NCBI RefSeq assembly: GCF_003113495.2
Contig: NZ_CP084506.1
Location: 2,046,001 to 2,110,000 of the forward strand
DNA: 64,000 nucleotides
From: Edwardsiella tarda ATCC 15947 = NBRC 105688
GTDB lineage: Bacteria; Pseudomonadota; Gammaproteobacteria; Enterobacterales; Enterobacteriaceae
Reading direction: 5' to 3'
Positions 1 through 64,000 of this stretch are shown piece by piece. The translations under genes were made by a program, and so were the position numbers. The notes under the pieces were generated by a model. That model saw only the letters and a program-made list of their open reading frames with translations. It ran no database searches and was not told the DNA's origin. Numbering within the stretch: position 1 is the first letter of the stretch; every line of letters starts with the position of its first letter.

Positions 1-2
1 AG

Positions 3-647
3 TTACAGCAATCCTGGGAAGATCGCCTTCACCCCGGTCACGATAAACTCGATCCCCAAGGCCATCAGCAACAGACCCATGATACGCGTCACCACGTTAA
101 TCCCCGTCTGCCCCAACAAACGCACCAACAGCGGCGCGGCGCGGAAGAGCAGCCAGCAGCAGAAGGCAAACAAGATGATCGCCAACGAGAAGCCCAGCAG
201 ATTCTGCCAGCCGTGGTAACGTGAACTCCAGACGATGGTCGAGCTGATGGCGCCAGGACCGGCCATCAGAGGCAATGCCAGCGGCACGACCCCCACGTTC
301 TCACGGATCGCCGTCTCCGATTTCTCCTGTTTATTCTGTTTGTCCTCCCCCAGCTTACCGCTGATCATCGACATGGCGATGGTCACCACCAGGATGCCGC
401 CGGCAATACGGAAGGAGTCGATGGAGATACCGAAGAAATAGAGGATGGAGTCGCCCAGTAGCAAGGCGATAATAAGAATGATCGCCACCGAGAGATTCGC
501 GGTCAGGTTAGTCCGATTGCGCGCCGCAACGGCCTGATAGCTGGTCATACTGATGAAGACGGGCAAGATCCCTACCGGGTTTACCAAGGCGAACAGGCCA
601 ATAAAAAATTTGATATACCCGGACAAGTCCAGCAGAGACTGACTCAC
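3..647 (-). CDS. ychE: MarC/YchE family inner-membrane protein
   Basis: This is a MarC-family (UPF0056) integral membrane protein of about 214 residues. Family members are multi-pass inner-membrane proteins of uncertain transport function; the old link to multiple antibiotic resistance is not supported for the family. The sequence is hydrophobic throughout, with a polar cytoplasmic stretch around GKLGEDKQNKQEKSE. I chose the GTG start at 647 because a GGAG motif lies 5-6 bases upstream and the N-terminus then lines up with E. coli YchE. A GTG at 659 would add four residues but has no ribosome binding site. The gene is divergent from adhE, as in E. coli. Confidence 0.9.
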   Translation of the reverse strand: MSQSLLDLSGYIKFFIGLFALVNPVGILPVFISMTSYQAVAARNRTNLTANLSVAIILIIALLLGDSILYFFGISIDSFRIAGGILVVTIAMSMISGKLGEDKQNKQEKSETAIRENVGVVPLALPLMAGPGAISSTIVWSSRYHGWQNLLGFSLAIILFAFCCWLLFRAAPLLVRLLGQTGINVVTRIMGLLLMALGIEFIVTGVKAIFPGLL

Positions 648-827
648 TATGTGCTCCACAAGTTAAAGATGATGGTCATCGCGCGCTAATGTAATAGAAA
701 TACCTGCGCCGATCTATCATCCCGCCATAGAATTTTGTCATTTAACCAGAGATGCCGCCTATCCTACTCTCCATTGTGTGCGCTACCCAGCGACGTGATT
801 TTAACCATTAATCCTGTCTTTTTTCTT

Positions 828-846
828 GTAACTAATAATCATTATC
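828..846. promoter_or_regulatory. Candidate Fur box upstream of adhE
   Basis: The 19-mer GTAACTAATAATCATTATC matches 15 of 19 positions of the classical Fur box GATAATGATAATCATTATC, with the right half perfect. It lies about 295 bases upstream of the adhE start and 180 bases from ychE. Which gene it would control is inference; the site could also be chance in an AT-rich stretch. Confidence 0.4.
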
Positions 847-883
847 AAAACAACCATGCTGAATGGAGTCAGCCTGCCGTTTT

Positions 884-899
884 CGTGACCCTAATCACA
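884..899. promoter_or_regulatory. Candidate CRP site upstream of adhE
   Basis: CGTGA-N6-TCACA matches 9 of 10 core positions of the CRP consensus TGTGA-N6-TCACA. It lies 240 bases upstream of adhE, within the presumed control region. Binding is an inference from the motif alone. Confidence 0.4.
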
Positions 900-1139
900 A
901 AACAAATACCCAAGAATGAGTAAGCTTCGTTACATCAAAAAAGATGAATTAGGGATGACCATCTTGGTAAGGTGAAACGGCTGTATGCCTGAGCGCCTTA
1001 CCTCGGAGATTAAGCTGTTTTAGCAAATTAGCAGCCCGGGCGTCGGCAATAACCCGGCAAAGGTGACACCGCCAGCTATACTTGTGTGCCTTGTGCGGCT
1101 GATTGACTAAAAAAGTTTAACATTATCAGGAGAGCATTC

Positions 1140-3809
1140 ATGGCTGTAACCAATACTGCTGAACTCGATGCGCTGGTCGCCCGTGTAAAAAACGCCCAAC
1201 GCGAGTTTGCTAACTTCTCTCAGGAACAAGTCGACAAGATCTTCCGCGCCGCCGCCCTGGCCGCTGCCGATGCCCGCATCCCGTTGGCTAAGATGGCCGT
1301 CGCCGAATCCGGCATGGGTATCGTGGAAGATAAAGTGATCAAGAACCACTTCGCCTCCGAATATATCTACAACGCCTACAAAGACGAGAAGACCTGCGGC
1401 ATTCTGTCTGAAGACGACACCTTCGGCACCATCACCATCGCCGAGCCGACTGGCCTGATCTGCGGTATCGTTCCGACCACTAACCCGACCTCTACCGCAA
1501 TCTTCAAGGCGTTGATCAGCCTGAAGACGCGTAACGGTATCATCTTCTCTCCGCATCCGCGTGCCAAGCAGGCCACCAACAAGGCGGCTGATATCGTACT
1601 GCAGGCTGCCATCGCCGCCGGTGCGCCGAAAGACATCATCGGCTGGATCGATGAGCCGTCCGTCGAGCTGTCCAACGCCCTGATGCACCACCCGGACATC
1701 AACCTGATCCTGGCCACCGGTGGCCCGGGCATGGTTAAAGCGGCCTACAGCTCCGGCAAACCGGCGATCGGTGTCGGCGCGGGCAACACCCCGGTAGTGA
1801 TCGACGAAACCGCTGACATCAAGCGTGCCGTCGCCTCCATCCTGATGTCCAAGACCTTCGACAACGGCGTCATCTGTGCCTCTGAGCAGTCTGTCATCGT
1901 GGTCGACTCCGTCTACGACAAAGTACGTGAGCGTTTTGCTACCCACGGCGGCTACATGCTGCAGGGTAAAGAACTGAAAGCCGTTCAGGACATCATCCTG
2001 AAGAATGGCGGGCTGAACGCCGCTATCGTGGGTCAGCCGGCGGCGAAGATTGCCGAAATGGCCGGTATCACCGTACCGGCTGGGACGAAGATCCTGATCG
2101 GTGAAGTTAGCGTGGTCGATGACTCCGAGCCGTTCGCTCACGAGAAGCTCTCTCCGACGCTGGCGATGTACCGTGCCAAAGACTTCGAAGATGCCGTCAG
2201 CAAGGCTGAAAAACTGGTCGCCATGGGCGGTATCGGTCATACCTCTTGCCTGTACACCGACCAAGACAACCAGGGTTCTCGCGTCAACTACTTCGGCGAG
2301 AAGATGAAGACCGCTCGTATCCTGATCAACACCCCGGCCTCTCAGGGTGGTATCGGTGACCTGTACAACTTCAAGCTGGCGCCTTCCCTGACGCTGGGCT
2401 GCGGCTCCTGGGGCGGTAACTCCATCTCTGAAAACGTGGGTCCGAAGCACCTGATCAACAAGAAAACGGTAGCGAAGCGAGCAGAAAACATGTTGTGGCA
2501 TAAACTTCCGAAGTCTATCTACTTCCGTCGCGGCGCTCTGCCGATCGCACTGGAAGAAGTGGCAACCGACGGTGCCAAACGCGCCTTCATCGTTACCGAC
2601 CGTTTCCTGTTCAACAACGGCTATGCCGACCAGGTAACCAATGTGCTGAAGGCACACGGTATCGAAACCGAAGTCTTCTTCGAAGTCGAGGCCGACCCGA
2701 CCCTGAGCATCGTGCGTAAAGGCGCCGAGCAGATGCACTCCTTCAAGCCGGATGTCATCATCGCGCTGGGCGGTGGTTCTCCGATGGATGCGGCCAAGAT
2801 CATGTGGGTGATGTATGAGCACCCGGAAACCCACTTCGAAGAGCTGGCGCTGCGCTTTATGGACATCCGTAAGCGTATCTACAAGTTCCCGAAAATGGGT
2901 GTGAAGGCGAAGATGGTTGCCATCACCACCACCTCCGGTACCGGTTCTGAAGTCACGCCGTTCGCCGTCGTTACCGATGATGCGACCGGTCAGAAATACC
3001 CGCTGGCTGACTATGCGCTGACGCCGGACATGGCTATCGTCGATGCCAACCTGGTGATGAACATGCCGAAATCCCTGTGCGCCTTCGGCGGCCTGGATGC
3101 GGTCACTCACGCCCTGGAAGCCTACGTCTCCGTACTGGCGAACGAATACTCTGACGGCCAGGCGCTGCAAGCCCTGAAACTGCTGAAAGAGTTCCTGCCG
3201 GCCAGCTACGCAGAAGGGGCGAAAAACCCGGTAGCTCGTGAGCGTGTACACAACGCCGCCACCATCGCCGGTATCGCGTTCGCCAACGCCTTCCTCGGGG
3301 TATGTCACTCTATGGCTCACAAACTGGGCTCCGAGTTCCATCTCCCGCACGGCCTGGCCAACGCCCTGCTGATCTCCAACGTCATCCGCTATAACGCGAA
3401 CGACAACCCGACCAAGCAGACCGCATTCAGCCAGTACGACCGTCCGCAGGCGCGTCGTCGCTACGCTGAAGTCGCCGACCATCTGGGTCTGAGCGCACCG
3501 GGCGACCGCACCGCGCAGAAGATCGAGAAGCTGCTGGCTTGGCTGGACAGCATCAAGGCAGAGCTGGGCATCCCGGCCTCTATCCGCGAAGCGGGCGTAC
3601 AGGAAGCCGACTTCCTGGCGAAAGTGGACAAGCTGTCTGAAGACGCGTTCGACGACCAGTGCACCGGCGCCAACCCGCGCTACCCGCTGATCGCTGAACT
3701 CAAGCAGATCCTGCTGGACACCTACTACGGTCGCGATTACGTCGAGCACGCTCAGGCGGACGACAAAGCCGTCGCAGCGAAAGCCGAGAAGAAGGCGAAG
3801 AAAGCCTAA
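1140..3809 (+). CDS. adhE: Bifunctional aldehyde-alcohol dehydrogenase AdhE
   Basis: AdhE turns acetyl-CoA into acetaldehyde and then ethanol, re-oxidising two NADH in fermentation. The 889-residue product is close to the 891 residues of E. coli. The N-terminal half is a CoA-acylating aldehyde dehydrogenase with the catalytic cysteine in GVICASEQS (about residue 246). The C-terminal half is an iron-dependent alcohol dehydrogenase with the GGGSPMDAAK nucleotide motif and the metal-binding histidine region around VCHSMAHKLGSEFHLPHG. Family members assemble into helical spirosomes. The ribosome binding site AGGAGAG precedes the ATG by 5 bases. Codon use is strongly biased, as expected for a highly expressed gene. 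A hairpin and a T-tract terminator follow. Confidence 0.98.
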   Translation: MAVTNTAELDALVARVKNAQREFANFSQEQVDKIFRAAALAAADARIPLAKMAVAESGMGIVEDKVIKNHFASEYIYNAYKDEKTCGILSEDDTFGTITIAEPTGLICGIVPTTNPTSTAIFKALISLKTRNGIIFSPHPRAKQATNKAADIVLQAAIAAGAPKDIIGWIDEPSVELSNALMHHPDINLILATGGPGMVKAAYSSGKPAIGVGAGNTPVVIDETADIKRAVASILMSKTFDNGVICASEQSVIVVDSVYDKVRERFATHGGYMLQGKELKAVQDIILKNGGLNAAIVGQPAAKIAEMAGITVPAGTKILIGEVSVVDDSEPFAHEKLSPTLAMYRAKDFEDAVSKAEKLVAMGGIGHTSCLYTDQDNQGSRVNYFGEKMKTARILINTPASQGGIGDLYNFKLAPSLTLGCGSWGGNSISENVGPKHLINKKTVAKRAENMLWHKLPKSIYFRRGALPIALEEVATDGAKRAFIVTDRFLFNNGYADQVTNVLKAHGIETEVFFEVEADPTLSIVRKGAEQMHSFKPDVIIALGGGSPMDAAKIMWVMYEHPETHFEELALRFMDIRKRIYKFPKMGVKAKMVAITTTSGTGSEVTPFAVVTDDATGQKYPLADYALTPDMAIVDANLVMNMPKSLCAFGGLDAVTHALEAYVSVLANEYSDGQALQALKLLKEFLPASYAEGAKNPVARERVHNAATIAGIAFANAFLGVCHSMAHKLGSEFHLPHGLANALLISNVIRYNANDNPTKQTAFSQYDRPQARRRYAEVADHLGLSAPGDRTAQKIEKLLAWLDSIKAELGIPASIREAGVQEADFLAKVDKLSEDAFDDQCTGANPRYPLIAELKQILLDTYYGRDYVEHAQADDKAVAAKAEKKAKKA

Positions 3810-3827
3810 TTCGACGCACCGTACCTG

Positions 3828-3891
3828 AGGCGAATGCGTGACATTCGCCTACTCGCACCACGGGCCACGTTATAACGCGGCCCGTTTTTTT
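3828..3891 (+). terminator. adhE hairpin and intrinsic terminator
   Basis: Two stem-loops follow the adhE stop. The first is AGGCGAATG/CATTCGCCT (3828-3850) without a T-tract. The second is CGGGCC/GGCCCG (3861-3884) followed directly by seven T residues, a typical rho-independent terminator. Confidence 0.85.
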
Positions 3892-4591
3892 ATTTATGGC
3901 CTCTCCCTCGCGCTGCGCTGGATTGCGGCCTCATCCTCATTCGCCCAGCCAAAGGCCTCCCGTCGCCGCTCGCTCGCCTCAGTAGTCCCCATGCTCGCCT
4001 CCCCCGACGCCTGTAGCGGCGCGGCACACTCAGCCTGCCAGCCCCCCTCTCGTCAGGGAGAGGCCTCTCAATCCGCCAACGACGCCCTACACGCGGCATC
4101 CATTGATGGCCCCCCAGGCACGCCTAGCGATGAGGACAAACGGAAACCGTCAACGATAGTGCAGGCTGAATGGCGTATAGCGTATAGCGTATAGCGGATG
4201 GCGGATGGCGGATGAGGCAACGGATCACAGCGGCATTTCCCCGGCCAAGCGCGGCCCTGCCAGTGATTTCTCATGACGCTCGCCGCCCGCCTAGTACACC
4301 GGCGCGATGACGACGCCTCGGACGGCTACGCACGTCTCGCCCTCAGGCGGAGAGCGCTCTCCGCACTCGCAGCGCTCATGGCCGCGCGATACGGCGCTTG
4401 GGCGCACATAAGCGGTGGAGATGCCTCGGGGGCACAAGAACCGCGCCAAGGAGGGGGTAAGAAGCCTGAGCGGCGTAGGCGGCGAGTAGTGGAGCCTCGC
4501 GCCTGACAAGAGATGTGCGCTGGAGAGCAGACCGCCAACCTCATCTCCAGCGCGGCGTGCTGGGGCCTACGCCCCCAGCCATATGGCAGAC
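3892..4591. other. Gene-free region between adhE and tdk, with short tandem repeats
   Basis: About 700 bases of GC-rich DNA lie here without a credible gene. Short overlapping open frames occur on both strands, but none has a ribosome binding site, a recognisable motif or an uninterrupted preferred frame. The only clear structure is the heptamer array at 4173-4214. The stretch may be decayed DNA. Confidence 0.5.
4173..4214. repeat. Two adjacent heptamer tandem arrays
   Basis: Three perfect copies of GCGTATA (4173-4193) are followed directly by three perfect copies of GCGGATG (4194-4214). The two units differ at three positions, which suggests one array that diverged and re-expanded. It lies in non-coding DNA. 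Confidence 0.85.
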
Positions 4592-5182
4592 TTATGCGTG
4601 CGGCGCAACGCCGAGCGCTTCCTTATAATGTTTACGGCAAACGGATACATAGCGCTCATTACCGCCGATGACCACCTGTTCACCATCTTTTAAGGCGCGG
4701 CCATCTTGATCCAAACGTAACACCATATTCGCCTTGCGGCCACAATGACAGATGGTTTTCAGCTCGACCAGCTTATCCGCCCAAGCCAATAAATATTGGC
4801 TACCGGGGAACAGCTCACCGCGAAAATCGGTACGCAGGCCATAGCACAACACGGGAATATCCAACTCATCCACCACGTCAGAGAGCGCCAGCACCTGACT
4901 CTTGGTCAAGAATTGGCTCTCATCCACCAACACACAATGCACACTCTGTTGCTGATGAGCCCGGCGGATCTCCTCAAACAGATCAGTCTGTTGGTTATAC
5001 AGCATCGCCGGCGAATGTAAGCCGATACGCGAACTGATCTGCCCTACCGCGTAACGGTTATCAATTTCTGCGGTGAACACCAGCGTATGCATGCCCCGCT
5101 CGCGATAGTTGTAGGAGGACTGCAACAATGCCGTAGATTTTCCTGCATTCATTGCAGAGTAATAAAAATAGAGTTGAGCCAT
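4592..5182 (-). CDS. tdk: Thymidine kinase
   Basis: Tdk phosphorylates thymidine to dTMP with ATP in the pyrimidine salvage pathway. The product has 196 residues. It shows the P-loop in [11 protein letters not shown] (residues 8-18), the Walker B-like VLVDESQFL, and C-terminal zinc ligands in ICHCGRKA and CRKHY. E. coli Tdk has CQF where this protein has SQF. I prefer the second ATG (5182) over the in-frame TTG one codon earlier because it matches the family start [17 protein letters not shown]. The gene is divergent from hns, the usual enterobacterial arrangement. Confidence 0.97.
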
Positions 5183-5185
5183 CAA

Positions 5186-5620
5186 AGCGCCTTAAAACGG
5201 AAAACAGTCATCAATTGTGAGGGATTCTACCATATAAGCCGCAGCGAGGGAGGCTCACTTATTCTCCGCCACCGGCAAGCAAGCGACGCAACGCCTCATG
5301 CACAATGGCTAAACAGATCCAGCAGACGCCACAGAATAATTATGGCATTATTCATGCCAATAAGTGATCAACCTAACAGTTATCCGGCTGGCGAGATACT
5401 CGAGGGGATAAGCGATGAGCGGTTCGGCAATTGACGCGCGGGACGAGCGACAAGATGCATTTATATACATGGCAAAGCGCCCCATCATCTAAAGCCCTCC
5501 CCGTAAGGCCCCATGCTTGTCTCGGTTTATATAGATAATAGGGTATAATATTAACAATTCGAGCCAAGAACATATTCGTCTCCCCCCACGAATATTTTGC
5601 TAATCTTACAAAATTCACTA
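5186..5620. other. tdk-hns intergenic region
   Basis: About 500 bases separate the divergent tdk and hns starts. The half nearest hns is AT-rich, as expected for an hns control region that binds H-NS and Fis. A second TATAAT hexamer at 5544-5549 has no well-spaced -35 box. I see no gene or RNA here. Confidence 0.5.
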
Positions 5621-5649
5621 TTGCGTTAAATAAAAGCGCACTCTATTAT
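5621..5649 (+). promoter_or_regulatory. hns promoter
   Basis: A TTGCGT -35 box (5621-5626) and a TATTAT -10 box (5644-5649) are separated by 17 bases. Transcription would start near 5657 and give a leader of roughly 33 bases, close to the short hns leader of E. coli. The assignment rests on motif and spacing only. Confidence 0.6.
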
Positions 5650-5689
5650 AAAGATGACGCCCCCACCAATATAATTTGAGATTAGGAAA

Positions 5690-6100
5690 ATGAGCGAAGC
5701 ATTAAAGATTCTTAACAACATTCGTACTCTACGCGCCCAGGCTCGCGAATGCACGCTGGAAACTCTGGAAGAGATGCTGGAGAAACTGGAAGTCGTCGTT
5801 AAAGAACGTCGCGAAGAAGAGCAGCAAGCACAAGCCGAGATCGAAGAGCGCACCCGTAAACTGCAGCAATATCGCGAAATGTTGATCGCTGATGGTATTG
5901 ACCCGAATGAGCTGTTGCAGAGCATGAATGCCAGCAAAGTCACTGGCGGTAAAACCAAGCGCGCTGCACGTCCGGCTAAATACCAGTATGTCGACGAGAA
6001 TGGCGAAACCAAGACTTGGACCGGCCAGGGCCGCACGCCTGCCGTGATCAAGACCGCAATGGAAGAGCAAGGTAAGTCTCTAGACGACTTCCTGATCTAA
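5690..6100 (+). CDS. hns: Histone-like nucleoid-structuring protein H-NS
   Basis: H-NS is the abundant nucleoid protein that silences AT-rich, often horizontally acquired DNA. The product has 136 residues (137 in E. coli). The N-terminal coiled-coil oligomerisation domain (about residues 1-65) carries the usual run of charged residues. After the linker around [15 protein letters not shown] comes the DNA-binding domain with its core motif QGRTP (about residues 112-116). An AGGA ribosome binding site precedes the ATG. A good candidate for its silencing within this window is the AT-rich fimbrial promoter region near 32 kb (inference). Confidence 0.98.
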
Positions 6101-6116
6101 TCCAGAATACGCCTAA

Positions 6117-6146
6117 AAATAGCCTCTCAATGAGGCTATTTTTGTT
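6117..6146 (+). terminator. hns intrinsic terminator
   Basis: The stem AAATAGCCTC/GAGGCTATTT with a 5-base loop runs into a T-rich tail, 16 bases after the hns stop codon. Confidence 0.9.
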
Positions 6147-6335
6147 TCTAGCGCCATGCCACTCCCCCACACGACCCGCCTTAGCACACCATCAAGATCT
6201 ATAATTATTTCTTCAGTTTATTTATTATTGCTCAACGCATCACCCCGTCTTAGGAAAAGTCTTATTTGTGACTTTAATCAATTAGAGGTAGTTCAACTTC
6301 GTGCTACCCAGACTTTTGTCTAGTTGCATCCTGAT

Positions 6336-6363
6336 AAAAAAAATGGCGGCCAATGGCCGCCAC
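6336..6363 (-). terminator. galU intrinsic terminator
   Basis: Read on the minus strand, TGGCGGCC-ATT-GGCCGCCA is followed by eight T residues, 15 bases after the galU stop. Confidence 0.9.
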
Positions 6364-6377
6364 GTTTATTCATCGAC

Positions 6378-7289
6378 TTACTTGCTTAAGTTAAGCGCTT
6401 TGAGCCAAGCGGCAAAATCTTTACCCAAGGCCGGATGACGCAGACCATACTCGACAAACGCCTGCATATAGCCCAGTTTATTCCCACAGTCGTGGCTACG
6501 CCCTTTCAGGTGATAAGCCTCGACGGTTTCCTTCTTCAGCAACATGGCAATAGCGTCCGTCAACTGAATCTCTTCACCGGCTCCCGGCGGGGTTTTAGAG
6601 AGTAACGGCCAAATGTCCGGAGAAAGAACATAACGCCCAACAATGGAGAGGTTAGACGGTGCTTTATCACGCGGCGGCTTTTCTACCACGGCTCTCATCG
6701 CCACGCTTTCGCCTGCGGCCAATTGTGTGCCATTACAGTCGACCACCCCATAATTAGAGACATCTTCCATCGGCACCGGCTCCACCATAATCTGGCTCGC
6801 ACCGGTAGATTCATAACGACGCAACATCTCACTCAGGTTATCGCTACTCAAATCCGCGCTATATTCGTCCAAAATAACATCTGGTAATACCACGGCGAAA
6901 GGTTCATCACCCACCAACGGATGAGCGCACAGAATGGCATGACCTAAACCTTTGGCCAGTCCCTGACGCACCTGCATAATAGTGACGTGCTTGGGACAAA
7001 TAGCCTGCACCTCGGCCAACAGCTGACGCTTAACACGCTTTTCCAGCATGGCTTCCAGTTCGAAACTGGTATCGAAGTGGTTCTCGATAGAGTTTTTAGA
7101 TGAGTGCGTTACTAAAATAATTTCATTAATACCGGCGGCAATACATTCATTGACCACGTATTGGATCAGCGGTTTATCTACCAACGGCAACATTTCTTTA
7201 GGAATTGCTTTCGTTGCCGGCAGCATGCGCGTCCCTAGCCCTGCGACCGGGATAACCGCTTTTTTTACTTTTCTCACTGACGTTGACAT
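6378..7289 (-). CDS. galU: UTP-glucose-1-phosphate uridylyltransferase GalU
   Basis: GalU makes UDP-glucose from UTP and glucose 1-phosphate, feeding LPS core, capsule, trehalose and galactose metabolism. The 303-residue protein has the nucleotidyltransferase signature [20 protein letters not shown] at residues 15-34 and [10 protein letters not shown] just after. The signature and full length match the bacterial GalU family. GAGAGAGG provides the ribosome binding site. Its position between hns and rssB is conserved in enterobacteria. Confidence 0.97.
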
Positions 7290-7507
7290 ACAACCTCTCT
7301 CTACAGATGACGCATTGTTCGCCCGTCCATAACCGAACGATATGAGTACTAAACTGTCTGCGAGTATACCAGTTCGGTAATCCTACGCATTTCTTTCATC
7401 TATATTTGATATCAAGTGGATAAACAAGCGACAGCGTACAAAATAACGCCGAGCGTTAGCCGCAAGAGTAGCAGAAAATGCCGAAAAATAAGAAAGGAGG
7501 ATCGCCT

Positions 7508-8566
7508 TTATGACGACTGCGCCTGACACAATGTAGGCAAGGCATGGTGATGGTCAGGGGCGGTCAACATCAAGCGTAATTGCCCACCGCTCCCCCAGAT
7601 CTGGCACTGCCAACGGCGACTACGCAAGCACAACTGGTTCATCGGCGTACTCCCCAGCGTCCCCAACGGTACGCCGCCGTTTAGTTGCACCGTCTGCCCC
7701 TCGGCCTCCAGACAAGCATGCAGGCCTGCGGAAACCATCAGGACATTCCCCGTCAACGCATGATAGTACCCCGCCAACATCGGGAATTGCCCAATGAATC
7801 CCGCCCGCCGCAGCAACTGGTTTGCCTGCTTCAACACGGCGGCAATATGCGGTAGTGGCCGCCGATGGGTGATCATCTGTTGCTGTAATAAGCCGTTAAA
7901 GATGGCGCGCATCATCAATGCCGCCAATACGCCATACTCACTGCTACGCGTCACATCCAAACAGTAAAACGCCATCTCATGCGCTGACAGCGCGGCCATA
8001 TCCAGCACTAAACCGCAGCTGGCCGGATCGGTCAGTTGACGGTAATTGACCCGACAGCCCGCCACTACCTGCTGCACCGGTGGCTGTAACTGACGCAACA
8101 GGCGCACGGCCCGTGCGGGATCGTGCAACAACACCTCCCAATCGTGACTCAGGGCATCCTCCTCCAGCGCCAAGGAGTCAAACAACGCCGGATAGAGACA
8201 GGCCAAGAGCATCTGACGCAGACGGTCAAGGTCACGCACCGGTTTCAGCAATACATCCTTGGCCCCCAGACGCATCACGCGGGCGATGTCGCTGACCGAC
8301 TCGGTCGCCGAAATCACCACGACGGGCGTCCGCTGGCCCCGCATTCGCAGATGACGAAGAAAGTCGGCACCATCCATTTCCGGCATCGCCAGATCGCACA
8401 GGATCAGATCGGGACGATTTTGTTCATACAGGCGTAACGCCTGGCGCCCATTTTCCGCCTGCGTCACTCCGGCCCCCTGCGCCTCCAGATAGCCGCACAA
8501 CATACGGCGGAACACCGCATCATCATCGACGATCATGATCTGTTTATTGGTGAGCACCTGTGACAT
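7508..8566 (-). CDS. rssB: RssB, response-regulator adaptor for RpoS degradation
   Basis: RssB delivers the stress sigma factor RpoS to the ClpXP protease. The N-terminal receiver domain (residues 1-125) has acidic residues at 14-16, the phospho-acceptor Asp58 in LILCDLAMP, VISATE, and the conserved lysine in DVLLKPV. The C-terminal half is the degenerate PP2C-like domain and keeps family blocks such as LQPPVQQV, CRVNYRQL and GVPLGTLG. At 352 residues it is about 15 longer than E. coli RssB because of an extended C-terminus. An AGGAGGGG ribosome binding site fixes the start. Confidence 0.95.
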   Translation of the reverse strand: MSQVLTNKQIMIVDDDAVFRRMLCGYLEAQGAGVTQAENGRQALRLYEQNRPDLILCDLAMPEMDGADFLRHLRMRGQRTPVVVISATESVSDIARVMRLGAKDVLLKPVRDLDRLRQMLLACLYPALFDSLALEEDALSHDWEVLLHDPARAVRLLRQLQPPVQQVVAGCRVNYRQLTDPASCGLVLDMAALSAHEMAFYCLDVTRSSEYGVLAALMMRAIFNGLLQQQMITHRRPLPHIAAVLKQANQLLRRAGFIGQFPMLAGYYHALTGNVLMVSAGLHACLEAEGQTVQLNGGVPLGTLGSTPMNQLCLRSRRWQCQIWGSGGQLRLMLTAPDHHHALPTLCQAQSS

Positions 8567-8786
8567 GGCCGGCCCCTCCTACTCATCTGATCCTAGTGTG
8601 GTTCAATACCGGTACGAATGCCCTGACGGCCAGTAAAAATATTCTATACTGCGCGATTTAACGCACTTTTCATAAAATCAGAATTAACTTATTCAGCATT
8701 ATTATTAGTTATTATGATCAGCATAGAGTCCTCGCGCTATTATGCTCATCTTTTCTCACCAATAGTTGCAAATGGTTATAGCTATG

Positions 8787-9266
8787 ATGTCACCGATCGC
8801 CCACACCGCCCCCTGCCCCTGTGGCAGCACACTCACCTTCGCCGCGTGCTGCGCGCCACGCCTCGATGGCTCACTCCCGGCCAGTACCCCGGAACAGCTG
8901 ATGCGCTCGCGTTATAGCGCCTTTGTGACCCACAATGCCGACTATCTGATCGCCAGCTGGCATCCCGATTGTGGCATGGCGGCCGAACGCGCGGCCATCT
9001 GCGCCAGCTTCGCCGATACCGAATGGCTGGGGTTACGCATTATCGCCTGCTCGCCGGGTCAGAACGAACACGAAGGCTATGTCGAATTTATCGCCCGTTT
9101 CCATACTCCCTCAACTAATAGAAACGGCGCAATTCACGAGCGTTCACGTTTTCTGAATCTGCATCACACTTGGTACTATGTCGACGGGCCCCGGCCGGAG
9201 GTAGGACGTAACGACCCCTGTCCCTGCGCCAGTGGGAACAAATATAAAAAATGCTGCGGACGCTAG
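8787..9266 (+). CDS. ychJ: YchJ, SEC-C motif protein
   Basis: This small UPF0225 protein of about 159 residues has a cysteine-rich SEC-C zinc motif at each end: [13 protein letters not shown] near the N-terminus and the longer [15 protein letters not shown] at the C-terminus. The central part is an NTF2-like domain that retains MRSRYSAFV and RSRFL. Its function is unknown. The frame opens at a TTG (8766), but the tandem ATGs at 8784 and 8787 fit the family start better. The ribosome binding site is weak for all choices. It lies just upstream of purU, as in E. coli. Confidence 0.9.
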
Positions 9267-9371
9267 GCAGAGTCCCGCCACCGTGCGGCGCAACGGTGCC
9301 GATCGGCGGCGCTTAGGCGCCATGGCGGGGTGTGCCCGGCCACCACGGCGACACAACAAGGATGCAAACCT

Positions 9372-10220
9372 ATGTCACACCCCGTTATTCAACGCAAAGT
9401 CCTACGTACCACCTGCCCAGACGCCAAGGGGCTGATCGCCAAGATCACCAATATCTGTTACAAGCATCAACTCAACATCATCCAGAATAACGAGTTTGTC
9501 GATCACCATAGCGGGCGTTTTTTCATGCGTACCGAGCTAGAAGGGATCTTCAACGATGAGACCCTGCTCGCCGATCTGGATGGCGCCCTACCAGCAGGCT
9601 CCGAGCGTGAAATCATCGCCACCGCTCGGCAACGGGTAGTCATCCTGGTCACCAAGGAGGCGCACTGCCTGGGTGATCTGCTGATCAAGAGTGCCTTCGG
9701 CGATCTGGATATCGAGATTGCCGCGGTCATCGCTAACCACGCCACCTTGCAACCGTTAGTCGAAAAGTTCGCGATCCCTTTCATCCTGGTCAGCCACGAC
9801 GGGCTGAGCCGCGAGGCACACGACGATGCCGTCGCCGAACAGATCGATCGCCTGGCACCCGACTATGTGGTGTTGGCCAAATATATGCGCATCCTCACGC
9901 CCGGTTTCGTCGCGCGCTACCCGAATCGCATCATCAATATCCATCACTCCTTCCTGCCGGCCTTTATCGGTGCGCGCCCCTATCACCAAGCCTATCAACG
10001 CGGGGTGAAGATCATCGGCGCCACCGCGCACTTCGTGAACAACGATCTGGATGAGGGGCCGATCATCATGCAGGACGTGATCCATGTCGACCACAGTTAC
10101 ACGGCCGAGGAGATGATCCGCGCGGGGCGAGATGTGGAAAAAAATGTGCTGAGCCGCGCCCTCTACCGCGTGTTGGCACAACGGGTGTTCGTCTGCGGTA
10201 ATCGCACAGTAATTTTTTGA
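9372..10220 (+). CDS. purU: Formyltetrahydrofolate deformylase PurU
   Basis: PurU hydrolyses 10-formyl-THF to THF and formate, supplying formate to PurT and balancing one-carbon pools. An N-terminal ACT regulatory domain (about residues 8-85) precedes the formyltransferase-like catalytic domain. The catalytic domain contains the family blocks VVLAKYMRILTPGFV and NIHHSFLPAFIGARPYHQAY. The 282-residue form starting at 9372 matches E. coli PurU (280) and has an AAGGA site 9 bases upstream; an upstream in-frame start at 9330 is unlikely. A GC-rich hairpin after the stop (around 10251-10270) is followed by A, not T, residues. Confidence 0.97.
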   Translation: MSHPVIQRKVLRTTCPDAKGLIAKITNICYKHQLNIIQNNEFVDHHSGRFFMRTELEGIFNDETLLADLDGALPAGSEREIIATARQRVVILVTKEAHCLGDLLIKSAFGDLDIEIAAVIANHATLQPLVEKFAIPFILVSHDGLSREAHDDAVAEQIDRLAPDYVVLAKYMRILTPGFVARYPNRIINIHHSFLPAFIGARPYHQAYQRGVKIIGATAHFVNNDLDEGPIIMQDVIHVDHSYTAEEMIRAGRDVEKNVLSRALYRVLAQRVFVCGNRTVIF

Positions 10221-10307
10221 TTTGTTCGTTTTTTCTCTGTTTTTTGTACGCCCGCACAACAGTGCGGGCAAAAAAACGGCAAACGATTTTTTTTTCTTAC
10301 GCAACCC

Positions 10308-10345
10308 TTTACAGCGCGGCGCGATTTGTTATTATGCGCCCCGCT
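10308..10345 (+). promoter_or_regulatory. tRNA-Tyr operon promoter with GC-rich discriminator
   Basis: The -35 box TTTACA (10308-10313) and -10 box TATTAT (10330-10335) are 16 bases apart. They are followed by the discriminator GCGCCCCGC, almost identical to the E. coli tyrT promoter. A GC-rich discriminator is the known hallmark of stringent (ppGpp) control of stable RNA promoters. Confidence 0.85.
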
Positions 10346-10372
10346 TCCGCTGATAACGAAGCGCGACAATCT

Positions 10373-10457
<85 letters not shown>

Positions 10458-10535
10458 TTTCTTCTCTCGAAATGGTATCGTAAAACGCCCTAGCCCGGCG
10501 TCCGGTGTGACCGGTTAGCAATATCATCCCCAAAT

Positions 10536-10603
<68 letters not shown>

Positions 10604-10620
<17 letters not shown>

Positions 10621-10778
10621 TTCTTTTGTTGTTCTCTGCTAGACATCCCAAATGCCTATATCAAGCCAGAACCCGATCCGGGGAAGGTGAGAACCTTCGA
10701 CAAGGTTCGAGTCGAGCAACGCGAGACAACGTTGCCGCAGGCAACGGCCCGTAGGGCGAGCCGCAACGCGGCGAGTCA
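10604..10778 (+). ncRNA. RtT-type repeat, unit 1 (175 bp)
   Basis: The unit starts within the 3' end of the second tRNA-Tyr (TCCTTCCCCCACCACCA) and ends just before the next copy of that end. In E. coli the tyrT operon is likewise followed by ~178-bp repeats that each contain the last 19 bases of the tRNA; processing of that transcript releases the RtT RNA. The architecture is the same here. That an RNA is released is inference. The unit holds a hairpin-forming GAACCTTCGACAAGGTTC and a GTTGCCGCAGGCAAC stem. Confidence 0.75.
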
Positions 10779-11100
10779 TCCTTCCCCCACCACCATTCTT
10801 TTGTTGTTCTCTGCTAGACATCCCAAACGCCTATATCAAGCCAGAACCCAATTCGGGGAAGGTGAGAACCTTCGACAAGGTTCCCGGCCAAGCGGCGTTA
10901 TCGGTGAAGCCAGTTGGCACACGGACAGCGCGCAGAAACCGGAGCGTACTGGTCGTACGTGAGGATTTCGAGCACTGCCCAGGGGCAAAATGGCGAACAA
11001 GATAGCCGCATGACCGGGAACCTCGGTTCGCGTCGAGCAACGCGCGACCAACGTTGCCGCAGGCAACGGCCCGTAGGGCGAGCCGCAACGCGGCGAGTCA
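10779..11100 (+). ncRNA. RtT-type repeat, unit 2 (322 bp, interrupted)
   Basis: Unit 2 repeats unit 1 closely at both ends but is 147 bases longer. The extra DNA lies between AACCTTCGACAAGGTTC and GTCGAGCAACGCG and forms the inverted-repeat element described at 10877-11024. The 3' end again carries GTTGCCGCAGGCAAC and the GCGAGTCA that leads into the next tRNA-end copy. Confidence 0.75.
10877..11024. mobile_element. MITE-like element with terminal inverted repeats inside RtT unit 2
   Basis: The left end AAGGTTCCCGGCCAAGCGG (10877-10895) and the reverse complement of the right end (11006-11024) agree at 16 of 19 positions. GGTTC occurs at both borders (10879-10883 and 11025-11029), which could be a 5-bp target duplication. 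The interior has no coding capacity and contains a small palindrome, CGTAC-TGGTC-GTACG. Unit 1 lacks this DNA, so it is either an insertion into unit 2 or a deletion from unit 1. I do not recognise the family. Confidence 0.55.
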
Positions 11101-11176
11101 TCCTTCCCCCACCACCATTCTTCTGTTGTTCTCTGCTAGACATCCCAAACGCCTATATCAAACCAGAACCCGATCC
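11101..11176 (+). repeat. RtT-type repeat, unit 3 (truncated)
   Basis: The third unit keeps the tRNA-end copy and about 60 following bases (CTGCTAGACATCCCAAACGC and beyond), then diverges after CGATCC. The rest of the stretch up to 11284 shows nothing further. Confidence 0.75.
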
Positions 11177-11284
11177 AGACGACCGTAGCGGCTCGCCAAA
11201 CGCGGCCTCACACCGTCAGGCTTGCCATCCCGCGCCACATTCGTTATACCTCACAGCTTGTCGGTAAATTAAGGTAGTGATGGG

Positions 11285-11854
11285 ATGCGTAATGCGATTT
11301 GTGTCTTTTGCGGGGCCAGCGACGGTGTCGCTGAACGTTATGTCGCCACGGCACGCCAGCTGGGCCAGACCCTCGCCCGCCAGGGGCGAACACTGGTCTA
11401 TGGCGGTGGTCGCAAGGGATTGATGGGCGTCGTGGCTGACGCCGCGCTGGCGGCGGGCGGCGAGGTACACGGCGTCATCCCGCAGCGACTGGTTGAGGCG
11501 GAAACCGCCCACCACGGCCTGACCTCCCTGGAGATCGTCCCAGACATGCACACGCGTAAGGCTCGCATGGCGGCACGCTCCGATGGCTTCATTGCCCTGC
11601 CGGGCGGCATCGGCACCCTGGAGGAGCTGTTCGAGATCTGGACCTGGGGACAGATCGGCTGCCACGACAAGCCGGTCGGCCTGCTGGATGTCGGCGACTA
11701 CTATCGCCGTCTACGCGACTTCCTGCGTTACAGCGCCGACGAAGGCTTTATTCGTCCCCCCTACCTCGCGACCCTGCTGCACGATGACGATCCGGCCAGC
11801 CTGCTGCGCGCCTTCGACGATTACCAACCGCATCATCTGAGCCGCTGGGAGTAA
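11285..11854 (+). CDS. LOG-family cytokinin-type nucleotide phosphoribohydrolase
   Basis: This 189-residue protein belongs to the LOG family (TIGR00730 type). Members cleave the N-glycosidic bond of nucleoside 5'-monophosphates, releasing base and ribose 5-phosphate. It shows the [10 protein letters not shown] phosphate-binding block near residue 40 and the signature PGGIGTLEE near residue 107, preceded by the MHTRKARM block. The bacterial substrate is uncertain. It stands alone between the tRNA-Tyr repeats and xthA, with an AAGG-type ribosome binding site. Confidence 0.88.
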
Positions 11855-11943
11855 CCCACGGCAATACCCCTACTGAGCGCAAGGTTCAGCTAACGCCCGC
11901 CATCTGCTACCATGCGGGCACCCTTATTCAACGGCCAGAATCC

Positions 11944-12753
11944 ATGAAGTTTATCTCTTTCAACATCAACGGGCTGCGTGCCCGTCCCCATCAGCTGGCG
12001 GCGATCGTGGAGAAACATAATCCGGACGTGATCGGTCTACAAGAGACCAAGGTTCACGACGATATGTTCCCGCTCCAGGATCTGGCCCCGCTCGGCTACC
12101 ATCTGCATTACCATGGCCAGAAAGGACACTACGGCGTCGCCCTATTGACTCGCATGGCGCCGCTGGCGGTACGCAAGGGCTTTCCAGGCGACGCTGAGGA
12201 TGCCCAACGGCGTATCATCATGGCCGATATCCCGACGGAACAGGGCGTGTTAACCGTCATCAACGGCTATTTCCCGCAAGGGGAGAGTCGCGACCATCCC
12301 CTGAAGTTCCCGGCCAAGAGCAAGTTCTATGCCGATCTACAGGATTACCTGCAACAGTCGCTGACCCCGCAGGATCAGGTCTTGATCATGGGCGATATGA
12401 ACATCAGCCCGGCCGACATCGACATCGGTATCGGCGACGAGAGCCGCCGCCGCTGGCTGCGTAGCGGCAAATGCTCCTTCCTGCCGGAGGAGCGGGCCTG
12501 GATGGATCGCCTGCTGAGTTGGGGACTGGTCGACACCTATCGTCAAGCCCATCCCGAGCGCGACGACCGCTTCTCCTGGTTCGATTACCGCTCCAAAGGT
12601 TTCGACGATAACCGTGGGCTGCGCATCGATCTGCTGCTCGCCAGCCAACCGCTGGCACAGCGTTGCGTCGATAGCGGCATCGACTATGAGATCCGGGCGA
12701 TGGAGAAGCCCTCCGACCATGCCCCGATCTGGGCCGAGTTCACGTTATCATGA
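11944..12753 (+). CDS. xthA: Exodeoxyribonuclease III
   Basis: XthA is the main AP endonuclease and a 3'-5' exonuclease of base excision repair. The 269-residue protein has the catalytic glutamate in VIGLQETKV (residue 34), the metal/catalytic block [11 protein letters not shown], and the C-terminal [10 protein letters not shown] with the catalytic His. Length equals E. coli XthA (268). Its stop overlaps the start of nudG (ATGA), so the two are co-translated; both protect against damaged nucleotides. Confidence 0.98.
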
Positions 12754-13178
12754 CGGCGCAGGGAGCGGAGAAGATCCTGCATGTCGTCGCGGCGATTATC
12801 GAACGACAGGGGCGTATCCTGCTGGCGCAGCGTGGCGCCAGCCAGGATCAGTCTGGCTTGTGGGAGTTTCCCGGCGGGAAGGTCGAGGCGGGCGAGAGCC
12901 AGCCTCAGGCGTTGCAGCGTGAACTGGAGGAGGAGCTAGGGCTAGCCTGCCAGGTAAGCGACTATGTCGCCAGCAGCACCCTACTCCAGCCAGGCCGGCG
13001 CATTCATCTGCATGCCTGGCGGGTACAGCCCGACGCGGGTGAGCCCCAGGCGCGAGAGCACGCCGCGTTGCACTGGGTCACGCCACAACAGGCGCTGGAC
13101 TATCCGTTGGCGCCTGCGGATCTCCCGCTGCTGCAGGCCTATCTGGCGCGGCTGGCGCGCTTCGCGCGCGATGCGTAA
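12750..13178 (+). CDS. nudG: Nudix (d)CTP pyrophosphohydrolase NudG
   Basis: NudG hydrolyses oxidised and modified pyrimidine nucleotides such as 5-methyl- and 5-hydroxy-dCTP to monophosphates. The 142-residue protein carries a complete Nudix box, GGKVEAGES...RELEEELG (about residues 38-60), in a MutT-like fold. It overlaps xthA by four bases. The N-terminus is a few residues longer than that of E. coli. Confidence 0.93.
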
Positions 13179-13207
13179 CGCCTCACTCCGGGTTAAGCCC
13201 CTCGGGC

Positions 13208-13546
13208 TTAACCCTTCTTCAGCACCACCCAACGCAGGTTATTGGTACTCAACACCTGTGGGTTAGCCTGGCACTGCAACAACAGCCCATCGGTCGCCAC
13301 TACCGCCCCCTCCGAATAGTAACGATCCTGGTACAGGCAACAGCGGCTACAGGTGACACTCGTTCCCCCGTTGTTATAGCCGTTGGCGGGCATCGGCACC
13401 ACCACATCGACGCCACCGGCGGCGACGGCTGCCGTTCCCGCCTGATTGACGTTAGCGGCGCCCCCATTGGTCGAGAGCGTTACCTCTGCTTGGAGCGCGG
13501 CGCTCCACAACAGCGCGCCTAGCGCCACGATTACGGCCTGTTTCAT
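13208..13546 (-). CDS. ynjH: YnjH-like periplasmic protein (DUF1496)
   Basis: This 112-residue protein has a signal peptide ([20 protein letters not shown]) and a cysteine-rich core, [18 protein letters not shown], shared with E. coli YnjH. Its function is unknown. A glycine/alanine-rich insert after the signal peptide makes it about 20 residues longer than E. coli YnjH. Its ATG overlaps the topB stop by four bases, so it forms the downstream gene of a topB-ynjH pair. Confidence 0.85.
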
Positions 13547-15471
13547 GCTTTCTTCCTCTTATTGGCTGCGGTTGCTCGCCCTGACGCTCGCCGTGCCGTC
13601 CCTTGCTGAGCGGGCGGCAGATGGCGAAACGCGCGGGGATCCACGGCGGTACGCGCCTGATGGATCAGCTGCTGTAGCGTCTCCACCAGCGGGTGCATAA
13701 AATCCTGATAGCGGCAGCCCTTCTCGCTGATCTTCGTCAGCGTCGACTCCCAGTGCGCCGTCATATCGGGACGCCCCGCCATCTCCGGCAGGCAATGGAT
13801 CAACGCCCTGCCCGCCTCGCTGGCGTGGATGTTACGCCCCTTCTTCTGCAGGAATCCTCGACGGAACAAGAGCTCGATGATCCCGGCTCGCGTGGCCTCG
13901 GTCCCTAAACCATCGGTCGCTCGCAGGATTTTCTTTAGCGATTTATCCTGTACGAAGCGGGCGATCCCGGTCATCGCCGACAATAACGTGGCATCGGTGA
14001 AGGGACGTGGCGGCTGCGTCTGACGCGCCATCAACTCGCCGCGCTCACAATGCAACACGTCGTCGCGCGCCACCACCGGCAACGGCATCCCTTCGTCCTC
14101 ATCGTCACGCTCCTTGGCGCCGAGCAGCGCGCGCCAGCCGGGAGCCGCCAAGAAACGCGCCTTGGCACAGAACGCGCCCCCGGCGATCGTCAGATCGATG
14201 ACGCACTTACGGTACTGCGCGTCGGGGCAGAACTGCATCAGGTACTGGCGCGCCACCAGCTGGTAGATGTTGCGCTCGTCCGCCGACAGCGAGACGTTGC
14301 CGCTGCGGGCGGTGGGAATGATCGCGTGGTGAGCATCCACCTTGCTGTCATCCCAGCAACGATTACGGCGCTCGCTATCGACCGCGGCCAAATCAGCCAG
14401 CTCAGGCACATGGCTGGCGATGGCGGCCATCACCGCGTGACGACCGGCGAAATGCTCCTCCGGCAGATGGCGGCTATCGGAGCGTGGATAGGTCAACAGC
14501 TTATGGGTCTCATACAGACGCTGACAGATATCAAGCACCTGTTGGGCGCTCAGGCCGAAGCGCTTAGCCGCCTCGATCTGTAACGCGGAAAGCGAGAATG
14601 GCAGCGGCGCCACCTCCGACTCACGCTTATCGTTGTAGCCGGTCACCCGCGCCGGTTGATCCGCGATGCGTGTGATGACGTGCTCGGCCAACGCCCGGTT
14701 AAGCAGGCGCCCCTCCTCGTCCTGATGGGGTTCACAGGCCTCGCTGGGTTGCCACTGCGCCCAGAAACGCTCCCCCGCCGGCGTGACGATATGCGCCCGC
14801 ACCTCGTAGAAATCCTTCGCCACGAAGTGCTCGATCTCCTCATCGCGCCGCACCACCAGCCCTAACACCGGCGTCTGCACCCGCCCGACGGAGAGGACGC
14901 CGTTATAACCGGCGTTACGCCCCAACAGGGTGTAGGCGCGCGTCATGTTGATACCATACAGCCAATCGGCGCGCGCGCGCGCCAAGGCCGAGACACACAA
15001 CGGCATGAACTCATGGTTGTCGCGCAGCCGCCCCAGCGCCCGCGTCACCGCTTGGGGGTTCAGATCGTTGATCAGGCAACGCTGCACCTGGCGGCGGCGC
15101 TCCGGTGCCAGGGCCAGGAAGTCGAGGACCTCATCGACCAGCAGCTGCCCCTCGCGATCCGGGTCACCGGCGTGTACCACCTGTTGCGCGTCGTGCAACA
15201 GCCGCTCGATCACCTTAAGCTGCTTGGCGCTCGACGCCTTGGGGCGTAGCTGCCACTTCTGCGGCACGATAGGCAGATCGGCCAGATTCCAACGGGCATA
15301 ACGGGCGTCATAGGCATCTGGCTCGGCCTGCTCCAGCAGGTGGCCGACACACCAGGTGACGACATCGTCATCGCCGCATTGAATGTAGCCATCCGCTCGG
15401 CGATGGGGTTTCGGCAGCACATCGGCGATGGCACGCCCTAGACTCGGTTTTTCCGCGATAAACAGCCGCAT
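13543..15471 (-). CDS. topB: DNA topoisomerase III
   Basis: TopB is a type IA topoisomerase that decatenates replication intermediates. The 642-residue protein has a TOPRIM domain with [11 protein letters not shown] at the N-terminus and [11 protein letters not shown] at residues 100-110. The catalytic tyrosine Tyr328 lies in [13 protein letters not shown], the same number as in E. coli. [14 protein letters not shown] and [13 protein letters not shown] are further family blocks. The basic C-terminal tail rich in Lys/Arg is typical. The gene lies 8 bases after selU. Confidence 0.97.
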
Positions 15472-15479
15472 CGGTCACC

Positions 15480-16592
15480 TTAATTCTGGCCGAGGGAAAG
15501 GAGATAATCCCGCACGGCGGCATAGTCGCCGCGGAAGACGATGCGGGCCGCCTTCTTCTCCAGCTGATAGCCGTACATCGGATCGTAGTAATCCTGCAAC
15601 AGCGGCACCAACCAGGCCAGATGCGCCTCGCTGCCGTCGCCGTCCCGTTGCCGTTGCAAGGCACGCGTCAGGTGGCCATCCAGCTCGGCATAACGCTCCA
15701 GGCCCAGACGACGGCGGATGGCGAACAGCCCATGGTGCAGATACTCGGCGTAAGCCTGCCAACCCGCCTCGCGCCCATAGGCGCGCTCATACTCCACGCA
15801 CATCAGATCGATGTACTCCTCTTGCAGACGCGCCAGGCGCGCCTCGAAGGGCTCCTCGACCACGGCCACCGGCGCCTGCTGCATCGCGTTATACAGGCAG
15901 AGTGGAATATGGTTAGAGCCGATCACCCGCCCCTCATCCTCCAGCATCCAGCGCCGGACACCGGCACGCTGCTGCTTCAACAGCGCGATACCGAGCTGGT
16001 TCTCGAAGTCGACCTGACTGCCCTGCGCCACCACGACACGCCCGAAGGAGGAGCCGCGATGGCGCGCCGCCCCCTCGAGATCGATGCCGCCCGGCAACTC
16101 GCGCAACATGCGTGTCTTGCCGCAACCGGTGTTCCCCCCGATCAGCACCATCGGCAGCGTGGCGGCCTGTTCGGTCTGCTGCATCACCGCCTGGCGTAGC
16201 GCCTTATAGCCACCTTCGATCAGCGGATAGTCCAGCCCCGCCTCGCGCAACCACTGCTGCACGATGTGGGAACGCAGGCCGCCCCGAAAACAGTAGAGAT
16301 AGCCGTGCGGATGACGCCGGCACTGCGCCAACCAGGCATCGACCCGGGCGGCGCGCACCTCGCCATACACCAGGCGATTGCCCAAGGCGATGGCGGCTTC
16401 CTGGCCCTGCTGTTTGTAACAGATGCCCACCGCCTCGCGTTCGCTGTCCAACATCAACGGCAAATTGCAGGCGCTGGGGAAGGCCCCCGCCTGAAACTCG
16501 ACAGGGGCGCGCACGTCGATCAACGGGGTGTCGGCGGCCAGGATGGCGAGATAGTCCGTGCCATCCGGACGGGTTACTGCCGTGTCGATCAT
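15480..16592 (-). CDS. selU: tRNA 2-selenouridine synthase SelU (MnmH)
   Basis: SelU converts 2-thiouridine at the wobble position of certain tRNAs to 2-selenouridine through a geranylated intermediate. The 370-residue protein has an N-terminal rhodanese domain with the catalytic cysteine in [11 protein letters not shown] (Cys101) and a C-terminal P-loop domain with [10 protein letters not shown] (residues 151-160). Its ATG overlaps the selD stop (ATGA). This places selenophosphate supply and use in one transcript, unlike E. coli, where selU (ybbB) is elsewhere. Confidence 0.95.
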
Positions 16593-17635
16593 CCGTGAAC
16601 CTCGATCAACGGCGCACCGGCGCGCGGCGTATGCAACTCGCCGATGGCGCTCAGGGTCAGACCGTGGCGTGCCGCGACCTCAGCCACCGCCGCCTCGGCA
16701 TCCGGCGTCACCGCCAGCAACAGGCCGCCGGAGGTCTGCGGATCGCACAGCAGTTGACGCTGAAGATCGCTCATCGCCCCGACCAAGTGGCCATAGCTGT
16801 CAAAGTTGCGCCCGGTGCCACCGGGGACACACCCCTGCGCGATGTAGGCTTCGACGCCCGGCAGACGCGGGATCTGATCGAACCACAAGGTCGCCTGCAG
16901 ATCGGACCCCTGGCAGATCTCGCTCAGATGGCCCAACAGGCCAAAGCCGGTGACGTCGGTCATGGCGGTCACCCCGGCGATATCGGCGAAGTCGGCGCCG
17001 GGACGGTTCAACTGGCACATGGTGTCGCGCGCCAGCCCCTGATGCTCCGGCAGCAGGCAGCTACGCTTCTCGGCGGTGGTCAACACCCCGATGCCCAGCG
17101 GCTTGGTCAGGTAGAGTCGGCAACCGGCCTGCGCCGCGCTGTTCTTCTTCACCCGCTCGGTGCTGACCGTGCCGGTGACGGCCAGGCCAAAGATCGGTTC
17201 CGGCGCATCGATGGAGTGGCCGCCAGCCAGTGAGATCCCCGCCTCACGACATACCTGGCGCCCCCCCTCGATCACCTGCCGGGCGATCTCCGGCGCCAAC
17301 TTATCCACCGGCCAGCCGAGGATAGCGATCGCCATGATCGGTTTGCCGCCCATGGCATAGATGTCGCTGATGGCATTGGTGGCCGCGATACGGCCAAAAT
17401 CATACGGATCATCCACAATCGGCATGAAGAAGTCGGTGGTGCTGATGATGCCAACCCCGTTGCCGATGTCATAAACCGCCGCGTCGTCACGCGTCTCATT
17501 GCCCACCAGCAGGTGGGGATCGACAAACTTAGCCTGCTCACTATGCAGGATGGACTCCAATACTTTCGGCGAGATCTTGCAGCCACATCCCGCCCCATGG
17601 CTGTACTGTGTCAAACGAATGGCCGGCGCAGTCAT
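16589..17635 (-). CDS. selD: Selenophosphate synthase
   Basis: SelD makes selenophosphate from selenide and ATP, the selenium donor for selenocysteine and selenouridine. The 348-residue protein has the active-site sequence HGAGCGCK with Cys17, Cys19 and Lys20, numbered as in E. coli, followed by the AIRS-type ATP-binding fold ([37 protein letters not shown]). There is an ordinary cysteine, not selenocysteine, at position 17. A GGAG site precedes the ATG. It is the first gene of selD-selU and perhaps of a longer selD-selU-topB-ynjH run. Confidence 0.97.
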
Positions 17636-17829
17636 ACCCTACTCCTCTCCATCAAGAAAAATAAAATCACGCTATGGTAACGCTAGAGCAGGAAATTGAT
17701 AAGCAACGGGATCAATAACCCCGTCGTGCATAACGAGGCAAACGGTTACGCGCGCAGTAAATGGCCGCCGTCGCCCGCGCTACCGATAGCGGATGCCGCG
17801 AGCGACGCGAAGAGGGAGGAAGAGAGACC

Positions 17830-18378
17830 TCAGAAGGCGCGCACGAAGGCGCTGCTATCCAACGGTTGCAGACGCGCGGCCTTCAGTTGCGGCGTGCCCA
17901 GATAGAGAAAGCCGACGATGGCATCTTGCGGGCGGCAGCCGAACGCGGCGCGCACCTGCGGATGCTCGACCCAGTGACCGCTACGCCAGATACCGTTAAA
18001 TCCCTGCGCCTGCGCCGCCATCTGCATCGCCATCAACGCGCAACCGGCCGATGCCACCTGCTCCCAGTGCGGTACCCGACTTTCGGCATCGCAATGGGCG
18101 ATCACCGTGATGATCAGCGGCGCACGAAATGGGGCCTTACGCGCCTTCTCGATCCCCTTCTCGTCGCGCCCTTCCTCGACGGCGATGGCATGCAACAGCG
18201 CGCTGAGGCGTGCCTGCCCCTCGCCCTGCACGGTGACGAAACGCCACGGCTGCAACCCCTTGTGATCCGGTGCGCGTAACCCGGCCTGAAAGATATTCTC
18301 TAACACCTGCCCCGCCGGGGCCGGCTCGCTCAGGCGCGAGGCGGAACGGCGTTGCAGCAGTAACTCTAAAGCGTCCAT
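17830..18378 (-). CDS. ydjA: Putative NAD(P)H nitroreductase YdjA
   Basis: YdjA is a minimal FMN-dependent nitroreductase-fold protein of 182 residues whose physiological substrate is unknown. The N-terminal [12 protein letters not shown] carries the FMN-phosphate-binding arginines, and [18 protein letters not shown] follows. The C-terminal [11 protein letters not shown] matches the family. Synteny with selD on one side and sppA on the other is as in E. coli. The ribosome binding site is AGGAGAG. About 190 bases between it and selD hold no gene. Confidence 0.93.
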
Positions 18379-18589
18379 AACACTCTCCTGCGGACAAAAT
18401 GGGTAAACCCAAATGATGTTAAATCAACGTTATGACAATTATCCGCCGCGCTACGCCAAGATACCAGCCCCGCACGACGCAATGCGTGCGCATAACGATG
18501 CCGCCGCGCGACGCTAACCATCTCGACGCTGACATTTCGCTCCTCCCCCGTTAGGATAGCGTGACTGCAACTTTTTACCTGGAGCTTAC

Positions 18590-20443
18590 ATGCGCGTGTT
18601 ATGGCGCTACATCGCCGGACTGTTCCGCTGGTGTTGGCGGATCCTCAACTTTATCCGCGAATTTATCCTGAACCTGTTCCTTCTCCTGCTGATCCTGGTC
18701 GGGGTCGGCATTTATTTACAACTGCAAGACAAGCCCGCCGCCCCCGCCAGTAAGGGTGCGCTACTGGTCGATCTCAATGGCGTGGTGGTCGACAATCCGA
18801 CCCTGAACAACAAGTTCGGCCAGTTGGGACGCGAATTGTTGGGGATGCGTGGCAATACCCTGCAAGAAAACTCGCTGTTCGATCTGGTAGATACCCTGCG
18901 TCAGGCCAAGGACGATGCCAATATCACCGGGCTGGTGCTCTCCCTGAATAACTTCGTCGGTGCCGATCAGCCGTCGCTGCGTTACCTCGGCAAGGCCTTA
19001 AGCGAGTTCCGCGCCAGCGGCAAGCCGATCATTGCGGTAGGCGAAAGCTACAGCCAGGCGCAATACTTCCTGGCCAGCTATGCCGACAAGATCTACCTGT
19101 CGCCGCAAGGTAGCGTCGCCCTACAGGGGATGGCGACCAATAATCTCTACTATAAGAGTCTGTTGGATAAACTGGACGTCAGCACCCACATCTTCCGGGT
19201 CGGCACCTACAAGTCGGCGGTCGAACCGCTGATGCGTGACCAGATGTCGCCGCAGGCGCGTAGCGCCGACAGCCAGTGGTTGAACGGTATGTGGGATAAT
19301 TACCTCACCACCGTCGCCGCCAACCGCCACCTCTCGGTGCAGCAGCTCTTCCCCGGCGCCGATCAGCTCATCAAGGGGCTGCAGGCCACCGGCGGCGACA
19401 TGGCACAATACGCCGTGCTGCATCGCTGGGTCGATGGACTCGCGTCGCGCACCGAAGCCGAAGGGATCCTGGCGAAACAGTTTGGCTGGGACGCCCAGGC
19501 GCGCAATTATCGCCATATCAGCCTGTATGACTACCCGCTGAAAGCGCCGAAGTCCGGCAAGGGGCAGATCGCGGTGATCTTCGCCAGCGGCGCGATCATC
19601 GATGGCGAAGCGACGCCGGGCAGCGTCGGCGGCGATACCACCGCCAACCAGATCCGCCAGGCTCGTCTCGATCCGGCGATCCGGGCGATCATTCTGCGCG
19701 TCAACAGCCCTGGCGGCAGCGTCACCGCCTCCGAGGAGATCCGCAGCGAACTGGCCGCCGCCCGGAGTGCCGGTAAGCCGGTGGTCGTCTCCATGGGCGG
19801 CCTGGCAGCCTCCGGTGGCTACTGGATCTCGACCCCGGCTAACTACATCATCGCCAGCCCGACGACCCTCACCGGTTCGATCGGCATCTTCGGGGTGATC
19901 AACACCTTCGAGAAACCGCTGAACAAGTTGGGGGTTTACACCGATGGCGTCGCCACCTCATCGCTGGCCGACACCGCCCTCACCAAGGCGCTGCCACAAA
20001 GCGTCAGCGATCTGATGCAGCTGACCATTGCCAACGGCTATCAACGCTTCATCAATCTGGTGGCTGAAGCCCGCCACAAGACACCGGAGCAGGTCGATCA
20101 GATCGCCCAGGGCCGTGTCTGGCTCGGCATCGACGCCAAGGCCAATGGCCTGGTCGATCAGTTGGGTGACTTCGACGATGCCGTCACCAAGGCCGCGCAA
20201 TTGGCCGGGATCAAGCAACCGCGCTTGCAGTGGTATGTCGATACACCGAGCGTCGGCGAGATGCTACTCAGCCAGTTAACCGGTTCGGTGCAGGCGTCGT
20301 TACCGCAGGCCTTGCAGGGCGTGGTACCCGCCTCGTTGCTCCAACTGTCGCGCCAGATCGCGGCGCAGAGCGACTGGGTTGCCTCGCTCAACGATCCCCA
20401 GCAGCGCTATGCGCTCTGCCTGACCTGTAGCGAAATTCGCTAG
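18590..20443 (+). CDS. sppA: Signal peptide peptidase SppA (protease IV)
   Basis: SppA is an inner-membrane serine protease that degrades cleaved signal peptides on the periplasmic side. The 617-residue protein has one N-terminal transmembrane helix (about residues 25-45) followed by two tandem ClpP-like domains. The catalytic dyad is visible: Lys208 in RVGTYKSAVEP and Ser408 in SMGGLAASGGYW, one residue off the E. coli numbering. It is the large two-domain form of Gram-negative bacteria. A TGGAG site precedes the ATG. Confidence 0.97.
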   Translation: MRVLWRYIAGLFRWCWRILNFIREFILNLFLLLLILVGVGIYLQLQDKPAAPASKGALLVDLNGVVVDNPTLNNKFGQLGRELLGMRGNTLQENSLFDLVDTLRQAKDDANITGLVLSLNNFVGADQPSLRYLGKALSEFRASGKPIIAVGESYSQAQYFLASYADKIYLSPQGSVALQGMATNNLYYKSLLDKLDVSTHIFRVGTYKSAVEPLMRDQMSPQARSADSQWLNGMWDNYLTTVAANRHLSVQQLFPGADQLIKGLQATGGDMAQYAVLHRWVDGLASRTEAEGILAKQFGWDAQARNYRHISLYDYPLKAPKSGKGQIAVIFASGAIIDGEATPGSVGGDTTANQIRQARLDPAIRAIILRVNSPGGSVTASEEIRSELAAARSAGKPVVVSMGGLAASGGYWISTPANYIIASPTTLTGSIGIFGVINTFEKPLNKLGVYTDGVATSSLADTALTKALPQSVSDLMQLTIANGYQRFINLVAEARHKTPEQVDQIAQGRVWLGIDAKANGLVDQLGDFDDAVTKAAQLAGIKQPRLQWYVDTPSVGEMLLSQLTGSVQASLPQALQGVVPASLLQLSRQIAAQSDWVASLNDPQQRYALCLTCSEIR

Positions 20444-20747
20444 CCCTCCCCGCCGGGGCGCTCATCACACGGATGACCGCTCCGGCTTCTTCACGCTTCA
20501 CGCTTCACCTCGATTGCACCACACGCGGCGAAGTAGGCGTGCGGCCGATGAACGCCCCTGTTCGCGGGTTCTTATTCCGCCCGCACGGAGCGTGGATCTC
20601 GATTGGCGCCGACAAGATAGCGATACTCGCTCCCAGATCGGGGTTAAATCACGCCCAAGGACGCCCCTCTCCTTTTTTTCTGCCGTATTATCCCTATAAT
20701 CCACGCATCGTTGCGCATACGCGCCCAGTAACGGCGAATTTTCTGTC
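20444..20747 (+). promoter_or_regulatory. sppA-ansA intergenic region with candidate ansA promoter
   Basis: The 304-base gap has no gene. A perfect TATAAT (20695-20700) preceded by a T-rich stretch near -35 lies 48 bases upstream of the ansA ATG and is a plausible promoter for ansA-pncA. The -35 match is poor. Confidence 0.35.
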
Positions 20748-21764
<1,017 letters not shown>

Positions 21765-21819
21765 AGCGCCCATCACCGAGTAGGCCGGCTCTAGTCACAC
21801 AACCATGGGAGAAAGACCG

Positions 21820-22455
21820 ATGTCCGCCGCACTTTTGCTGATCGATCTACAGAATGATTTTTGTCCCCAGGGCGCCCTGGCGGTGCCTCGGGGCGATGAG
21901 GTCATCCCCGTGGCCCTACAGGCCGTCGAGCTAGCACAGCGGGACGGCGTCCCGGTGATCGCGACCCAGGATTGGCACCCCGCCGATCACGGTAGCTTCG
22001 CCAGCCAAAGCGGCGGCCAGATCGGTGCCCTGGGCAAGCTGAACGGCCTGCCGCAAGTGTGGTGGCCGGATCACTGCATACAGAACACCATCGGCGCCGC
22101 CTTCCACCCCATGCTGCGCGATACCGCCTTCGACTTCGTGGTGCACAAGGGTAGCGATGCGACGATCGATAGCTATAGCGCCTTCTTCGACAACGGCCAA
22201 CGCGCCGCCACGGCGCTGCATGGCTGGCTGCAACAGCACGGCATCACCCATCTGTGGCTACTGGGACTGGCGACGGACTACTGTGTGAAGTTTTCGGTCT
22301 TAGACGCCCTGCGTCTGGGCTATGCCGTCACGGTGATCCAAGACGGGTGTCGCGGGGTCGATCTCGCGCCGGGCGATAGCGAACGAGCCTTGGCAGAGAT
22401 GCAGGCCGCCGGCGCGACGCTGAGCACGTTAAGCGAGATCGACAGCCTGCGTTGA
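21820..22455 (+). CDS. pncA: Nicotinamidase/pyrazinamidase
   Basis: PncA deamidates nicotinamide to nicotinate for NAD salvage. The protein of 211 residues has the isochorismatase-like fold. The catalytic aspartate is in LLIDLQNDFC, the metal-binding residues in QDWHPADHGSFA, the lysine in VVHKGSD, and the nucleophilic cysteine in GLATDYCVKF. I take the second ATG (21820), which has GGGAG 8-9 bases upstream and matches the family N-terminus; the ATG at 21805 would add five residues. It is probably co-transcribed with ansA. Confidence 0.96.
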   Translation: MSAALLLIDLQNDFCPQGALAVPRGDEVIPVALQAVELAQRDGVPVIATQDWHPADHGSFASQSGGQIGALGKLNGLPQVWWPDHCIQNTIGAAFHPMLRDTAFDFVVHKGSDATIDSYSAFFDNGQRAATALHGWLQQHGITHLWLLGLATDYCVKFSVLDALRLGYAVTVIQDGCRGVDLAPGDSERALAEMQAAGATLSTLSEIDSLR

Positions 22456-22557
22456 TCCCCCCTGCCGCGCCCGCGACGGCGCGGCAGCGCTCCCTCCAGG
22501 CGATATACTCGAAACGGCGCGAGGGGGAGGCAAGAGGTTACCCCCTTGCGCTGCCGC

Positions 22558-22836
22558 TTACTCGATGCGACGTATCGCCAAGTCGGCCTCAGGCGAGGCG
22601 AACTGCGCCTTGAGCGCCTGCTTACTCTTCATCTCGATCTCGCCCCGGGTGTTCACCGTCAGATGCTCCGCCTGGTGATTATGCCGCGACTGATAAAGCA
22701 TCACGATCTGCATCGCCTGTGCACGCTGCGCCTCACTCAGGCGACTCCCCTCAGGCCAACGCCCTAATTCCACCGCGCTCAGCAAGCGCTGATAGACATC
22801 ATCGTTCATTATTGAGAGCAAGCGCTCAATATCCAT
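22558..22836 (-). CDS. yeaC: YeaC family protein (DUF1315)
   Basis: This 92-residue soluble protein of unknown function matches E. coli YeaC along its length: VYQRLLSAVELGRWPEG, then VMLYQSRHNHQAEHLT and GEIEMKSKQALK. There are no catalytic motifs, signal peptide or membrane segments. A GAGGAA ribosome binding site precedes the start. It lies downstream of msrB on the same strand, 69 bases apart, and the pair may be co-transcribed. Confidence 0.88.
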   Translation of the reverse strand: MDIERLLSIMNDDVYQRLLSAVELGRWPEGSRLSEAQRAQAMQIVMLYQSRHNHQAEHLTVNTRGEIEMKSKQALKAQFASPEADLAIRRIE

Positions 22837-22905
22837 AATTCCTCACCAATATCTACTTTGCTGAATCGCTTCACCCTGTTATTATCCTTAACAGACATCA
22901 CGACG

Positions 22906-23316
22906 CTAACCCGCAGTCCAACTGCCATCATCGGCAGCGTGGAAGTGCAACGCGGCAGAGTTGACGCAATAACGCTCGCCCGTCGGCGCCGGGCCATCGG
23001 GAAACAGGTGGCCTAAGTGCGCATCGCAGTGTGCGCAGCGGATCTCGGTGCGCCGCATGTGATGCGAATTGTCATCCAGATAACGGATGGCATCGGGCTG
23101 GTAGGGGCGAAAGAAGCTCGGCCAGCCGCACCCCGACTCATATTTGCTGTCGGAGTAGAATAAGGGGCTGTTGCAACACAGGCAGTGGTAGACGCCCTCC
23201 TGCTGATTGTAGAGCAGCTTGCCGCTGAAGGGCGGTTCGGTGCCACGCTCATGAGTCACATAGCGTTGCATCTCGGTTAATTGAGGTGGGGACAAGGAGT
23301 GGTTCTCTTTAGCCAT
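22906..23316 (-). CDS. msrB: Peptide methionine-(R)-S-oxide reductase MsrB
   Basis: MsrB repairs the R epimer of methionine sulfoxide in proteins using thioredoxin. The 136-residue product starts at [13 protein letters not shown]; the open frame continues 21 codons upstream but the homologous start is here. Two zinc-binding pairs, CLCC and CAHC, frame the fold, GCGWPSFF is conserved, and the catalytic cysteine is in [11 protein letters not shown]. It is divergent from gapA, the same arrangement as in E. coli. Confidence 0.96.
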
Positions 23317-23450
23317 GTTATGGTCCGCGGTCTTGAGCCGAATGGATGGATGACACAGAAAGATTATGCAATCCAACATAACAAACAGTTAACAATAGAT
23401 CAGCATCATTTGGTCTAAACTGGATGGCTGGAGCGCGGCGAGCGGCAACA

Positions 23451-23470
23451 TTTGTGATGTACATCACAAA
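23451..23470. promoter_or_regulatory. Perfect palindromic CRP site between msrB and gapA
   Basis: TTTGTGATGTACATCACAAA is a perfect 20-base palindrome containing TGTGA-N6-TCACA, an ideal CRP core. It lies 135 bases upstream of msrB and 206 bases upstream of gapA in their shared 359-base control region. E. coli gapA is known to have several promoters with cAMP-CRP input. Confidence 0.75.
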
Positions 23471-23604
23471 GAGACCGCACGCAGGCTTGAGACGGCTTCT
23501 CCCGTCCCCATGTATGATGGGATACGGTGAGTTAGGTATCGTGGGCGCTATCTGCGCAGTCGCCTGGCGGCTTTGACGTATAGCAACAATTGACACGATT
23601 CCGC

Positions 23605-23632
23605 TTGACGCTCCATAAGGTTTTTGTAATTT
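23605..23632 (+). promoter_or_regulatory. gapA proximal promoter
   Basis: TTGACG (23605-23610) is followed 16 bases later by TAATTT. The sequence from here to the gapA start is almost identical to the E. coli gapA P1 promoter and leader, which supports the assignment. Confidence 0.7.
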
Positions 23633-23663
23633 TACAGGCAACCTTTTATTCACTAACCAATAG

Positions 23664-24671
<1,008 letters not shown>

Positions 24672-24692
24672 GCGTCAGAGACTTGAATGACG

Positions 24693-24720
24693 AAAGGGCG
24701 ACGCAAGTCGCCCTTTTTTA
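24693..24720 (+). terminator. gapA intrinsic terminator
   Basis: The stem AAAGGGCGAC/GTCGCCCTTT with a GCAA tetraloop runs into six or more T residues, 21 bases after the gapA stop. Confidence 0.95.
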
Positions 24721-24920
24721 TGCTGCCCCGCCCCTGCTCTACTGACGCCTCACCCCGGTTCACTCGACATACGGTTTACGCAACGTCACCCGACTCAACG
24801 CCCGGGTAGACTCGCCTGTGCGTGCTCCGCAGGGCGGCAACGGCGGGTGAACACTCCGCCGCGACGGGGAGACGGACGCCCCTCCCTAACGCTCGGCTAA
24901 ACGCCGCTCACCGCCACGGT

Positions 24921-25343
24921 TTAGCGCCGTTTCCTTGTTTCATCCACCACCGGCTCGCCATCCTCTTTATTAAACGCCCCCTGCTGCGCCGTGGGCAAAA
25001 TCTCCAACACACGCTCCGAGGGGCGACACAGACGCGCCCCCAGCGGGGTCACCACGATCGGCCGGTTAATCAGGATGGGATGGCTTAACATCGCGTCGAT
25101 CAGTTGCGCGTCGCTCAGTCGTTCGTCCGCCAAGCCTAAGGTCTCGTAGGGCTCGACATTCTGGCGTAGCAACGCCCGTACCGAGATCCCCAGCGCGGCG
25201 ATCAAGCCGAGCAACTCCGCGCGCGACGGCGGCGTCTCCAGGTAGTGGATGATGGTCGGTTCCACGCCACTGTTGCGGATCATCGCTAAGGTGTTGCGCG
25301 AGGTGCCGCAGGCCGGGTTGTGATAAATCGTAATCGTATTCAT
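24921..25343 (-). CDS. arsC: Arsenate reductase, glutaredoxin-coupled (ArsC)
   Basis: ArsC reduces arsenate to arsenite using glutathione and glutaredoxin. The 140-residue protein matches the plasmid R773/E. coli ArsC type rather than the YfgD type. It has HNPACGTSRNT with the catalytic Cys12, HYLETPP, and the HPILINRPIVVTPLG block containing a substrate-binding arginine. GAGAGGG is the ribosome binding site. No arsR regulator or arsB efflux gene is adjacent, so arsenite export must be encoded elsewhere. It sits in accessory DNA between gapA and the fimbrial operon; an approx. 200-base gap on its upstream side holds no gene. Confidence 0.95.
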   Translation of the reverse strand: MNTITIYHNPACGTSRNTLAMIRNSGVEPTIIHYLETPPSRAELLGLIAALGISVRALLRQNVEPYETLGLADERLSDAQLIDAMLSHPILINRPIVVTPLGARLCRPSERVLEILPTAQQGAFNKEDGEPVVDETRKRR

Positions 25344-25559
25344 AGCCCTCTCTCATGACCAGGTCAGGGGCGTCATCGCCTCATCGCGTTTATTCAGATA
25401 AATAGTCCATAGGGATCATTACCTATGTTTAGCATGATAGGAGGCCTTAACACCAGCGAGCAATGGGGCGACACGCTGGCGCTAAGGGGACCGAGCGGCA
25501 CGCGCCATGCCGCAGCGGCCAGGCCGAGGCCTGATGTGGGCCCTGCCCGACGACCTGGC

Positions 25560-26711
25560 TCAAAGATAGGTGACCGTGTAGGTCAATTGGGCGCGGATTT
25601 TACCCCCCTTCAGCGCCGCCCCGGTGCGGATCAGGCGGGCAGCCAAGCGATAAACGAAATCGGTGGAGTCATAGGCGCCGACGGGGGGAGAGGGCTCGGC
25701 AACCAACTCGGCCACCCCGTTAGCTAACGCCAGAGGCTGATAGCTGCCGCTACCATTATTCCACCCTAATTGAATAGCGAGACCGATGGCAGCATCCTCC
25801 CCCTGTTCAATAGCGATCACGCCGTTGTTGCTATCCAGCACCGCAGTCTGTGGCGACAGAGTCAGCTTCACACGGCTAGGCGTGGTGTGCACATCCCTCA
25901 CCTCGGCGAGTATCGCGTTAGGATCTGACGCCGTCGATTCGGCATAGTCGCCATTATTACGGTGGCTACGGGTGAAGGCGCTGCATCGATGCAGCGTCAC
26001 CGGTGCCGCCAGCCACTCGCTGGTCGCGCCGAGCGCCGGGAAGTCGGCCCCTAATTGCTTGGGAAAGGTATAGGTGTAGCGGTCATTCGCCACCTGGCAG
26101 GTCCCGGCGTGGATCATCAGGCGCATGTCGCCAATAAACTCGATCTCGGTTACCGGACTCCAGTCATCCGCCCCTCCGGTGGCGGCCTCGATGATCACCA
26201 TCGGCAGGTTACTACCACTGAAGCTTCCCCCCACGGGAACCGGGCCAGTCTTAATAAACTCGACGATGAACGACGTCTCCTCCGGCCCAATCGTGCTCGG
26301 ATTGTCTCTGGGGTAGGTGATCGTATAGTGGTTGCTCAACGATCCGAATATATCTCCCCTCATAGTGCGGAAGCGGACGCCTACCCCTGCGACGGGTGAC
26401 GCAATGAACTCCCCGTTGACGGACCAGTTCTTCTCATCCACCCGGAAGTTAACTTGCATACGACCGCTATGAACGCTGTCGGTGTTACAGCTTATGCTAT
26501 AGGGTAAGTCGCCATGCACTAACTGCCGATAGAACACCGTGCCGATCGGTGCATCCTCCCCGATGCTATAGTCTCCCCAGCCTAACGGCACCACGCGATG
26601 GTAGCCTCCCCCATAGCAAGACGCCCTAAGCGCTGGCGCCAGGCCCAGGAGCACCAACACCAACAGCAGGCGTGCCCAAAGCGCCAAGCGGGGTATGCGT
26701 TGTCGTCTCAT
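25560..26711 (-). CDS. Putative fimbrial tip adhesin/minor subunit
   Basis: This 383-residue secreted protein ends the fimbrial operon; its ATG overlaps the usher stop (ATGA). A signal peptide of about 30 residues precedes SCYGGGY. The length suggests two domains. The N-terminal ~200 residues would be the receptor-binding lectin-like part. The C-terminal part, with cysteines in HAGTCQV and LHRCSAF and ending in KIRAQLTYTVTYL, looks like a pilin domain for donor-strand exchange. No adhesin family is recognisable by eye, so the tip role is inferred from position, size and C-terminal pilin pattern. Confidence 0.7.
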   Translation of the reverse strand: MRRQRIPRLALWARLLLVLVLLGLAPALRASCYGGGYHRVVPLGWGDYSIGEDAPIGTVFYRQLVHGDLPYSISCNTDSVHSGRMQVNFRVDEKNWSVNGEFIASPVAGVGVRFRTMRGDIFGSLSNHYTITYPRDNPSTIGPEETSFIVEFIKTGPVPVGGSFSGSNLPMVIIEAATGGADDWSPVTEIEFIGDMRLMIHAGTCQVANDRYTYTFPKQLGADFPALGATSEWLAAPVTLHRCSAFTRSHRNNGDYAESTASDPNAILAEVRDVHTTPSRVKLTLSPQTAVLDSNNGVIAIEQGEDAAIGLAIQLGWNNGSGSYQPLALANGVAELVAEPSPPVGAYDSTDFVYRLAARLIRTGAALKGGKIRAQLTYTVTYL

Positions 26712-29700
26712 TGTGACCTCTCACAGCGGTAATGCTGACGTTGCGGCGTACTCGACTCAAGATCCTCGATCCGGTAAGGCAGCACGCAGGTACGCGCCTT
26801 GCCCTCCTCGCTCCAGGTCGCCAATAACTGCCCCTGAGTCTCGGTGACACGGGCATATAACAAGCCACCCTGCCCAACGATCCCCATGTTATTGCCCGCC
26901 TCATCGGTGATGGTACTGCCGAAGGGCAACCCCTGCTCCGCCGATGAGGGCAGCAGTAGCAACGCATAGCCATGCCGGGTGGCAAAGTCGGCCAGTACCA
27001 CCGCGCCGGCACGTGGCACCACACTCTGCATGGTCGAATCCATTTCCACATTCTCCACTCGGGTCGGGTCGAGGGTGACCAGGTTGCGTTGATAGACCGA
27101 GGAGAGCGGGATCGCCGCATTGCCCCAATAATCCAGTTGTAACCCTGGATAGCTGGTCACCTCGGCGCCTGCCGCCCCCGGTGCCGACGCCACGATATAG
27201 CCGTCGCTGCTATAAGGGGTAAAGGTCACCCCTCGCGGATGAGCCACCAACGCCCCGTTGAGCCCGGCGGATACGGTGCGGGTCTCGCTGCCAATGCTGG
27301 CGTTAGCCGACAGGCTGGTCCAGGGGGCGGTGTACTGGCCGTTGAGACTGCCCGTGGTGCCGCTGTAGTCGTTATGATCCACGCCGACGTTCCAGCTCAT
27401 CTGCTGGCGCTCGCCCAACGAGCCCGCTAACGACAGCTGCTCGCCGTAATGCCCCTCGCCATCGCGTGAGAAACCACTGCTCAGGCTTAACGGGTGCTGA
27501 TCGCCGAGGGCCACGCTGAAAGAGAGATAGAGATTGCTATCTTGTAAGCCATTCATCATCCGACTGCGCGAGGCGCTGAGCGACCAATTGACTCGCCGCC
27601 AGCCGCTCGACCAACCGAGCTGATACTGGAGATCGGCCCCGGTGCGGTGCCACCAGTGGCGCGCCAAGGCGCTGGCGGAGAGTTGCCCCCAGCCCGTCGG
27701 CAGATCTTGGCTCAGCGAGAGGCTAAAGCGACTCTTTTCGCGCCAGAGATAGACGGGATCGATGCCCACGCCACCATACCAATCGCGATAATCCATCGCC
27801 TGATCGAAGTCCAGGTAGTTCTGGGTAGAGAAGCGGTAGGCCGCCAAGGCGATGTAACTCCCGGTTTGGCGCAGAAACTTATTATAAGTGACACGGTAAC
27901 TTTGCCCGGTCAGCTCCTGGCTGCCGGTATGCGCATCCGAGTGGGTAACGTCGAACGCCCAAGCCCCGATCGGCGTGGAGAGCGCGCCTCCGCCGAGGAA
28001 GGCGCGATACCCCTCGCTCAGTTGCGTACCGCCGTACAGCGTCAGCAGGTTGCTAATCCCCTGCTGCCAGGTAAGCAGGTAGAGGGGCTGATCGCTGTGT
28101 TTCTGCGCGGTGCGGTAGCGGCCCGCCACCAGCTCGTAACGGAAGGCGCCGGGACGGAGCAACTCGGCTACCGCCGCATACGGCACCAGGCTGGTGCTCT
28201 CGCGCCCATCGGCCTCGCGCACCGTCACCTCCAGATCGCCGCCGTAGCCCATCGGGTAGAGATCGTCGATGACGAACTCGCCCGCCGGGACGCTGGTTTC
28301 ATAGATCAGGTTACCGTTCTGGCGCACCGTCACGCGCGCATTACCGCGCGCAATGCCCCGGATCTCCGGCGCATAGTCGCGGCGCGAGGCGGGCAACATC
28401 TGCTCATCGCTGACCAACGACACCCCGGTGTAGCCGAGGGTGTCGAAGAGCCGCCCCGAGGTGTAACCTTCGCCGACGAGCAGCCGCCCCCCCAGGGCGC
28501 CGATGTCGTGCTGGAGCCAAGTATTCAGGCTCTGATACTCGCTACCGCTGCCCGACTGGCGATTCAGCGAACCGTTGTGACGCAAATACCAACCGGCAAT
28601 GTTGAAGCCGCTGTTGATGCCTAGATACTGCGAGTTGTAGCTCATCCCATTGTTATGGGCGTAGTAGCTATTGAACGCGTAACCCAAGAAGGCGGCGGTG
28701 CTGCCATCCTGCCACAACGCGGGCGGGACATAGCCTCGGGCGCTGTGTTGCACATACTTCTGGGCAATATGGAGGGTGAGGCGTTGGCGGCCGGCATCGA
28801 ATTCCGCCGTCGCCGCCGGGATGGCTAAACTTACGGGGGTGCAGTCCGCCTCGGCCAACGCGTCGGCGTCGATCGCCTCGTCGGTCAGGTTGAGTTTACG
28901 CAGCAGCGCCGGGCTAAGGCAGATGTTAACCTCACCCCCCTCCTCCCCACGGCGCAGGATGACGCTCTCGCGCCCCACCTGCTCATCGTTGAGGTAAATA
29001 TCCGCCAGCCATTCGCCTGGCATCAGCCCACTCTCTTGATCGAACTGGCTGAGATCGGCGTTACCGGCATAGTACTGAAGAAAGGCCGTATTAAAGGCCA
29101 GATGCCCCCGGCGGCCAGCCGGATTGGCGGCCAACGCCGTGCCGCTATCGCCGTCAGCCGCCGAGGCGGAGGCTCGCGACGCCCCAGATTCCGCCGGATT
29201 GGCCGCCAGCGCCAGGCCACTCTCGCCGCCCGCCGCCGAGGTGGAGGCACGCGACGCCCCAGATTCCGCCGAGTTGGCCGCCAGCGCCAGGCCACTCTCG
29301 CCATCAGCCGCCGAGGCGGAGGCTCGCGACGCCCCAGATTCCGCCGGGTTGGCCGCCAGCGCCAGGCCACTCTCGCCGTCAGCCGCCGAGGCGGAGGCAC
29401 GCGACGCCCCAGATTTCGCCGGGTTGGCCGCCAGCGCCAGGCCACTCTCGCCGCCCGCCGCCGAGGCGGAGGCACGCGACGCCCCAGACTCTGCCGGGTT
29501 GGCCGCCAGCGCCAGGCCACTCTCGCCGCCCGCCGAGAATAATGACGCGGATGAGCGGGCAGACGCCAAGGCCATCGGTGGCGCCTCTTCCGCAGGCAAC
29601 GTCTGAGCCCGAGCGCGGGCCCACTCCGCGACCTCTGCGTGAGCAACACCGAGGCTGACTAACGGCAACAGGCAGCCCGTCGCCCATGGCCATAGCCAAT

Positions 29701-29725
29701 AAGCTAATACTTTTGCCTTGTGCAT
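26708..29725 (-). CDS. Outer-membrane fimbrial usher with N-terminal tandem repeats
   Basis: This is a FimD/PapC-family usher, the outer-membrane pore that polymerises chaperone-subunit complexes. The signal peptide (about residues 1-30) is followed by an unusual stretch of 25-residue repeats (residues 66-203) rich in Ala, Ser and Gly. Only then comes the canonical N-terminal domain, starting FNTAFLQYY near residue 209. The beta-barrel, with family blocks such as YAPEIRGIARGNARVTVRQNG, and the C-terminal domains follow. Total length is 1005 residues against roughly 830-880 for typical ushers; the repeats account for the excess. Frame and remaining sequence are intact. It is fourth in a five-gene operon. 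Confidence 0.95.
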   Translation of the reverse strand: MHKAKVLAYWLWPWATGCLLPLVSLGVAHAEVAEWARARAQTLPAEEAPPMALASARSSASLFSAGGESGLALAANPAESGASRASASAAGGESGLALAANPAKSGASRASASAADGESGLALAANPAESGASRASASAADGESGLALAANSAESGASRASTSAAGGESGLALAANPAESGASRASASAADGDSGTALAANPAGRRGHLAFNTAFLQYYAGNADLSQFDQESGLMPGEWLADIYLNDEQVGRESVILRRGEEGGEVNICLSPALLRKLNLTDEAIDADALAEADCTPVSLAIPAATAEFDAGRQRLTLHIAQKYVQHSARGYVPPALWQDGSTAAFLGYAFNSYYAHNNGMSYNSQYLGINSGFNIAGWYLRHNGSLNRQSGSGSEYQSLNTWLQHDIGALGGRLLVGEGYTSGRLFDTLGYTGVSLVSDEQMLPASRRDYAPEIRGIARGNARVTVRQNGNLIYETSVPAGEFVIDDLYPMGYGGDLEVTVREADGRESTSLVPYAAVAELLRPGAFRYELVAGRYRTAQKHSDQPLYLLTWQQGISNLLTLYGGTQLSEGYRAFLGGGALSTPIGAWAFDVTHSDAHTGSQELTGQSYRVTYNKFLRQTGSYIALAAYRFSTQNYLDFDQAMDYRDWYGGVGIDPVYLWREKSRFSLSLSQDLPTGWGQLSASALARHWWHRTGADLQYQLGWSSGWRRVNWSLSASRSRMMNGLQDSNLYLSFSVALGDQHPLSLSSGFSRDGEGHYGEQLSLAGSLGERQQMSWNVGVDHNDYSGTTGSLNGQYTAPWTSLSANASIGSETRTVSAGLNGALVAHPRGVTFTPYSSDGYIVASAPGAAGAEVTSYPGLQLDYWGNAAIPLSSVYQRNLVTLDPTRVENVEMDSTMQSVVPRAGAVVLADFATRHGYALLLLPSSAEQGLPFGSTITDEAGNNMGIVGQGGLLYARVTETQGQLLATWSEEGKARTCVLPYRIEDLESSTPQRQHYRCERSQ
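29117..29530 (-). repeat. 75-bp coding tandem repeat, five full copies plus one partial
   Basis: The segment GCCAGGCCAC recurs at 29211, 29286, 29361, 29436 and 29511, exactly 75 bases apart. Each unit encodes 25 residues with the core SGLALAANPAESGASRASAS. Five full copies span 29156-29530. A sixth, degenerate part-copy (DGDSGTALAANPA) joins the usher N-terminal domain. Copies differ at few positions (Glu/Lys, Pro/Ser, Gly/Asp), a pattern that implies recent expansion. Unit length is a multiple of three, so copy-number change keeps the frame. Confidence 0.97.
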
Positions 29726-29744
29726 GTTTTGCCTCGATCAGCGA

Positions 29745-30464
29745 CTACTGATGTTGGATCGGTTGACTATTGAAAGCCCCGTAGTCGTTCACGTAACCCA
29801 CTACCACCTTCTCCTGGCCGTTGAGCGTACGCCCGGCGGGTAGGTCAAGGGAGAACTCGCCATAGGGCGACACCATATCCGCTTCCAACGTTAGGCTCTT
29901 TGGGCCTCCACTGATCGAAACCCGGGTCAGTGAGACAAAATAGGGGGTGGGATTGTGCAGCGTCAGCGTGTTCCCCGCGCTACGCCAGCGTAGTTGCCGC
30001 ACCGCCTTGTTAGCCTGCTCGGCATTCAACCCTGCCGGGCGGTAAAACAGCTTGATACGGGAACGAAAGGCAAGCTGGAGCTGCAACTCATTACCGCCCT
30101 TATCCGACTCCGGCGGGATCTCCAGCACATTCAGCCACCAGACACTCTCCCGATCCGCTGGCGGCGTCTGGGTCGCGATGAAGGCCAGGCGCAACGTCTG
30201 CCCGCCCCCCTCTCGCAGACGCGCCAACGGTGGGGTTAAGGCGAACGGCGCCGACGCCTTCTCCGGTAACGTATCGGGATCACCATCGTCCAGCCAGGAT
30301 TGAACCAACACCGGGTACTTGCCGCTGTTGGTCAGTTGCACGCTCACATCACGGGCATCGGCGTTATAGATCACCCGGGTACCATTGATCTGCACGCTGG
30401 CGTGGGCTGATGACAGCAACGCCCAGAGTACGGCTAGAGTGGTAAAACAACGTATCACGCTCAT
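29745..30464 (-). CDS. Periplasmic fimbrial chaperone
   Basis: This 239-residue PapD-like chaperone folds pilin subunits by donor-strand complementation. A signal peptide ends near SSAHA. The first immunoglobulin-like domain contains the G1-strand alternating pattern around LQLQLAFRSRIKLFYRPAGL, including the basic residue that anchors the subunit C-terminus. The conserved early arginine in INGTRVIYNADARDVSVQL is present. It lies 19 bases upstream of the usher and 26 bases after the second pilin gene, clearly in one operon. Confidence 0.93.
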   Translation of the reverse strand: MSVIRCFTTLAVLWALLSSAHASVQINGTRVIYNADARDVSVQLTNSGKYPVLVQSWLDDGDPDTLPEKASAPFALTPPLARLREGGGQTLRLAFIATQTPPADRESVWWLNVLEIPPESDKGGNELQLQLAFRSRIKLFYRPAGLNAEQANKAVRQLRWRSAGNTLTLHNPTPYFVSLTRVSISGGPKSLTLEADMVSPYGEFSLDLPAGRTLNGQEKVVVGYVNDYGAFNSQPIQHQ

Positions 30465-30490
30465 AGTCAGTCCTCAGCCCCGCCAAGGGA

Positions 30491-31162
30491 TTACTGATAA
30501 ACCAGGGTGTAGGTGGCTAACGACTCGACGAGCCCTGCAGCGGCGGCACCGGTCGCGTAGTAGCGCACGGCATAGGGCAGCACCGCATAGCCGCTGTTCA
30601 GGCTGGTGACATAACCACCACTAATCTGGTCACCATTGCCGATATTGATCTTTTGGAAGTGCTGCGAACCATCTAGCAGTTCCAGCTCGACGCGTTGCGC
30701 CCCAGCCCCGTGATCGTCTGTCGCCGTCTGTGCCTCGCGCGCGTTTTTCAACCGCCCTGTCTGGCTGTTAACGAAGGGCCCCCCCGAGAAGAAAGCCTTA
30801 ACCGACGACCCGGCCTCGTCCGCACTCCCCCCCTCGGGGGCGACCCCATTACAGCCCCAGACGATAATATGGAAGGTGGTCTGCCCGGCGGTCTTGCCGC
30901 TGGCGTTCAACTCGGTGATCGGGATGGTAGGCAGGGTCACCTGGCTATAATTCTCATACAGGCTACCTTCCGCACCGATGGTGCCGGATGGCACACCGAT
31001 GTCATCACCCGCCACCGCCGCCTGACAACTGGTGGACACCAACTCCCCGGTGAAATAGATCAATCCCCCGGTCGCCACCGCGTTCGCCGGTTGCGCCACG
31101 GAGAACAGGCTGGCTACCGTCGCTGCCGCCACAATCCCTTTTTTAACATTAACGACTTTCAT
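30491..31162 (-). CDS. Fimbrial subunit (pilin), second gene
   Basis: This 223-residue secreted pilin-like protein has a signal peptide (to about ANA) and a disulfide-type cysteine pair (STSCQAAV and VWGCNG). The C-terminal pattern AVRYYATG...LATYTLVYQ has the penultimate tyrosine typical of chaperone-usher subunits. It resembles the upstream subunit in layout (GLIYFTGEL versus GLVRFQGKL), so the two are probably diverged duplicates. AAGGAGAG is the ribosome binding site. Which of the two is the major shaft subunit cannot be told from sequence. Confidence 0.88.
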   Translation of the reverse strand: MKVVNVKKGIVAAATVASLFSVAQPANAVATGGLIYFTGELVSTSCQAAVAGDDIGVPSGTIGAEGSLYENYSQVTLPTIPITELNASGKTAGQTTFHIIVWGCNGVAPEGGSADEAGSSVKAFFSGGPFVNSQTGRLKNAREAQTATDDHGAGAQRVELELLDGSQHFQKINIGNGDQISGGYVTSLNSGYAVLPYAVRYYATGAAAAGLVESLATYTLVYQ

Positions 31163-31210
31163 TATTCTCTCCTTGGATGACGATGAAACTACTCAGTGTG
31201 ATTACGAGGG

Positions 31211-31852
31211 TTACTGATAAATGATATTGAAGGTAGCGATAGTATTAACCGTACCAGGCGTCGCCTGCCCGGTGGCGTAATAGCGCGCGCCATAGGGCAA
31301 GATATAGACATTGCCGCCCGCTTTCCCTGAATTCATGGTCGGATCGGGGACGTAGACTAAATCACTCCTCGTGTAAAACTTGCCATTTTCAATCTGGCTA
31401 TTATCGCCAATGGGGACCGGCTGCCAGTTGTTTCCGCCACTCAACAACTGCACCTGTACGTTTCGCGCCGTCCCTCCGTTGATCAGATTGCCGGAGCGGG
31501 TATCGGTAAAGGGGTTACTGGTGAAGTAGGCCTTCAAACTCTCCGGGAGGTTTGGTGTACAGCGGATTAAGCGCAGGTTAAATTTCACCTCGCCCGCCGT
31601 CTTACCCGGCTCGTTCAGGCTTGACGTCGGCACCTTAGGCAAGGGGATGGTGGCGACGCTCATCGGCTGGCCATAGACATTCATCTCCGTCGAAGCGCTG
31701 CGCTCCGTGCTCCAGTCGAGGAGATCCACGCCGCAGGTCGTATTCGACAGCTTCCCTTGAAAGCGCACAAGCCCCGAATTATCGGCAAAGGATTGCGGCA
31801 CAACCCAAAACATCGACACCAAGATTCCAGCACCTATCCAAACTGGCTTCAT
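31211..31852 (-). CDS. Fimbrial subunit (pilin), first gene of operon
   Basis: This 213-residue pilin has a signal peptide ending near SFA, the N-terminal extension DNSGLVRFQGKL, cysteines in NTTCGVDL and IRCTPN, and the C-terminal GARYYATG...IATFNIIYQ. As the promoter-proximal gene with a strong AAGGAG site, it is a likely major subunit (inference). The gap to the second pilin gene is 48 bases. The operon order pilin-pilin-chaperone-usher-adhesin is a standard chaperone-usher layout, and no recombinase or regulator gene is present. Confidence 0.88.
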   Translation of the reverse strand: MKPVWIGAGILVSMFWVVPQSFADNSGLVRFQGKLSNTTCGVDLLDWSTERSASTEMNVYGQPMSVATIPLPKVPTSSLNEPGKTAGEVKFNLRLIRCTPNLPESLKAYFTSNPFTDTRSGNLINGGTARNVQVQLLSGGNNWQPVPIGDNSQIENGKFYTRSDLVYVPDPTMNSGKAGGNVYILPYGARYYATGQATPGTVNTIATFNIIYQ

Positions 31853-32220
31853 TTCATGACTCCTTTCTTTAGCGAGTTAATAAGCTGTACCATCAATGAC
31901 ATCAAAGCTATTTATTATTACGGGGAATAAAGACATTAAGGAGACATTATTATATTAATATTGTCATTTTTCGGCATTGTATTTCAGCAAAAACTTAGGT
32001 GCAATACTTTTACTTTACACTTTCACAATTATTTAAATCACTATAAAGGATGAAATCCATCTTAATAATAATTGATTTTTATTTTATGCATTGCACCTGA
32101 TGAATATCGCAATTTAAATAAGATGAATTGTTTTATAATATCTGCGAATGATTAAAGCCTCGGTGAGATAAGTATTAAAATCGGGAGGGTGACATCATCA
32201 TGTCATCTTTATTGTTCAAT
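31853..32220. promoter_or_regulatory. AT-rich fimbrial operon control region
   Basis: This stretch is far richer in A and T than its surroundings, with runs such as TATTATTATATTAATATT, and has no open frame. It is the natural place for the fimbrial promoter and for H-NS binding (inference). An inverted repeat, TTAGGTGCAAT (31995-32005) and ATTGCACCTGA (32090-32100), matching at 10 of 11 positions, brackets 84 bases within it. Confidence 0.6.
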
Positions 32221-32567
32221 CATCATCGCAGGGGGCATCCGCACACGCTGACCTCGCCGCATTACCTCCATCGACTCGCCCCACTCACCTCATCGTGAGC
32301 CTATTTCGCACGCTGGCCGCCACCGGATAAACCGGCCCAAGGTGGCAGATGGCGCGGCGAGGAAGGTGGGCACGAAAACCGGCGCTCGCAGGTGCCCCCT
32401 GCCCGTATCGCCCGCCAGCATGGCCCGGCGCACGCTCAGCGCCAGGTATCCCGGGCAAGCGGCCGCTACACGCCGCGGCACGTTACTGCCCCCCTTTGCC
32501 TTACCCGATTAACGCTAGAGTGGAGAAGGCGTGAAAAGCGCAGAGGGAAAATCGCTTGGCTCGCGAT
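32221..32567. other. GC-rich gene-free stretch
   Basis: About 350 bases lie between the AT-rich fimbrial control region and the Nudix gene end. Short open frames on both strands have no ribosome binding site and no recognisable product. I see nothing functional here. Confidence 0.5.
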
Positions 32568-32984
32568 TTAATCAATCAGCCCCTGCGCGTTTAACGCCGC
32601 CAATATTTTTGCCGAGACCAATGAGCAACGCGCCCGATCGGCATAAGTGAGCCAGGCGATATGTTCGATTTCGGCATTGGCGGCGAGCTCTCCGCTAAAT
32701 TCGCCGCGAAAACAGTGTATCTTTACCCTTACACCGGCGGGCTTCCCGTCGGCCTGTCCACGAAACTCCCCCAGAGAGACGATGCTGTCCGCTAGCAAAT
32801 CGACGGAGAGCTCTTCTTTAATCTCACGAATGAGCGCGGCCTGATCGCTTTCGCCCGCCTCCCGCTTACCACCGGGAATATAGTAGGTCGCTTTATGGTA
32901 TGAGCGCGCCATCAGGATCTTTTTATCCTGAATATAAACCCAGCCTAATTTATCAATCTCTTTCGCTACAGCATGATTATTCAC
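32568..32984 (-). CDS. Nudix hydrolase
   Basis: This 138-residue protein has a full Nudix box, PGGKREAGESDQAALIREIKEELSVD, so it should hydrolyse a nucleoside diphosphate derivative; the substrate is unknown. I place the start at GTG 32984 (VNNHAVAKEIDKLGWVYIQDKK) because GAGGGG lies about 8 bases upstream and Nudix proteins of this type begin similarly. The frame stays open a further 125 codons upstream through an 8-bp microsatellite, but that extension has no domain and only a TTG start. It lies in accessory DNA, divergent from yeaD. Confidence 0.85.
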   Translation of the reverse strand: MNNHAVAKEIDKLGWVYIQDKKILMARSYHKATYYIPGGKREAGESDQAALIREIKEELSVDLLADSIVSLGEFRGQADGKPAGVRVKIHCFRGEFSGELAANAEIEHIAWLTYADRARCSLVSAKILAALNAQGLID

Positions 32985-33434
32985 TTGGCCGACCCCTCGA
33001 TAGTAACCCGTTATCTCTGCACGCGATGCCACGCGTGACGCGTCATATTTCCAGTGATGCCTCTCCCCCTCGGGGATAGCGGGGCCGCCTTGCTGAGCTG
33101 AGCGCCCAGGGCGCGCGAGCGGCGGCACCCCGCCACCGTGGCGAGGGAGATAGCATACACGGGATAAGGCGGCCATGGCAGCCAGCGGCATGCCGCGCGC
33201 CTGCGAGCCGATGATGGCGCACCTCACCATGGCGGGCTCAGATGAGGTCTCCGGCGAACAGAGTGACAGAGTGACAGAGTGACAGAGTGACAGAGTGACA
33301 GAGTGACAGAGTGACAGAGTGACAGATGGGATCACGCTCGCGTCAGAAAGGCAACGCAATTGAGGCGCGGCGACGAAGGTGGGATAATCGGCCGACTTCC
33401 GTCTACTGTACCGCTTTTATCAAGGAGCCGTTCC
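32985..33434. other. Nudix-yeaD intergenic region
   Basis: These 450 bases separate the divergent Nudix and yeaD genes. The notable feature is the octamer microsatellite at 33261-33324, about 110 bases upstream of the yeaD start. No clear promoter or gene is visible in the remainder. Confidence 0.5.
33261..33324. repeat. Octanucleotide microsatellite, eight perfect copies
   Basis: GAGTGACA is repeated eight times without a mismatch, ending in GATGGG. Such perfect short-unit arrays are prone to slipped-strand changes. The unit is not a multiple of three. On the minus strand it reads in frame with the Nudix gene (repeating SVTLSLCH), and on the plus strand it lies in the presumed yeaD promoter area. 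Confidence 0.97.
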
Positions 33435-34331
33435 ATGTCCCAGAGCATGTCCGAGAAGATCTTTGCCTTGCCGGTCGAACAACAGATGACCCCCTACATC
33501 AGCCTACGCCAACTGGACGAGCTGCCCATCGTGGTCATCAACCACCCGTTGGTGCGTGCCGCCGTCGCCCTACAAGGCGCTCATCTGCTGCTGTGGCAAC
33601 CGAGCGGTGAGCAACCGGCACTGTGGTTATCCCCCATCTCCGCCTTCCGTCACGGCGAGCCGATCCGTGGCGGTGTACCCATCTGCTGGCCTTGGTTTGG
33701 CCCGGCGCAGCAAGAGGGTTACCCGTCACACGGCTTCGCGCGTAACCTGCCATGGACCTTTAGCGCACACGACGAAGACGCCCAGGGCGTCACCCTGACC
33801 TTTACCCTGACGGCGAGCGATGCCTCACGCAAGTATTGGCCACATGACTTTAGCCTGATCGCCCGTTACCGCCTGGGCCAGCACTGTGCGATCGAGCTGG
33901 ACGCCTATGGCGACTACCAGTGCCAGGCCGCCCTGCACAGCTACTTCAACGTCGCCGACATCCAAGACGTCTCCGTTTCCGGGCTGGGCAGCACCTATCT
34001 CGACAAGGTGAATGGCGGCGAAGCGGGCGTGCAGCAAGGAGCACTAACCTTCTCTGCCCGTACCGATCGGGTCTATACCGCACCGGAAGCCTTTAGCGTG
34101 ATCCACGATAAGGGCTTCCAGCGTAGCATTGAGATCCATCACCACCAGCATAGCGATGTGGTCGCCTGGAACCCGTGGAGCGAAATCGCCGCCGCGATGG
34201 CCGACATGCCGAACGAGGGCTACCACACCATGGTCTGCGTGGAGACCGCCCGTGTCAGCCAGCCGATGCAGGCCAGCGACGGCAACCCGGCGCACCTGGC
34301 CGCCACCCTGCGCCTGCGCCCACAACGCTAA
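33435..34331 (+). CDS. yeaD: Putative glucose-6-phosphate 1-epimerase YeaD
   Basis: YeaD is an aldose-1-epimerase-like enzyme expected to interconvert alpha and beta glucose 6-phosphate in the cytoplasm. The 298-residue product (294 in E. coli) has the family block GGVPICWPWFGP and LHSYFNVADI with the catalytic histidine. AAGGAG lies 7 bases upstream of the ATG at 33435. In E. coli yeaD directly follows gapA; here about 9 kb of accessory genes has been placed between them. Confidence 0.93.
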   Translation: MSQSMSEKIFALPVEQQMTPYISLRQLDELPIVVINHPLVRAAVALQGAHLLLWQPSGEQPALWLSPISAFRHGEPIRGGVPICWPWFGPAQQEGYPSHGFARNLPWTFSAHDEDAQGVTLTFTLTASDASRKYWPHDFSLIARYRLGQHCAIELDAYGDYQCQAALHSYFNVADIQDVSVSGLGSTYLDKVNGGEAGVQQGALTFSARTDRVYTAPEAFSVIHDKGFQRSIEIHHHQHSDVVAWNPWSEIAAAMADMPNEGYHTMVCVETARVSQPMQASDGNPAHLAATLRLRPQR

Positions 34332-34776
34332 GGCTCCATCGCCGGCGCCCCGGTGTGGGCGCCGGGATCGCCCCGCCGACGGCGCGGGCCAGAACGGGAT
34401 GGCCAGTGCCTCTCTCACCCCCACGCTGCCTCACCGCCTGTTCTCCCCACCGTCACAAGCGCCCATCCCGCCCATCGCCCCCCTCGGCGATAGCCACGCC
34501 AGACGGGTCACCGACGCGAATGCTCCCGGCCTCGCGCCATCCCTGGCAGTACCCGTTGCGCCACGGCATGAGGGGAACGCCCCCTGAAGGGTACGCTCGC
34601 CAGGTTAACGCCTTGCACCCGCGCCCCGCCCTCTTGGGCAAGCCCTTGGCCACTGAGTCACTTTCCCCTCGTCACTCGCCTGACGCCTCCTGTTCGCCCC
34701 ACCGACCACCTTACCGGCCACCTCACCCATTTTCCCGCACCGCACCGACGTGTGGCCACCTTGCCATCGATCACTT
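34332..34776. other. Gene-free region after yeaD
   Basis: About 445 GC-rich bases contain one perfect stem-loop, CCGGCGCCC/GGGCGCCGG (34342-34365), shortly after the yeaD stop, with no T-tract. No open frame has a credible start or product. I see nothing else. Confidence 0.5.
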
Positions 34777-34795
34777 GCAAATAATTATCATTATC
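34777..34795. promoter_or_regulatory. Fur box upstream of the haem receptor
   Basis: GCAAATAATTATCATTATC matches 15 of 19 positions of the Fur consensus, with the right half perfect. It ends about 40 bases before the receptor start, a normal position for Fur repression of an iron-uptake gene. Confidence 0.8.
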
Positions 34796-34836
34796 AATTA
34801 ATATGTATGACCTTTTGATACTTCTGGGTTATGTAT

Positions 34837-37092
34837 ATGATAAAAAGAACAGTTTTCACTCTATTGCTCCCCTTCTGCTCTCCACTGGTCGTCCAAGCGG
34901 CGGAAGCGGAGAAAAAAGACAGCGAGGATAGCGTTTATGTCATCGAGAAGAAGGAGGAGAAAATCAACGAGACGGCCATCTCGCAGAATGAGATAGAGAA
35001 TCAGCTGATTTTCGATATGCAGGATATTGTCCGCCACCTGCCCGACGTCGGCGTCTCCAGCGACGGGCGTTTTGGTAATAATGGCTATAGCATGCGTGGC
35101 GTCGATAAAGATCGCGTCGCGATCTCCGTCGACGGCATACCGCAGGGAGAAACCTTCGACAACCTGATTTACAAGGGATATGGCTATTTTAACGGCAGCA
35201 TTAACAACGTCGAAACCGAGCAACTGAAAAGCGTATTGATCACGAAAGGAGCCGACTCGTTATTCCTGGGGAGTGGCGCCTTGGGTGGCGGTGTGCAATA
35301 TGTCAGCAAAGATCCCAGCGATCTGATCCGCTCGGGGAATAGCGGTTTGGTTTCCCGCACCGCCTACAGCTCGAAAAATGACGAAAAGATGCAGACTCTC
35401 GGCGGTGCATTTAGCGGCGATTGGCTGGAGGGAATGCTGCTTTATACCTATCGGAATGGCCATGAAACCGACAATTTCCGCCATGAGAACGACGTCTTTG
35501 GCCGGGCCCGTGGTACACCAGACCCGCAAACGAGAAAGCGCCAGTCGCTCCTCTCCAAGTTCAACCTCATGCTCGGCGATGCGCACACCCTCAGCGCTAC
35601 CGTCGAATACGCCAAAGAAAAAAACTATACCGATGAGAAGTCGTGGCACCTCTTCTCCAAATATCACCGCACCGGCGACGATGTCGCGGAAAAGCGGCGT
35701 TATAGTTTCTCCGATACCTGGCAACCCAGCGCGTACATCGACACCGTCAAAACGGAGTTTAACTGGCAAAAGATCGACCAGACCGCCTTTAGCACGATCT
35801 ATGAAGACTTTGAGCAAGGGTATTATGGCGATATTTTCGAAGAGAAAAGCCGCCGCCTGACTCAGTATGGCCGCTATCTGAATAACGAGATTTCATTCAA
35901 TACCTGGTCATTATGGGCGACACGTCATCATCTGACGCTACGCAGCCAATATGCCACGAAACGCTTTGATAATGTCAATGCCGATATCACCTGGTTAGGT
36001 AATCCCAAACAACCCTACCTAGATGATAAAAAAATCATTCGCCCCGTCTCTAGCCGCGATATCAATGCCACCTTCGTCGATGAGATCACTCTGCCCGACG
36101 AGAAGCTCAGTTTTATCGTCGGCGCCCGCTATGATCATGTCACGCATAAACCCGACGCGGGGCCATTATCCCTGGCGAAAGATAGCGATCCCCAACCCAA
36201 CCGCTATTCCGCCCTGTCGTGGGCCCTGAGCGCCAATTATGCCATCACTCCCAACTATACGTTGCAGTATAAGATCGGTAAGGGGTTCCGTATTCCTACG
36301 GCGCAGGAACTCTATTTCGATTATGGCGATAGCATCGCGGCTAACCGTGTCGAGCCGAATCCCAACTTAAGGCAGGAGCAAGGCCTCAGTAACGAAATCG
36401 CCCTGAGTTATCAGGGGGATCTGCTCCAGAATAAGATCAACGCCTATTACACCAAATATACCGACTTTATCGATCTCAAGCAGACCGAGAAGCAGGTTCC
36501 CAATCCTTGGTACGATCCCAGCAATCCCTCACGCTGGAACAAGCCGACCCTGTCGCAGAATCACCTGCAATATGCCAATGTCGCCTCGGCGGCTGTTTGG
36601 GGGCTGGAGCTGAGCAACGAGTTTCACCTCAGTAAGGCGCTTGGCGGGCAGGATAACTATAGCCTGCGTAATAGCGTGAGCTACGCCCGGGGGAAAGATG
36701 CCGATGGCAACGCATTGCTCTCGATTCAACCCGTTAAATGGGTCTCCTCCCTCGCCTATCGCGATCTCGGCGGGAAATATGGCGCAGAGTTCTTTATGAC
36801 CTATGCGGCAAAGAAGACCGCGAGCCAGGCCATCCATAATGGCCGCCCCTGGCCCTATCTGAGCGCGAGCTATGTGGTATTCGATACCACCGCCTATTAT
36901 CACATCAATGATAATATCTCGCTGCGTGCCGGCGTATTTAATCTGTTGAATAGAAAATATAGCACCTGGGATACGCTACGCAGCCTGCCGGAATTCGGCA
37001 CAACCAACCAGATAGATAGCGATAGAGTGGGTCTACAGCGCTTCACCGCGCCGGGGCGGAACGTCGCCGCCGACATCTCCTTCTACTTCTAA
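34837..37092 (+). CDS. TonB-dependent haemoglobin/haem receptor
   Basis: This outer-membrane receptor of 751 residues belongs to the haemoglobin/transferrin/lactoferrin family. A signal peptide ends at VQAAEA, a TonB-box-like DSVYVIE follows, and then the plug domain with GYSMRGVDKDRVAISVDGIP. The haem-receptor FRAP/NPNL region appears as GFRIPTAQELYF and EPNPNL. The protein ends in a phenylalanine (ISFYF), as outer-membrane barrels do. I prefer ATG 34837; ATG 34831 adds two residues. No haem transport or degradation genes lie nearby, so it must share periplasmic and inner-membrane transport with another locus. Fur control is likely. Confidence 0.92.
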   Translation: MIKRTVFTLLLPFCSPLVVQAAEAEKKDSEDSVYVIEKKEEKINETAISQNEIENQLIFDMQDIVRHLPDVGVSSDGRFGNNGYSMRGVDKDRVAISVDGIPQGETFDNLIYKGYGYFNGSINNVETEQLKSVLITKGADSLFLGSGALGGGVQYVSKDPSDLIRSGNSGLVSRTAYSSKNDEKMQTLGGAFSGDWLEGMLLYTYRNGHETDNFRHENDVFGRARGTPDPQTRKRQSLLSKFNLMLGDAHTLSATVEYAKEKNYTDEKSWHLFSKYHRTGDDVAEKRRYSFSDTWQPSAYIDTVKTEFNWQKIDQTAFSTIYEDFEQGYYGDIFEEKSRRLTQYGRYLNNEISFNTWSLWATRHHLTLRSQYATKRFDNVNADITWLGNPKQPYLDDKKIIRPVSSRDINATFVDEITLPDEKLSFIVGARYDHVTHKPDAGPLSLAKDSDPQPNRYSALSWALSANYAITPNYTLQYKIGKGFRIPTAQELYFDYGDSIAANRVEPNPNLRQEQGLSNEIALSYQGDLLQNKINAYYTKYTDFIDLKQTEKQVPNPWYDPSNPSRWNKPTLSQNHLQYANVASAAVWGLELSNEFHLSKALGGQDNYSLRNSVSYARGKDADGNALLSIQPVKWVSSLAYRDLGGKYGAEFFMTYAAKKTASQAIHNGRPWPYLSASYVVFDTTAYYHINDNISLRAGVFNLLNRKYSTWDTLRSLPEFGTTNQIDSDRVGLQRFTAPGRNVAADISFYF

Positions 37093-37137
37093 TCTCCGCA
37101 TCCACGCCCGAGGCAAACGGGTGAGGCGGGCAACGAA

Positions 37138-37163
37138 AACAGGGTCGCCGAGGCGACCCTGTT
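37138..37163 (-). terminator. Terminator between the haem receptor and mipA
   Basis: The stem AACAGGGTCGCC/GGCGACCCTGTT sits between the convergent genes. On the minus strand it runs into TTTTCGTT, so it best fits as the mipA terminator and may act in both directions. Confidence 0.8.
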
Positions 37164-37191
37164 ACGCTGATTGGCAACGTCTGACACCCTC

Positions 37192-37935
37192 TTAGAAGGT
37201 GTAGGTCACCCCTGACCACAACATGCCGGTATAATCCTTGCTGATCATCGGGCTGTTGGTGATCTCGTCGCTCAGTGAGACGTAGCGGCCGGCGAAGAAG
37301 GCGTTCCACTTGGCGTTGATGCGATAGTGCGCAGTCAGCTCCAGGTAAGGCGACCAGCTATTTTTCGGGCTGTACTGATCCAGCGTGCTGCGGCGTGACT
37401 CGTCGCCGGAGACACCGAAGTAGTAGTTGTTCTGGTTGGCGCTGTTCCAGGTCACCCCAACGCCCGGCGTGAAGCTCCAATCGCCCTGACGCCAGGTGTA
37501 GAGGTAGGCCAGATCCCCCACCAACCCATTGCTGTTATCCAGGATGTCGCCAGAGAAGGCGGCGCGCAGTGTCCCCCAGCTCTCGTGGTGGCTATAGCTC
37601 AAACCGGCCATCACGGTGGCGTAGCGGTTATCCAGACGCTTCATGCGCCAGTCGTCACTGTCGCTGGCGCGGTAACGCCAAGGTGAATAAAACACGGTCG
37701 CACTCAGCTGATCCTGCTGATCTTTCCACAGGTAATAACCCGCGGTCAGGCTGTGAAAATAGAAATCATCACTGTCGTAATTCACCATCGGCACGGGATA
37801 AACTCGCTCGGATTCTCCACGGTATGGATCCGGGGAAACCAGGGCGGAAGCACCAATAGACCAGGTACCCGCCTGAGCGGCGGCGCTAACAAGCAGGGAG
37901 AGGGTACCCAGCGCGCAGAGCGTACGTTTTTTCAC
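37192..37935 (-). CDS. mipA: MltA-interacting outer-membrane protein MipA
   Basis: MipA/OmpV-family outer-membrane protein; in E. coli it bridges the murein hydrolase MltA and PBP1b. The ~247-residue product has a signal peptide ending in AAAQA, amphipathic beta segments such as LDNRYATVMAGLSYSHH, the SWSPYLELTAHY block and the C-terminal aromatic end GVTYTF. The best start is the GTG at 37935 (VKKRTLCALG), with GGA about 10 bases upstream; a TTG seven codons earlier has no site. Its place between yeaD and yeaG is as in E. coli. Confidence 0.92.
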   Translation of the reverse strand: MKKRTLCALGTLSLLVSAAAQAGTWSIGASALVSPDPYRGESERVYPVPMVNYDSDDFYFHSLTAGYYLWKDQQDQLSATVFYSPWRYRASDSDDWRMKRLDNRYATVMAGLSYSHHESWGTLRAAFSGDILDNSNGLVGDLAYLYTWRQGDWSFTPGVGVTWNSANQNNYYFGVSGDESRRSTLDQYSPKNSWSPYLELTAHYRINAKWNAFFAGRYVSLSDEITNSPMISKDYTGMLWSGVTYTF

Positions 37936-38322
37936 CTTTACATCATCCAATAACAAATCAAAATAAGTTGAACGATTATACTCAGAGACTGGTTAATATC
38001 ATTAGGTTTTATCTAAAAAATCGTTAACATGCCACTTTTTATCCGCTCCGCCCCCTCGCGCCGCCTCCCGCCAATTTGTGCCGCTCCGCCCGCCATGACG
38101 CGGGAAAAACCCTAAACTGAGTGCTTGAAATCGCTTAAAAAAAAGACAGGCGCCGCTCGCGCATTCGGGGGAGTCCGCCTAAGCTTGATCTCAGGGGGAG
38201 ACTGCGGTCGGCCCGCCGGGTGCGGATGCCTCGGGGCGGTGCGCGGCGCCGTTAGCCATGTCACTGACTATGCCGCTGAGACATCTTCCTTAACTTGTGC
38301 TGACAAAAGGATGGGCATCGCT
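37936..38322. promoter_or_regulatory. mipA-yeaG divergent region
   Basis: These 387 bases hold the promoters of both genes. A CCTAAACTGA motif at 38111-38120 resembles the extended -10 element favoured by the stationary-phase sigma factor, in keeping with RpoS control of yeaG in E. coli. The following leader would be ~200 bases. No gene is visible. Confidence 0.35.
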
Positions 38323-40257
38323 ATGAACATATTTGAACAATATCGCCAGCGTTATGAATCGGCCAAGGATGAGGAGCTGACGCTACAGGCCTTTCTGACT
38401 CTCTGCCGCCAGGATCGCAGCGCCTATGCCAACGCCGCCGAACGCCTGTTACAGGCCATCGGTACCCCGGAAATGATCGACACGGCGCAAGATCCCCGAC
38501 TCTCCCGCCTATTCTCCAACCGCGTCATCGCCCGCTACCCCGCCTTCGCCGAATTCTACGGCATGGAAGAGGCCATCGAGCAGATCGTGGCATATCTGCG
38601 CCACGCGGCGCAGGGATTGGAAGAGAAGAAACAGATCCTCTACTTGCTGGGGCCGGTCGGTGGAGGTAAGTCCTCGCTGGCCGAACGGTTAAAGGCGTTG
38701 ATGCAATGCGTCCCCATCTATGTGTTGAGCGCCAACGGCGAACGCAGCCCGGTCAACGACCACCCGCTGTGTCTGTTCAGTCATCAGCAGGATGGCACCC
38801 TGTTGAGCCAGGAGTATGGCATTCCGCCGCGCTACCTGGGCACCATCATGTCGCCATGGGCGGCCAAACGCCTGCACGAGTTCGGCGGCGACATCACCCA
38901 GTTCCGCGTCGTCAAGGTGTGGCCATCGATCCTACAACAGATCGCCATCGCCAAGACCGAGCCGGGCGATGAAAACAACCAGGATATCTCCGCCCTGGTG
39001 GGTAAAGTCGATATCCGTAAACTGGAACATTACGCCCAGAACGATCCCGATGCCTATGGCTACTCCGGCGCGCTGTGCCGGGCCAACCAGGGGATCATGG
39101 AGTTTGTGGAGATGTTCAAGGCGCCGATCAAGGTGCTGCATCCGTTGCTGACCGCCACCCAGGAGGGCAACTATAACGGCACCGAAAGCATCTCCGCCCT
39201 GCCCTTTAGCGGCATCATCCTGGCGCACTCCAACGAATCGGAGTGGGTGCAGTTCCGCAACAACAAGAATAACGAGGCCTTCCTCGACCGCGTCTACATC
39301 GTCAAGGTGCCCTACTGCCTGCGCATCTCGGAAGAGATCAAGATCTACGACAAGCTGTTGGATAACAGCGAGCTGGCCCTGGCGCCCTGCGCCCCCGGCA
39401 CCCTGGAGACCCTGGCCAGCTTCAGCGTGCTGTCGCGCCTGAAGAGCCCAGAGAACTCCAGCCTGTACTCCAAGATGCGTGTCTACGATGGCGAGAGCCT
39501 GAAGGATACCGACCCCAAGGCCAAGTCTTACCAGGAGTATCGCGACTATGCCGGGGTGGACGAAGGCATGAACGGCCTGTCGACGCGTTTCGCCTTCAAG
39601 ATACTCTCCAAGGTGTTTAACTTCGACCACGGCGAGGTGGCCGCCAACCCGGTGCATCTGTTCTATGTGCTGGAGCAGCAGATCGAGCGCGAACAGTTCC
39701 CGCAAGAGGTGGCGGAGAAGTATCTGGAACACCTGAAGGGCTACCTGATCCCGAAATATGTCGAGTTCATCGGCAAGGAGATCCAGACGGCCTACCTGGA
39801 GTCCTATTCGGAGTATGGGCAGAACATTTTTGACCGTTATGTCACCTATGCCGACTTCTGGATCCAGGATCAGGAGTACCGCGATCCGGATACCGGCCAG
39901 CTGTTTGACCGTGAGTCGCTCAACGCCGAGTTGGAAAAGATCGAGAAGCCGGCGGGGATCAGTAATCCGAAAGATTTCCGTAACGAGATCGTCAACTTCG
40001 TGCTGCGCGCCCGCGCCCACAATAATGGCCACAACCCCAACTGGACCAGCTATGAGAAGTTGCGCACGGTGATCGAGAAGAAGATGTTCTCCAACACCGA
40101 GGAGCTGTTGCCGGTGATCTCCTTCAATGCCAAGACCTCCAGCGAGGAGCAGAAGAAGCACGATGACTTCGTCCACCGCATGATGGAGAAGGGCTATACC
40201 CGCAAGCAGGTGCGCCTGTTGTGCGAATGGTATCTGCGCGTACGTAAGTCGTCATGA
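38323..40257 (+). CDS. yeaG: PrkA-family serine protein kinase/AAA protein YeaG
   Basis: YeaG is a PrkA-type protein of 644 residues, the same length as E. coli YeaG, linked to starvation and nitrogen-stress responses. The N-terminal AAA domain has the P-loop [17 protein letters not shown]. The C-terminal PrkA kinase-like domain follows. ATG 38323 gives the family start [18 protein letters not shown] with AAGG about 12 bases upstream; the frame is open further upstream but without homology. It is transcribed with yeaH, although a terminator-like hairpin lies between them. Confidence 0.96.
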
Positions 40258-40268
40258 GGATGCGCTAT

Positions 40269-40291
40269 GGGCGGCGTTTTGCCGCCCTTTT
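40269..40291 (+). terminator. Terminator-like hairpin between yeaG and yeaH
   Basis: GGGCGGC-GTTTT-GCCGCCC followed by TTTTCT starts 12 bases after the yeaG stop and ends 28 bases before yeaH. It could lower yeaH expression relative to yeaG. Confidence 0.75.
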
Positions 40292-40318
40292 CTAGCGGTT
40301 GGCAGATTGGGAGGCGCC

Positions 40319-41590
40319 ATGTCTTACTTTATCGATCGTCGCCTAAACGGCAAGAACAAGAGCGCGGTGAACCGCCAGCGCTTCCTGCGCCGCTATACCG
40401 CGCAGATCAAGAAATCCGTCGCGGATGCCATTCATCGCCGCTCCGTCTCCGATGTCGAGAGCGGCGAGTCGGTCACCATCTCGCACGACGACATCAGCGA
40501 GCCGCTGTTTCAACAGGGCGCTGGGGGGGAACGCCAACGGGTCCATCCCGGTAATGACCACTTTGTACAGAATGACCGCATCGATCGCCAACCGGGCGGC
40601 GGCGCCGGGGGAGGCAGCGGGGAAGCGGGTAACGGTGAGGGCGGCGAGGATAATTTTGTCTTTCAGCTCTCTAAAGAGGAGTACCTGGATCTGCTGTTCG
40701 ACGATCTGGCGCTGCCCAACCTGCGCCACAACCACTACCGCCAGCTGACCGAATTTAAGAGCCATCGCGCCGGTTATACCGCCAGCGGAGTACCGGCCAA
40801 CATCAGCGTGGTACGTTCGCTACAGAACTCCTTGGCGCGGCGTACCGCGATGAGCGCCGCCAAGCGGCGCGAGCTGCGCCAACTGGAGGAGCAGCTCGAT
40901 GCGCTACAACAGCGCGAACCGGCGCAACCGCTGGAAAGCATGCGCCTACGCGGCGAGATCGAGGCGCTGCGCCAACGCATCGCCCGGGTGCCGTTTATCG
41001 ACAGTATCGATCTCCGCTACAAGAACTATGAGCGGCGCCCCGAACCCTCCAGCCAGGCGGTGATGTTCTGCCTGATGGATGTGTCCGGATCGATGGATCA
41101 GGCCACCAAGGAGATGGCCAAGCGCTTCTATATTCTGCTGTATCTGTTTCTCAGCCGTAACTACAAGAACATCGAGGTGGTCTACATTCGTCACCATACT
41201 CAGGCGAAGGAGGTGGATGAACAGGAGTTCTTCTACTCGCAGGAGACCGGCGGCACCATCGTCTCCAGCGCCCTGAAGCTGATGGATGAGATCGTGCGCG
41301 CCCGCTACGATCCGGCGCAGTGGAACATCTACGCCGCACAGGCCTCCGATGGCGACAACTGGGCCGACGACTCGCCGCTGTGCCAGAAACTATTGACTGA
41401 GCGGCTGCTGCCGTTGGTGCGCTACTACTGCTACATCGAAATCACCCGCCGCGCGCACCAGACCCTGTGGCGTGAATATGAGGCGTTAAGCCGCAGCTGC
41501 GACAACTTCGCCATGCAACATATTCGCGAGCAGCAGGACATCTACCCGGTGTTCCGTGAACTGTTCGCCCGCCAGCTCGCCAACGATTGA
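40319..41590 (+). CDS. yeaH: YeaH, VWA-like protein of the YeaG/YeaH pair
   Basis: YeaH (UPF0229/DUF444) has 423 residues. It begins [25 protein letters not shown], has a Gly-rich linker near residues 90-110, and then a von Willebrand A-like domain with the MIDAS motif MDVSGSMD. These features are shared with E. coli YeaH (427). The partnership with the kinase YeaG and the SpoVR protein YcgB is known from gene neighbourhood conservation; the biochemical role is not established. A GGGAGG site precedes ATG 40319. A stem-loop follows at 41603-41621. Confidence 0.95.
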
Positions 41591-41602
41591 GTCTCTCGCC
41601 CC

Positions 41603-41621
41603 TGCCGCCCGTTGGGCGGCA
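41603..41621 (+). terminator. Hairpin after yeaH
   Basis: TGCCGCCC-GTT-GGGCGGCA is a perfect 8-bp stem 13 bases after the yeaH stop. It lacks a T-tract, so termination here may be weak or factor-dependent. Confidence 0.5.
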
Positions 41622-41745
41622 TAACCTGCTGACTTTTCGCGCATCATTAAATTACTTTACAAAGCGGTGCAGAACATTTGTCGCGTTTTGTGGCCTAATA
41701 CGGACGGTTAAATTTATTCTTTTCATGCTGTAGGAAAGTCATCGC

Positions 41746-43521
41746 ATGCATTCCAGCCAAAAAGCCACCCACTGGCGAGAAGTGTGGCATCTGATCAAAC
41801 CCTATTGGGTTTCAGACGAAAAATTCAGCGCCTGGAGCCGACTCGGCGCCATCATCGTATTGACGCTGGCGGCGGTGTATCTGAATGTCCTGTTTAACGA
41901 GTGGAACCGGGTGTTCTACGATGCCCTACAAAACCGTAACTATGCGGTGTTTAAGGCGCAGTTGATCCGCTTCAGCTACCTGGCGTTTATCTATATCGCC
42001 ATCGCTATCTTCCGCATCTATCTGACCCAGGGGCTGCAAATGTTGTGGCGCCAGTGGATGACCCGGCGCTATATGGACCGTTGGCTCCAGCATCAGGCCT
42101 ACTACCATACCGAGATGCAGCAGTCGATCGATAACCCCGACCAACGTATCGCCCAAGATCTGAGCGCCTTGACCAACGGCACCCTTTCCCTGACCCTGGG
42201 GCTGCTCTCCAGCCTGGTGACGCTGTTCTCCTTCGTCGCCATCCTGTGGTCGGTCTCCGGCTCGCTGTCGCTGATGATCGCCGACCATGCCCTGGAGATC
42301 CCCGGCTACATGGTGTGGTTCGCCTTGCTGTACGCCGGGTTGGGGTCGCTGATGATCTGGCTGGTTGGCCGGCCGTTGGTCAACCTCTCCTTCGATCAGG
42401 AGCGCTTCGAGGCAAACTTCCGCTTCGGGTTGATCCGCATCCGCCACAACGCCGATCCGATCGCTCTGTATCACGGCGAGCCGCAAGAGCGCCAGCAGCT
42501 TGATGGCCAGTTCCAGAACATCCGCCGCAACTGGTGGAGCATCATGCGCCTGACCCGGCGGCTGAACTTCGCCAGCAATTTCTATGGCCAGTTCGCCATC
42601 ATCTTCCCGATCCTGGTGGCCGCCCCGCGCTACTTCGCCAACGCCATTCAGCTCGGCACCCTGATGCAGATCTCCTCGGCCTTCGGCCAGGTGCAGGGGG
42701 CGCTCTCTTGGTTTATCAACGCATTCGACGATCTGGCCGCCTGGAAGGCATGCGTCAACCGTCTGGCCGGTTTCAATAAGGCCGTGGCCGATCTGGCGGA
42801 GCACCCCGGCGATATTCGCCACGGGCAAACCCAGGATGACAACCAGGCACTGGCGATCAACGGGCTGACCCTGCAGATCCACCAGGGGCGCACGCTGTTC
42901 AACGACGTTAGCCTGCAGGTAGCGCGCGGCGATCGCGTCCTGATCACCGGCCCTTCCGGCTGTGGCAAGTCGACGCTGTTGCGCGCCATCGCCGGTGTCT
43001 GGCCCTATGGCCACGGCGAGATCTTACGCCCCGACGAGGGTTCGCTGCGTACCCTGTTCCTGCCGCAACGCAGCTATCTGCCGATAGGCAGCCTGCGCGA
43101 CGCCATCTGTTACCCCTCTGACGCCACGACCCACAGCGATGAGAGTCTACAGACCATCCTACGCGCCTGCCGCCTGAACCACCTGTGCGATCAGCTGGCG
43201 ACGCGCGCCAACTGGTCGCAACAGCTCTCCCCCGGCGAGCAACAGCGCATCGCCTTCGCCCGCGCGCTGGCGCTGCAACCGGATATTCTGTATCTGGACG
43301 AGGCGACCAGCGCCCTAGACGAAGATACCGAGCAGCATGTCTACCGCCTATTGAGCGAGTGGTTACCGGGCCTCACCCTGATCAGCGTGGCGCACCGCAG
43401 CAGCGTGGCCCCCTTCCATACCCTGCGTTGGCGCTTTAGCAAGGCGAGCCAAGCCGACGACGACGAGCGCTACTTCGCCCCCTCACAGGTCGAGGTCTCC
43501 CTGCTCGCAGGCCACCACTAA
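41746..43521 (+). CDS. YddA/ABCD-type ABC transporter (fused permease and ATPase)
   Basis: This 591-residue half-transporter fuses an SbmA/BacA-like membrane domain (about residues 25-340, several transmembrane helices) to an ATPase domain. The ATPase has Walker [10 protein letters not shown], signature LSPGEQQR, and Walker [14 protein letters not shown]. The layout matches E. coli YddA, whose substrate is unknown; related proteins handle vitamin B12, peptides or fatty acyl chains. It is preceded by its own 155-base gap and is not in an operon. A GC-rich hairpin (43530-43552) follows. Confidence 0.88.
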
Positions 43522-43529
43522 ATGCGATC

Positions 43530-43552
43530 GGCCGGGGCGCCATGCCCCGGCC
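43530..43552. terminator. Hairpin between convergent ABC and POT genes
   Basis: GGCCGGGGC-GCCAT-GCCCCGGCC is a perfect 9-bp stem 9 bases after the ABC gene stop. There is no clear T-tract on either strand. Confidence 0.5.
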
Positions 43553-43596
43553 ATCTGCCTCTTTGCCGCCTTGATCGTGACGCTAGCCCCGCTCGC

Positions 43597-45054
43597 CTAC
43601 GCTGCGGGGTGATCGGGCGTGTTGATCAGCCGATCCAACCGGGGCGCCAGCCACCAGCAGATCAGCGCGACGACCAAGGTCGCGAGGGCTAAGGCATAGA
43701 AGTAAGCGCCATACTGTTGCAGGGAGTGCAGTGCATCGCCCGCGGCCTCGTTGTCGCTGGCGGAGAAGCCCGCCAGCCAAGCCGCCCCCAGCGACGCCAG
43801 CGCCAACACCATCCCCCACGCGCCATAGATAAAACCACGCACCTCGCGCGGGAACAGCTTGGCGAGCATCGACTGACCCAGGGCCGAGATCAACAGTTCG
43901 CCGATGGCGAATAGCAGATGCGGGGCGATGATCCAGAAGGGGGAGACGATGCCCGCCGCATTGCCGAAGAAGCGGGCACTACCGGCGCAGGCAAAGGCGG
44001 CGGCGCAGGCTAACATCCCCACGGCGAACTTGACCGGCATCGAGGGGTCACGCCCGTGCTCGCCCAGCCAGGTATAGAGCCAGGCCAGACCGGGACTGAG
44101 TACGATGATCCACATCGGATTCAGCGCCTGAAAGGAGACCGGGTTGACCGCTACCCCCAGCAAGGAGGGGCGCACATTATTGATGGCGAAGAAGTTGAGC
44201 GAGGTCGGCATCTGATTGTAGAGGATGAAAAACAGCAAGGCCTGCCCCATCAGCACCAGCCCAACCACCATCTTCAGCCGCGAGATGCGCGTCTCACGCC
44301 GCATGATACGCACAATCAGCAACAGGATGATCAGGGCGACGGCCACCAGCAGCACCCGCGTGATCAGCAGTTCACGCAGCAGGAACATGCTGAGCGCCAC
44401 CACCAGCAACGAACCGCCCAGGTAAGCGGCCATGATAGCGCTCCCCGGCTTGCGGCTATCCACCGGGCTCGCATTCACCAGATAACGGCTATAACGCGCC
44501 AGCAGCAACAGGTTGATCACCATCCCCAGCGTGCTGAGAATAAAGGCCGCCTGCCAGCCGAGACAGGCGGCGATCTCCGCCGCCGCCACGGTCGTCAAGA
44601 AGGCGCCAATATTGTTGACCATATAAAACAGGGTAAAGGCGCTATCCAGACGTTGGTCACCCTGGTTATAGGCCGCGGCGACCAACGCCGGGGCGGCCAC
44701 CCCGCCGACGCTGCGCCCGACGATCACGCAGCCTAAACCGGCGAAGAGCAGTGACGACGCGTCGCTCAGCGAAGCCGCGGTGATCAGCGCGTAACCCACC
44801 CCTTGGAAGGCGTAACCCCACCATAGCGTGCGTTTGGCACCTAACACCTTGTCCGCCAGCCAGCCGCCGACAAACAGCAACGAGGCGCCGATGGCCGTGA
44901 AGCTACCGAAGATGCTGAAGGCGCTCTTCTCGTCGAGATGGAGCGCATCATGTAGAAAAACCGGCAGGACGGTCCACAGGCTATAGAAGGAGACGGCCCA
45001 CCAAAACTGGCAGGCGCATAGGATGTAGAAGGTCGCGGGATAACGCCGGTTCAT
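43597..45054 (-). CDS. POT-family peptide MFS transporter (divergent)
   Basis: This 485-residue protein has about 12-14 transmembrane segments and the POT-type block FVGGWLADKVLGAKRTLWWG near residue 57. It should import di-/tripeptides or related substrates with protons. The first helix reads CQFWWAVSFYSLW where canonical POT proteins have the ExxER/K proton-coupling motif (ERFSYYG), so key acidic and basic residues are missing; E. coli DtpD keeps a partial version. Its ATG overlaps the stop of the M18 aminopeptidase gene (ATGA), giving an operon that couples peptide entry with hydrolysis (inference). Confidence 0.85.
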   Translation of the reverse strand: MNRRYPATFYILCACQFWWAVSFYSLWTVLPVFLHDALHLDEKSAFSIFGSFTAIGASLLFVGGWLADKVLGAKRTLWWGYAFQGVGYALITAASLSDASSLLFAGLGCVIVGRSVGGVAAPALVAAAYNQGDQRLDSAFTLFYMVNNIGAFLTTVAAAEIAACLGWQAAFILSTLGMVINLLLLARYSRYLVNASPVDSRKPGSAIMAAYLGGSLLVVALSMFLLRELLITRVLLVAVALIILLLIVRIMRRETRISRLKMVVGLVLMGQALLFFILYNQMPTSLNFFAINNVRPSLLGVAVNPVSFQALNPMWIIVLSPGLAWLYTWLGEHGRDPSMPVKFAVGMLACAAAFACAGSARFFGNAAGIVSPFWIIAPHLLFAIGELLISALGQSMLAKLFPREVRGFIYGAWGMVLALASLGAAWLAGFSASDNEAAGDALHSLQQYGAYFYALALATLVVALICWWLAPRLDRLINTPDHPAA

Positions 45055-46469
45055 GAGGCACCTCCCATCGTCTCTGCCTCATCGTATAGCTGTGATGGAC
45101 AAGGAAAGGCGGCGCTGAAGAAGTGGCGATAACCCTGGAAAGTCTGCCAGATATCGGACTTGGCACTGACTTCAAACGGTGAGTGCATGGACAACAGGGG
45201 GACCCCGGCGTCAACGACACAGGGGCCATGCTGGGCGAGGAAACGGGCGATGGTACCGCCGCCCCCCTCATCGACCTTACCCAACAGGCCGTTTTGCCAG
45301 CGCAATGCATGGCTGTCCAACATGTGCTGCAGCAGGGCGAGGTATTCGGCATCGGCGTCGTTGGTTAAGTTCTTCCCACCCGCCCCGGTGTACTTACTCA
45401 GCACCATCCCCCCGCCCAGACGAGCGGCGTTATCGGCGTCATGGACCTCGGGAAACAGCGGATCGAGCGCCGGCACCACATCCGCCGACAGGGCGTAAGA
45501 GTTCCAGAGGCACTGGCGCAACTGGGTGACCGACGCTCCCGGCATACGCTGCAAGAGCATCTCGATAACCCAGGGGAAGAAGTCGGACTGCATCCCGGTG
45601 GCGCCCGACGAACCGGTCTCCTCCTTATCCAGGAACAGGCAGATCAGGGTCTGCTCCGGTTGCTCGCACGCCAGCAAGGCCTGCAGCGCGGTATAGACGC
45701 ACACCCGATCATCTTGACCGTAGCCGCCGAGCAGCGAACCATCCAGGCCGACATCGCGGCTCTCCCCCGCGGGCACCAACGCCAGCTCGGCGCGTAGCAA
45801 GTCCGCCTGCTCCAGGGCGTAGTCATGCTGCAAACGGGCCAAGATCTGGCGCTTGACCCGATCCTTATCCTCTTCGGCCAACTCGGCCAAGGGGAGACTG
45901 CCAACCAGGATCTGCAGCTCCTCCCCCTTTAATAGTTCATCCCCCGGACGCTTACGCTGGATCTTCGCATCCAGGTGCGGCAGCAGATCGGGGATGGTAA
46001 ATACCGGCTGATCGCCCCGCTCACCCAAGGTCAACTCGATACGCCCATGTTGACGGGTGAAGACCACCCCATGCAGCGCCAAGGGGCGAGCCCCCCACTG
46101 GTACTTCTTAATGCCGCCATAATAGTGGGTACGCATCAGCGCCAATCCCTGCGCTTCATGGAGCGGATTTGGCTTAAGATCGAGATGCGGCGCATCACTG
46201 TGCGCGGCGATAATTCGCACACCCTGGCATAAGGGGCTGTGCCCCATGACGATCAACGCCATGCTCTTATTACGATTAACACAGTAATATTTCCCGCCGA
46301 CCCTCACGCTCTCCGCCGCTGGCAAAGGACCAAATCCCTGCGCCTGCACCACCTCACGAATAGCGCGAATACACTCCCGTTCGGTTTTAGCCCGATCGAG
46401 GAAAGCTTTATAACCGTTACAGAATAATTCCACCTGGTTTATATATTCAGAAGATAAATAATTCTCCAT
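45051..46469 (-). CDS. M18-family aminopeptidase
   Basis: This 472-residue zinc metallopeptidase of the aspartyl aminopeptidase/aminopeptidase I family removes N-terminal, often acidic, residues from peptides. Metal-binding and catalytic blocks are present: AAHSDAPHLDLKP, LFLDKEETGSSGATGM with the catalytic Glu pair, and LLSMHSPFEVSAKSD with a metal-binding His. E. coli lacks a close M18 equivalent at this position. The ATG at 46469 follows AAGGGGAG; a GTG one codon earlier is also possible. It is the promoter-proximal gene of the pair with the POT transporter. Confidence 0.9.
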   Translation of the reverse strand: MENYLSSEYINQVELFCNGYKAFLDRAKTERECIRAIREVVQAQGFGPLPAAESVRVGGKYYCVNRNKSMALIVMGHSPLCQGVRIIAAHSDAPHLDLKPNPLHEAQGLALMRTHYYGGIKKYQWGARPLALHGVVFTRQHGRIELTLGERGDQPVFTIPDLLPHLDAKIQRKRPGDELLKGEELQILVGSLPLAELAEEDKDRVKRQILARLQHDYALEQADLLRAELALVPAGESRDVGLDGSLLGGYGQDDRVCVYTALQALLACEQPEQTLICLFLDKEETGSSGATGMQSDFFPWVIEMLLQRMPGASVTQLRQCLWNSYALSADVVPALDPLFPEVHDADNAARLGGGMVLSKYTGAGGKNLTNDADAEYLALLQHMLDSHALRWQNGLLGKVDEGGGGTIARFLAQHGPCVVDAGVPLLSMHSPFEVSAKSDIWQTFQGYRHFFSAAFPCPSQLYDEAETMGGAS

Positions 46470-46472
46470 CAC

Positions 46473-47115
46473 ACTCCCCTTAATATTATTGTAGAGTGCG
46501 GCAATAATATAACCTGAATTTTGGCGGATTATTGAAATAGATCACCAATTAAATTATTGATTTCAGTGTTATATTTTAATAAAAACATGTCATGGTTATA
46601 TTTATCACTAGGCGGCAGCCGGGAGGTGAATAAAATAATTACCGGGGTCGGCACAAGTAACGGTGATAAATGCCCCACCACGCCGACGCCGTTCGAGGGG
46701 GGTTATTGCGGCATCATAAGGGAGAAGTCCCACGTTCCAGGCGGACGTGGGCGCTGACGTACGGTACGACTCATCGGCAATACGCGCAAAATAAAGATAA
46801 AGTATGCTTATGATTACTCGACTCAACAATAGAGAATAATCCACCGAGACACGCGCCGCATCCGCTCACCGCCGCCGTTATTCCGGCCCCAAACGGGTGG
46901 GTAGCGGCGCGCTGGCGTAAAATAAATTAATTAACTGTGAACTAAGCCACAACACATAACATCCTCAGCCCATCAAAATAGGTATCACTGGCAAAAGATG
47001 CTAGTGTTATTAATTATAATCATAGATGACTAATTAATTTCGTAATCTTATCTACTCGCTCGTTAATTGATACCGCTTGCCGGGTCATTTGTCGCAACAC
47101 CAAGGGAAAGACACC
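46473..47115. other. AT-rich gene-free region before the YmgB-like gene
   Basis: About 640 bases, AT-rich at both ends and GC-rich in the middle, contain no convincing gene. A 78-codon minus-strand frame near 46608-46844 has no ribosome binding site or family resemblance. A CRP-like site lies at 46936-46951. The AT-rich ends presumably contain promoters for the aminopeptidase gene on one side and the YmgB-like gene on the other. Confidence 0.5.
46936..46951. promoter_or_regulatory. Candidate CRP site
   Basis: TGTGA-N6-CCACA matches 9 of 10 CRP core positions in AT-rich DNA, 165 bases upstream of the YmgB-like gene. The assignment is from motif only. Confidence 0.3.
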
Positions 47116-47373
47116 ATGAGTACACTCACTGAACTGCCTGATTACGGCATTCACTTTAGTGATACCGTTCATTTTGACCATGAAGTATCTCGTCTGATCG
47201 GTGAAACCGTCAGCGCGCTGATTGCGCGCGATGGCGACATCATCTACGGCGATCTCATCCATGCCATCGCGCGCACGGCTCGCCACGAATCCTGCCAACA
47301 CCGTCGGACGCTGCTGCTCAGCGCCTTAGATCGCCTGCTGGGCGATCAACCGGCACACAGCGAACTGGCCTAA
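47116..47373 (+). CDS. YmgB/AriR-like biofilm and acid-stress regulator
   Basis: This 85-residue protein resembles the YmgB/AriR family in length and pattern. An N-terminal tail is followed by FDHEVSRLIGETVSALIARDGDIIYGDLIHAI and then RTLLLSALDRLLGD, the two-helix hairpin of a dimeric Hha-like fold. E. coli AriR affects biofilm formation and acid resistance. The ATG at 47116 has AAGGG about 10 bases upstream; an upstream in-frame start at 47077 is less likely. The similarity is moderate and judged by eye. Confidence 0.6.
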   Translation: MSTLTELPDYGIHFSDTVHFDHEVSRLIGETVSALIARDGDIIYGDLIHAIARTARHESCQHRRTLLLSALDRLLGDQPAHSELA

Positions 47374-47565
47374 CGCATCGACATCGCCAGCCAGGCCTTC
47401 TCCTGGCTGGCTTCCCCGCATAACAGTAACATACGGCAACATAAGGTGCTGGCGTCGCCGCTTAGGCTGCGTTATGGTGAAAGCAGGACAGGTTGCGCTA
47501 ACCGCTCTCCGTAAGTAGTGTCGCTAGCACGCCTGTGACCGCGATCATTTTCAAGGAGACCTTTT

Positions 47566-47781
47566 ATGACCAAGCCGCATCACATTGCCGAATGGGCACG
47601 CGTGCGTGAAACCTCTTTAGAAATCGCCGAAGCCATCTTCGAACTCGCCCACGATGACGAAACCTTAGCCCAACAGATCTGGGAAGAGGGGAACGATAAG
47701 GTGCTGCCTCTGGCCTTCGCCAAGACGGATAAGGATCAACTCTATTGGGGTGACGAAACCATCGACCGCCGCGACGTCTGA
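47566..47781 (+). CDS. yccJ: YccJ family protein
   Basis: This 71-residue acidic protein matches E. coli Ycc[48 protein letters not shown]. Function is unknown; in E. coli yccJ is paired with wrbA, which is absent here. AAGGAG sits 8 bases upstream of the start. A GC-rich stem-loop (47788-47826) follows. Confidence 0.88.
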
Positions 47782-47787
47782 TCGCCT

Positions 47788-47826
47788 CTCGCGCCCTCGC
47801 CTTGCCGAGCGGGGAGAGGGCGCGAG
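47788..47826 (+). terminator. Hairpin after yccJ
   Basis: The 11-bp stem CTCGCGCCCTC/GAGGGCGCGAG begins 7 bases after the yccJ stop. It lacks a T-tract, so it is a tentative terminator. Confidence 0.45.
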
Positions 47827-48008
47827 TCATGCTACGCGCTCCACCTTTTTTCCCCCCTCTCCCATCGCCGTCCTCTCCCGCGGCAAGCATCACGCGCCCT
47901 TCCACCACTCACCTTTTCCGCCGATGGCGGCAGGTTTTAGCCTCGTAGACTACGCTTGTATCAGGACGGCGTGCCGCAGTCCATACCACGAGTTAAGGGA
48001 GGTGTGCC

Positions 48009-49544
48009 ATGGCCATATCAACCGCGGAGTCCCGCAGCAGTCGCTGCCTGAGTGATGGCCCGGACTGGACGTTTCCGTTATTGCAGGCGTATCTGAGCGA
48101 GATCGATCGCGTCGCCAAACACTACCGCTTAGAGACCTACCCTCATCAGATCGAAATCATTACCGCCGAGCAGATGATGGATGCTTACTCCAGCATCGGC
48201 ATGCCGATTAACTATGCTCACTGGTCCTTCGGTAAGAAATTTATCGAGACGGAGCGCCGTTATAAGCAGGGACAGCAGGGGTTGGCCTACGAGATCGTGA
48301 TTAACTCCAACCCCTGTATCGCCTATTTGATGGAGGAGAACTCCATCACCCTGCAGGCGTTGGTGATGGCGCACGCCTGTTACGGCCATAACTCGTTTTT
48401 TAAGAATAACTATCTGTTCCGCACCTGGACCGATGCCGGTTCGATCATCGACTACCTGCTGTTCGCCCGGAACTATATCCGCCAGTGCGAAGAGCGCTAC
48501 GGTGTGGAGGAGGTCGAGAAGATCCTCGACTCCAGCCATGCCCTGATGAATTACGGTGTGGATCGCTACAAACGACCGCAGAAGATCTCACTGGACGAGG
48601 AGCGGGCCCGCCAGCAGGCGCGCGAGGCCTACCTGCAGAGCCAGGTCAACGATCTGTGGCGTACTCTGCCGCGCCGCGAGGCCGGTGTCATCGATCGCCA
48701 GGCGGCACGCTTCCCCAGCGAGCCGCAAGAGAATATCCTGTACTTTATCGAGAAGAATGCGCCGTTACTGGAGCCTTGGCAGCGCGAGATCGTGCGTATC
48801 GTGCGCAAGATCAGCCAGTATTTCTATCCCCAGAAGCAGACTCAGGTCATGAACGAGGGGTGGGCCACCTTCTGGCACTACACCATCCTTAATCACCTGT
48901 ATGACGAGGGTAAGGTCAGCGACCGCTTCATGCTGGAGTTTCTGCATAGCCATACCAACGTCATCGCGCAACCCGCCTATAACAGCCCCCATTATGGCGG
49001 CATCAATCCTTATGCGCTGGGCTTCGCCATGTATCAGGATATTAAGCGTATCTGCCAGCAACCGACGGCGGAGGATCGCGAATGGTTTCCCGACATCGCC
49101 GGAGGCGATTGGCTCGAGACGCTGCACTTCGCCATGCGTGACTTCAAGGATGAGAGCTTTATCAGTCAGTTTCTCTCGCCGCATCTGATGCGCGAGTTCC
49201 GCCTGTTCTGTGTGCAGGACGACGATCGCAATAACTATCTGGAAATCGAGGCGATCCATAACGAGGAGGGCTATCGGCGCCTGCGTGAACGCCTCTCCGC
49301 CCAGTATAATCTGAGCAATCTGGAGCCCAATATCCAAGTCTGGAACGTCGCGCTACGCGGCGACCGTTCGTTGACCCTGCGCTACATTCCCCACAATCGC
49401 ATCCCACTGGAGGCCAATAGTCGCCGAGCGGTACTCAAGCATCTGCAACGTTTATGGGGCTTCGACGTCTATCTGGAGCAGCTTAACCCAGACGGCGGCG
49501 TCGAACTGTTAGAGCGCTGCCCCCCGCAGCCCGCCGGCCTATAA
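48009..49544 (+). CDS. ycgB: SpoVR family protein YcgB
   Basis: YcgB is a 511-residue SpoVR-family protein (510 in E. coli), a stationary-phase protein of unknown biochemistry that co-occurs with YeaG and YeaH. Near-complete identity blocks include MMDAYSSIGMPINYAHWSFGK, MEENSITLQALVMAHACYGHNSFFK and VMNEGWATFWHYTILNHLYDEGKV. AAGGGAGG precedes the ATG. yeaG-yeaH lie ~6 kb upstream on the same strand. A strong bidirectional hairpin separates it from fadR. Confidence 0.96.
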   Translation: MAISTAESRSSRCLSDGPDWTFPLLQAYLSEIDRVAKHYRLETYPHQIEIITAEQMMDAYSSIGMPINYAHWSFGKKFIETERRYKQGQQGLAYEIVINSNPCIAYLMEENSITLQALVMAHACYGHNSFFKNNYLFRTWTDAGSIIDYLLFARNYIRQCEERYGVEEVEKILDSSHALMNYGVDRYKRPQKISLDEERARQQAREAYLQSQVNDLWRTLPRREAGVIDRQAARFPSEPQENILYFIEKNAPLLEPWQREIVRIVRKISQYFYPQKQTQVMNEGWATFWHYTILNHLYDEGKVSDRFMLEFLHSHTNVIAQPAYNSPHYGGINPYALGFAMYQDIKRICQQPTAEDREWFPDIAGGDWLETLHFAMRDFKDESFISQFLSPHLMREFRLFCVQDDDRNNYLEIEAIHNEEGYRRLRERLSAQYNLSNLEPNIQVWNVALRGDRSLTLRYIPHNRIPLEANSRRAVLKHLQRLWGFDVYLEQLNPDGGVELLERCPPQPAGL

Positions 49545-49546
49545 CA

Positions 49547-49574
49547 CAACAGGGGCGCCTTAGCGCCCCTGTTG
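49547..49574. terminator. Bidirectional terminator between ycgB and fadR
   Basis: CAACAGGGGCGC-CTTA-GCGCCCCTGTTG is a perfect 12-bp stem with a 4-base loop between the convergent genes. Poly-T tails are weak on both strands. Confidence 0.75.
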
Positions 49575-49600
49575 TCGACCGTCGTCAAGCGTTTCTCGGC

Positions 49601-50320
49601 TTAGCCGCGCCCCTCGGCTAAATCACGCGGAATGCCACTCTGCATCCCGTGCCAGATGGCACCACTCTCTTTGCCGTAGTTACGCACAAAATCCATGACC
49701 AGATCGTGTTGGTGAGCCGCGGCCAGTTCGCCGAGACGGGCATAGAAGGCCAGCGCCAGACGGCGTGCCTGTGGATTAGAGAAGTAGTAGCGCCCCACTC
49801 GGGTATACAACCCTTTCAGGCCATTGAGGATCAAACCGTAGATCGGGTTGCCGCAGGCGAAGGCCAAGGCGCGGAAGATACGGTAGTCGAGGGCGGCGAA
49901 GGCCTCGGCGCTATCCTCCACCGTCGGCGCGTCGGCCACGATACTCTGCACCTTGTCGGGATGCTGACGCACCGCCGCACGAATGAAGATCGCGGCGATA
50001 TTGGTACGCACCGCCAGTACGTTATCGATCAGCTGTGGCACACTGTCGTGATCCAGACGCGCCAAGGTCTCCAGGATATTCAACCCGGAGGTTTCCCAGA
50101 AATTATTTACTTTGGTCGGTTTTCCGTGCTGGATCGTCAGCCAGCCATCACGCGCCAGACGCTGTAGCACCTCACGCAGGGTCGTGCGGGTGACACCGAT
50201 CAGCTCAGATAATTCACGTTCTGCAGGGAGAATGGAACCGGGGGGGAAACGATTATTCCAAATACTCTCAATAAGATACTCTTCCGCAAAACCAGCTGGA
50301 CTCTGCGCCTTAATAACCAT
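49601..50320 (-). CDS. fadR: Fatty acid metabolism regulator FadR
   Basis: FadR represses fatty-acid degradation genes such as fadD and activates fabA/fabB; long-chain acyl-CoA releases it from DNA. The 239-residue protein equals E. coli FadR in length. The N-terminal GntR winged-helix domain includes [44 protein letters not shown]. The C-terminal acyl-CoA-binding helical domain follows. A likely target, fadD, lies 9 kb away in this window. It is divergent from the small Fur-controlled gene and nhaB. Confidence 0.97.
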
Positions 50321-50506
50321 GTTGTTAACGTTCCGTCACGACAATCAGCAAAAACTATGGCGCTCATCATACCAGATGGCATCCCGCTGATATAGCACCG
50401 GGAGGTAGGAAAGCGCGAAACAGTGTGACCGGCGACACAGGGCTGGCGCGCCGCATACCCCGCCCGCCCCCGCACGATCGTCAGCGCCCAACACGATAAT
50501 TTCTCC

Positions 50507-50547
50507 TTGGCCTAAAGCGATGCATATGTATAATGAAAATCATTATC
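50507..50547 (+). promoter_or_regulatory. Promoter overlapped by near-consensus Fur box
   Basis: TTGGCC (50507-50512) and a perfect TATAAT (50529-50534) are 16 bases apart. The Fur box TATAATGAAAATCATTATC (50529-50547) matches 17 of 19 consensus positions and covers the -10 box and predicted start site. This is the arrangement expected for strict iron repression of the gene that begins at 50576. Confidence 0.85.
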
Positions 50548-50575
50548 AATTGATGATGCTGTGAGGATGAAGGAT

Positions 50576-50857
50576 ATGGATCTGCTGGGAATAACCATTA
50601 CCGGCGCCGCCGCCTTGAGCGGGACGGCTCTCCTGGTCACACTATGTATCGATGGCGGCCTACCGCGCTTCTGGCAGCGGCGCGCCCCACGCGCCGAACC
50701 GCATTGCGATCGTCGAGCATTGCCCCTGACACCACAGGATGAGGCGGCCGTGCCACGCCTCGGCACGTTGACGTTGCCCCCCGCCGCCTTACCGGCCATC
50801 GGCCCGCTCGATATTCCGTTGCCGGCCCCGCGCATCGCCCTGGGCGATCTCGGCTGA
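50576..50857 (+). CDS. Small predicted membrane protein under Fur box, unknown function
   Basis: I do not recognise this 93-residue product. It starts MDLLGITITGAAALSGTALL, one predicted transmembrane helix of about 22 residues. A basic stretch (PRFWQRRAPRAEPHCDRR) follows, and then a proline-rich, alanine/leucine-rich tail ending PLPAPRIALGDLG. GAGG lies 9 bases upstream of ATG 50576; ATG 50567 and GTG 50561 are in frame but poorly spaced. It sits 29 bases after a near-perfect Fur box/promoter, between fadR and nhaB, where E. coli has no gene. Reality as a gene is supported by the promoter, not by homology. Confidence 0.55.
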   Translation: MDLLGITITGAAALSGTALLVTLCIDGGLPRFWQRRAPRAEPHCDRRALPLTPQDEAAVPRLGTLTLPPAALPAIGPLDIPLPAPRIALGDLG

Positions 50858-51304
50858 CACAGCCGATATGCCGCACGCATGCGCATCTCATGCGTGCCTT
50901 ATCGCGCATCGCGCGGCACGCTTCTGGATGAGGCTCACCAAAAAAACCACGCATGCTAGTCATTTATCCGGCAATTCAAGTTTCTGACCGCTTTCCTTAC
51001 CCATTTCACCCCACGCCCATTGCAGGCGGACGCTAAAATCGGCAAGCTTGGCCCTCATTGCCGGGCGCGCTTTGCCGCGCCTGACGCAAGCCGGCCGGGG
51101 ATGGTGCCGACTTTCGGGTAAGGGATTGCAGTAATCCATCAATAATTAAATGATTTACAATAGGTTATATCGGAAGCGTGATTTGCTACCCAAGGTGAAA
51201 GTAGTATAGTCTAATCATTTCCCGGCGAAGATAGGCGCCATTGCGCGGCTCGGGAGAGCAACCGATACCGGCAAATCTCATAAGAAATTAGGTTTAACGA
51301 CGTT
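50858..51304. other. Region upstream of nhaB
   Basis: These 447 bases contain no gene. A GCACGCATGCGC-type palindrome near 50873-50897 is the only structure in the first part. The last 120 bases are AT-richer and contain the candidate nhaB promoter. Confidence 0.5.
51183..51210 (+). promoter_or_regulatory. Candidate nhaB promoter
   Basis: TTGCTA (51183-51188) and TATAGT (51205-51210) are separated by 16 bases, about 95 bases upstream of the nhaB start. Confidence 0.45.
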
Positions 51305-52879
51305 ATGACAATCACATATACCCAGGCGTTCGCCAAGAACTTCCTCGGCAACGCGCCGGGATGGTACAAGGTGGCCATTCTGGTATTCCTGCTTATCAAT
51401 CCGCTGGTGTTCGCTATCAGCCCGTTCTACGCCGGCTGGCTGTTGGTCGTCGAGTTCATCTTTACCCTGGCGATGGCGCTCAAGTGCTATCCGCTACAAC
51501 CCGGCGGTCTATTGGCGTTGGAGGCCGTGTTTATCGGCATGACCACGCCGGAGAAGATCGCCCATGAGGTAGCCGCCAACCTTGAGGTCTTGCTGCTGCT
51601 GATCTTTATGGTCGCCGGGATCTACTTTATGAAGCAGTTGCTGCTGTTCGTCTTTACCAAGCTACTGCTCAACATTCGCTCCAAGATTGCCCTGTCGTTG
51701 GCCTTCTGTCTGGCCGCCGCCTTCCTCTCCGCCTTCCTCGACGCCCTGACGGTGATCGCGGTGGTGATCAGTGTGGCCATCGGTTTCTACGGCATCTACC
51801 ACCAGGTTGCCTCGGGGGGTGGGAGCAACGTGGCACTCAGCGACGATAGTCAGTTGACGGACAGCGCCAAACGCGAGGCACTGGATCAGTTCCGTGCCTT
51901 CCTACGCAGCCTGCTGATGCATGCCGGGGTGGGCACCGCCCTCGGCGGCGTCATGACCATGGTCGGCGAGCCGCAAAACCTGATCATCGCCAAGAACGCC
52001 GACTGGCATTTCGTCTCCTTCCTGCTGCGCATGGCGCCGGTCACCGTGCCGGTATTCTTCTGCGGCATCCTGACCTGCTACCTGGTGGAGCGCTTCTCGC
52101 TGTTCGGCTACGGCGCTCAGTTGCCGGATCGTGTGCGCCAAATCCTGCGTAACTTCGACCAGGAGAGCAGCAACAGCCGGACACGCCAAGACAAGCTCCG
52201 GCTGATGATCCAGGCGCTGGTCGGGGTCTGGTTGGTGATCGCGTTGGCCTTCCACCTGGCCGAGGTCGGCTTGATCGGCCTGAGCGTGATCGTGCTGGTT
52301 ACCTCGCTGTGCGGCGTCACCGACGAGCATCTGATCGGTAAGGCATTCCAAGAGTCATTGCCCTTCACCGCCCTACTCACCGTGTTCTTCTCGGTGGTGG
52401 CGGTGATCATCGACCAACACCTGTTCACCCCGGTGATCCAATTCGTCCTGCAGGCGCCGCCCGATCGCCAGCTGACGCTGTTTTATCTGTTCAACGGCCT
52501 GCTCTCCTCGATCTCCGATAACGTGTTCGTCGGTACGGTCTATATTCATGAGGCGAAAGCCGCATTGGAGTCGGGGGCCATCTCGCTGAAACAGTTCGAG
52601 ATGTTAGCCGTCGCCATCAATACCGGGACCAACCTGCCGTCGGTCGCCACCCCTAACGGCCAGGCGGCCTTCCTGTTCCTGCTGACCTCCGCGCTGGCGC
52701 CGTTGATTCGCCTCTCCTATGGCCGCATGGTCTGGATGGCGCTGCCCTATACCGTCGTGATGACGCTGGTCGGCTTACTGTGTGTCTCCTTCGCCCTCGA
52801 ACCGGCGACGCAGCTTCTCTCCCAGTGGCATCTGTTAACGCTGCCACCGGCGCAAGAGGTGCTGGCCAGCGGCCTATAA
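51305..52879 (+). CDS. nhaB: Na+/H+ antiporter NhaB
   Basis: NhaB expels sodium in exchange for protons across the inner membrane. The 524-residue, highly hydrophobic protein matches E. coli NhaB nearly end to end. It has [10 protein letters not shown] at the N-terminus, [64 protein letters not shown], and [22 protein letters not shown]. About a dozen membrane segments are visible. dsbB follows after 97 bases on the same strand, the enterobacterial order. Confidence 0.97.
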
Positions 52880-52976
52880 GCACGCGCGGCGAAACACATT
52901 TCGGCGATTTTTTTCTGGTAGTGTGCAGTCAATGGTTTACACTGGCTGCACCTTTTTGTGACATGGAAGCGTAGTT

Positions 52977-53507
52977 ATGTTGCAATTTTTGAAGCGTTGC
53001 TCTCAGGGGCGCGGAGCTTGGCTGCTGATGGCGTTAACGGCGCTGTTACTGGAACTGACCGCGCTCTATTTTCAGCATGTGATGCTGTTGAAACCCTGCG
53101 TCATGTGTATCTATGAGCGCTGCGCGCTGTTCGGCATCCTGGGTGCCGGGCTGTTGGGCGCCGTCGCGCCGCAAACCCCGCTGCGTTGGGCCGCGCTATT
53201 ATTGTGGCTGTATAGTGGGTATCGCGGTCTGGAGTTGGCCTGGCAGCACACCATGATCCAGTTGCACCCCTCTCCCTTCACCACCTGCGATTTCTTCGTC
53301 TCATTCCCGACATGGCTGCCGCTGGATAAGTGGTTCCCGGCGATCTTTTTTGCCAATGGCGATTGTGCCGAGCGTCAATGGCAGTTCCTGACGCTGGAGA
53401 TGCCGCAGTGGTTGGTGGGGATCTTCGCCGCCTATCTGCTGGTCGCCCTGCTGGTCTTGCTCGCCCAGTTTGTTAAGACCAAGCGCCGCTCGCTGTTTAG
53501 CCGTTAA
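52977..53507 (+). CDS. dsbB: Disulfide bond formation protein DsbB
   Basis: DsbB re-oxidises the periplasmic dithiol oxidase DsbA and passes electrons to quinones. The 176-residue protein has four transmembrane helices. Both essential cysteine pairs are present at the E. coli positions: Cys41/Cys44 in [11 protein letters not shown], and Cys104/Cys130 in FTTCDF and NGDCAE. A TTTACACTGG motif 40 bases upstream may be part of its own promoter. A strong terminator follows. Confidence 0.97.
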
Positions 53508-53524
53508 GGCCTACCCGCTATCAA

Positions 53525-53558
53525 AACGCCAGACTCGAATCGAGCCTGGCGTTTTTTA
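53525..53558 (+). terminator. dsbB intrinsic terminator
   Basis: AACGCCAG/CTGGCGTT with an inner CTCG/CGAG stem is followed by TTTTTT, 18 bases after the dsbB stop. Confidence 0.9.
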
Positions 53559-53596
53559 TTCCTCGGGGCGCATGATGCCCGCGTCACCCACACGAC

Positions 53597-54028
53597 TCAG
53601 CGCGCGATCAGTACCGAGGTATGCGCATGGCGCACGATGGCCGCCGCGTTGGAGCCGAGAAGATAGGTCTTCATGCTGGGACGCCGCGAACCGATCAGGA
53701 TCAAGTCGGCACCAATGCACTCCGCCTCTTTCAAGATCTCGTCGTAGATACCGCCCTGGCGCACCACGACGCTGATATTCTCTGCCGGCAGCGGCAGTTG
53801 TGCGGCCAGCGCCTGTAGACGGCGATGCAGCTCCTCGCTCATCACATCGTCGAACTGGTTGGTCTGCGGATTGAAACGATTGAGGATAAAATCGGGGATC
53901 TGAACGACCACGTACATCAGGCGCACCCGGGTCTCCTCGCTACGGATCACGGATTTCACCTGCTCCAGCGCTAACGCCGTCAGCGCCTCTTCCCCCAGAT
54001 CCAGCGGCAGTAAAATGTTCTGATACAT
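53597..54028 (-). CDS. Universal stress protein, UspF/UspG type
   Basis: This 143-residue single-domain universal stress protein begins MYQNILLPLDLGEE. The ATP-binding signature is present as GADLILIGSRRPSMKTYLLGSNAAAIVRHAHTSVLI, the GxRxx-G(S/N)xA pattern of the UspF/G subgroup. Usp proteins accumulate in growth arrest and oxidative or adhesion-related stress. ATG 54028 is the family start; an ATG 11 codons upstream is in frame but lacks similarity. It is monocistronic. Confidence 0.88.
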   Translation of the reverse strand: MYQNILLPLDLGEEALTALALEQVKSVIRSEETRVRLMYVVVQIPDFILNRFNPQTNQFDDVMSEELHRRLQALAAQLPLPAENISVVVRQGGIYDEILKEAECIGADLILIGSRRPSMKTYLLGSNAAAIVRHAHTSVLIAR

Positions 54029-54171
54029 CGCTCCCCTCTCCTCTGTTGTGATGGGTGCCACGCATCGGCGGTGCCGATACGCGTCAAATCATCATACAAA
54101 GCTGACCGGGTGAGGACAACCGCTTTAGCCCGTGGGCGGATCACCCACCGACGCCGCATCACGCGATGAGG

Positions 54172-54633
54172 TTACTCGGCGTGTTCATCCTGCTGCCACA
54201 AAGGCCGACGCATGATGTGCTCTTCCCAGTCGCTGACCTCACTCTCGCGCACCGCGATATAGCGCACCGAGATACGCGCGGCATGCATCGCCGACTTCGA
54301 GCCGGTGCGTAACGGGTGCCAGGCGGGTAACGTCCCCCCTTCGTTAAGCAGGCGGTAGGCGCAGGTCGGCGGCAACCATTCGAAGGTTGGCAGGTTGTCC
54401 CGCGTCAGCTTGATGCAATCCTCTTCATACTCGAAACGCCGCTCATAGTGGCGGCACTGGCAGGTCTTGATGTTGAGTAGGTTACAGGCCACATTCGTGA
54501 AGTAAATCTCATCGGTATCTTCATCTTGTAGCTTGTGCAGGCAGCATTGGCCGCAGCCATCGCATAGCGCCTCCCACTCGGCATCACTCATCTGTTCCAG
54601 CGTCTTTTCCTGCCAAAAGGGCGTCGTACTCAT
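54172..54633 (-). CDS. ycgN: YcgN family cysteine-cluster protein (UPF0260)
   Basis: YcgN is a 153-residue protein with a zinc- or iron-sulfur-type cysteine cluster: [12 protein letters not shown] near residues 24-35 and [20 protein letters not shown] further on. It has the fold of the putative Fe-S YkgJ-like family and no assigned reaction. ATG 54633 gives the family start [21 protein letters not shown]; the open frame extends 22 codons upstream. It lies 94 bases downstream of ycgM, with ycgL and the min genes beyond, as in other enterobacteria. Confidence 0.94.
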
Positions 54634-54727
54634 CTTTGCTCTACCCGCAACAATACCGTTAAAGGCGGACTGTATAGACGCTTTGGGCGACGGATGCAAG
54701 CGACTTGTGCCAGCGCCCTGGGCCGAG

Positions 54728-55384
54728 CTAGATCACTCGCGTGGTCAGCGAGCGCTGATTGAGACCGATGCTCAGCATGTCGCCGGAGCACAGGGGGCCG
54801 ACGCCGGCGGGTGTACCGGTCAGGACCACGTCGCCGGCACGCAGGGTAAAGAAGCGACTCATGTAACTGATCAACGGCAGGATGGGCGTCAACATATCAC
54901 GCGTATTACCCGCCTGACGCGCCTCGCCATTGACACTCAACGTCAGGTTGGCGTTCTGTGCGTCGCCGAATTCGTTTTCAGGGATGAAACCGGAGATCGG
55001 GCAAGCCCCATCGAACGCCTTGGCCTTCTCCCAGGGGTAGCCGTGCTGCTTGCATTCACGTTGGATGTCACGCAGGGTAAGATCCAGCGCGACGCCATAA
55101 CCGGCGATCGCCCGCGCCACGCGATCCTCGCTGGCGTTGCTCAACGGCGTACCGATCAAGACCGCCAGCTCGACCTCATGATGCACCTCACCCAGGCCAT
55201 GGGGAATGACGATCGGCTGGCGCAGATCGCATAATGCGCTCTCCGGCTTGATAAACAGCACCGGCTGCGGCGCGACCTGGCTGCCCATCTCGCGAATATG
55301 GTCACGGTAATTATTGCCGACACAGACGACCTTGCTAACCGGTAACTCCAGCAGGGCGCCCTGCCAATCACGATGCTGATACAT
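54728..55384 (-). CDS. ycgM: Fumarylacetoacetate hydrolase family protein YcgM
   Basis: YcgM is a 218-residue FAH-fold enzyme; relatives are acylpyruvases or oxaloacetate tautomerase/decarboxylases. The metal-binding acidic residues are in [15 protein letters not shown] and VALDLTLRD, and the conserved KPESAL and [10 protein letters not shown] blocks are present. Length matches E. coli YcgM (219). GAGGTGAAGG precedes the ATG. The precise substrate in this organism is not known. Confidence 0.93.
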
Positions 55385-55529
55385 CCTTCACCTCCATGCT
55401 CGCTGATAGCCGCCGTCACGCACGGCCGATTCACCTCAACCATTGAGTCTATCGTGTCCTGGCGCAGACGGAAGCCCGCCACCGAGTGTAGCGTGACCGC
55501 CTTCACACCCTAGGCGATATGATCCCGCC

Positions 55530-55808
55530 TCAGGCGGCGCCCCCCTGCGTCAGACGATGCATCTTCAGCAGATCCTCCGGCGGCGGCGGCAGTTGCAAGT
55601 AATAGCCCTGCTCGGCCAGCGCCGCGCGCACCGCCGCAATATCCGCGCCCGCCAGGCGTGAACGATTAGCCAGATTGAGCACCATCGCCAACTGCGGCCG
55701 GCCGAAGCTTTTCAACAAATCCTCAGGCACGCGGGAAAAATCGTCTTTCTTTTCCACATACAGATAAGTTTGCTCACGTTTGGAGCTTCGGTAGATCACA
55801 CAAAGCAT
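55530..55808 (-). CDS. ycgL: YcgL domain protein
   Basis: YcgL is a 92-residue protein of unknown function with the conserved start [27 protein letters not shown] and the motif [15 protein letters not shown] place the start at 55808 because the conserved domain begins there; the frame is open 16 codons upstream, and E. coli YcgL also has a longer N-terminal tail, so either is possible. It is divergent from minC, as in E. coli. Confidence 0.9.
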
Positions 55809-55945
55809 TTTTTCCACTCTATTTAATTCTGACGGCGACTTGCCTAGATATACCACTGACTATAACATGCTTAGATACAGCGGAATATCACGTAGCCCGT
55901 GGTTATTTCGGAGATTTCCCAAGTTGCTGAGCTGAGTCAGGATAG

Positions 55946-56620
55946 ATGTCACAAGCGCCAATAGAACTGAAAGGCAGCAGTTTTACACTCTCGGTTGTTC
56001 ATTTGCATAATTCTCAACCAGAGGTAATTCGTCCGGCATTAATCGCCAAGGTCGAGCAAGCGCCCGCTTTTTTGAAAAATGCGCCTGTTGTTATTAATAT
56101 TACTGATGTAAACGGCAGCGTGGAATGGCGAGAAATGCTGCGCGTGTTTAGCGCCGCCGGTCTGCATGTTATCGGCGTCAGCGGCTGCCGCGATGAGGCA
56201 CAAAAGCAGGCGGTATTGGCGGCGGGATTACCCCTACTCAGCGAGGGTAAGAATGCGCCGAAGATCGTGCCGCCTAGCGCGCCCATCATCGCGCAGACCA
56301 AGATCATCGCGACACCGGTCCGTTCGGGGCAACAGATCTATGCACGCAACGGCGATCTCATCGTCACCAGCCATGTCAGCGCGGGCGCCGAGCTTATCGC
56401 CGACGGCAATATCCATGTCTATGGCATGATGCGCGGTCGTGCGCTCGCCGGCGCGGGCGGCAATAGTGCCAGCCAAATCTTTTGCACCCATCTGGCGGCC
56501 GAGTTGGTCTCTATCGCCGGACAGTACTGGCTGAGTGAGCAGATCCCAGAAAACTATTACGGGCAGGCCGCCCGGCTCTCTCTGAGCGACGGCACCCTTA
56601 CCATTCAATCTTTATTCTAG
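55946..56620 (+). CDS. minC: Septum site-determining protein MinC
   Basis: MinC inhibits FtsZ polymerisation near the poles. The 224-residue protein has an N-terminal FtsZ-inhibiting domain starting [16 protein letters not shown], a variable linker (about residues 95-115, shorter than in E. coli), and the C-terminal beta-helix domain [30 protein letters not shown] that binds MinD and septal FtsZ. minD follows after 25 bases. Confidence 0.96.
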
Positions 56621-56645
56621 GCCCTTCTCCAAAAAGGATATTTTC

Positions 56646-57458
56646 ATGGCACGCATTATTGTTGTTACATCGGGTAAAGGGGGCGTTGGCAAGACTACAT
56701 CAAGCGCGGCCATCGCAACCGGACTGGCACAGAAAGGCAAGAAAACCGTTGTTATCGACTTTGACATTGGCCTGCGTAACCTCGATCTGATCATGGGCTG
56801 CGAGCGCCGCGTCGTCTATGACTTCGTCAACGTCATCCAGGGGGATGCCACCCTGAACCAGGCGCTGATCAAAGATAAGCGCACCGAGAATCTGTTCATC
56901 CTGCCCGCTTCGCAGACGCGCGACAAAGATGCGCTAACCCGTGAAGGGGTAGAGAAGGTCTTGAATGATCTGCAGGCGATGGACTTTGAGTTCATCATCT
57001 GCGATTCGCCGGCGGGGATCGAAACCGGGGCGCTGATGGCGCTCTACTTCGCCGATGAGGCAGTCATCACCACCAACCCGGAGGTCTCCTCGGTACGCGA
57101 CTCCGATCGCATCCTGGGTATCCTCTCCTCCAAGTCCCGCCGGGCGGAGAATGGCGATGAGCCGATCAAAGAACATCTGCTACTCACCCGCTATAATCCC
57201 GGGCGTGTCAGCCGTGGCGACATGCTGAGCATGGAGGATGTGCTGGAGATCCTGCGCATTCCGCTGGTCGGGGTGATCCCAGAGAGTCCGTCGGTGCTGC
57301 GCGCCTCCAACCAGGGTGAGCCGGTGATCCTGGATAACGAATCCGATGCGGGCCAGGCCTACCGTGATACGGTAGAGCGCCTGATGGGCGAAGAGCGCCA
57401 GTTCCGTTTTGTTGAAGAAGAGAAGAAGGGCTTCCTGAAGCGCCTGTTCGGGGGATAA
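56646..57458 (+). CDS. minD: Septum site-determining ATPase MinD
   Basis: MinD is the membrane-associated ATPase that recruits MinC and oscillates with MinE. The 270-residue protein has the deviant Walker A motif GKGGVGKTTSS (residues 10-20), switch residues in VVIDFDIGLRNLD, and the C-terminal amphipathic membrane-targeting helix EEEKKGFLKRLFGG. Length equals that of E. coli MinD. It is the middle gene of minCDE. Confidence 0.98.
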   Translation: MARIIVVTSGKGGVGKTTSSAAIATGLAQKGKKTVVIDFDIGLRNLDLIMGCERRVVYDFVNVIQGDATLNQALIKDKRTENLFILPASQTRDKDALTREGVEKVLNDLQAMDFEFIICDSPAGIETGALMALYFADEAVITTNPEVSSVRDSDRILGILSSKSRRAENGDEPIKEHLLLTRYNPGRVSRGDMLSMEDVLEILRIPLVGVIPESPSVLRASNQGEPVILDNESDAGQAYRDTVERLMGEERQFRFVEEEKKGFLKRLFGG

Positions 57459-57461
57459 GAG

Positions 57462-57731
57462 ATGGCATTACTTGATTTCTTCCTGTCGCGTAAAAAGACG
57501 ACAGCCAATATCGCCAAGGAACGGCTACAAATCATCGTCGCGGAGCGGCGCCGGGGCGACAGTGAACCACACTATCTGCCGCAGTTAAAACGCGATTTGT
57601 TAGCGGTGATCTGTAAGTATGTACAGATCGATCCAGAAATGGTCAGCGTGCAACTGGAACAGAAAGGGGATGATATTTCAGTATTGGAACTGAATGTCAC
57701 CTTGCCCGAGAGTGAAGAAGCCGCTAAATGA
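57462..57731 (+). CDS. minE: Cell division topological specificity factor MinE
   Basis: MinE stimulates MinD ATPase and drives pole-to-pole oscillation. The 89-residue protein has the N-terminal membrane/MinD-binding segment [29 protein letters not shown] and the C-terminal topological specificity domain. It starts three bases after the minD stop. Confidence 0.98.
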
Positions 57732-57900
57732 TCGTGGCCCGTCGTTTCCTTATTTTTCGGGGGAACGACTGGATAAATAAACAGATAATTAGGCGTTCCT
57801 GGTTTATTATTACTCCGGGTGGCGGGAATAATCTGATTATTGTCGAATGAGGTGAATTGTCTGATAGATAAAATGAGCCAATCGATTTTATCTCACAGAC

Positions 57901-57929
57901 AATAAAGGCAGCGTCACGCTGCCTTTATT
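57901..57929. terminator. Bidirectional terminator between minE and rnd
   Basis: AATAAAGGCAGC-GTCAC-GCTGCCTTTATT is a near-perfect stem between the convergent minE and rnd genes, with T/A-rich flanks. It serves rnd on the minus strand and possibly minCDE on the plus strand. Confidence 0.8.
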
Positions 57930-57945
57930 ATTGCGCCATACCCGC

Positions 57946-59064
57946 TTATATTTTTTGCAGCAGCGCGTGTAATCCTTCCGCCAGCAACTGGCCGCGCCAT
58001 CCGCTCAATAGCTCCGGCTGCTCCGCCTTCAAGCCCCAGTGTACGCTAAGTAACTGGTTGATCTGACGGCGTGAAGCGATCAGTTCCGCCGTTAAGCCTC
58101 GCTGTTCCGCCACCTGCTGCACCAACGCCTTAATGTGTTTAAACGCCTGCTTATAACCGGCGTGGTCGATCAAGCGTTCGACCATGGGCGGCAGCTGATC
58201 GTCGGCCAGCGCCGCGCTCTGTGCGACAATCTCCAGCATCGCCTTGCCGTGGTAACGGATCTCCGGGCCGCTGACGCCCAACTCGCTCAGCACCCCCATC
58301 GAGCCAGGCAAGTAGCGCGCCACCTGCCACAAGCTCTCTTCGCGCACCACGAAATTCACCGCCATGTCACGACTACGCGCCAAGTTCAGGCGCCACTCCG
58401 CCAACTGTTGCAGACACGCCAGCTGCCGCGGGCGCAACTGCCAGGCATTGGTCATGTCACGGTAGACCTGGCGGGGATCGACCACCTCAGAACGGCGGCG
58501 ACACAGCGCCTGGCACTCGTCCAACGCCGCCGGTAGCCAACCGCAGCCCTCCACCTCGGCCAACAGATGATGCGCCATCGGCAACAGATAATACACATCC
58601 GCCGCCGCGTAGTCGCACTGACGTTCGCTCAGCGGACGAGCCAACCAATCGGTCCGTGACTCGCTCTTGTCCAACTCGACGCCCAGATAGGCGTTGACCA
58701 TGGCGGCAAAGCCGCTGGAGAGCGGACGCCCGGTAAAAGCCGCCAGGATCTGTGTGTCGATCAGCGGCTGAGGCAGGGTCTGAAAATCATGCAGGAAGAC
58801 CTCCAGATCCTCGCTGCCGGCGTGCAGCAGTTTGACGACCTGCGGATTACGCAGCAGATCGACAAACGGCTGCCAGTCGGAGATCGGCAGCGGATCGATC
58901 AATGACAGGGTTTCACCGTCATACAGCTGCACTAATCCCAGCTGCGGATAGTAGGTGCGGGTACGGACAAACTCCGTATCCAGCGCGACATAGGGAAACG
59001 CGCTGGCGCGCTCGCAGACATCTTGTAGCGCGCTGTTCGATGTAATTAACTGATACTTCAACAT
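57946..59064 (-). CDS. rnd: Ribonuclease D
   Basis: RNase D is a 3'-5' exoribonuclease that trims tRNA precursors. The 372-residue protein has the DEDD exonuclease residues in ALDTEFVRTRTYYPQLGLVQLYD, LLHAGSEDLEVFL and RQCDYAAADVYYL. HRDC domains follow, starting around NAWQLRPRQLACLQQL. The frame starts ATG-TTG; E. coli rnd uses TTG, so the TTG at 59061 is an alternative. It lies upstream-convergent to the min operon and about 140 bases downstream of fadD, the order seen in non-E. coli enterobacteria. Confidence 0.96.
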   Translation of the reverse strand: MLKYQLITSNSALQDVCERASAFPYVALDTEFVRTRTYYPQLGLVQLYDGETLSLIDPLPISDWQPFVDLLRNPQVVKLLHAGSEDLEVFLHDFQTLPQPLIDTQILAAFTGRPLSSGFAAMVNAYLGVELDKSESRTDWLARPLSERQCDYAAADVYYLLPMAHHLLAEVEGCGWLPAALDECQALCRRRSEVVDPRQVYRDMTNAWQLRPRQLACLQQLAEWRLNLARSRDMAVNFVVREESLWQVARYLPGSMGVLSELGVSGPEIRYHGKAMLEIVAQSAALADDQLPPMVERLIDHAGYKQAFKHIKALVQQVAEQRGLTAELIASRRQINQLLSVHWGLKAEQPELLSGWRGQLLAEGLHALLQKI

Positions 59065-59202
59065 AATAATCTCATTCAGGCGCCAGGCTCGCGGCCCGGC
59101 GCGGTCGGGTGGCCCAGCATCGCCGCCGGCGCCAAAAACAGTGCGCCGGCGTTGCTGCCGGCGCCCGAGGCAAAAAGCCTGCTGACAGAGTACGCGCCGA
59201 GG

Positions 59203-60882
59203 CTACGGCTTGTCACCTGCTGTCTGCTCCTCGCGCAGTACCCGGCGCAAGATTTTACCCACGTTACTCTTCGGCAGCTCGTTATAGAACACGATCTGTT
59301 TCGGCACCTTATAGCCCGTCAGATGACGGCGGCAGTGACTCACCAGTTCATCGCGCGTCAGGCTGGGATCACGCTTGACCACGCACACCTTAACCATCTC
59401 ACCGGAGCTTTCGCTCGGTACGCCGATGGCCGCACATTCCAGCACCTTTGCATGCATGGCCACCACCTCTTCGATCTCATTGGGATAGACGTTGAAGCCG
59501 GAGACCAGGATCATGTCTTTCTTGCGATCGACGATACGCAGGAAGCCGAGTTCATCCATGGTGCAGACATCGCCGGTCGCCAGCCAGCCGTCACGCATGA
59601 TCTCATCCGTCGCCTCTGGCCGTTGCCAGTAGCCCCGCATCACCTGCGGGCCGCGTACCTGCAACTCGCCCGCCTCGCCCAAGGCTACCTCGCGACCATC
59701 ATCATCCACCAGCCTGACCTGGGTCGAGGGCACCGGCAAACCGATGCTGCCACTGTAACGTTTTAGATCGTAAGGGTTACCCGCCACCAGCGGCGAACAC
59801 TCCGTCAGGCCGTAGCCCTCCAGTAAATGATGCCCGGTCAGCTTTTCCCAACGCTCGGCCACCGCCTTCTGCACCGGCATGCCACCACCGACCGATAGCC
59901 GCAGCGACGAGAAGTCCAGCTCGCGAAAATCCTCGTTGTGCAGCAAGGCATTGAAAAGGGTGTTCACACCGGTCAGCGCGGTGAAGGGGTAACGACTCAA
60001 CTCCCGTACCATGCCCGGAATGTCACGCGGGTTGGTGATCAGTAGGTTGCGCCCCCCCATCTCGATAAACAGCAGACAATTCACCGTCAGGGCGAAGACG
60101 TGATACAGCGGCAGCGCCGTCACCACCATCTCTTGTCCGCGCTTCAGTAACGGCCCATAGGCCGCTTTGGCCTGCTCCAGATTGGCCTGCATGTTACGGT
60201 GCGTGAGCATCGCTCCCTTGGCGACGCCCGTGGTACCGCCGGTATATTGCAGGAAGGCCAGATCGTCGTTGACGATGTCCGGCTTGACGTACTGCATGCG
60301 TCGCCCACGTTGCAACACCCGACGGAAAGAGATGGCGTCCGGCAGGTTATATTTGGGTACCAGGCGCTTGATGTACTTGACCACGAAGTTAACCAGCGTC
60401 CCCTTGGCCGCCGGTAACTGATCCCCCATGCGCGTCAGGATCACATGGCGCACCTGAGTCGAATACACCACCTTCTCCAGGGTGTGAGCGAAGTTGGAGA
60501 CGATGACGATGGCGCTGGCACCGCTGTCGTTCAGCTGATGCTCCAGTTCGCGCGGGGTATACAACGGGTTGACGTTCACCGCCACCATCCCGGCGCGCAG
60601 GATGCCAAACAAGGCGATGGGGTACTGCAACAGGTTGGGCATCATCAACGCCACGCGATCGCCCTTCTGCAAGCCGAGGCCGTTTTGCAGGTAGGCGGCA
60701 AAGGCGCGACTGCGCTCCTCCAGCTTGCGGAAGGTCATCACCTGCCCCATATTGATGAACGCAGGCTGATCCGCATAACGCGCGACGGCGTGTTCAAACA
60801 TCTCCACCAACGACGCGTAATGGTCCGGATCGATCTCCGCCGGCACATCCTCCGGATAGCGTTTAAGCCAAACCTTTTCCAA
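59203..60882 (-). CDS. fadD: Long-chain fatty acyl-CoA synthetase FadD
   Basis: FadD activates imported long-chain fatty acids to acyl-CoA, the first step of beta-oxidation and the source of the FadR ligand. The ~559-residue protein has the AMP-binding signature [18 protein letters not shown], the [18 protein letters not shown] block, and the C-terminal [17 protein letters not shown] and [11 protein letters not shown] motifs. The start is TTG at 60882 with GGGAGAAG 5-6 bases upstream; E. coli fadD also uses TTG. The frame stays open 82 codons further upstream without homology. Confidence 0.96.
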
Positions 60883-60998
60883 GGTGCTTCTCCCTTGTCT
60901 CTTATCTGTGTGAGGGGATGACGATCGTCGCCCGTGGCGAGGCGGCGAGAGCCGACCCGTGGCGTGCGATCGCCGTCGTGAATATGCCCTCCTGGCAT

Positions 60999-61028
60999 TA
61001 AAAACAAATAACCCCGCAGGGCGGGGTT
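60999..61028 (-). terminator. yeaY terminator upstream of fadD
   Basis: On the minus strand AACCCCGC-CCT-GCGGGGTT is followed by ATTTGTTTTTA. It lies in the 308-base gap between yeaY and fadD, which otherwise shows no gene and no clear FadR operator. Confidence 0.8.
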
Positions 61029-61190
61029 GCTTTGTTAAGTGCCGCGCGACCTCGTGCAAACGAGGCGCCTGCGCGGCAGCGCGCCATTTTATACCCGAAG
61101 CGGCGCGATGGCACCTAAATCTCCCCATGATGAGGCAGTTTGCCCGCTTTTAATTCACGACTGGCCACGCTTTGCGCAGCGCATGAGCGG

Positions 61191-61802
61191 TTAACCTTGC
61201 GGGGCCACCACGTTTTCGATGCGTGCGGGCATCGGCGGACCCCATCCCCACCCGGGGCCGAAACCTGGCCCCCAGTAAGGGCCGCGCCAGTAAGGATCAT
61301 AGCCCCATGGCGCGAGGCCTAACGGCTGCGGTGGCATGATCACCTGCTGATCGACCTGCCAACGCTGGTAACCGGTGATATCCAGGGTCACGAAGGTATA
61401 CGGCGTCTGGCCGATCTTACCCGCGACGCTGCCCGTCAGCGGGCCGACCACGGTGACTAACTGGTGATTAAAGTTGACCGGGTCCAAGAAGTTCACGCTC
61501 TTGGCCAGGATGCGCCCCTGGGCCGCCTGACCGAGGATCGGGCGCGCCGCGTCATCCAGCGGCATCACGGCGATCTCCAGGTAGCTGGCCTCTTTCTTGT
61601 TGGTCACGCTGACCACCATACCGCCGAAACGCGCCTCCTGGCCGACATACAGATCGGGCGCATTATGCACCGCCACGAAGTTCTGCTGCGGCGTCGGCGA
61701 GGTACCACGCACCGATTCCGGCACACTCACGCAGCCAGCCAGCAGCCCCATTAATCCGACGACGCCCGCCGCCGCGATAGCCCTTATTATTCGCCGACTC
61801 AT
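61191..61802 (-). CDS. yeaY: Slp-family outer-membrane lipoprotein YeaY
   Basis: YeaY is a Slp-family lipoprotein of 203 residues. The signal peptide ends in the lipobox LLAGC (Cys24), followed by a valine, which favours outer-membrane sorting. The Slp domain includes VGQEARFGGMVVSVTNKKEASYLEIAVMPLD. The C-terminal tail, YWRGPYWGPGFGPGWGWGPP, is unusually rich in Gly, Trp, Pro and Tyr. E. coli yeaY is a sigma-E-regulated starvation-type lipoprotein gene. It lies between tsaB and fadD as in E. coli. Confidence 0.94.
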   Translation of the reverse strand: MSRRIIRAIAAAGVVGLMGLLAGCVSVPESVRGTSPTPQQNFVAVHNAPDLYVGQEARFGGMVVSVTNKKEASYLEIAVMPLDDAARPILGQAAQGRILAKSVNFLDPVNFNHQLVTVVGPLTGSVAGKIGQTPYTFVTLDITGYQRWQVDQQVIMPPQPLGLAPWGYDPYWRGPYWGPGFGPGWGWGPPMPARIENVVAPQG

Positions 61803-61900
61803 CTCACCCTCCGTTAACCCGGCCCCATACCTGCCGGGCAGATCTCGTGACTAGCCAGTTAGACTCGCGTCCCGCGGGCGGGTTCCCGCCGCCTGGTCGC

Positions 61901-62602
61901 TTAATCGCGTCCCGGCAGCTTTTTCCAGGTCACCTCGTTGCGCAGGTAAACCGGTTGCGCCTGCTCGACCGCCAGCGCCGCCCCCGCCTGCCAGGCTTGC
62001 AGCGCCAACGGCAGCATATCCTCGGCATGCGGTAAGCGTATCTGCCCATCACGTAGCGACAGGCCGCTGGCCGCCGCCATATCCGGATAGGTCTGCCAGC
62101 CGGTACCGACGGTAGCCCACTCGCCCTGCAAGGCGGCCAGACGCGCGGCCGCTTGCTGCGGGCTGAGTACCGCCTCGCTGTCCTCACCCTGCCAAATACC
62201 GTCGACATCGCGCCGGTATTCGCCCCAGTAGACCTCGCCCATGCGCGCATCGATGGCGCTCAGCACCTGACCGGCCGCTCCGACGCGCCAGGCGCCCTGT
62301 GCCATGGTCGCCAACGTGGAGACACCCAGCATCGGCAGATCGGCGCCCAACGCCAACCCCTGAGCGATGCCGACCCCGATACGCACCCCGGTAAAGCTGC
62401 CCGGGCCGCGGCCGAAGGCCAGCGCATCCAACTGCGCCAGCGTTAATCCGGCTTCGGCCAGGATCTGCTGCACCATCGGCAGGATACGTTGCGTGTGCTC
62501 GCGTGGGCAGAGTTCGAACTGCGCCAGGCTCTCGCCGTTATTCCACAGAGCAACGGAACAGGCTTCCGTTGCGGTATCAATCGCTAAAATTCGCGTGGAC
62601 AT
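61901..62602 (-). CDS. tsaB: tRNA threonylcarbamoyladenosine biosynthesis protein TsaB
   Basis: TsaB (YeaZ) pairs with TsaD and TsaE to attach the threonylcarbamoyl group to A37 of ANN-decoding tRNAs, an essential modification. The 233-residue protein has the ASKHA-fold start [18 protein letters not shown], the [21 protein letters not shown] block and [10 protein letters not shown]. Length matches E. coli TsaB (231). The 73-base gap to yoaA holds nothing notable. Confidence 0.96.
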
Positions 62603-62675
62603 GCCAACCTCGGCAGGAAAATAAATGAGTTACTGATATGGAGAATGATAACACAGCCCCCTAAGGCTGTATTTG

Positions 62676-64000
62676 TCAATTCTCCGTCGCGCCCTCGGCC
62701 TGCGCCGCCGGAGCGGCACGCAGGAAGTCGATGGCTCGCGCCAGATCGCGGGTACGCGGCGCTGGCGGTAGGCTACGCAGAAACACCTCACCATAGGGGC
62801 GCATCACCAGGCGATTATCGCAGATGACGATCACCCCGCGGTCGCGGCTGTCGCGGATCAGGCGCCCGACCCCTTGCTTGAGGGTGATCACCGCATCGGG
62901 CAATTGCACCTGGCTAAAGGGGTCGCCGCCGCGTAGTCGGCAATCCTCCATGCGCGCCTTGAGCAAGGGATCGTCCGGCGCGGTGAAGGGTAACTTGTCG
63001 ATGATGACGCAACTGAGGGCGTCACCGCGCACATCGACCCCCTCCCAGAAGCTGCCCGTCGCCACCAGCAAGGCGTTACCGGCGGCGATAAAGTCGGCCA
63101 GCAGGCGCGACTTACCGCTCTCCCCCTGCACCAACACCGGCAAGGTCAAACTGACACGAAACGCCTGGGCCAGATCGCGCATCATGGCGTGGGAGGTGCA
63201 GAGAAAGAAGCAACGCCCGTTGTTGGCCTCAATCAGCGGGCTGAGCATACGCGCCAATTGCACGGCGCCACCGGGCTGATTCGGCGAGGGCAGGAAACGG
63301 GGAACACACAACAAGGCCTGATGGGCATAGTCGAACGGGCTGGGCAGCAGCAGGCTGCGCGCCGCCGTCAATCCCAGGCGCTCGCTAAAGTAACCGACCT
63401 CCTCCTCCACCGCCAGGGTGGCCGAGGTGAAGATCCAGGCGCCGGGTTTACTTTGTATCACCTCGCGGAACTTCTCCGCTACCGTCAGCGGCGTCAACGC
63501 CAGCACGAAGTGGCGCGGGGTACATTCGTACCAATAGCTGTAGCCGGGTTGGCTCACATCGGAGAGCCGTTTCAGCCGATTGCGGTAGAGGGTGGCCCGC
63601 TCGAAGGCGGCATCGAGTAACGCCGAACGCCCCAGCGACATCTTCATCACGTCGTAGCACAGCTCGAGGGCATCATCGACCAACAGCAGGGCGCGACGCA
63701 CCTCGTTCTGCGCCAGGATGTCGCGCAGGTTGCCGCGAAAGCCGGGATCGCCCAGCACGATGCGCAGATCGAGACTGCGTTGCGTCAGCAGATCGGCGCT
63801 CTTCTGTAACTGAGCGACATCGCGCAGCTCGGTACGGTAGGCCATGATGATGTCGCGCGCCAGATCCACCAGTTGGCGGCTGGAGAGCTGCTGGCCGAAG
63901 TATTGGCTGGCGATGTCCGGCACCTGGTGCGCCTCGTCGAAGATGGTCACCTGCGCCTCGGGGATCAGCTCGCCAAAGCCCCCCTCCTTGACCACCAGAT
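62676..64000 (-). CDS. yoaA: DinG-family helicase YoaA (partial, N-terminus outside window)
   Basis: This is the C-terminal ~441 residues of YoaA, a DinG/XPD-like superfamily 2 DNA helicase implicated in repair together with the Pol III chi subunit. The visible part starts within LVVKEGGFGELIPEA and has the DEAH box TIFDEAHQVPD, the motif WIFTSATLAVEEE, GSFWEGVDVRG and the C-terminal motif QGVGRLIRDSRDRG. The Walker A motif and Fe-S cysteines lie beyond position 64000. The frame is intact to the window edge. Confidence 0.95.
   Translation of the reverse strand, partial: LVVKEGGFGELIPEAQVTIFDEAHQVPDIASQYFGQQLSSRQLVDLARDIIMAYRTELRDVAQLQKSADLLTQRSLDLRIVLGDPGFRGNLRDILAQNEVRRALLLVDDALELCYDVMKMSLGRSALLDAAFERATLYRNRLKRLSDVSQPGYSYWYECTPRHFVLALTPLTVAEKFREVIQSKPGAWIFTSATLAVEEEVGYFSERLGLTAARSLLLPSPFDYAHQALLCVPRFLPSPNQPGGAVQLARMLSPLIEANNGRCFFLCTSHAMMRDLAQAFRVSLTLPVLVQGESGKSRLLADFIAAGNALLVATGSFWEGVDVRGDALSCVIIDKLPFTAPDDPLLKARMEDCRLRGGDPFSQVQLPDAVITLKQGVGRLIRDSRDRGVIVICDNRLVMRPYGEVFLRSLPPAPRTRDLARAIDFLRAAPAAQAEGATEN

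Follow-up and report, generated by a model that had tools for sequence, protein, structure and literature searches.

An outer-membrane usher of Edwardsiella tarda with an in-frame repeat arm, variable between two alleles, in front of its chaperone-recruiting tail

The window analysed here, the whole stretch of 64,000 nucleotides from Edwardsiella tarda ATCC 15947 (positions 2,046,001 to 2,110,000 of contig NZ_CP084506.1), contains a fimbrial operon whose usher carries a long arm, built largely of 25-residue tandem repeats, before its N-terminal domain (NTD). Between two otherwise near-identical alleles, the two that were compared, the array is, as read from the protein sequences, variable in both the number and the order of its units, in frame. 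Alignment to solved ushers indicates that the tail that recruits chaperone-subunit complexes is kept in this protein but is internal to the chain. Outside the arm, the protein is an ordinary classical FimD-like usher.

The usher gene and its operon

The usher is encoded by the fourth of five genes, which follow one another on the minus strand in the order pilin, pilin, chaperone, usher, tip adhesin (Table 1). Its frame is open over 1005 codons, and the start ATG is preceded by GAGG at a six-base spacing. The Pfam domains are those of a classical usher and appear in the classical order, PapC_N, Usher and PapC_C, with scores of 128.4, 512.1 and 53.7 bits, respectively, against cut-offs of about 27 bits. 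The usher matches the solved ushers FimD (1.2e-129) and PapC (2.9e-66) by sequence and has in common with both the PapC_N, barrel/plug and PapC_C regions, the tail phenylalanine, and an operon with a chaperone, pilins and a tip adhesin. The genes encoded alongside, for a PapD-type chaperone, pilins and an adhesin, form the context of a classical usher; in the tip adhesin, an MrkD-like receptor-binding domain scores below the cut-off (22.7 against 27 bits). Fifteen NCBIfam models match the usher, all of them below their own cut-offs (548.8 against 830 bits for the best), so that no named fimbria type, such as FimD, LpfC or StdB, can be assigned.

The genome around the window comprises 3.80 Mb in four contigs. 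The operon lies, together with an arsC-like gene and a Nudix-like gene, in a block of about 8.6 kb (24729-33320) between two genes that we take, from their translations, to be gapA and yeaD. The yeaD protein is 95% identical in E. hoshinae, 85% in E. piscicida and 84% in E. ictaluri, and the gaps between the matched ends of gapA and yeaD in these species are short (427, 58 and 68 bases, respectively); the block is therefore missing at this site in all three. In four other Edwardsiella genomes, no close copy of the usher was found (long matches reach at most 34%, shorter ones up to 38%) and none of the chaperone (43% at best).

The region upstream of the operon (31853-32250) has a G+C content of 31.7%, compared to 58.8% for the window. 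A perfect 8-bp repeat, ACAGAGTG, in 8.6 copies (33258-33326), precedes the probable yeaD start by about 105 bases; a unit of 8 bp would shift the frame if translated, or change the spacing if located upstream of a promoter. The stretch matching this site holds a 6-bp repeat, ACAGAC, in E. hoshinae (L042) and no repeat in E. piscicida.

Table 1. Features of the fimbrial operon and of the usher, in positions of the window
Feature	Position	Strand	Basis
Pilin gene, 213 aa, operon start	31211..31852	-	FimA/Fimbrial families
Pilin gene, 223 aa	30491..31162	-	FimA/Fimbrial families
Periplasmic chaperone gene, 239 aa	29745..30464	-	PapD_N and PapD_C
Outer-membrane usher gene, 1005 aa	26708..29725	-	Pfam PapC_N, Usher, PapC_C, each above cut-off
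Signal peptide, residues 1-30, AHA cleavage motif	29636..29725	-	judged by eye from translation
Linker, non-repeated first part, residues 31-65	29531..29635	-	translation; pLDDT about 31-38
Repeat unit 1, residues 66-90	29456..29530	-	coding register
Repeat unit 2, residues 91-115	29381..29455	-	coding register
Repeat unit 3, residues 116-140	29306..29380	-	coding register
Repeat unit 4, residues 141-165	29231..29305	-	coding register
Repeat unit 5, residues 166-190	29156..29230	-	coding register
Unit 6, partial and diverged, 13 residues 191-203, DGDSGT variant	29117..29155	-	coding register
Chaperone-recruiting tail region (F211 and following)	29030..29101	-	alignment to FimD / PapC chains
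PapC_N domain, residues 211-352	28670..29095	-	Pfam
Usher barrel and plug region, residues 367-914	26984..28627	-	Pfam
PapC_C domain, residues 931-986	26768..26935	-	Pfam
Tip adhesin gene, 383 aa	25560..26711	-	Fimbrial domain above cut-off

The repeat array

Tandem Repeats Finder (TRF) placed an array with a period of 75 at 29118-29535 (5.6 copies, 92% matches, 0 indels, score 682). The best score among 20 random versions of the window, generated from an order-1 Markov model, was 58, and chance is therefore excluded as the origin of the array. In the coding register, the array spans 29117-29530, with five full 25-residue units (residues 66-190) and a partial sixth (residues 191-203), in exact agreement with the five full 75-bp copies and one partial copy described in an earlier note on this DNA. 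The placement of the repeat between the signal peptide and the usher NTD, also proposed there, is borne out by the start of PapC_N at residue 211 and by a signal-peptide-like sequence recognized by eye at residues 1-30, and so is the low-complexity Ala/Ser/Gly composition: the linker (residues 31-206, 176 residues) contains 59 Ala, 32 Ser and 21 Gly. The G+C content of the array is 77.3%, against 62.3% in the part of the gene that follows it.

Among the five full units, 10 of the 75 sites vary, 6 synonymously and 4 non-synonymously. Related to the available sites, this amounts to 6 of 22.9 synonymous and 4 of 52.1 non-synonymous sites (Fisher p = 0.056), and third codon positions hold 6 of the 10 variable sites (p = 0.077). 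The synonymous excess and the third-position bias hint at, although they do not prove, a coding constraint on the repeat protein, and such a constraint would count against full neutrality of the arm. Other frames across the array are open as well, with 168 and 160 codons on the plus strand (29036-29606); we judge these to be a by-product of the repeat, because extra open frames are expected from a unit that is G+C-rich and has a length that is a multiple of three. The same unit length, 75 bp, sets the array apart from phase-variable switches, in which the unit length shifts the frame.

Variation between two alleles

The comparison between strains involves two alleles at the protein level, that of the window and P0001, the sole close relative among the homologues listed. 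The cluster represented by P0001 has 58 members, and the longest contig of P0001 measures 3.64 Mb. This usher has 980 residues compared to 1005, that is, it is shorter by exactly one 25-residue unit, in frame. With a single 25-residue gap, the two proteins differ at a minimum of eight residues, a minimum reached by 18 equally good gap placements; 2 of the 867 residues outside the repeat differ, and 6 of the 113 inside it. The DGDSGT variant occupies the last partial unit in the window usher and the next-to-last unit in P0001. Loss of one unit alone is therefore insufficient to account for the difference, and recombination or conversion between units would explain it.

The in-frame expansion and contraction that had been suggested from the near-identity of the copies is thus seen, in these two alleles only, in the missing unit and in the displaced DGDSGT variant, and the comparison of copy number between strains proposed as a check gives, in this single case, a difference of one unit. 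The possibility that the repeat is an assembly artefact, which would have spoken against the earlier note, is made unlikely by the presence of the array in the second allele, too.

Position of the chaperone-recruiting tail

According to two published studies, chaperone-subunit complexes are recruited by the first 24 residues of FimD, which form a disordered tail, and F3, I16, F18 and F21 of PapC make contact with the chaperone, their mutants being ablated or impaired (PMC11459180; PMC8410936). F211 of the window usher corresponds to residue 4 in the FimD chain; for PapC, the limits of the matched stretch pair it with residue 3. We aligned 44 ushers, namely, the window usher, P0001 and 42 picked from the best 120 of 433 homologues: F211 is invariant in this set, and F215, L216, D224, L225 and F228 are nearly so. 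The position of the tail phenylalanine is preceded by three residues in mature FimD and two in PapC, compared to 180 after the inferred cleavage site in the window usher. Thus, the motif of a classical usher is present, but not at or near the mature N-terminus. We take the internal position of the tail as the mark of a variant whose domain features still place it among the ushers.

Predicted structure of the arm

AlphaFold2 was run on the 44-row alignment. The pLDDT was below 50 at residues 1-49 and 51-232 and at least 70 for 693 of the 1005 residues; over residues 31-210, its ten-residue mean was 24-38. In the linker, a short helix was predicted at residues 31-38 and no secondary structure from residue 39 to 212. 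The low pLDDT of the linker may partly reflect a lack of relatives, because P0001 alone covers this region. The charge-hydropathy score of the arm, +0.18, does not class it as disordered, so that an Ala-rich helix is possible. The mean TOP-IDP value is 0.18 in the arm versus 0.06 in the NTD. The earlier note had suggested that the repeat could act as a flexible periplasmic tether. Flexibility is favored by the AlphaFold2 prediction, with its one covering relative, and disagrees with the charge-hydropathy score; the word tether fits poorly, because, once the signal peptide has been cleaved off, the distal end would hang free, with nothing tethered.

Rarity of the arm and other extended ushers

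In a protein-database search with the linker (E up to 10, 7999 candidates scored), P0001 was the sole match. A 225-bp piece of the array, compared with its own genome at E <= 0.001, found only the array itself (40 of 81 first-look candidates scored). The repeat gave one chance-level match (E 0.13, in G004) in four other Edwardsiella genomes and none at E <= 0.001 in 273 other genomes of the class; it was not found in plasmids, and the usher scan of named genomes confirmed no relative.

The position equivalent to F211 was determined, by extrapolating BLAST alignments, in the best 120 of 433 homologues, which are the closest ones and not a random draw. It lies at residue 211 in the window usher, 186 in P0001, and between residues 3 and 66 (median 43) in the other 119, whose identity to the window usher is at most 58%. 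The statement that typical ushers lack such an insert therefore holds for these 119 closest other homologues. The nearest ones, P0002 and P0003 (56% and 57% identity, aligned over 79-80% of the query), and the ushers of Citrobacter, Enterobacter and Salmonella (about 55% identity) are of the same usher type but, at about 833-842 residues, have no such arm before the NTD. The titles and the beginnings of abstracts of open-licence publications on Edwardsiella ushers, fimbriae or repeats, and on N-terminal extensions, tails or repeats of ushers, mention no such arm.

In broader samples, the comparison covered the lengths of open frames. Across the order, 28 of 197 genomes yielded 99 PapC_N places, two of which had an open frame of more than 909 codons, the window usher and that of G039. 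In the family sample, with matches in 33 of 60 genomes, the longest other open frame among the matches listed was 927. For the three further ushers of the genome around the window, the values are 825, 862 and 874. Three candidates with long frames were rejected: from the start codon, G001 (open frame 1009) encodes 828 residues and G005 (918) 877, both without an arm, and in G008 (L023:985-3810; 943) a low-complexity insert lies, by eye, inside the NTD and not before it.

In the usher encoded by the G039 gene (L016:1435-4428), which P0121 matches, a Lys/Ser/Thr-rich extension precedes the NTD. P0121, P0122 and P0123 are 990, 1024 and 980 residues long, with the tail position at residues 195, 229 and 150, respectively; in 116 other relatives of the G039 usher among the best 120 of 865, the tail position is at most 89 (P0189 has no NTD match). 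Within this clade, identity in the extension is 41% (144 aligned residues) and 37% (101 aligned residues), against 81% and 58% for the rest of the proteins. These poorly conserved extensions show that ushers can carry such arms. Like the window usher, P0121-P0123 have a long low-complexity extension (about 100 to 190 residues) before the NTD; unlike it, the extension of P0121 and P0122 is Lys/Ser/Thr-rich, with no tandem unit by eye. None of the three is among the matches of the linker search. From the composition and this search, we infer that the two arms are unrelated and were gained independently; it seems that ushers have acquired a long arm ahead of the NTD on at least two occasions.

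Origin and possible role of the arm

In our assessment, the arm is probably a mostly passive, disordered N-terminal extension in front of the chaperone-recruiting tail, changed in length by recombination. A FimD-like usher would have gained a flexible arm of about 176 residues, mostly 25-residue repeats, at its mature N-terminus; with the signal peptide cleaved, the arm would hang free in the periplasm. The copy number would shift when the near-identical 75-bp units undergo homologous recombination or slippage, and the frame would be kept, 75 being a multiple of three. The recruiting tail, F211 and the residues that follow, would still bind the chaperone although internal in the chain, so that the usher would tolerate changes in length, with piliation affected little or not at all; the arm itself may, somewhat less securely, be largely passive. 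The intact three usher domains and operon partners are consistent with this account. A passive arm is more likely than a functional role, because the arm is missing from the other listed homologues and no phenotype turned up in the literature searched.

A functional role is nevertheless possible by analogy with TolA. A study of domain II of this protein reports that its in-frame periplasmic repeat numbers 8 to 16 copies among 234 isolates of E. coli, that phenotypes vary with the copy number and that contraction depends on RecA (PMC3477136); a further literature search on repeats of this kind brought up none. The usher arm resembles the TolA repeat in that both are in-frame repeats of envelope proteins, lie in a periplasmic stretch and vary between strains; a strain-variable coding repeat as in tolA is indeed what the alleles of 1005 and 980 residues display. 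TolA is, however, a different protein, with the repeat in a helical domain that joins two others, and it is for TolA that the phenotypes were measured (PMC3477136).

Tuning of subunit capture by the arm, as put forward in the earlier note, is possible. In its stronger form, the arm would actively modulate capture via crowding or weak contacts, and the copy number would affect the number of pili or the order of subunits; this seems to us a doubtful but serious alternative. The arm directly precedes the tail whose residues, according to the published studies of PapC and FimD, pilus assembly requires (PMC11459180; PMC8410936), the length of the arm differs between the two alleles, the units show the weak sign of constraint given above (p = 0.056), and there is the precedent of TolA, in which the number of repeats changes the stress tolerance of E. 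coli (PMC3477136). Against this, the literature searched yielded no phenotype, the TolA repeat belongs to a domain linking two others whereas the usher arm appears free at one end, and the 119 other homologues, presumably functional, lack an arm of such length.

It is improbable that the arm serves as a module that binds peptidoglycan, the chaperone or a pilin through one low-affinity site per unit. In favor of this reading, the unit sequence is mostly kept between the two alleles, with few amino-acid changes. However, no Pfam match extends into the repeat at E <= 0.001, the NCBIfam usher models start at residue 195 (one model, within the last partial unit) or later, P0001 is the only relative in the protein search, and no fold is predicted for the arm.

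A true tether, with the N-terminus held in a membrane through lipidation of Cys18 (ATGC) or an uncleaved signal anchor and the repeat length setting the reach of the NTD, is very improbable. A strict lipobox reads [LVI][ASTVI][GAS]C up to the +1 cysteine, and a more permissive PROSITE-type pattern is also in use. The permissive pattern is found at Cys18 in the window usher and P0001 and in only one of 239 other ushers (P0061), and a long hydrophobic stretch is seen by eye at about residues 6 to 27. The strict pattern, however, is absent from the window usher and present in 5 others of the 241 ushers, the signal-peptidase-I motif AHA follows Cys18 at residues 28-30, and many ushers (139 of 241) have a cysteine somewhere in their first 35 residues. 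Typical lipoproteins have no hydrophobic stretch after the lipobox cysteine, whereas the usher sequence remains hydrophobic past Cys18. An extension of this reading, in which the anchored N-terminus and recombination between units would make a heritable length dial, with tether length and piliation varying within one population, is just as hard to credit.

Least probable of all is an artefact or a broken gene (misassembly, a wrong start that leaves the repeat untranslated, or a decaying usher): tandem arrays are prone to miscounted copy numbers in assembly, but P0001 carries the array, the frame is open throughout with all three domains above their cut-offs, and the region from the end of the last full unit to the tail offers a single start codon, TTG at codon 198, which, by eye, is followed by no signal peptide.

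To return to the passive arm and what it may mean, the first residues of ushers are the described landing site for chaperone-subunit complexes. If this usher does work despite the roughly 180 residues ahead of that site, it would show that the chain end need not be free. The natural length series of the arm would offer a handle on the effects of reach and crowding at the capture site, and, even if passive, the arm would be useful for following how in-frame repeats turn over in a gene of the cell envelope.
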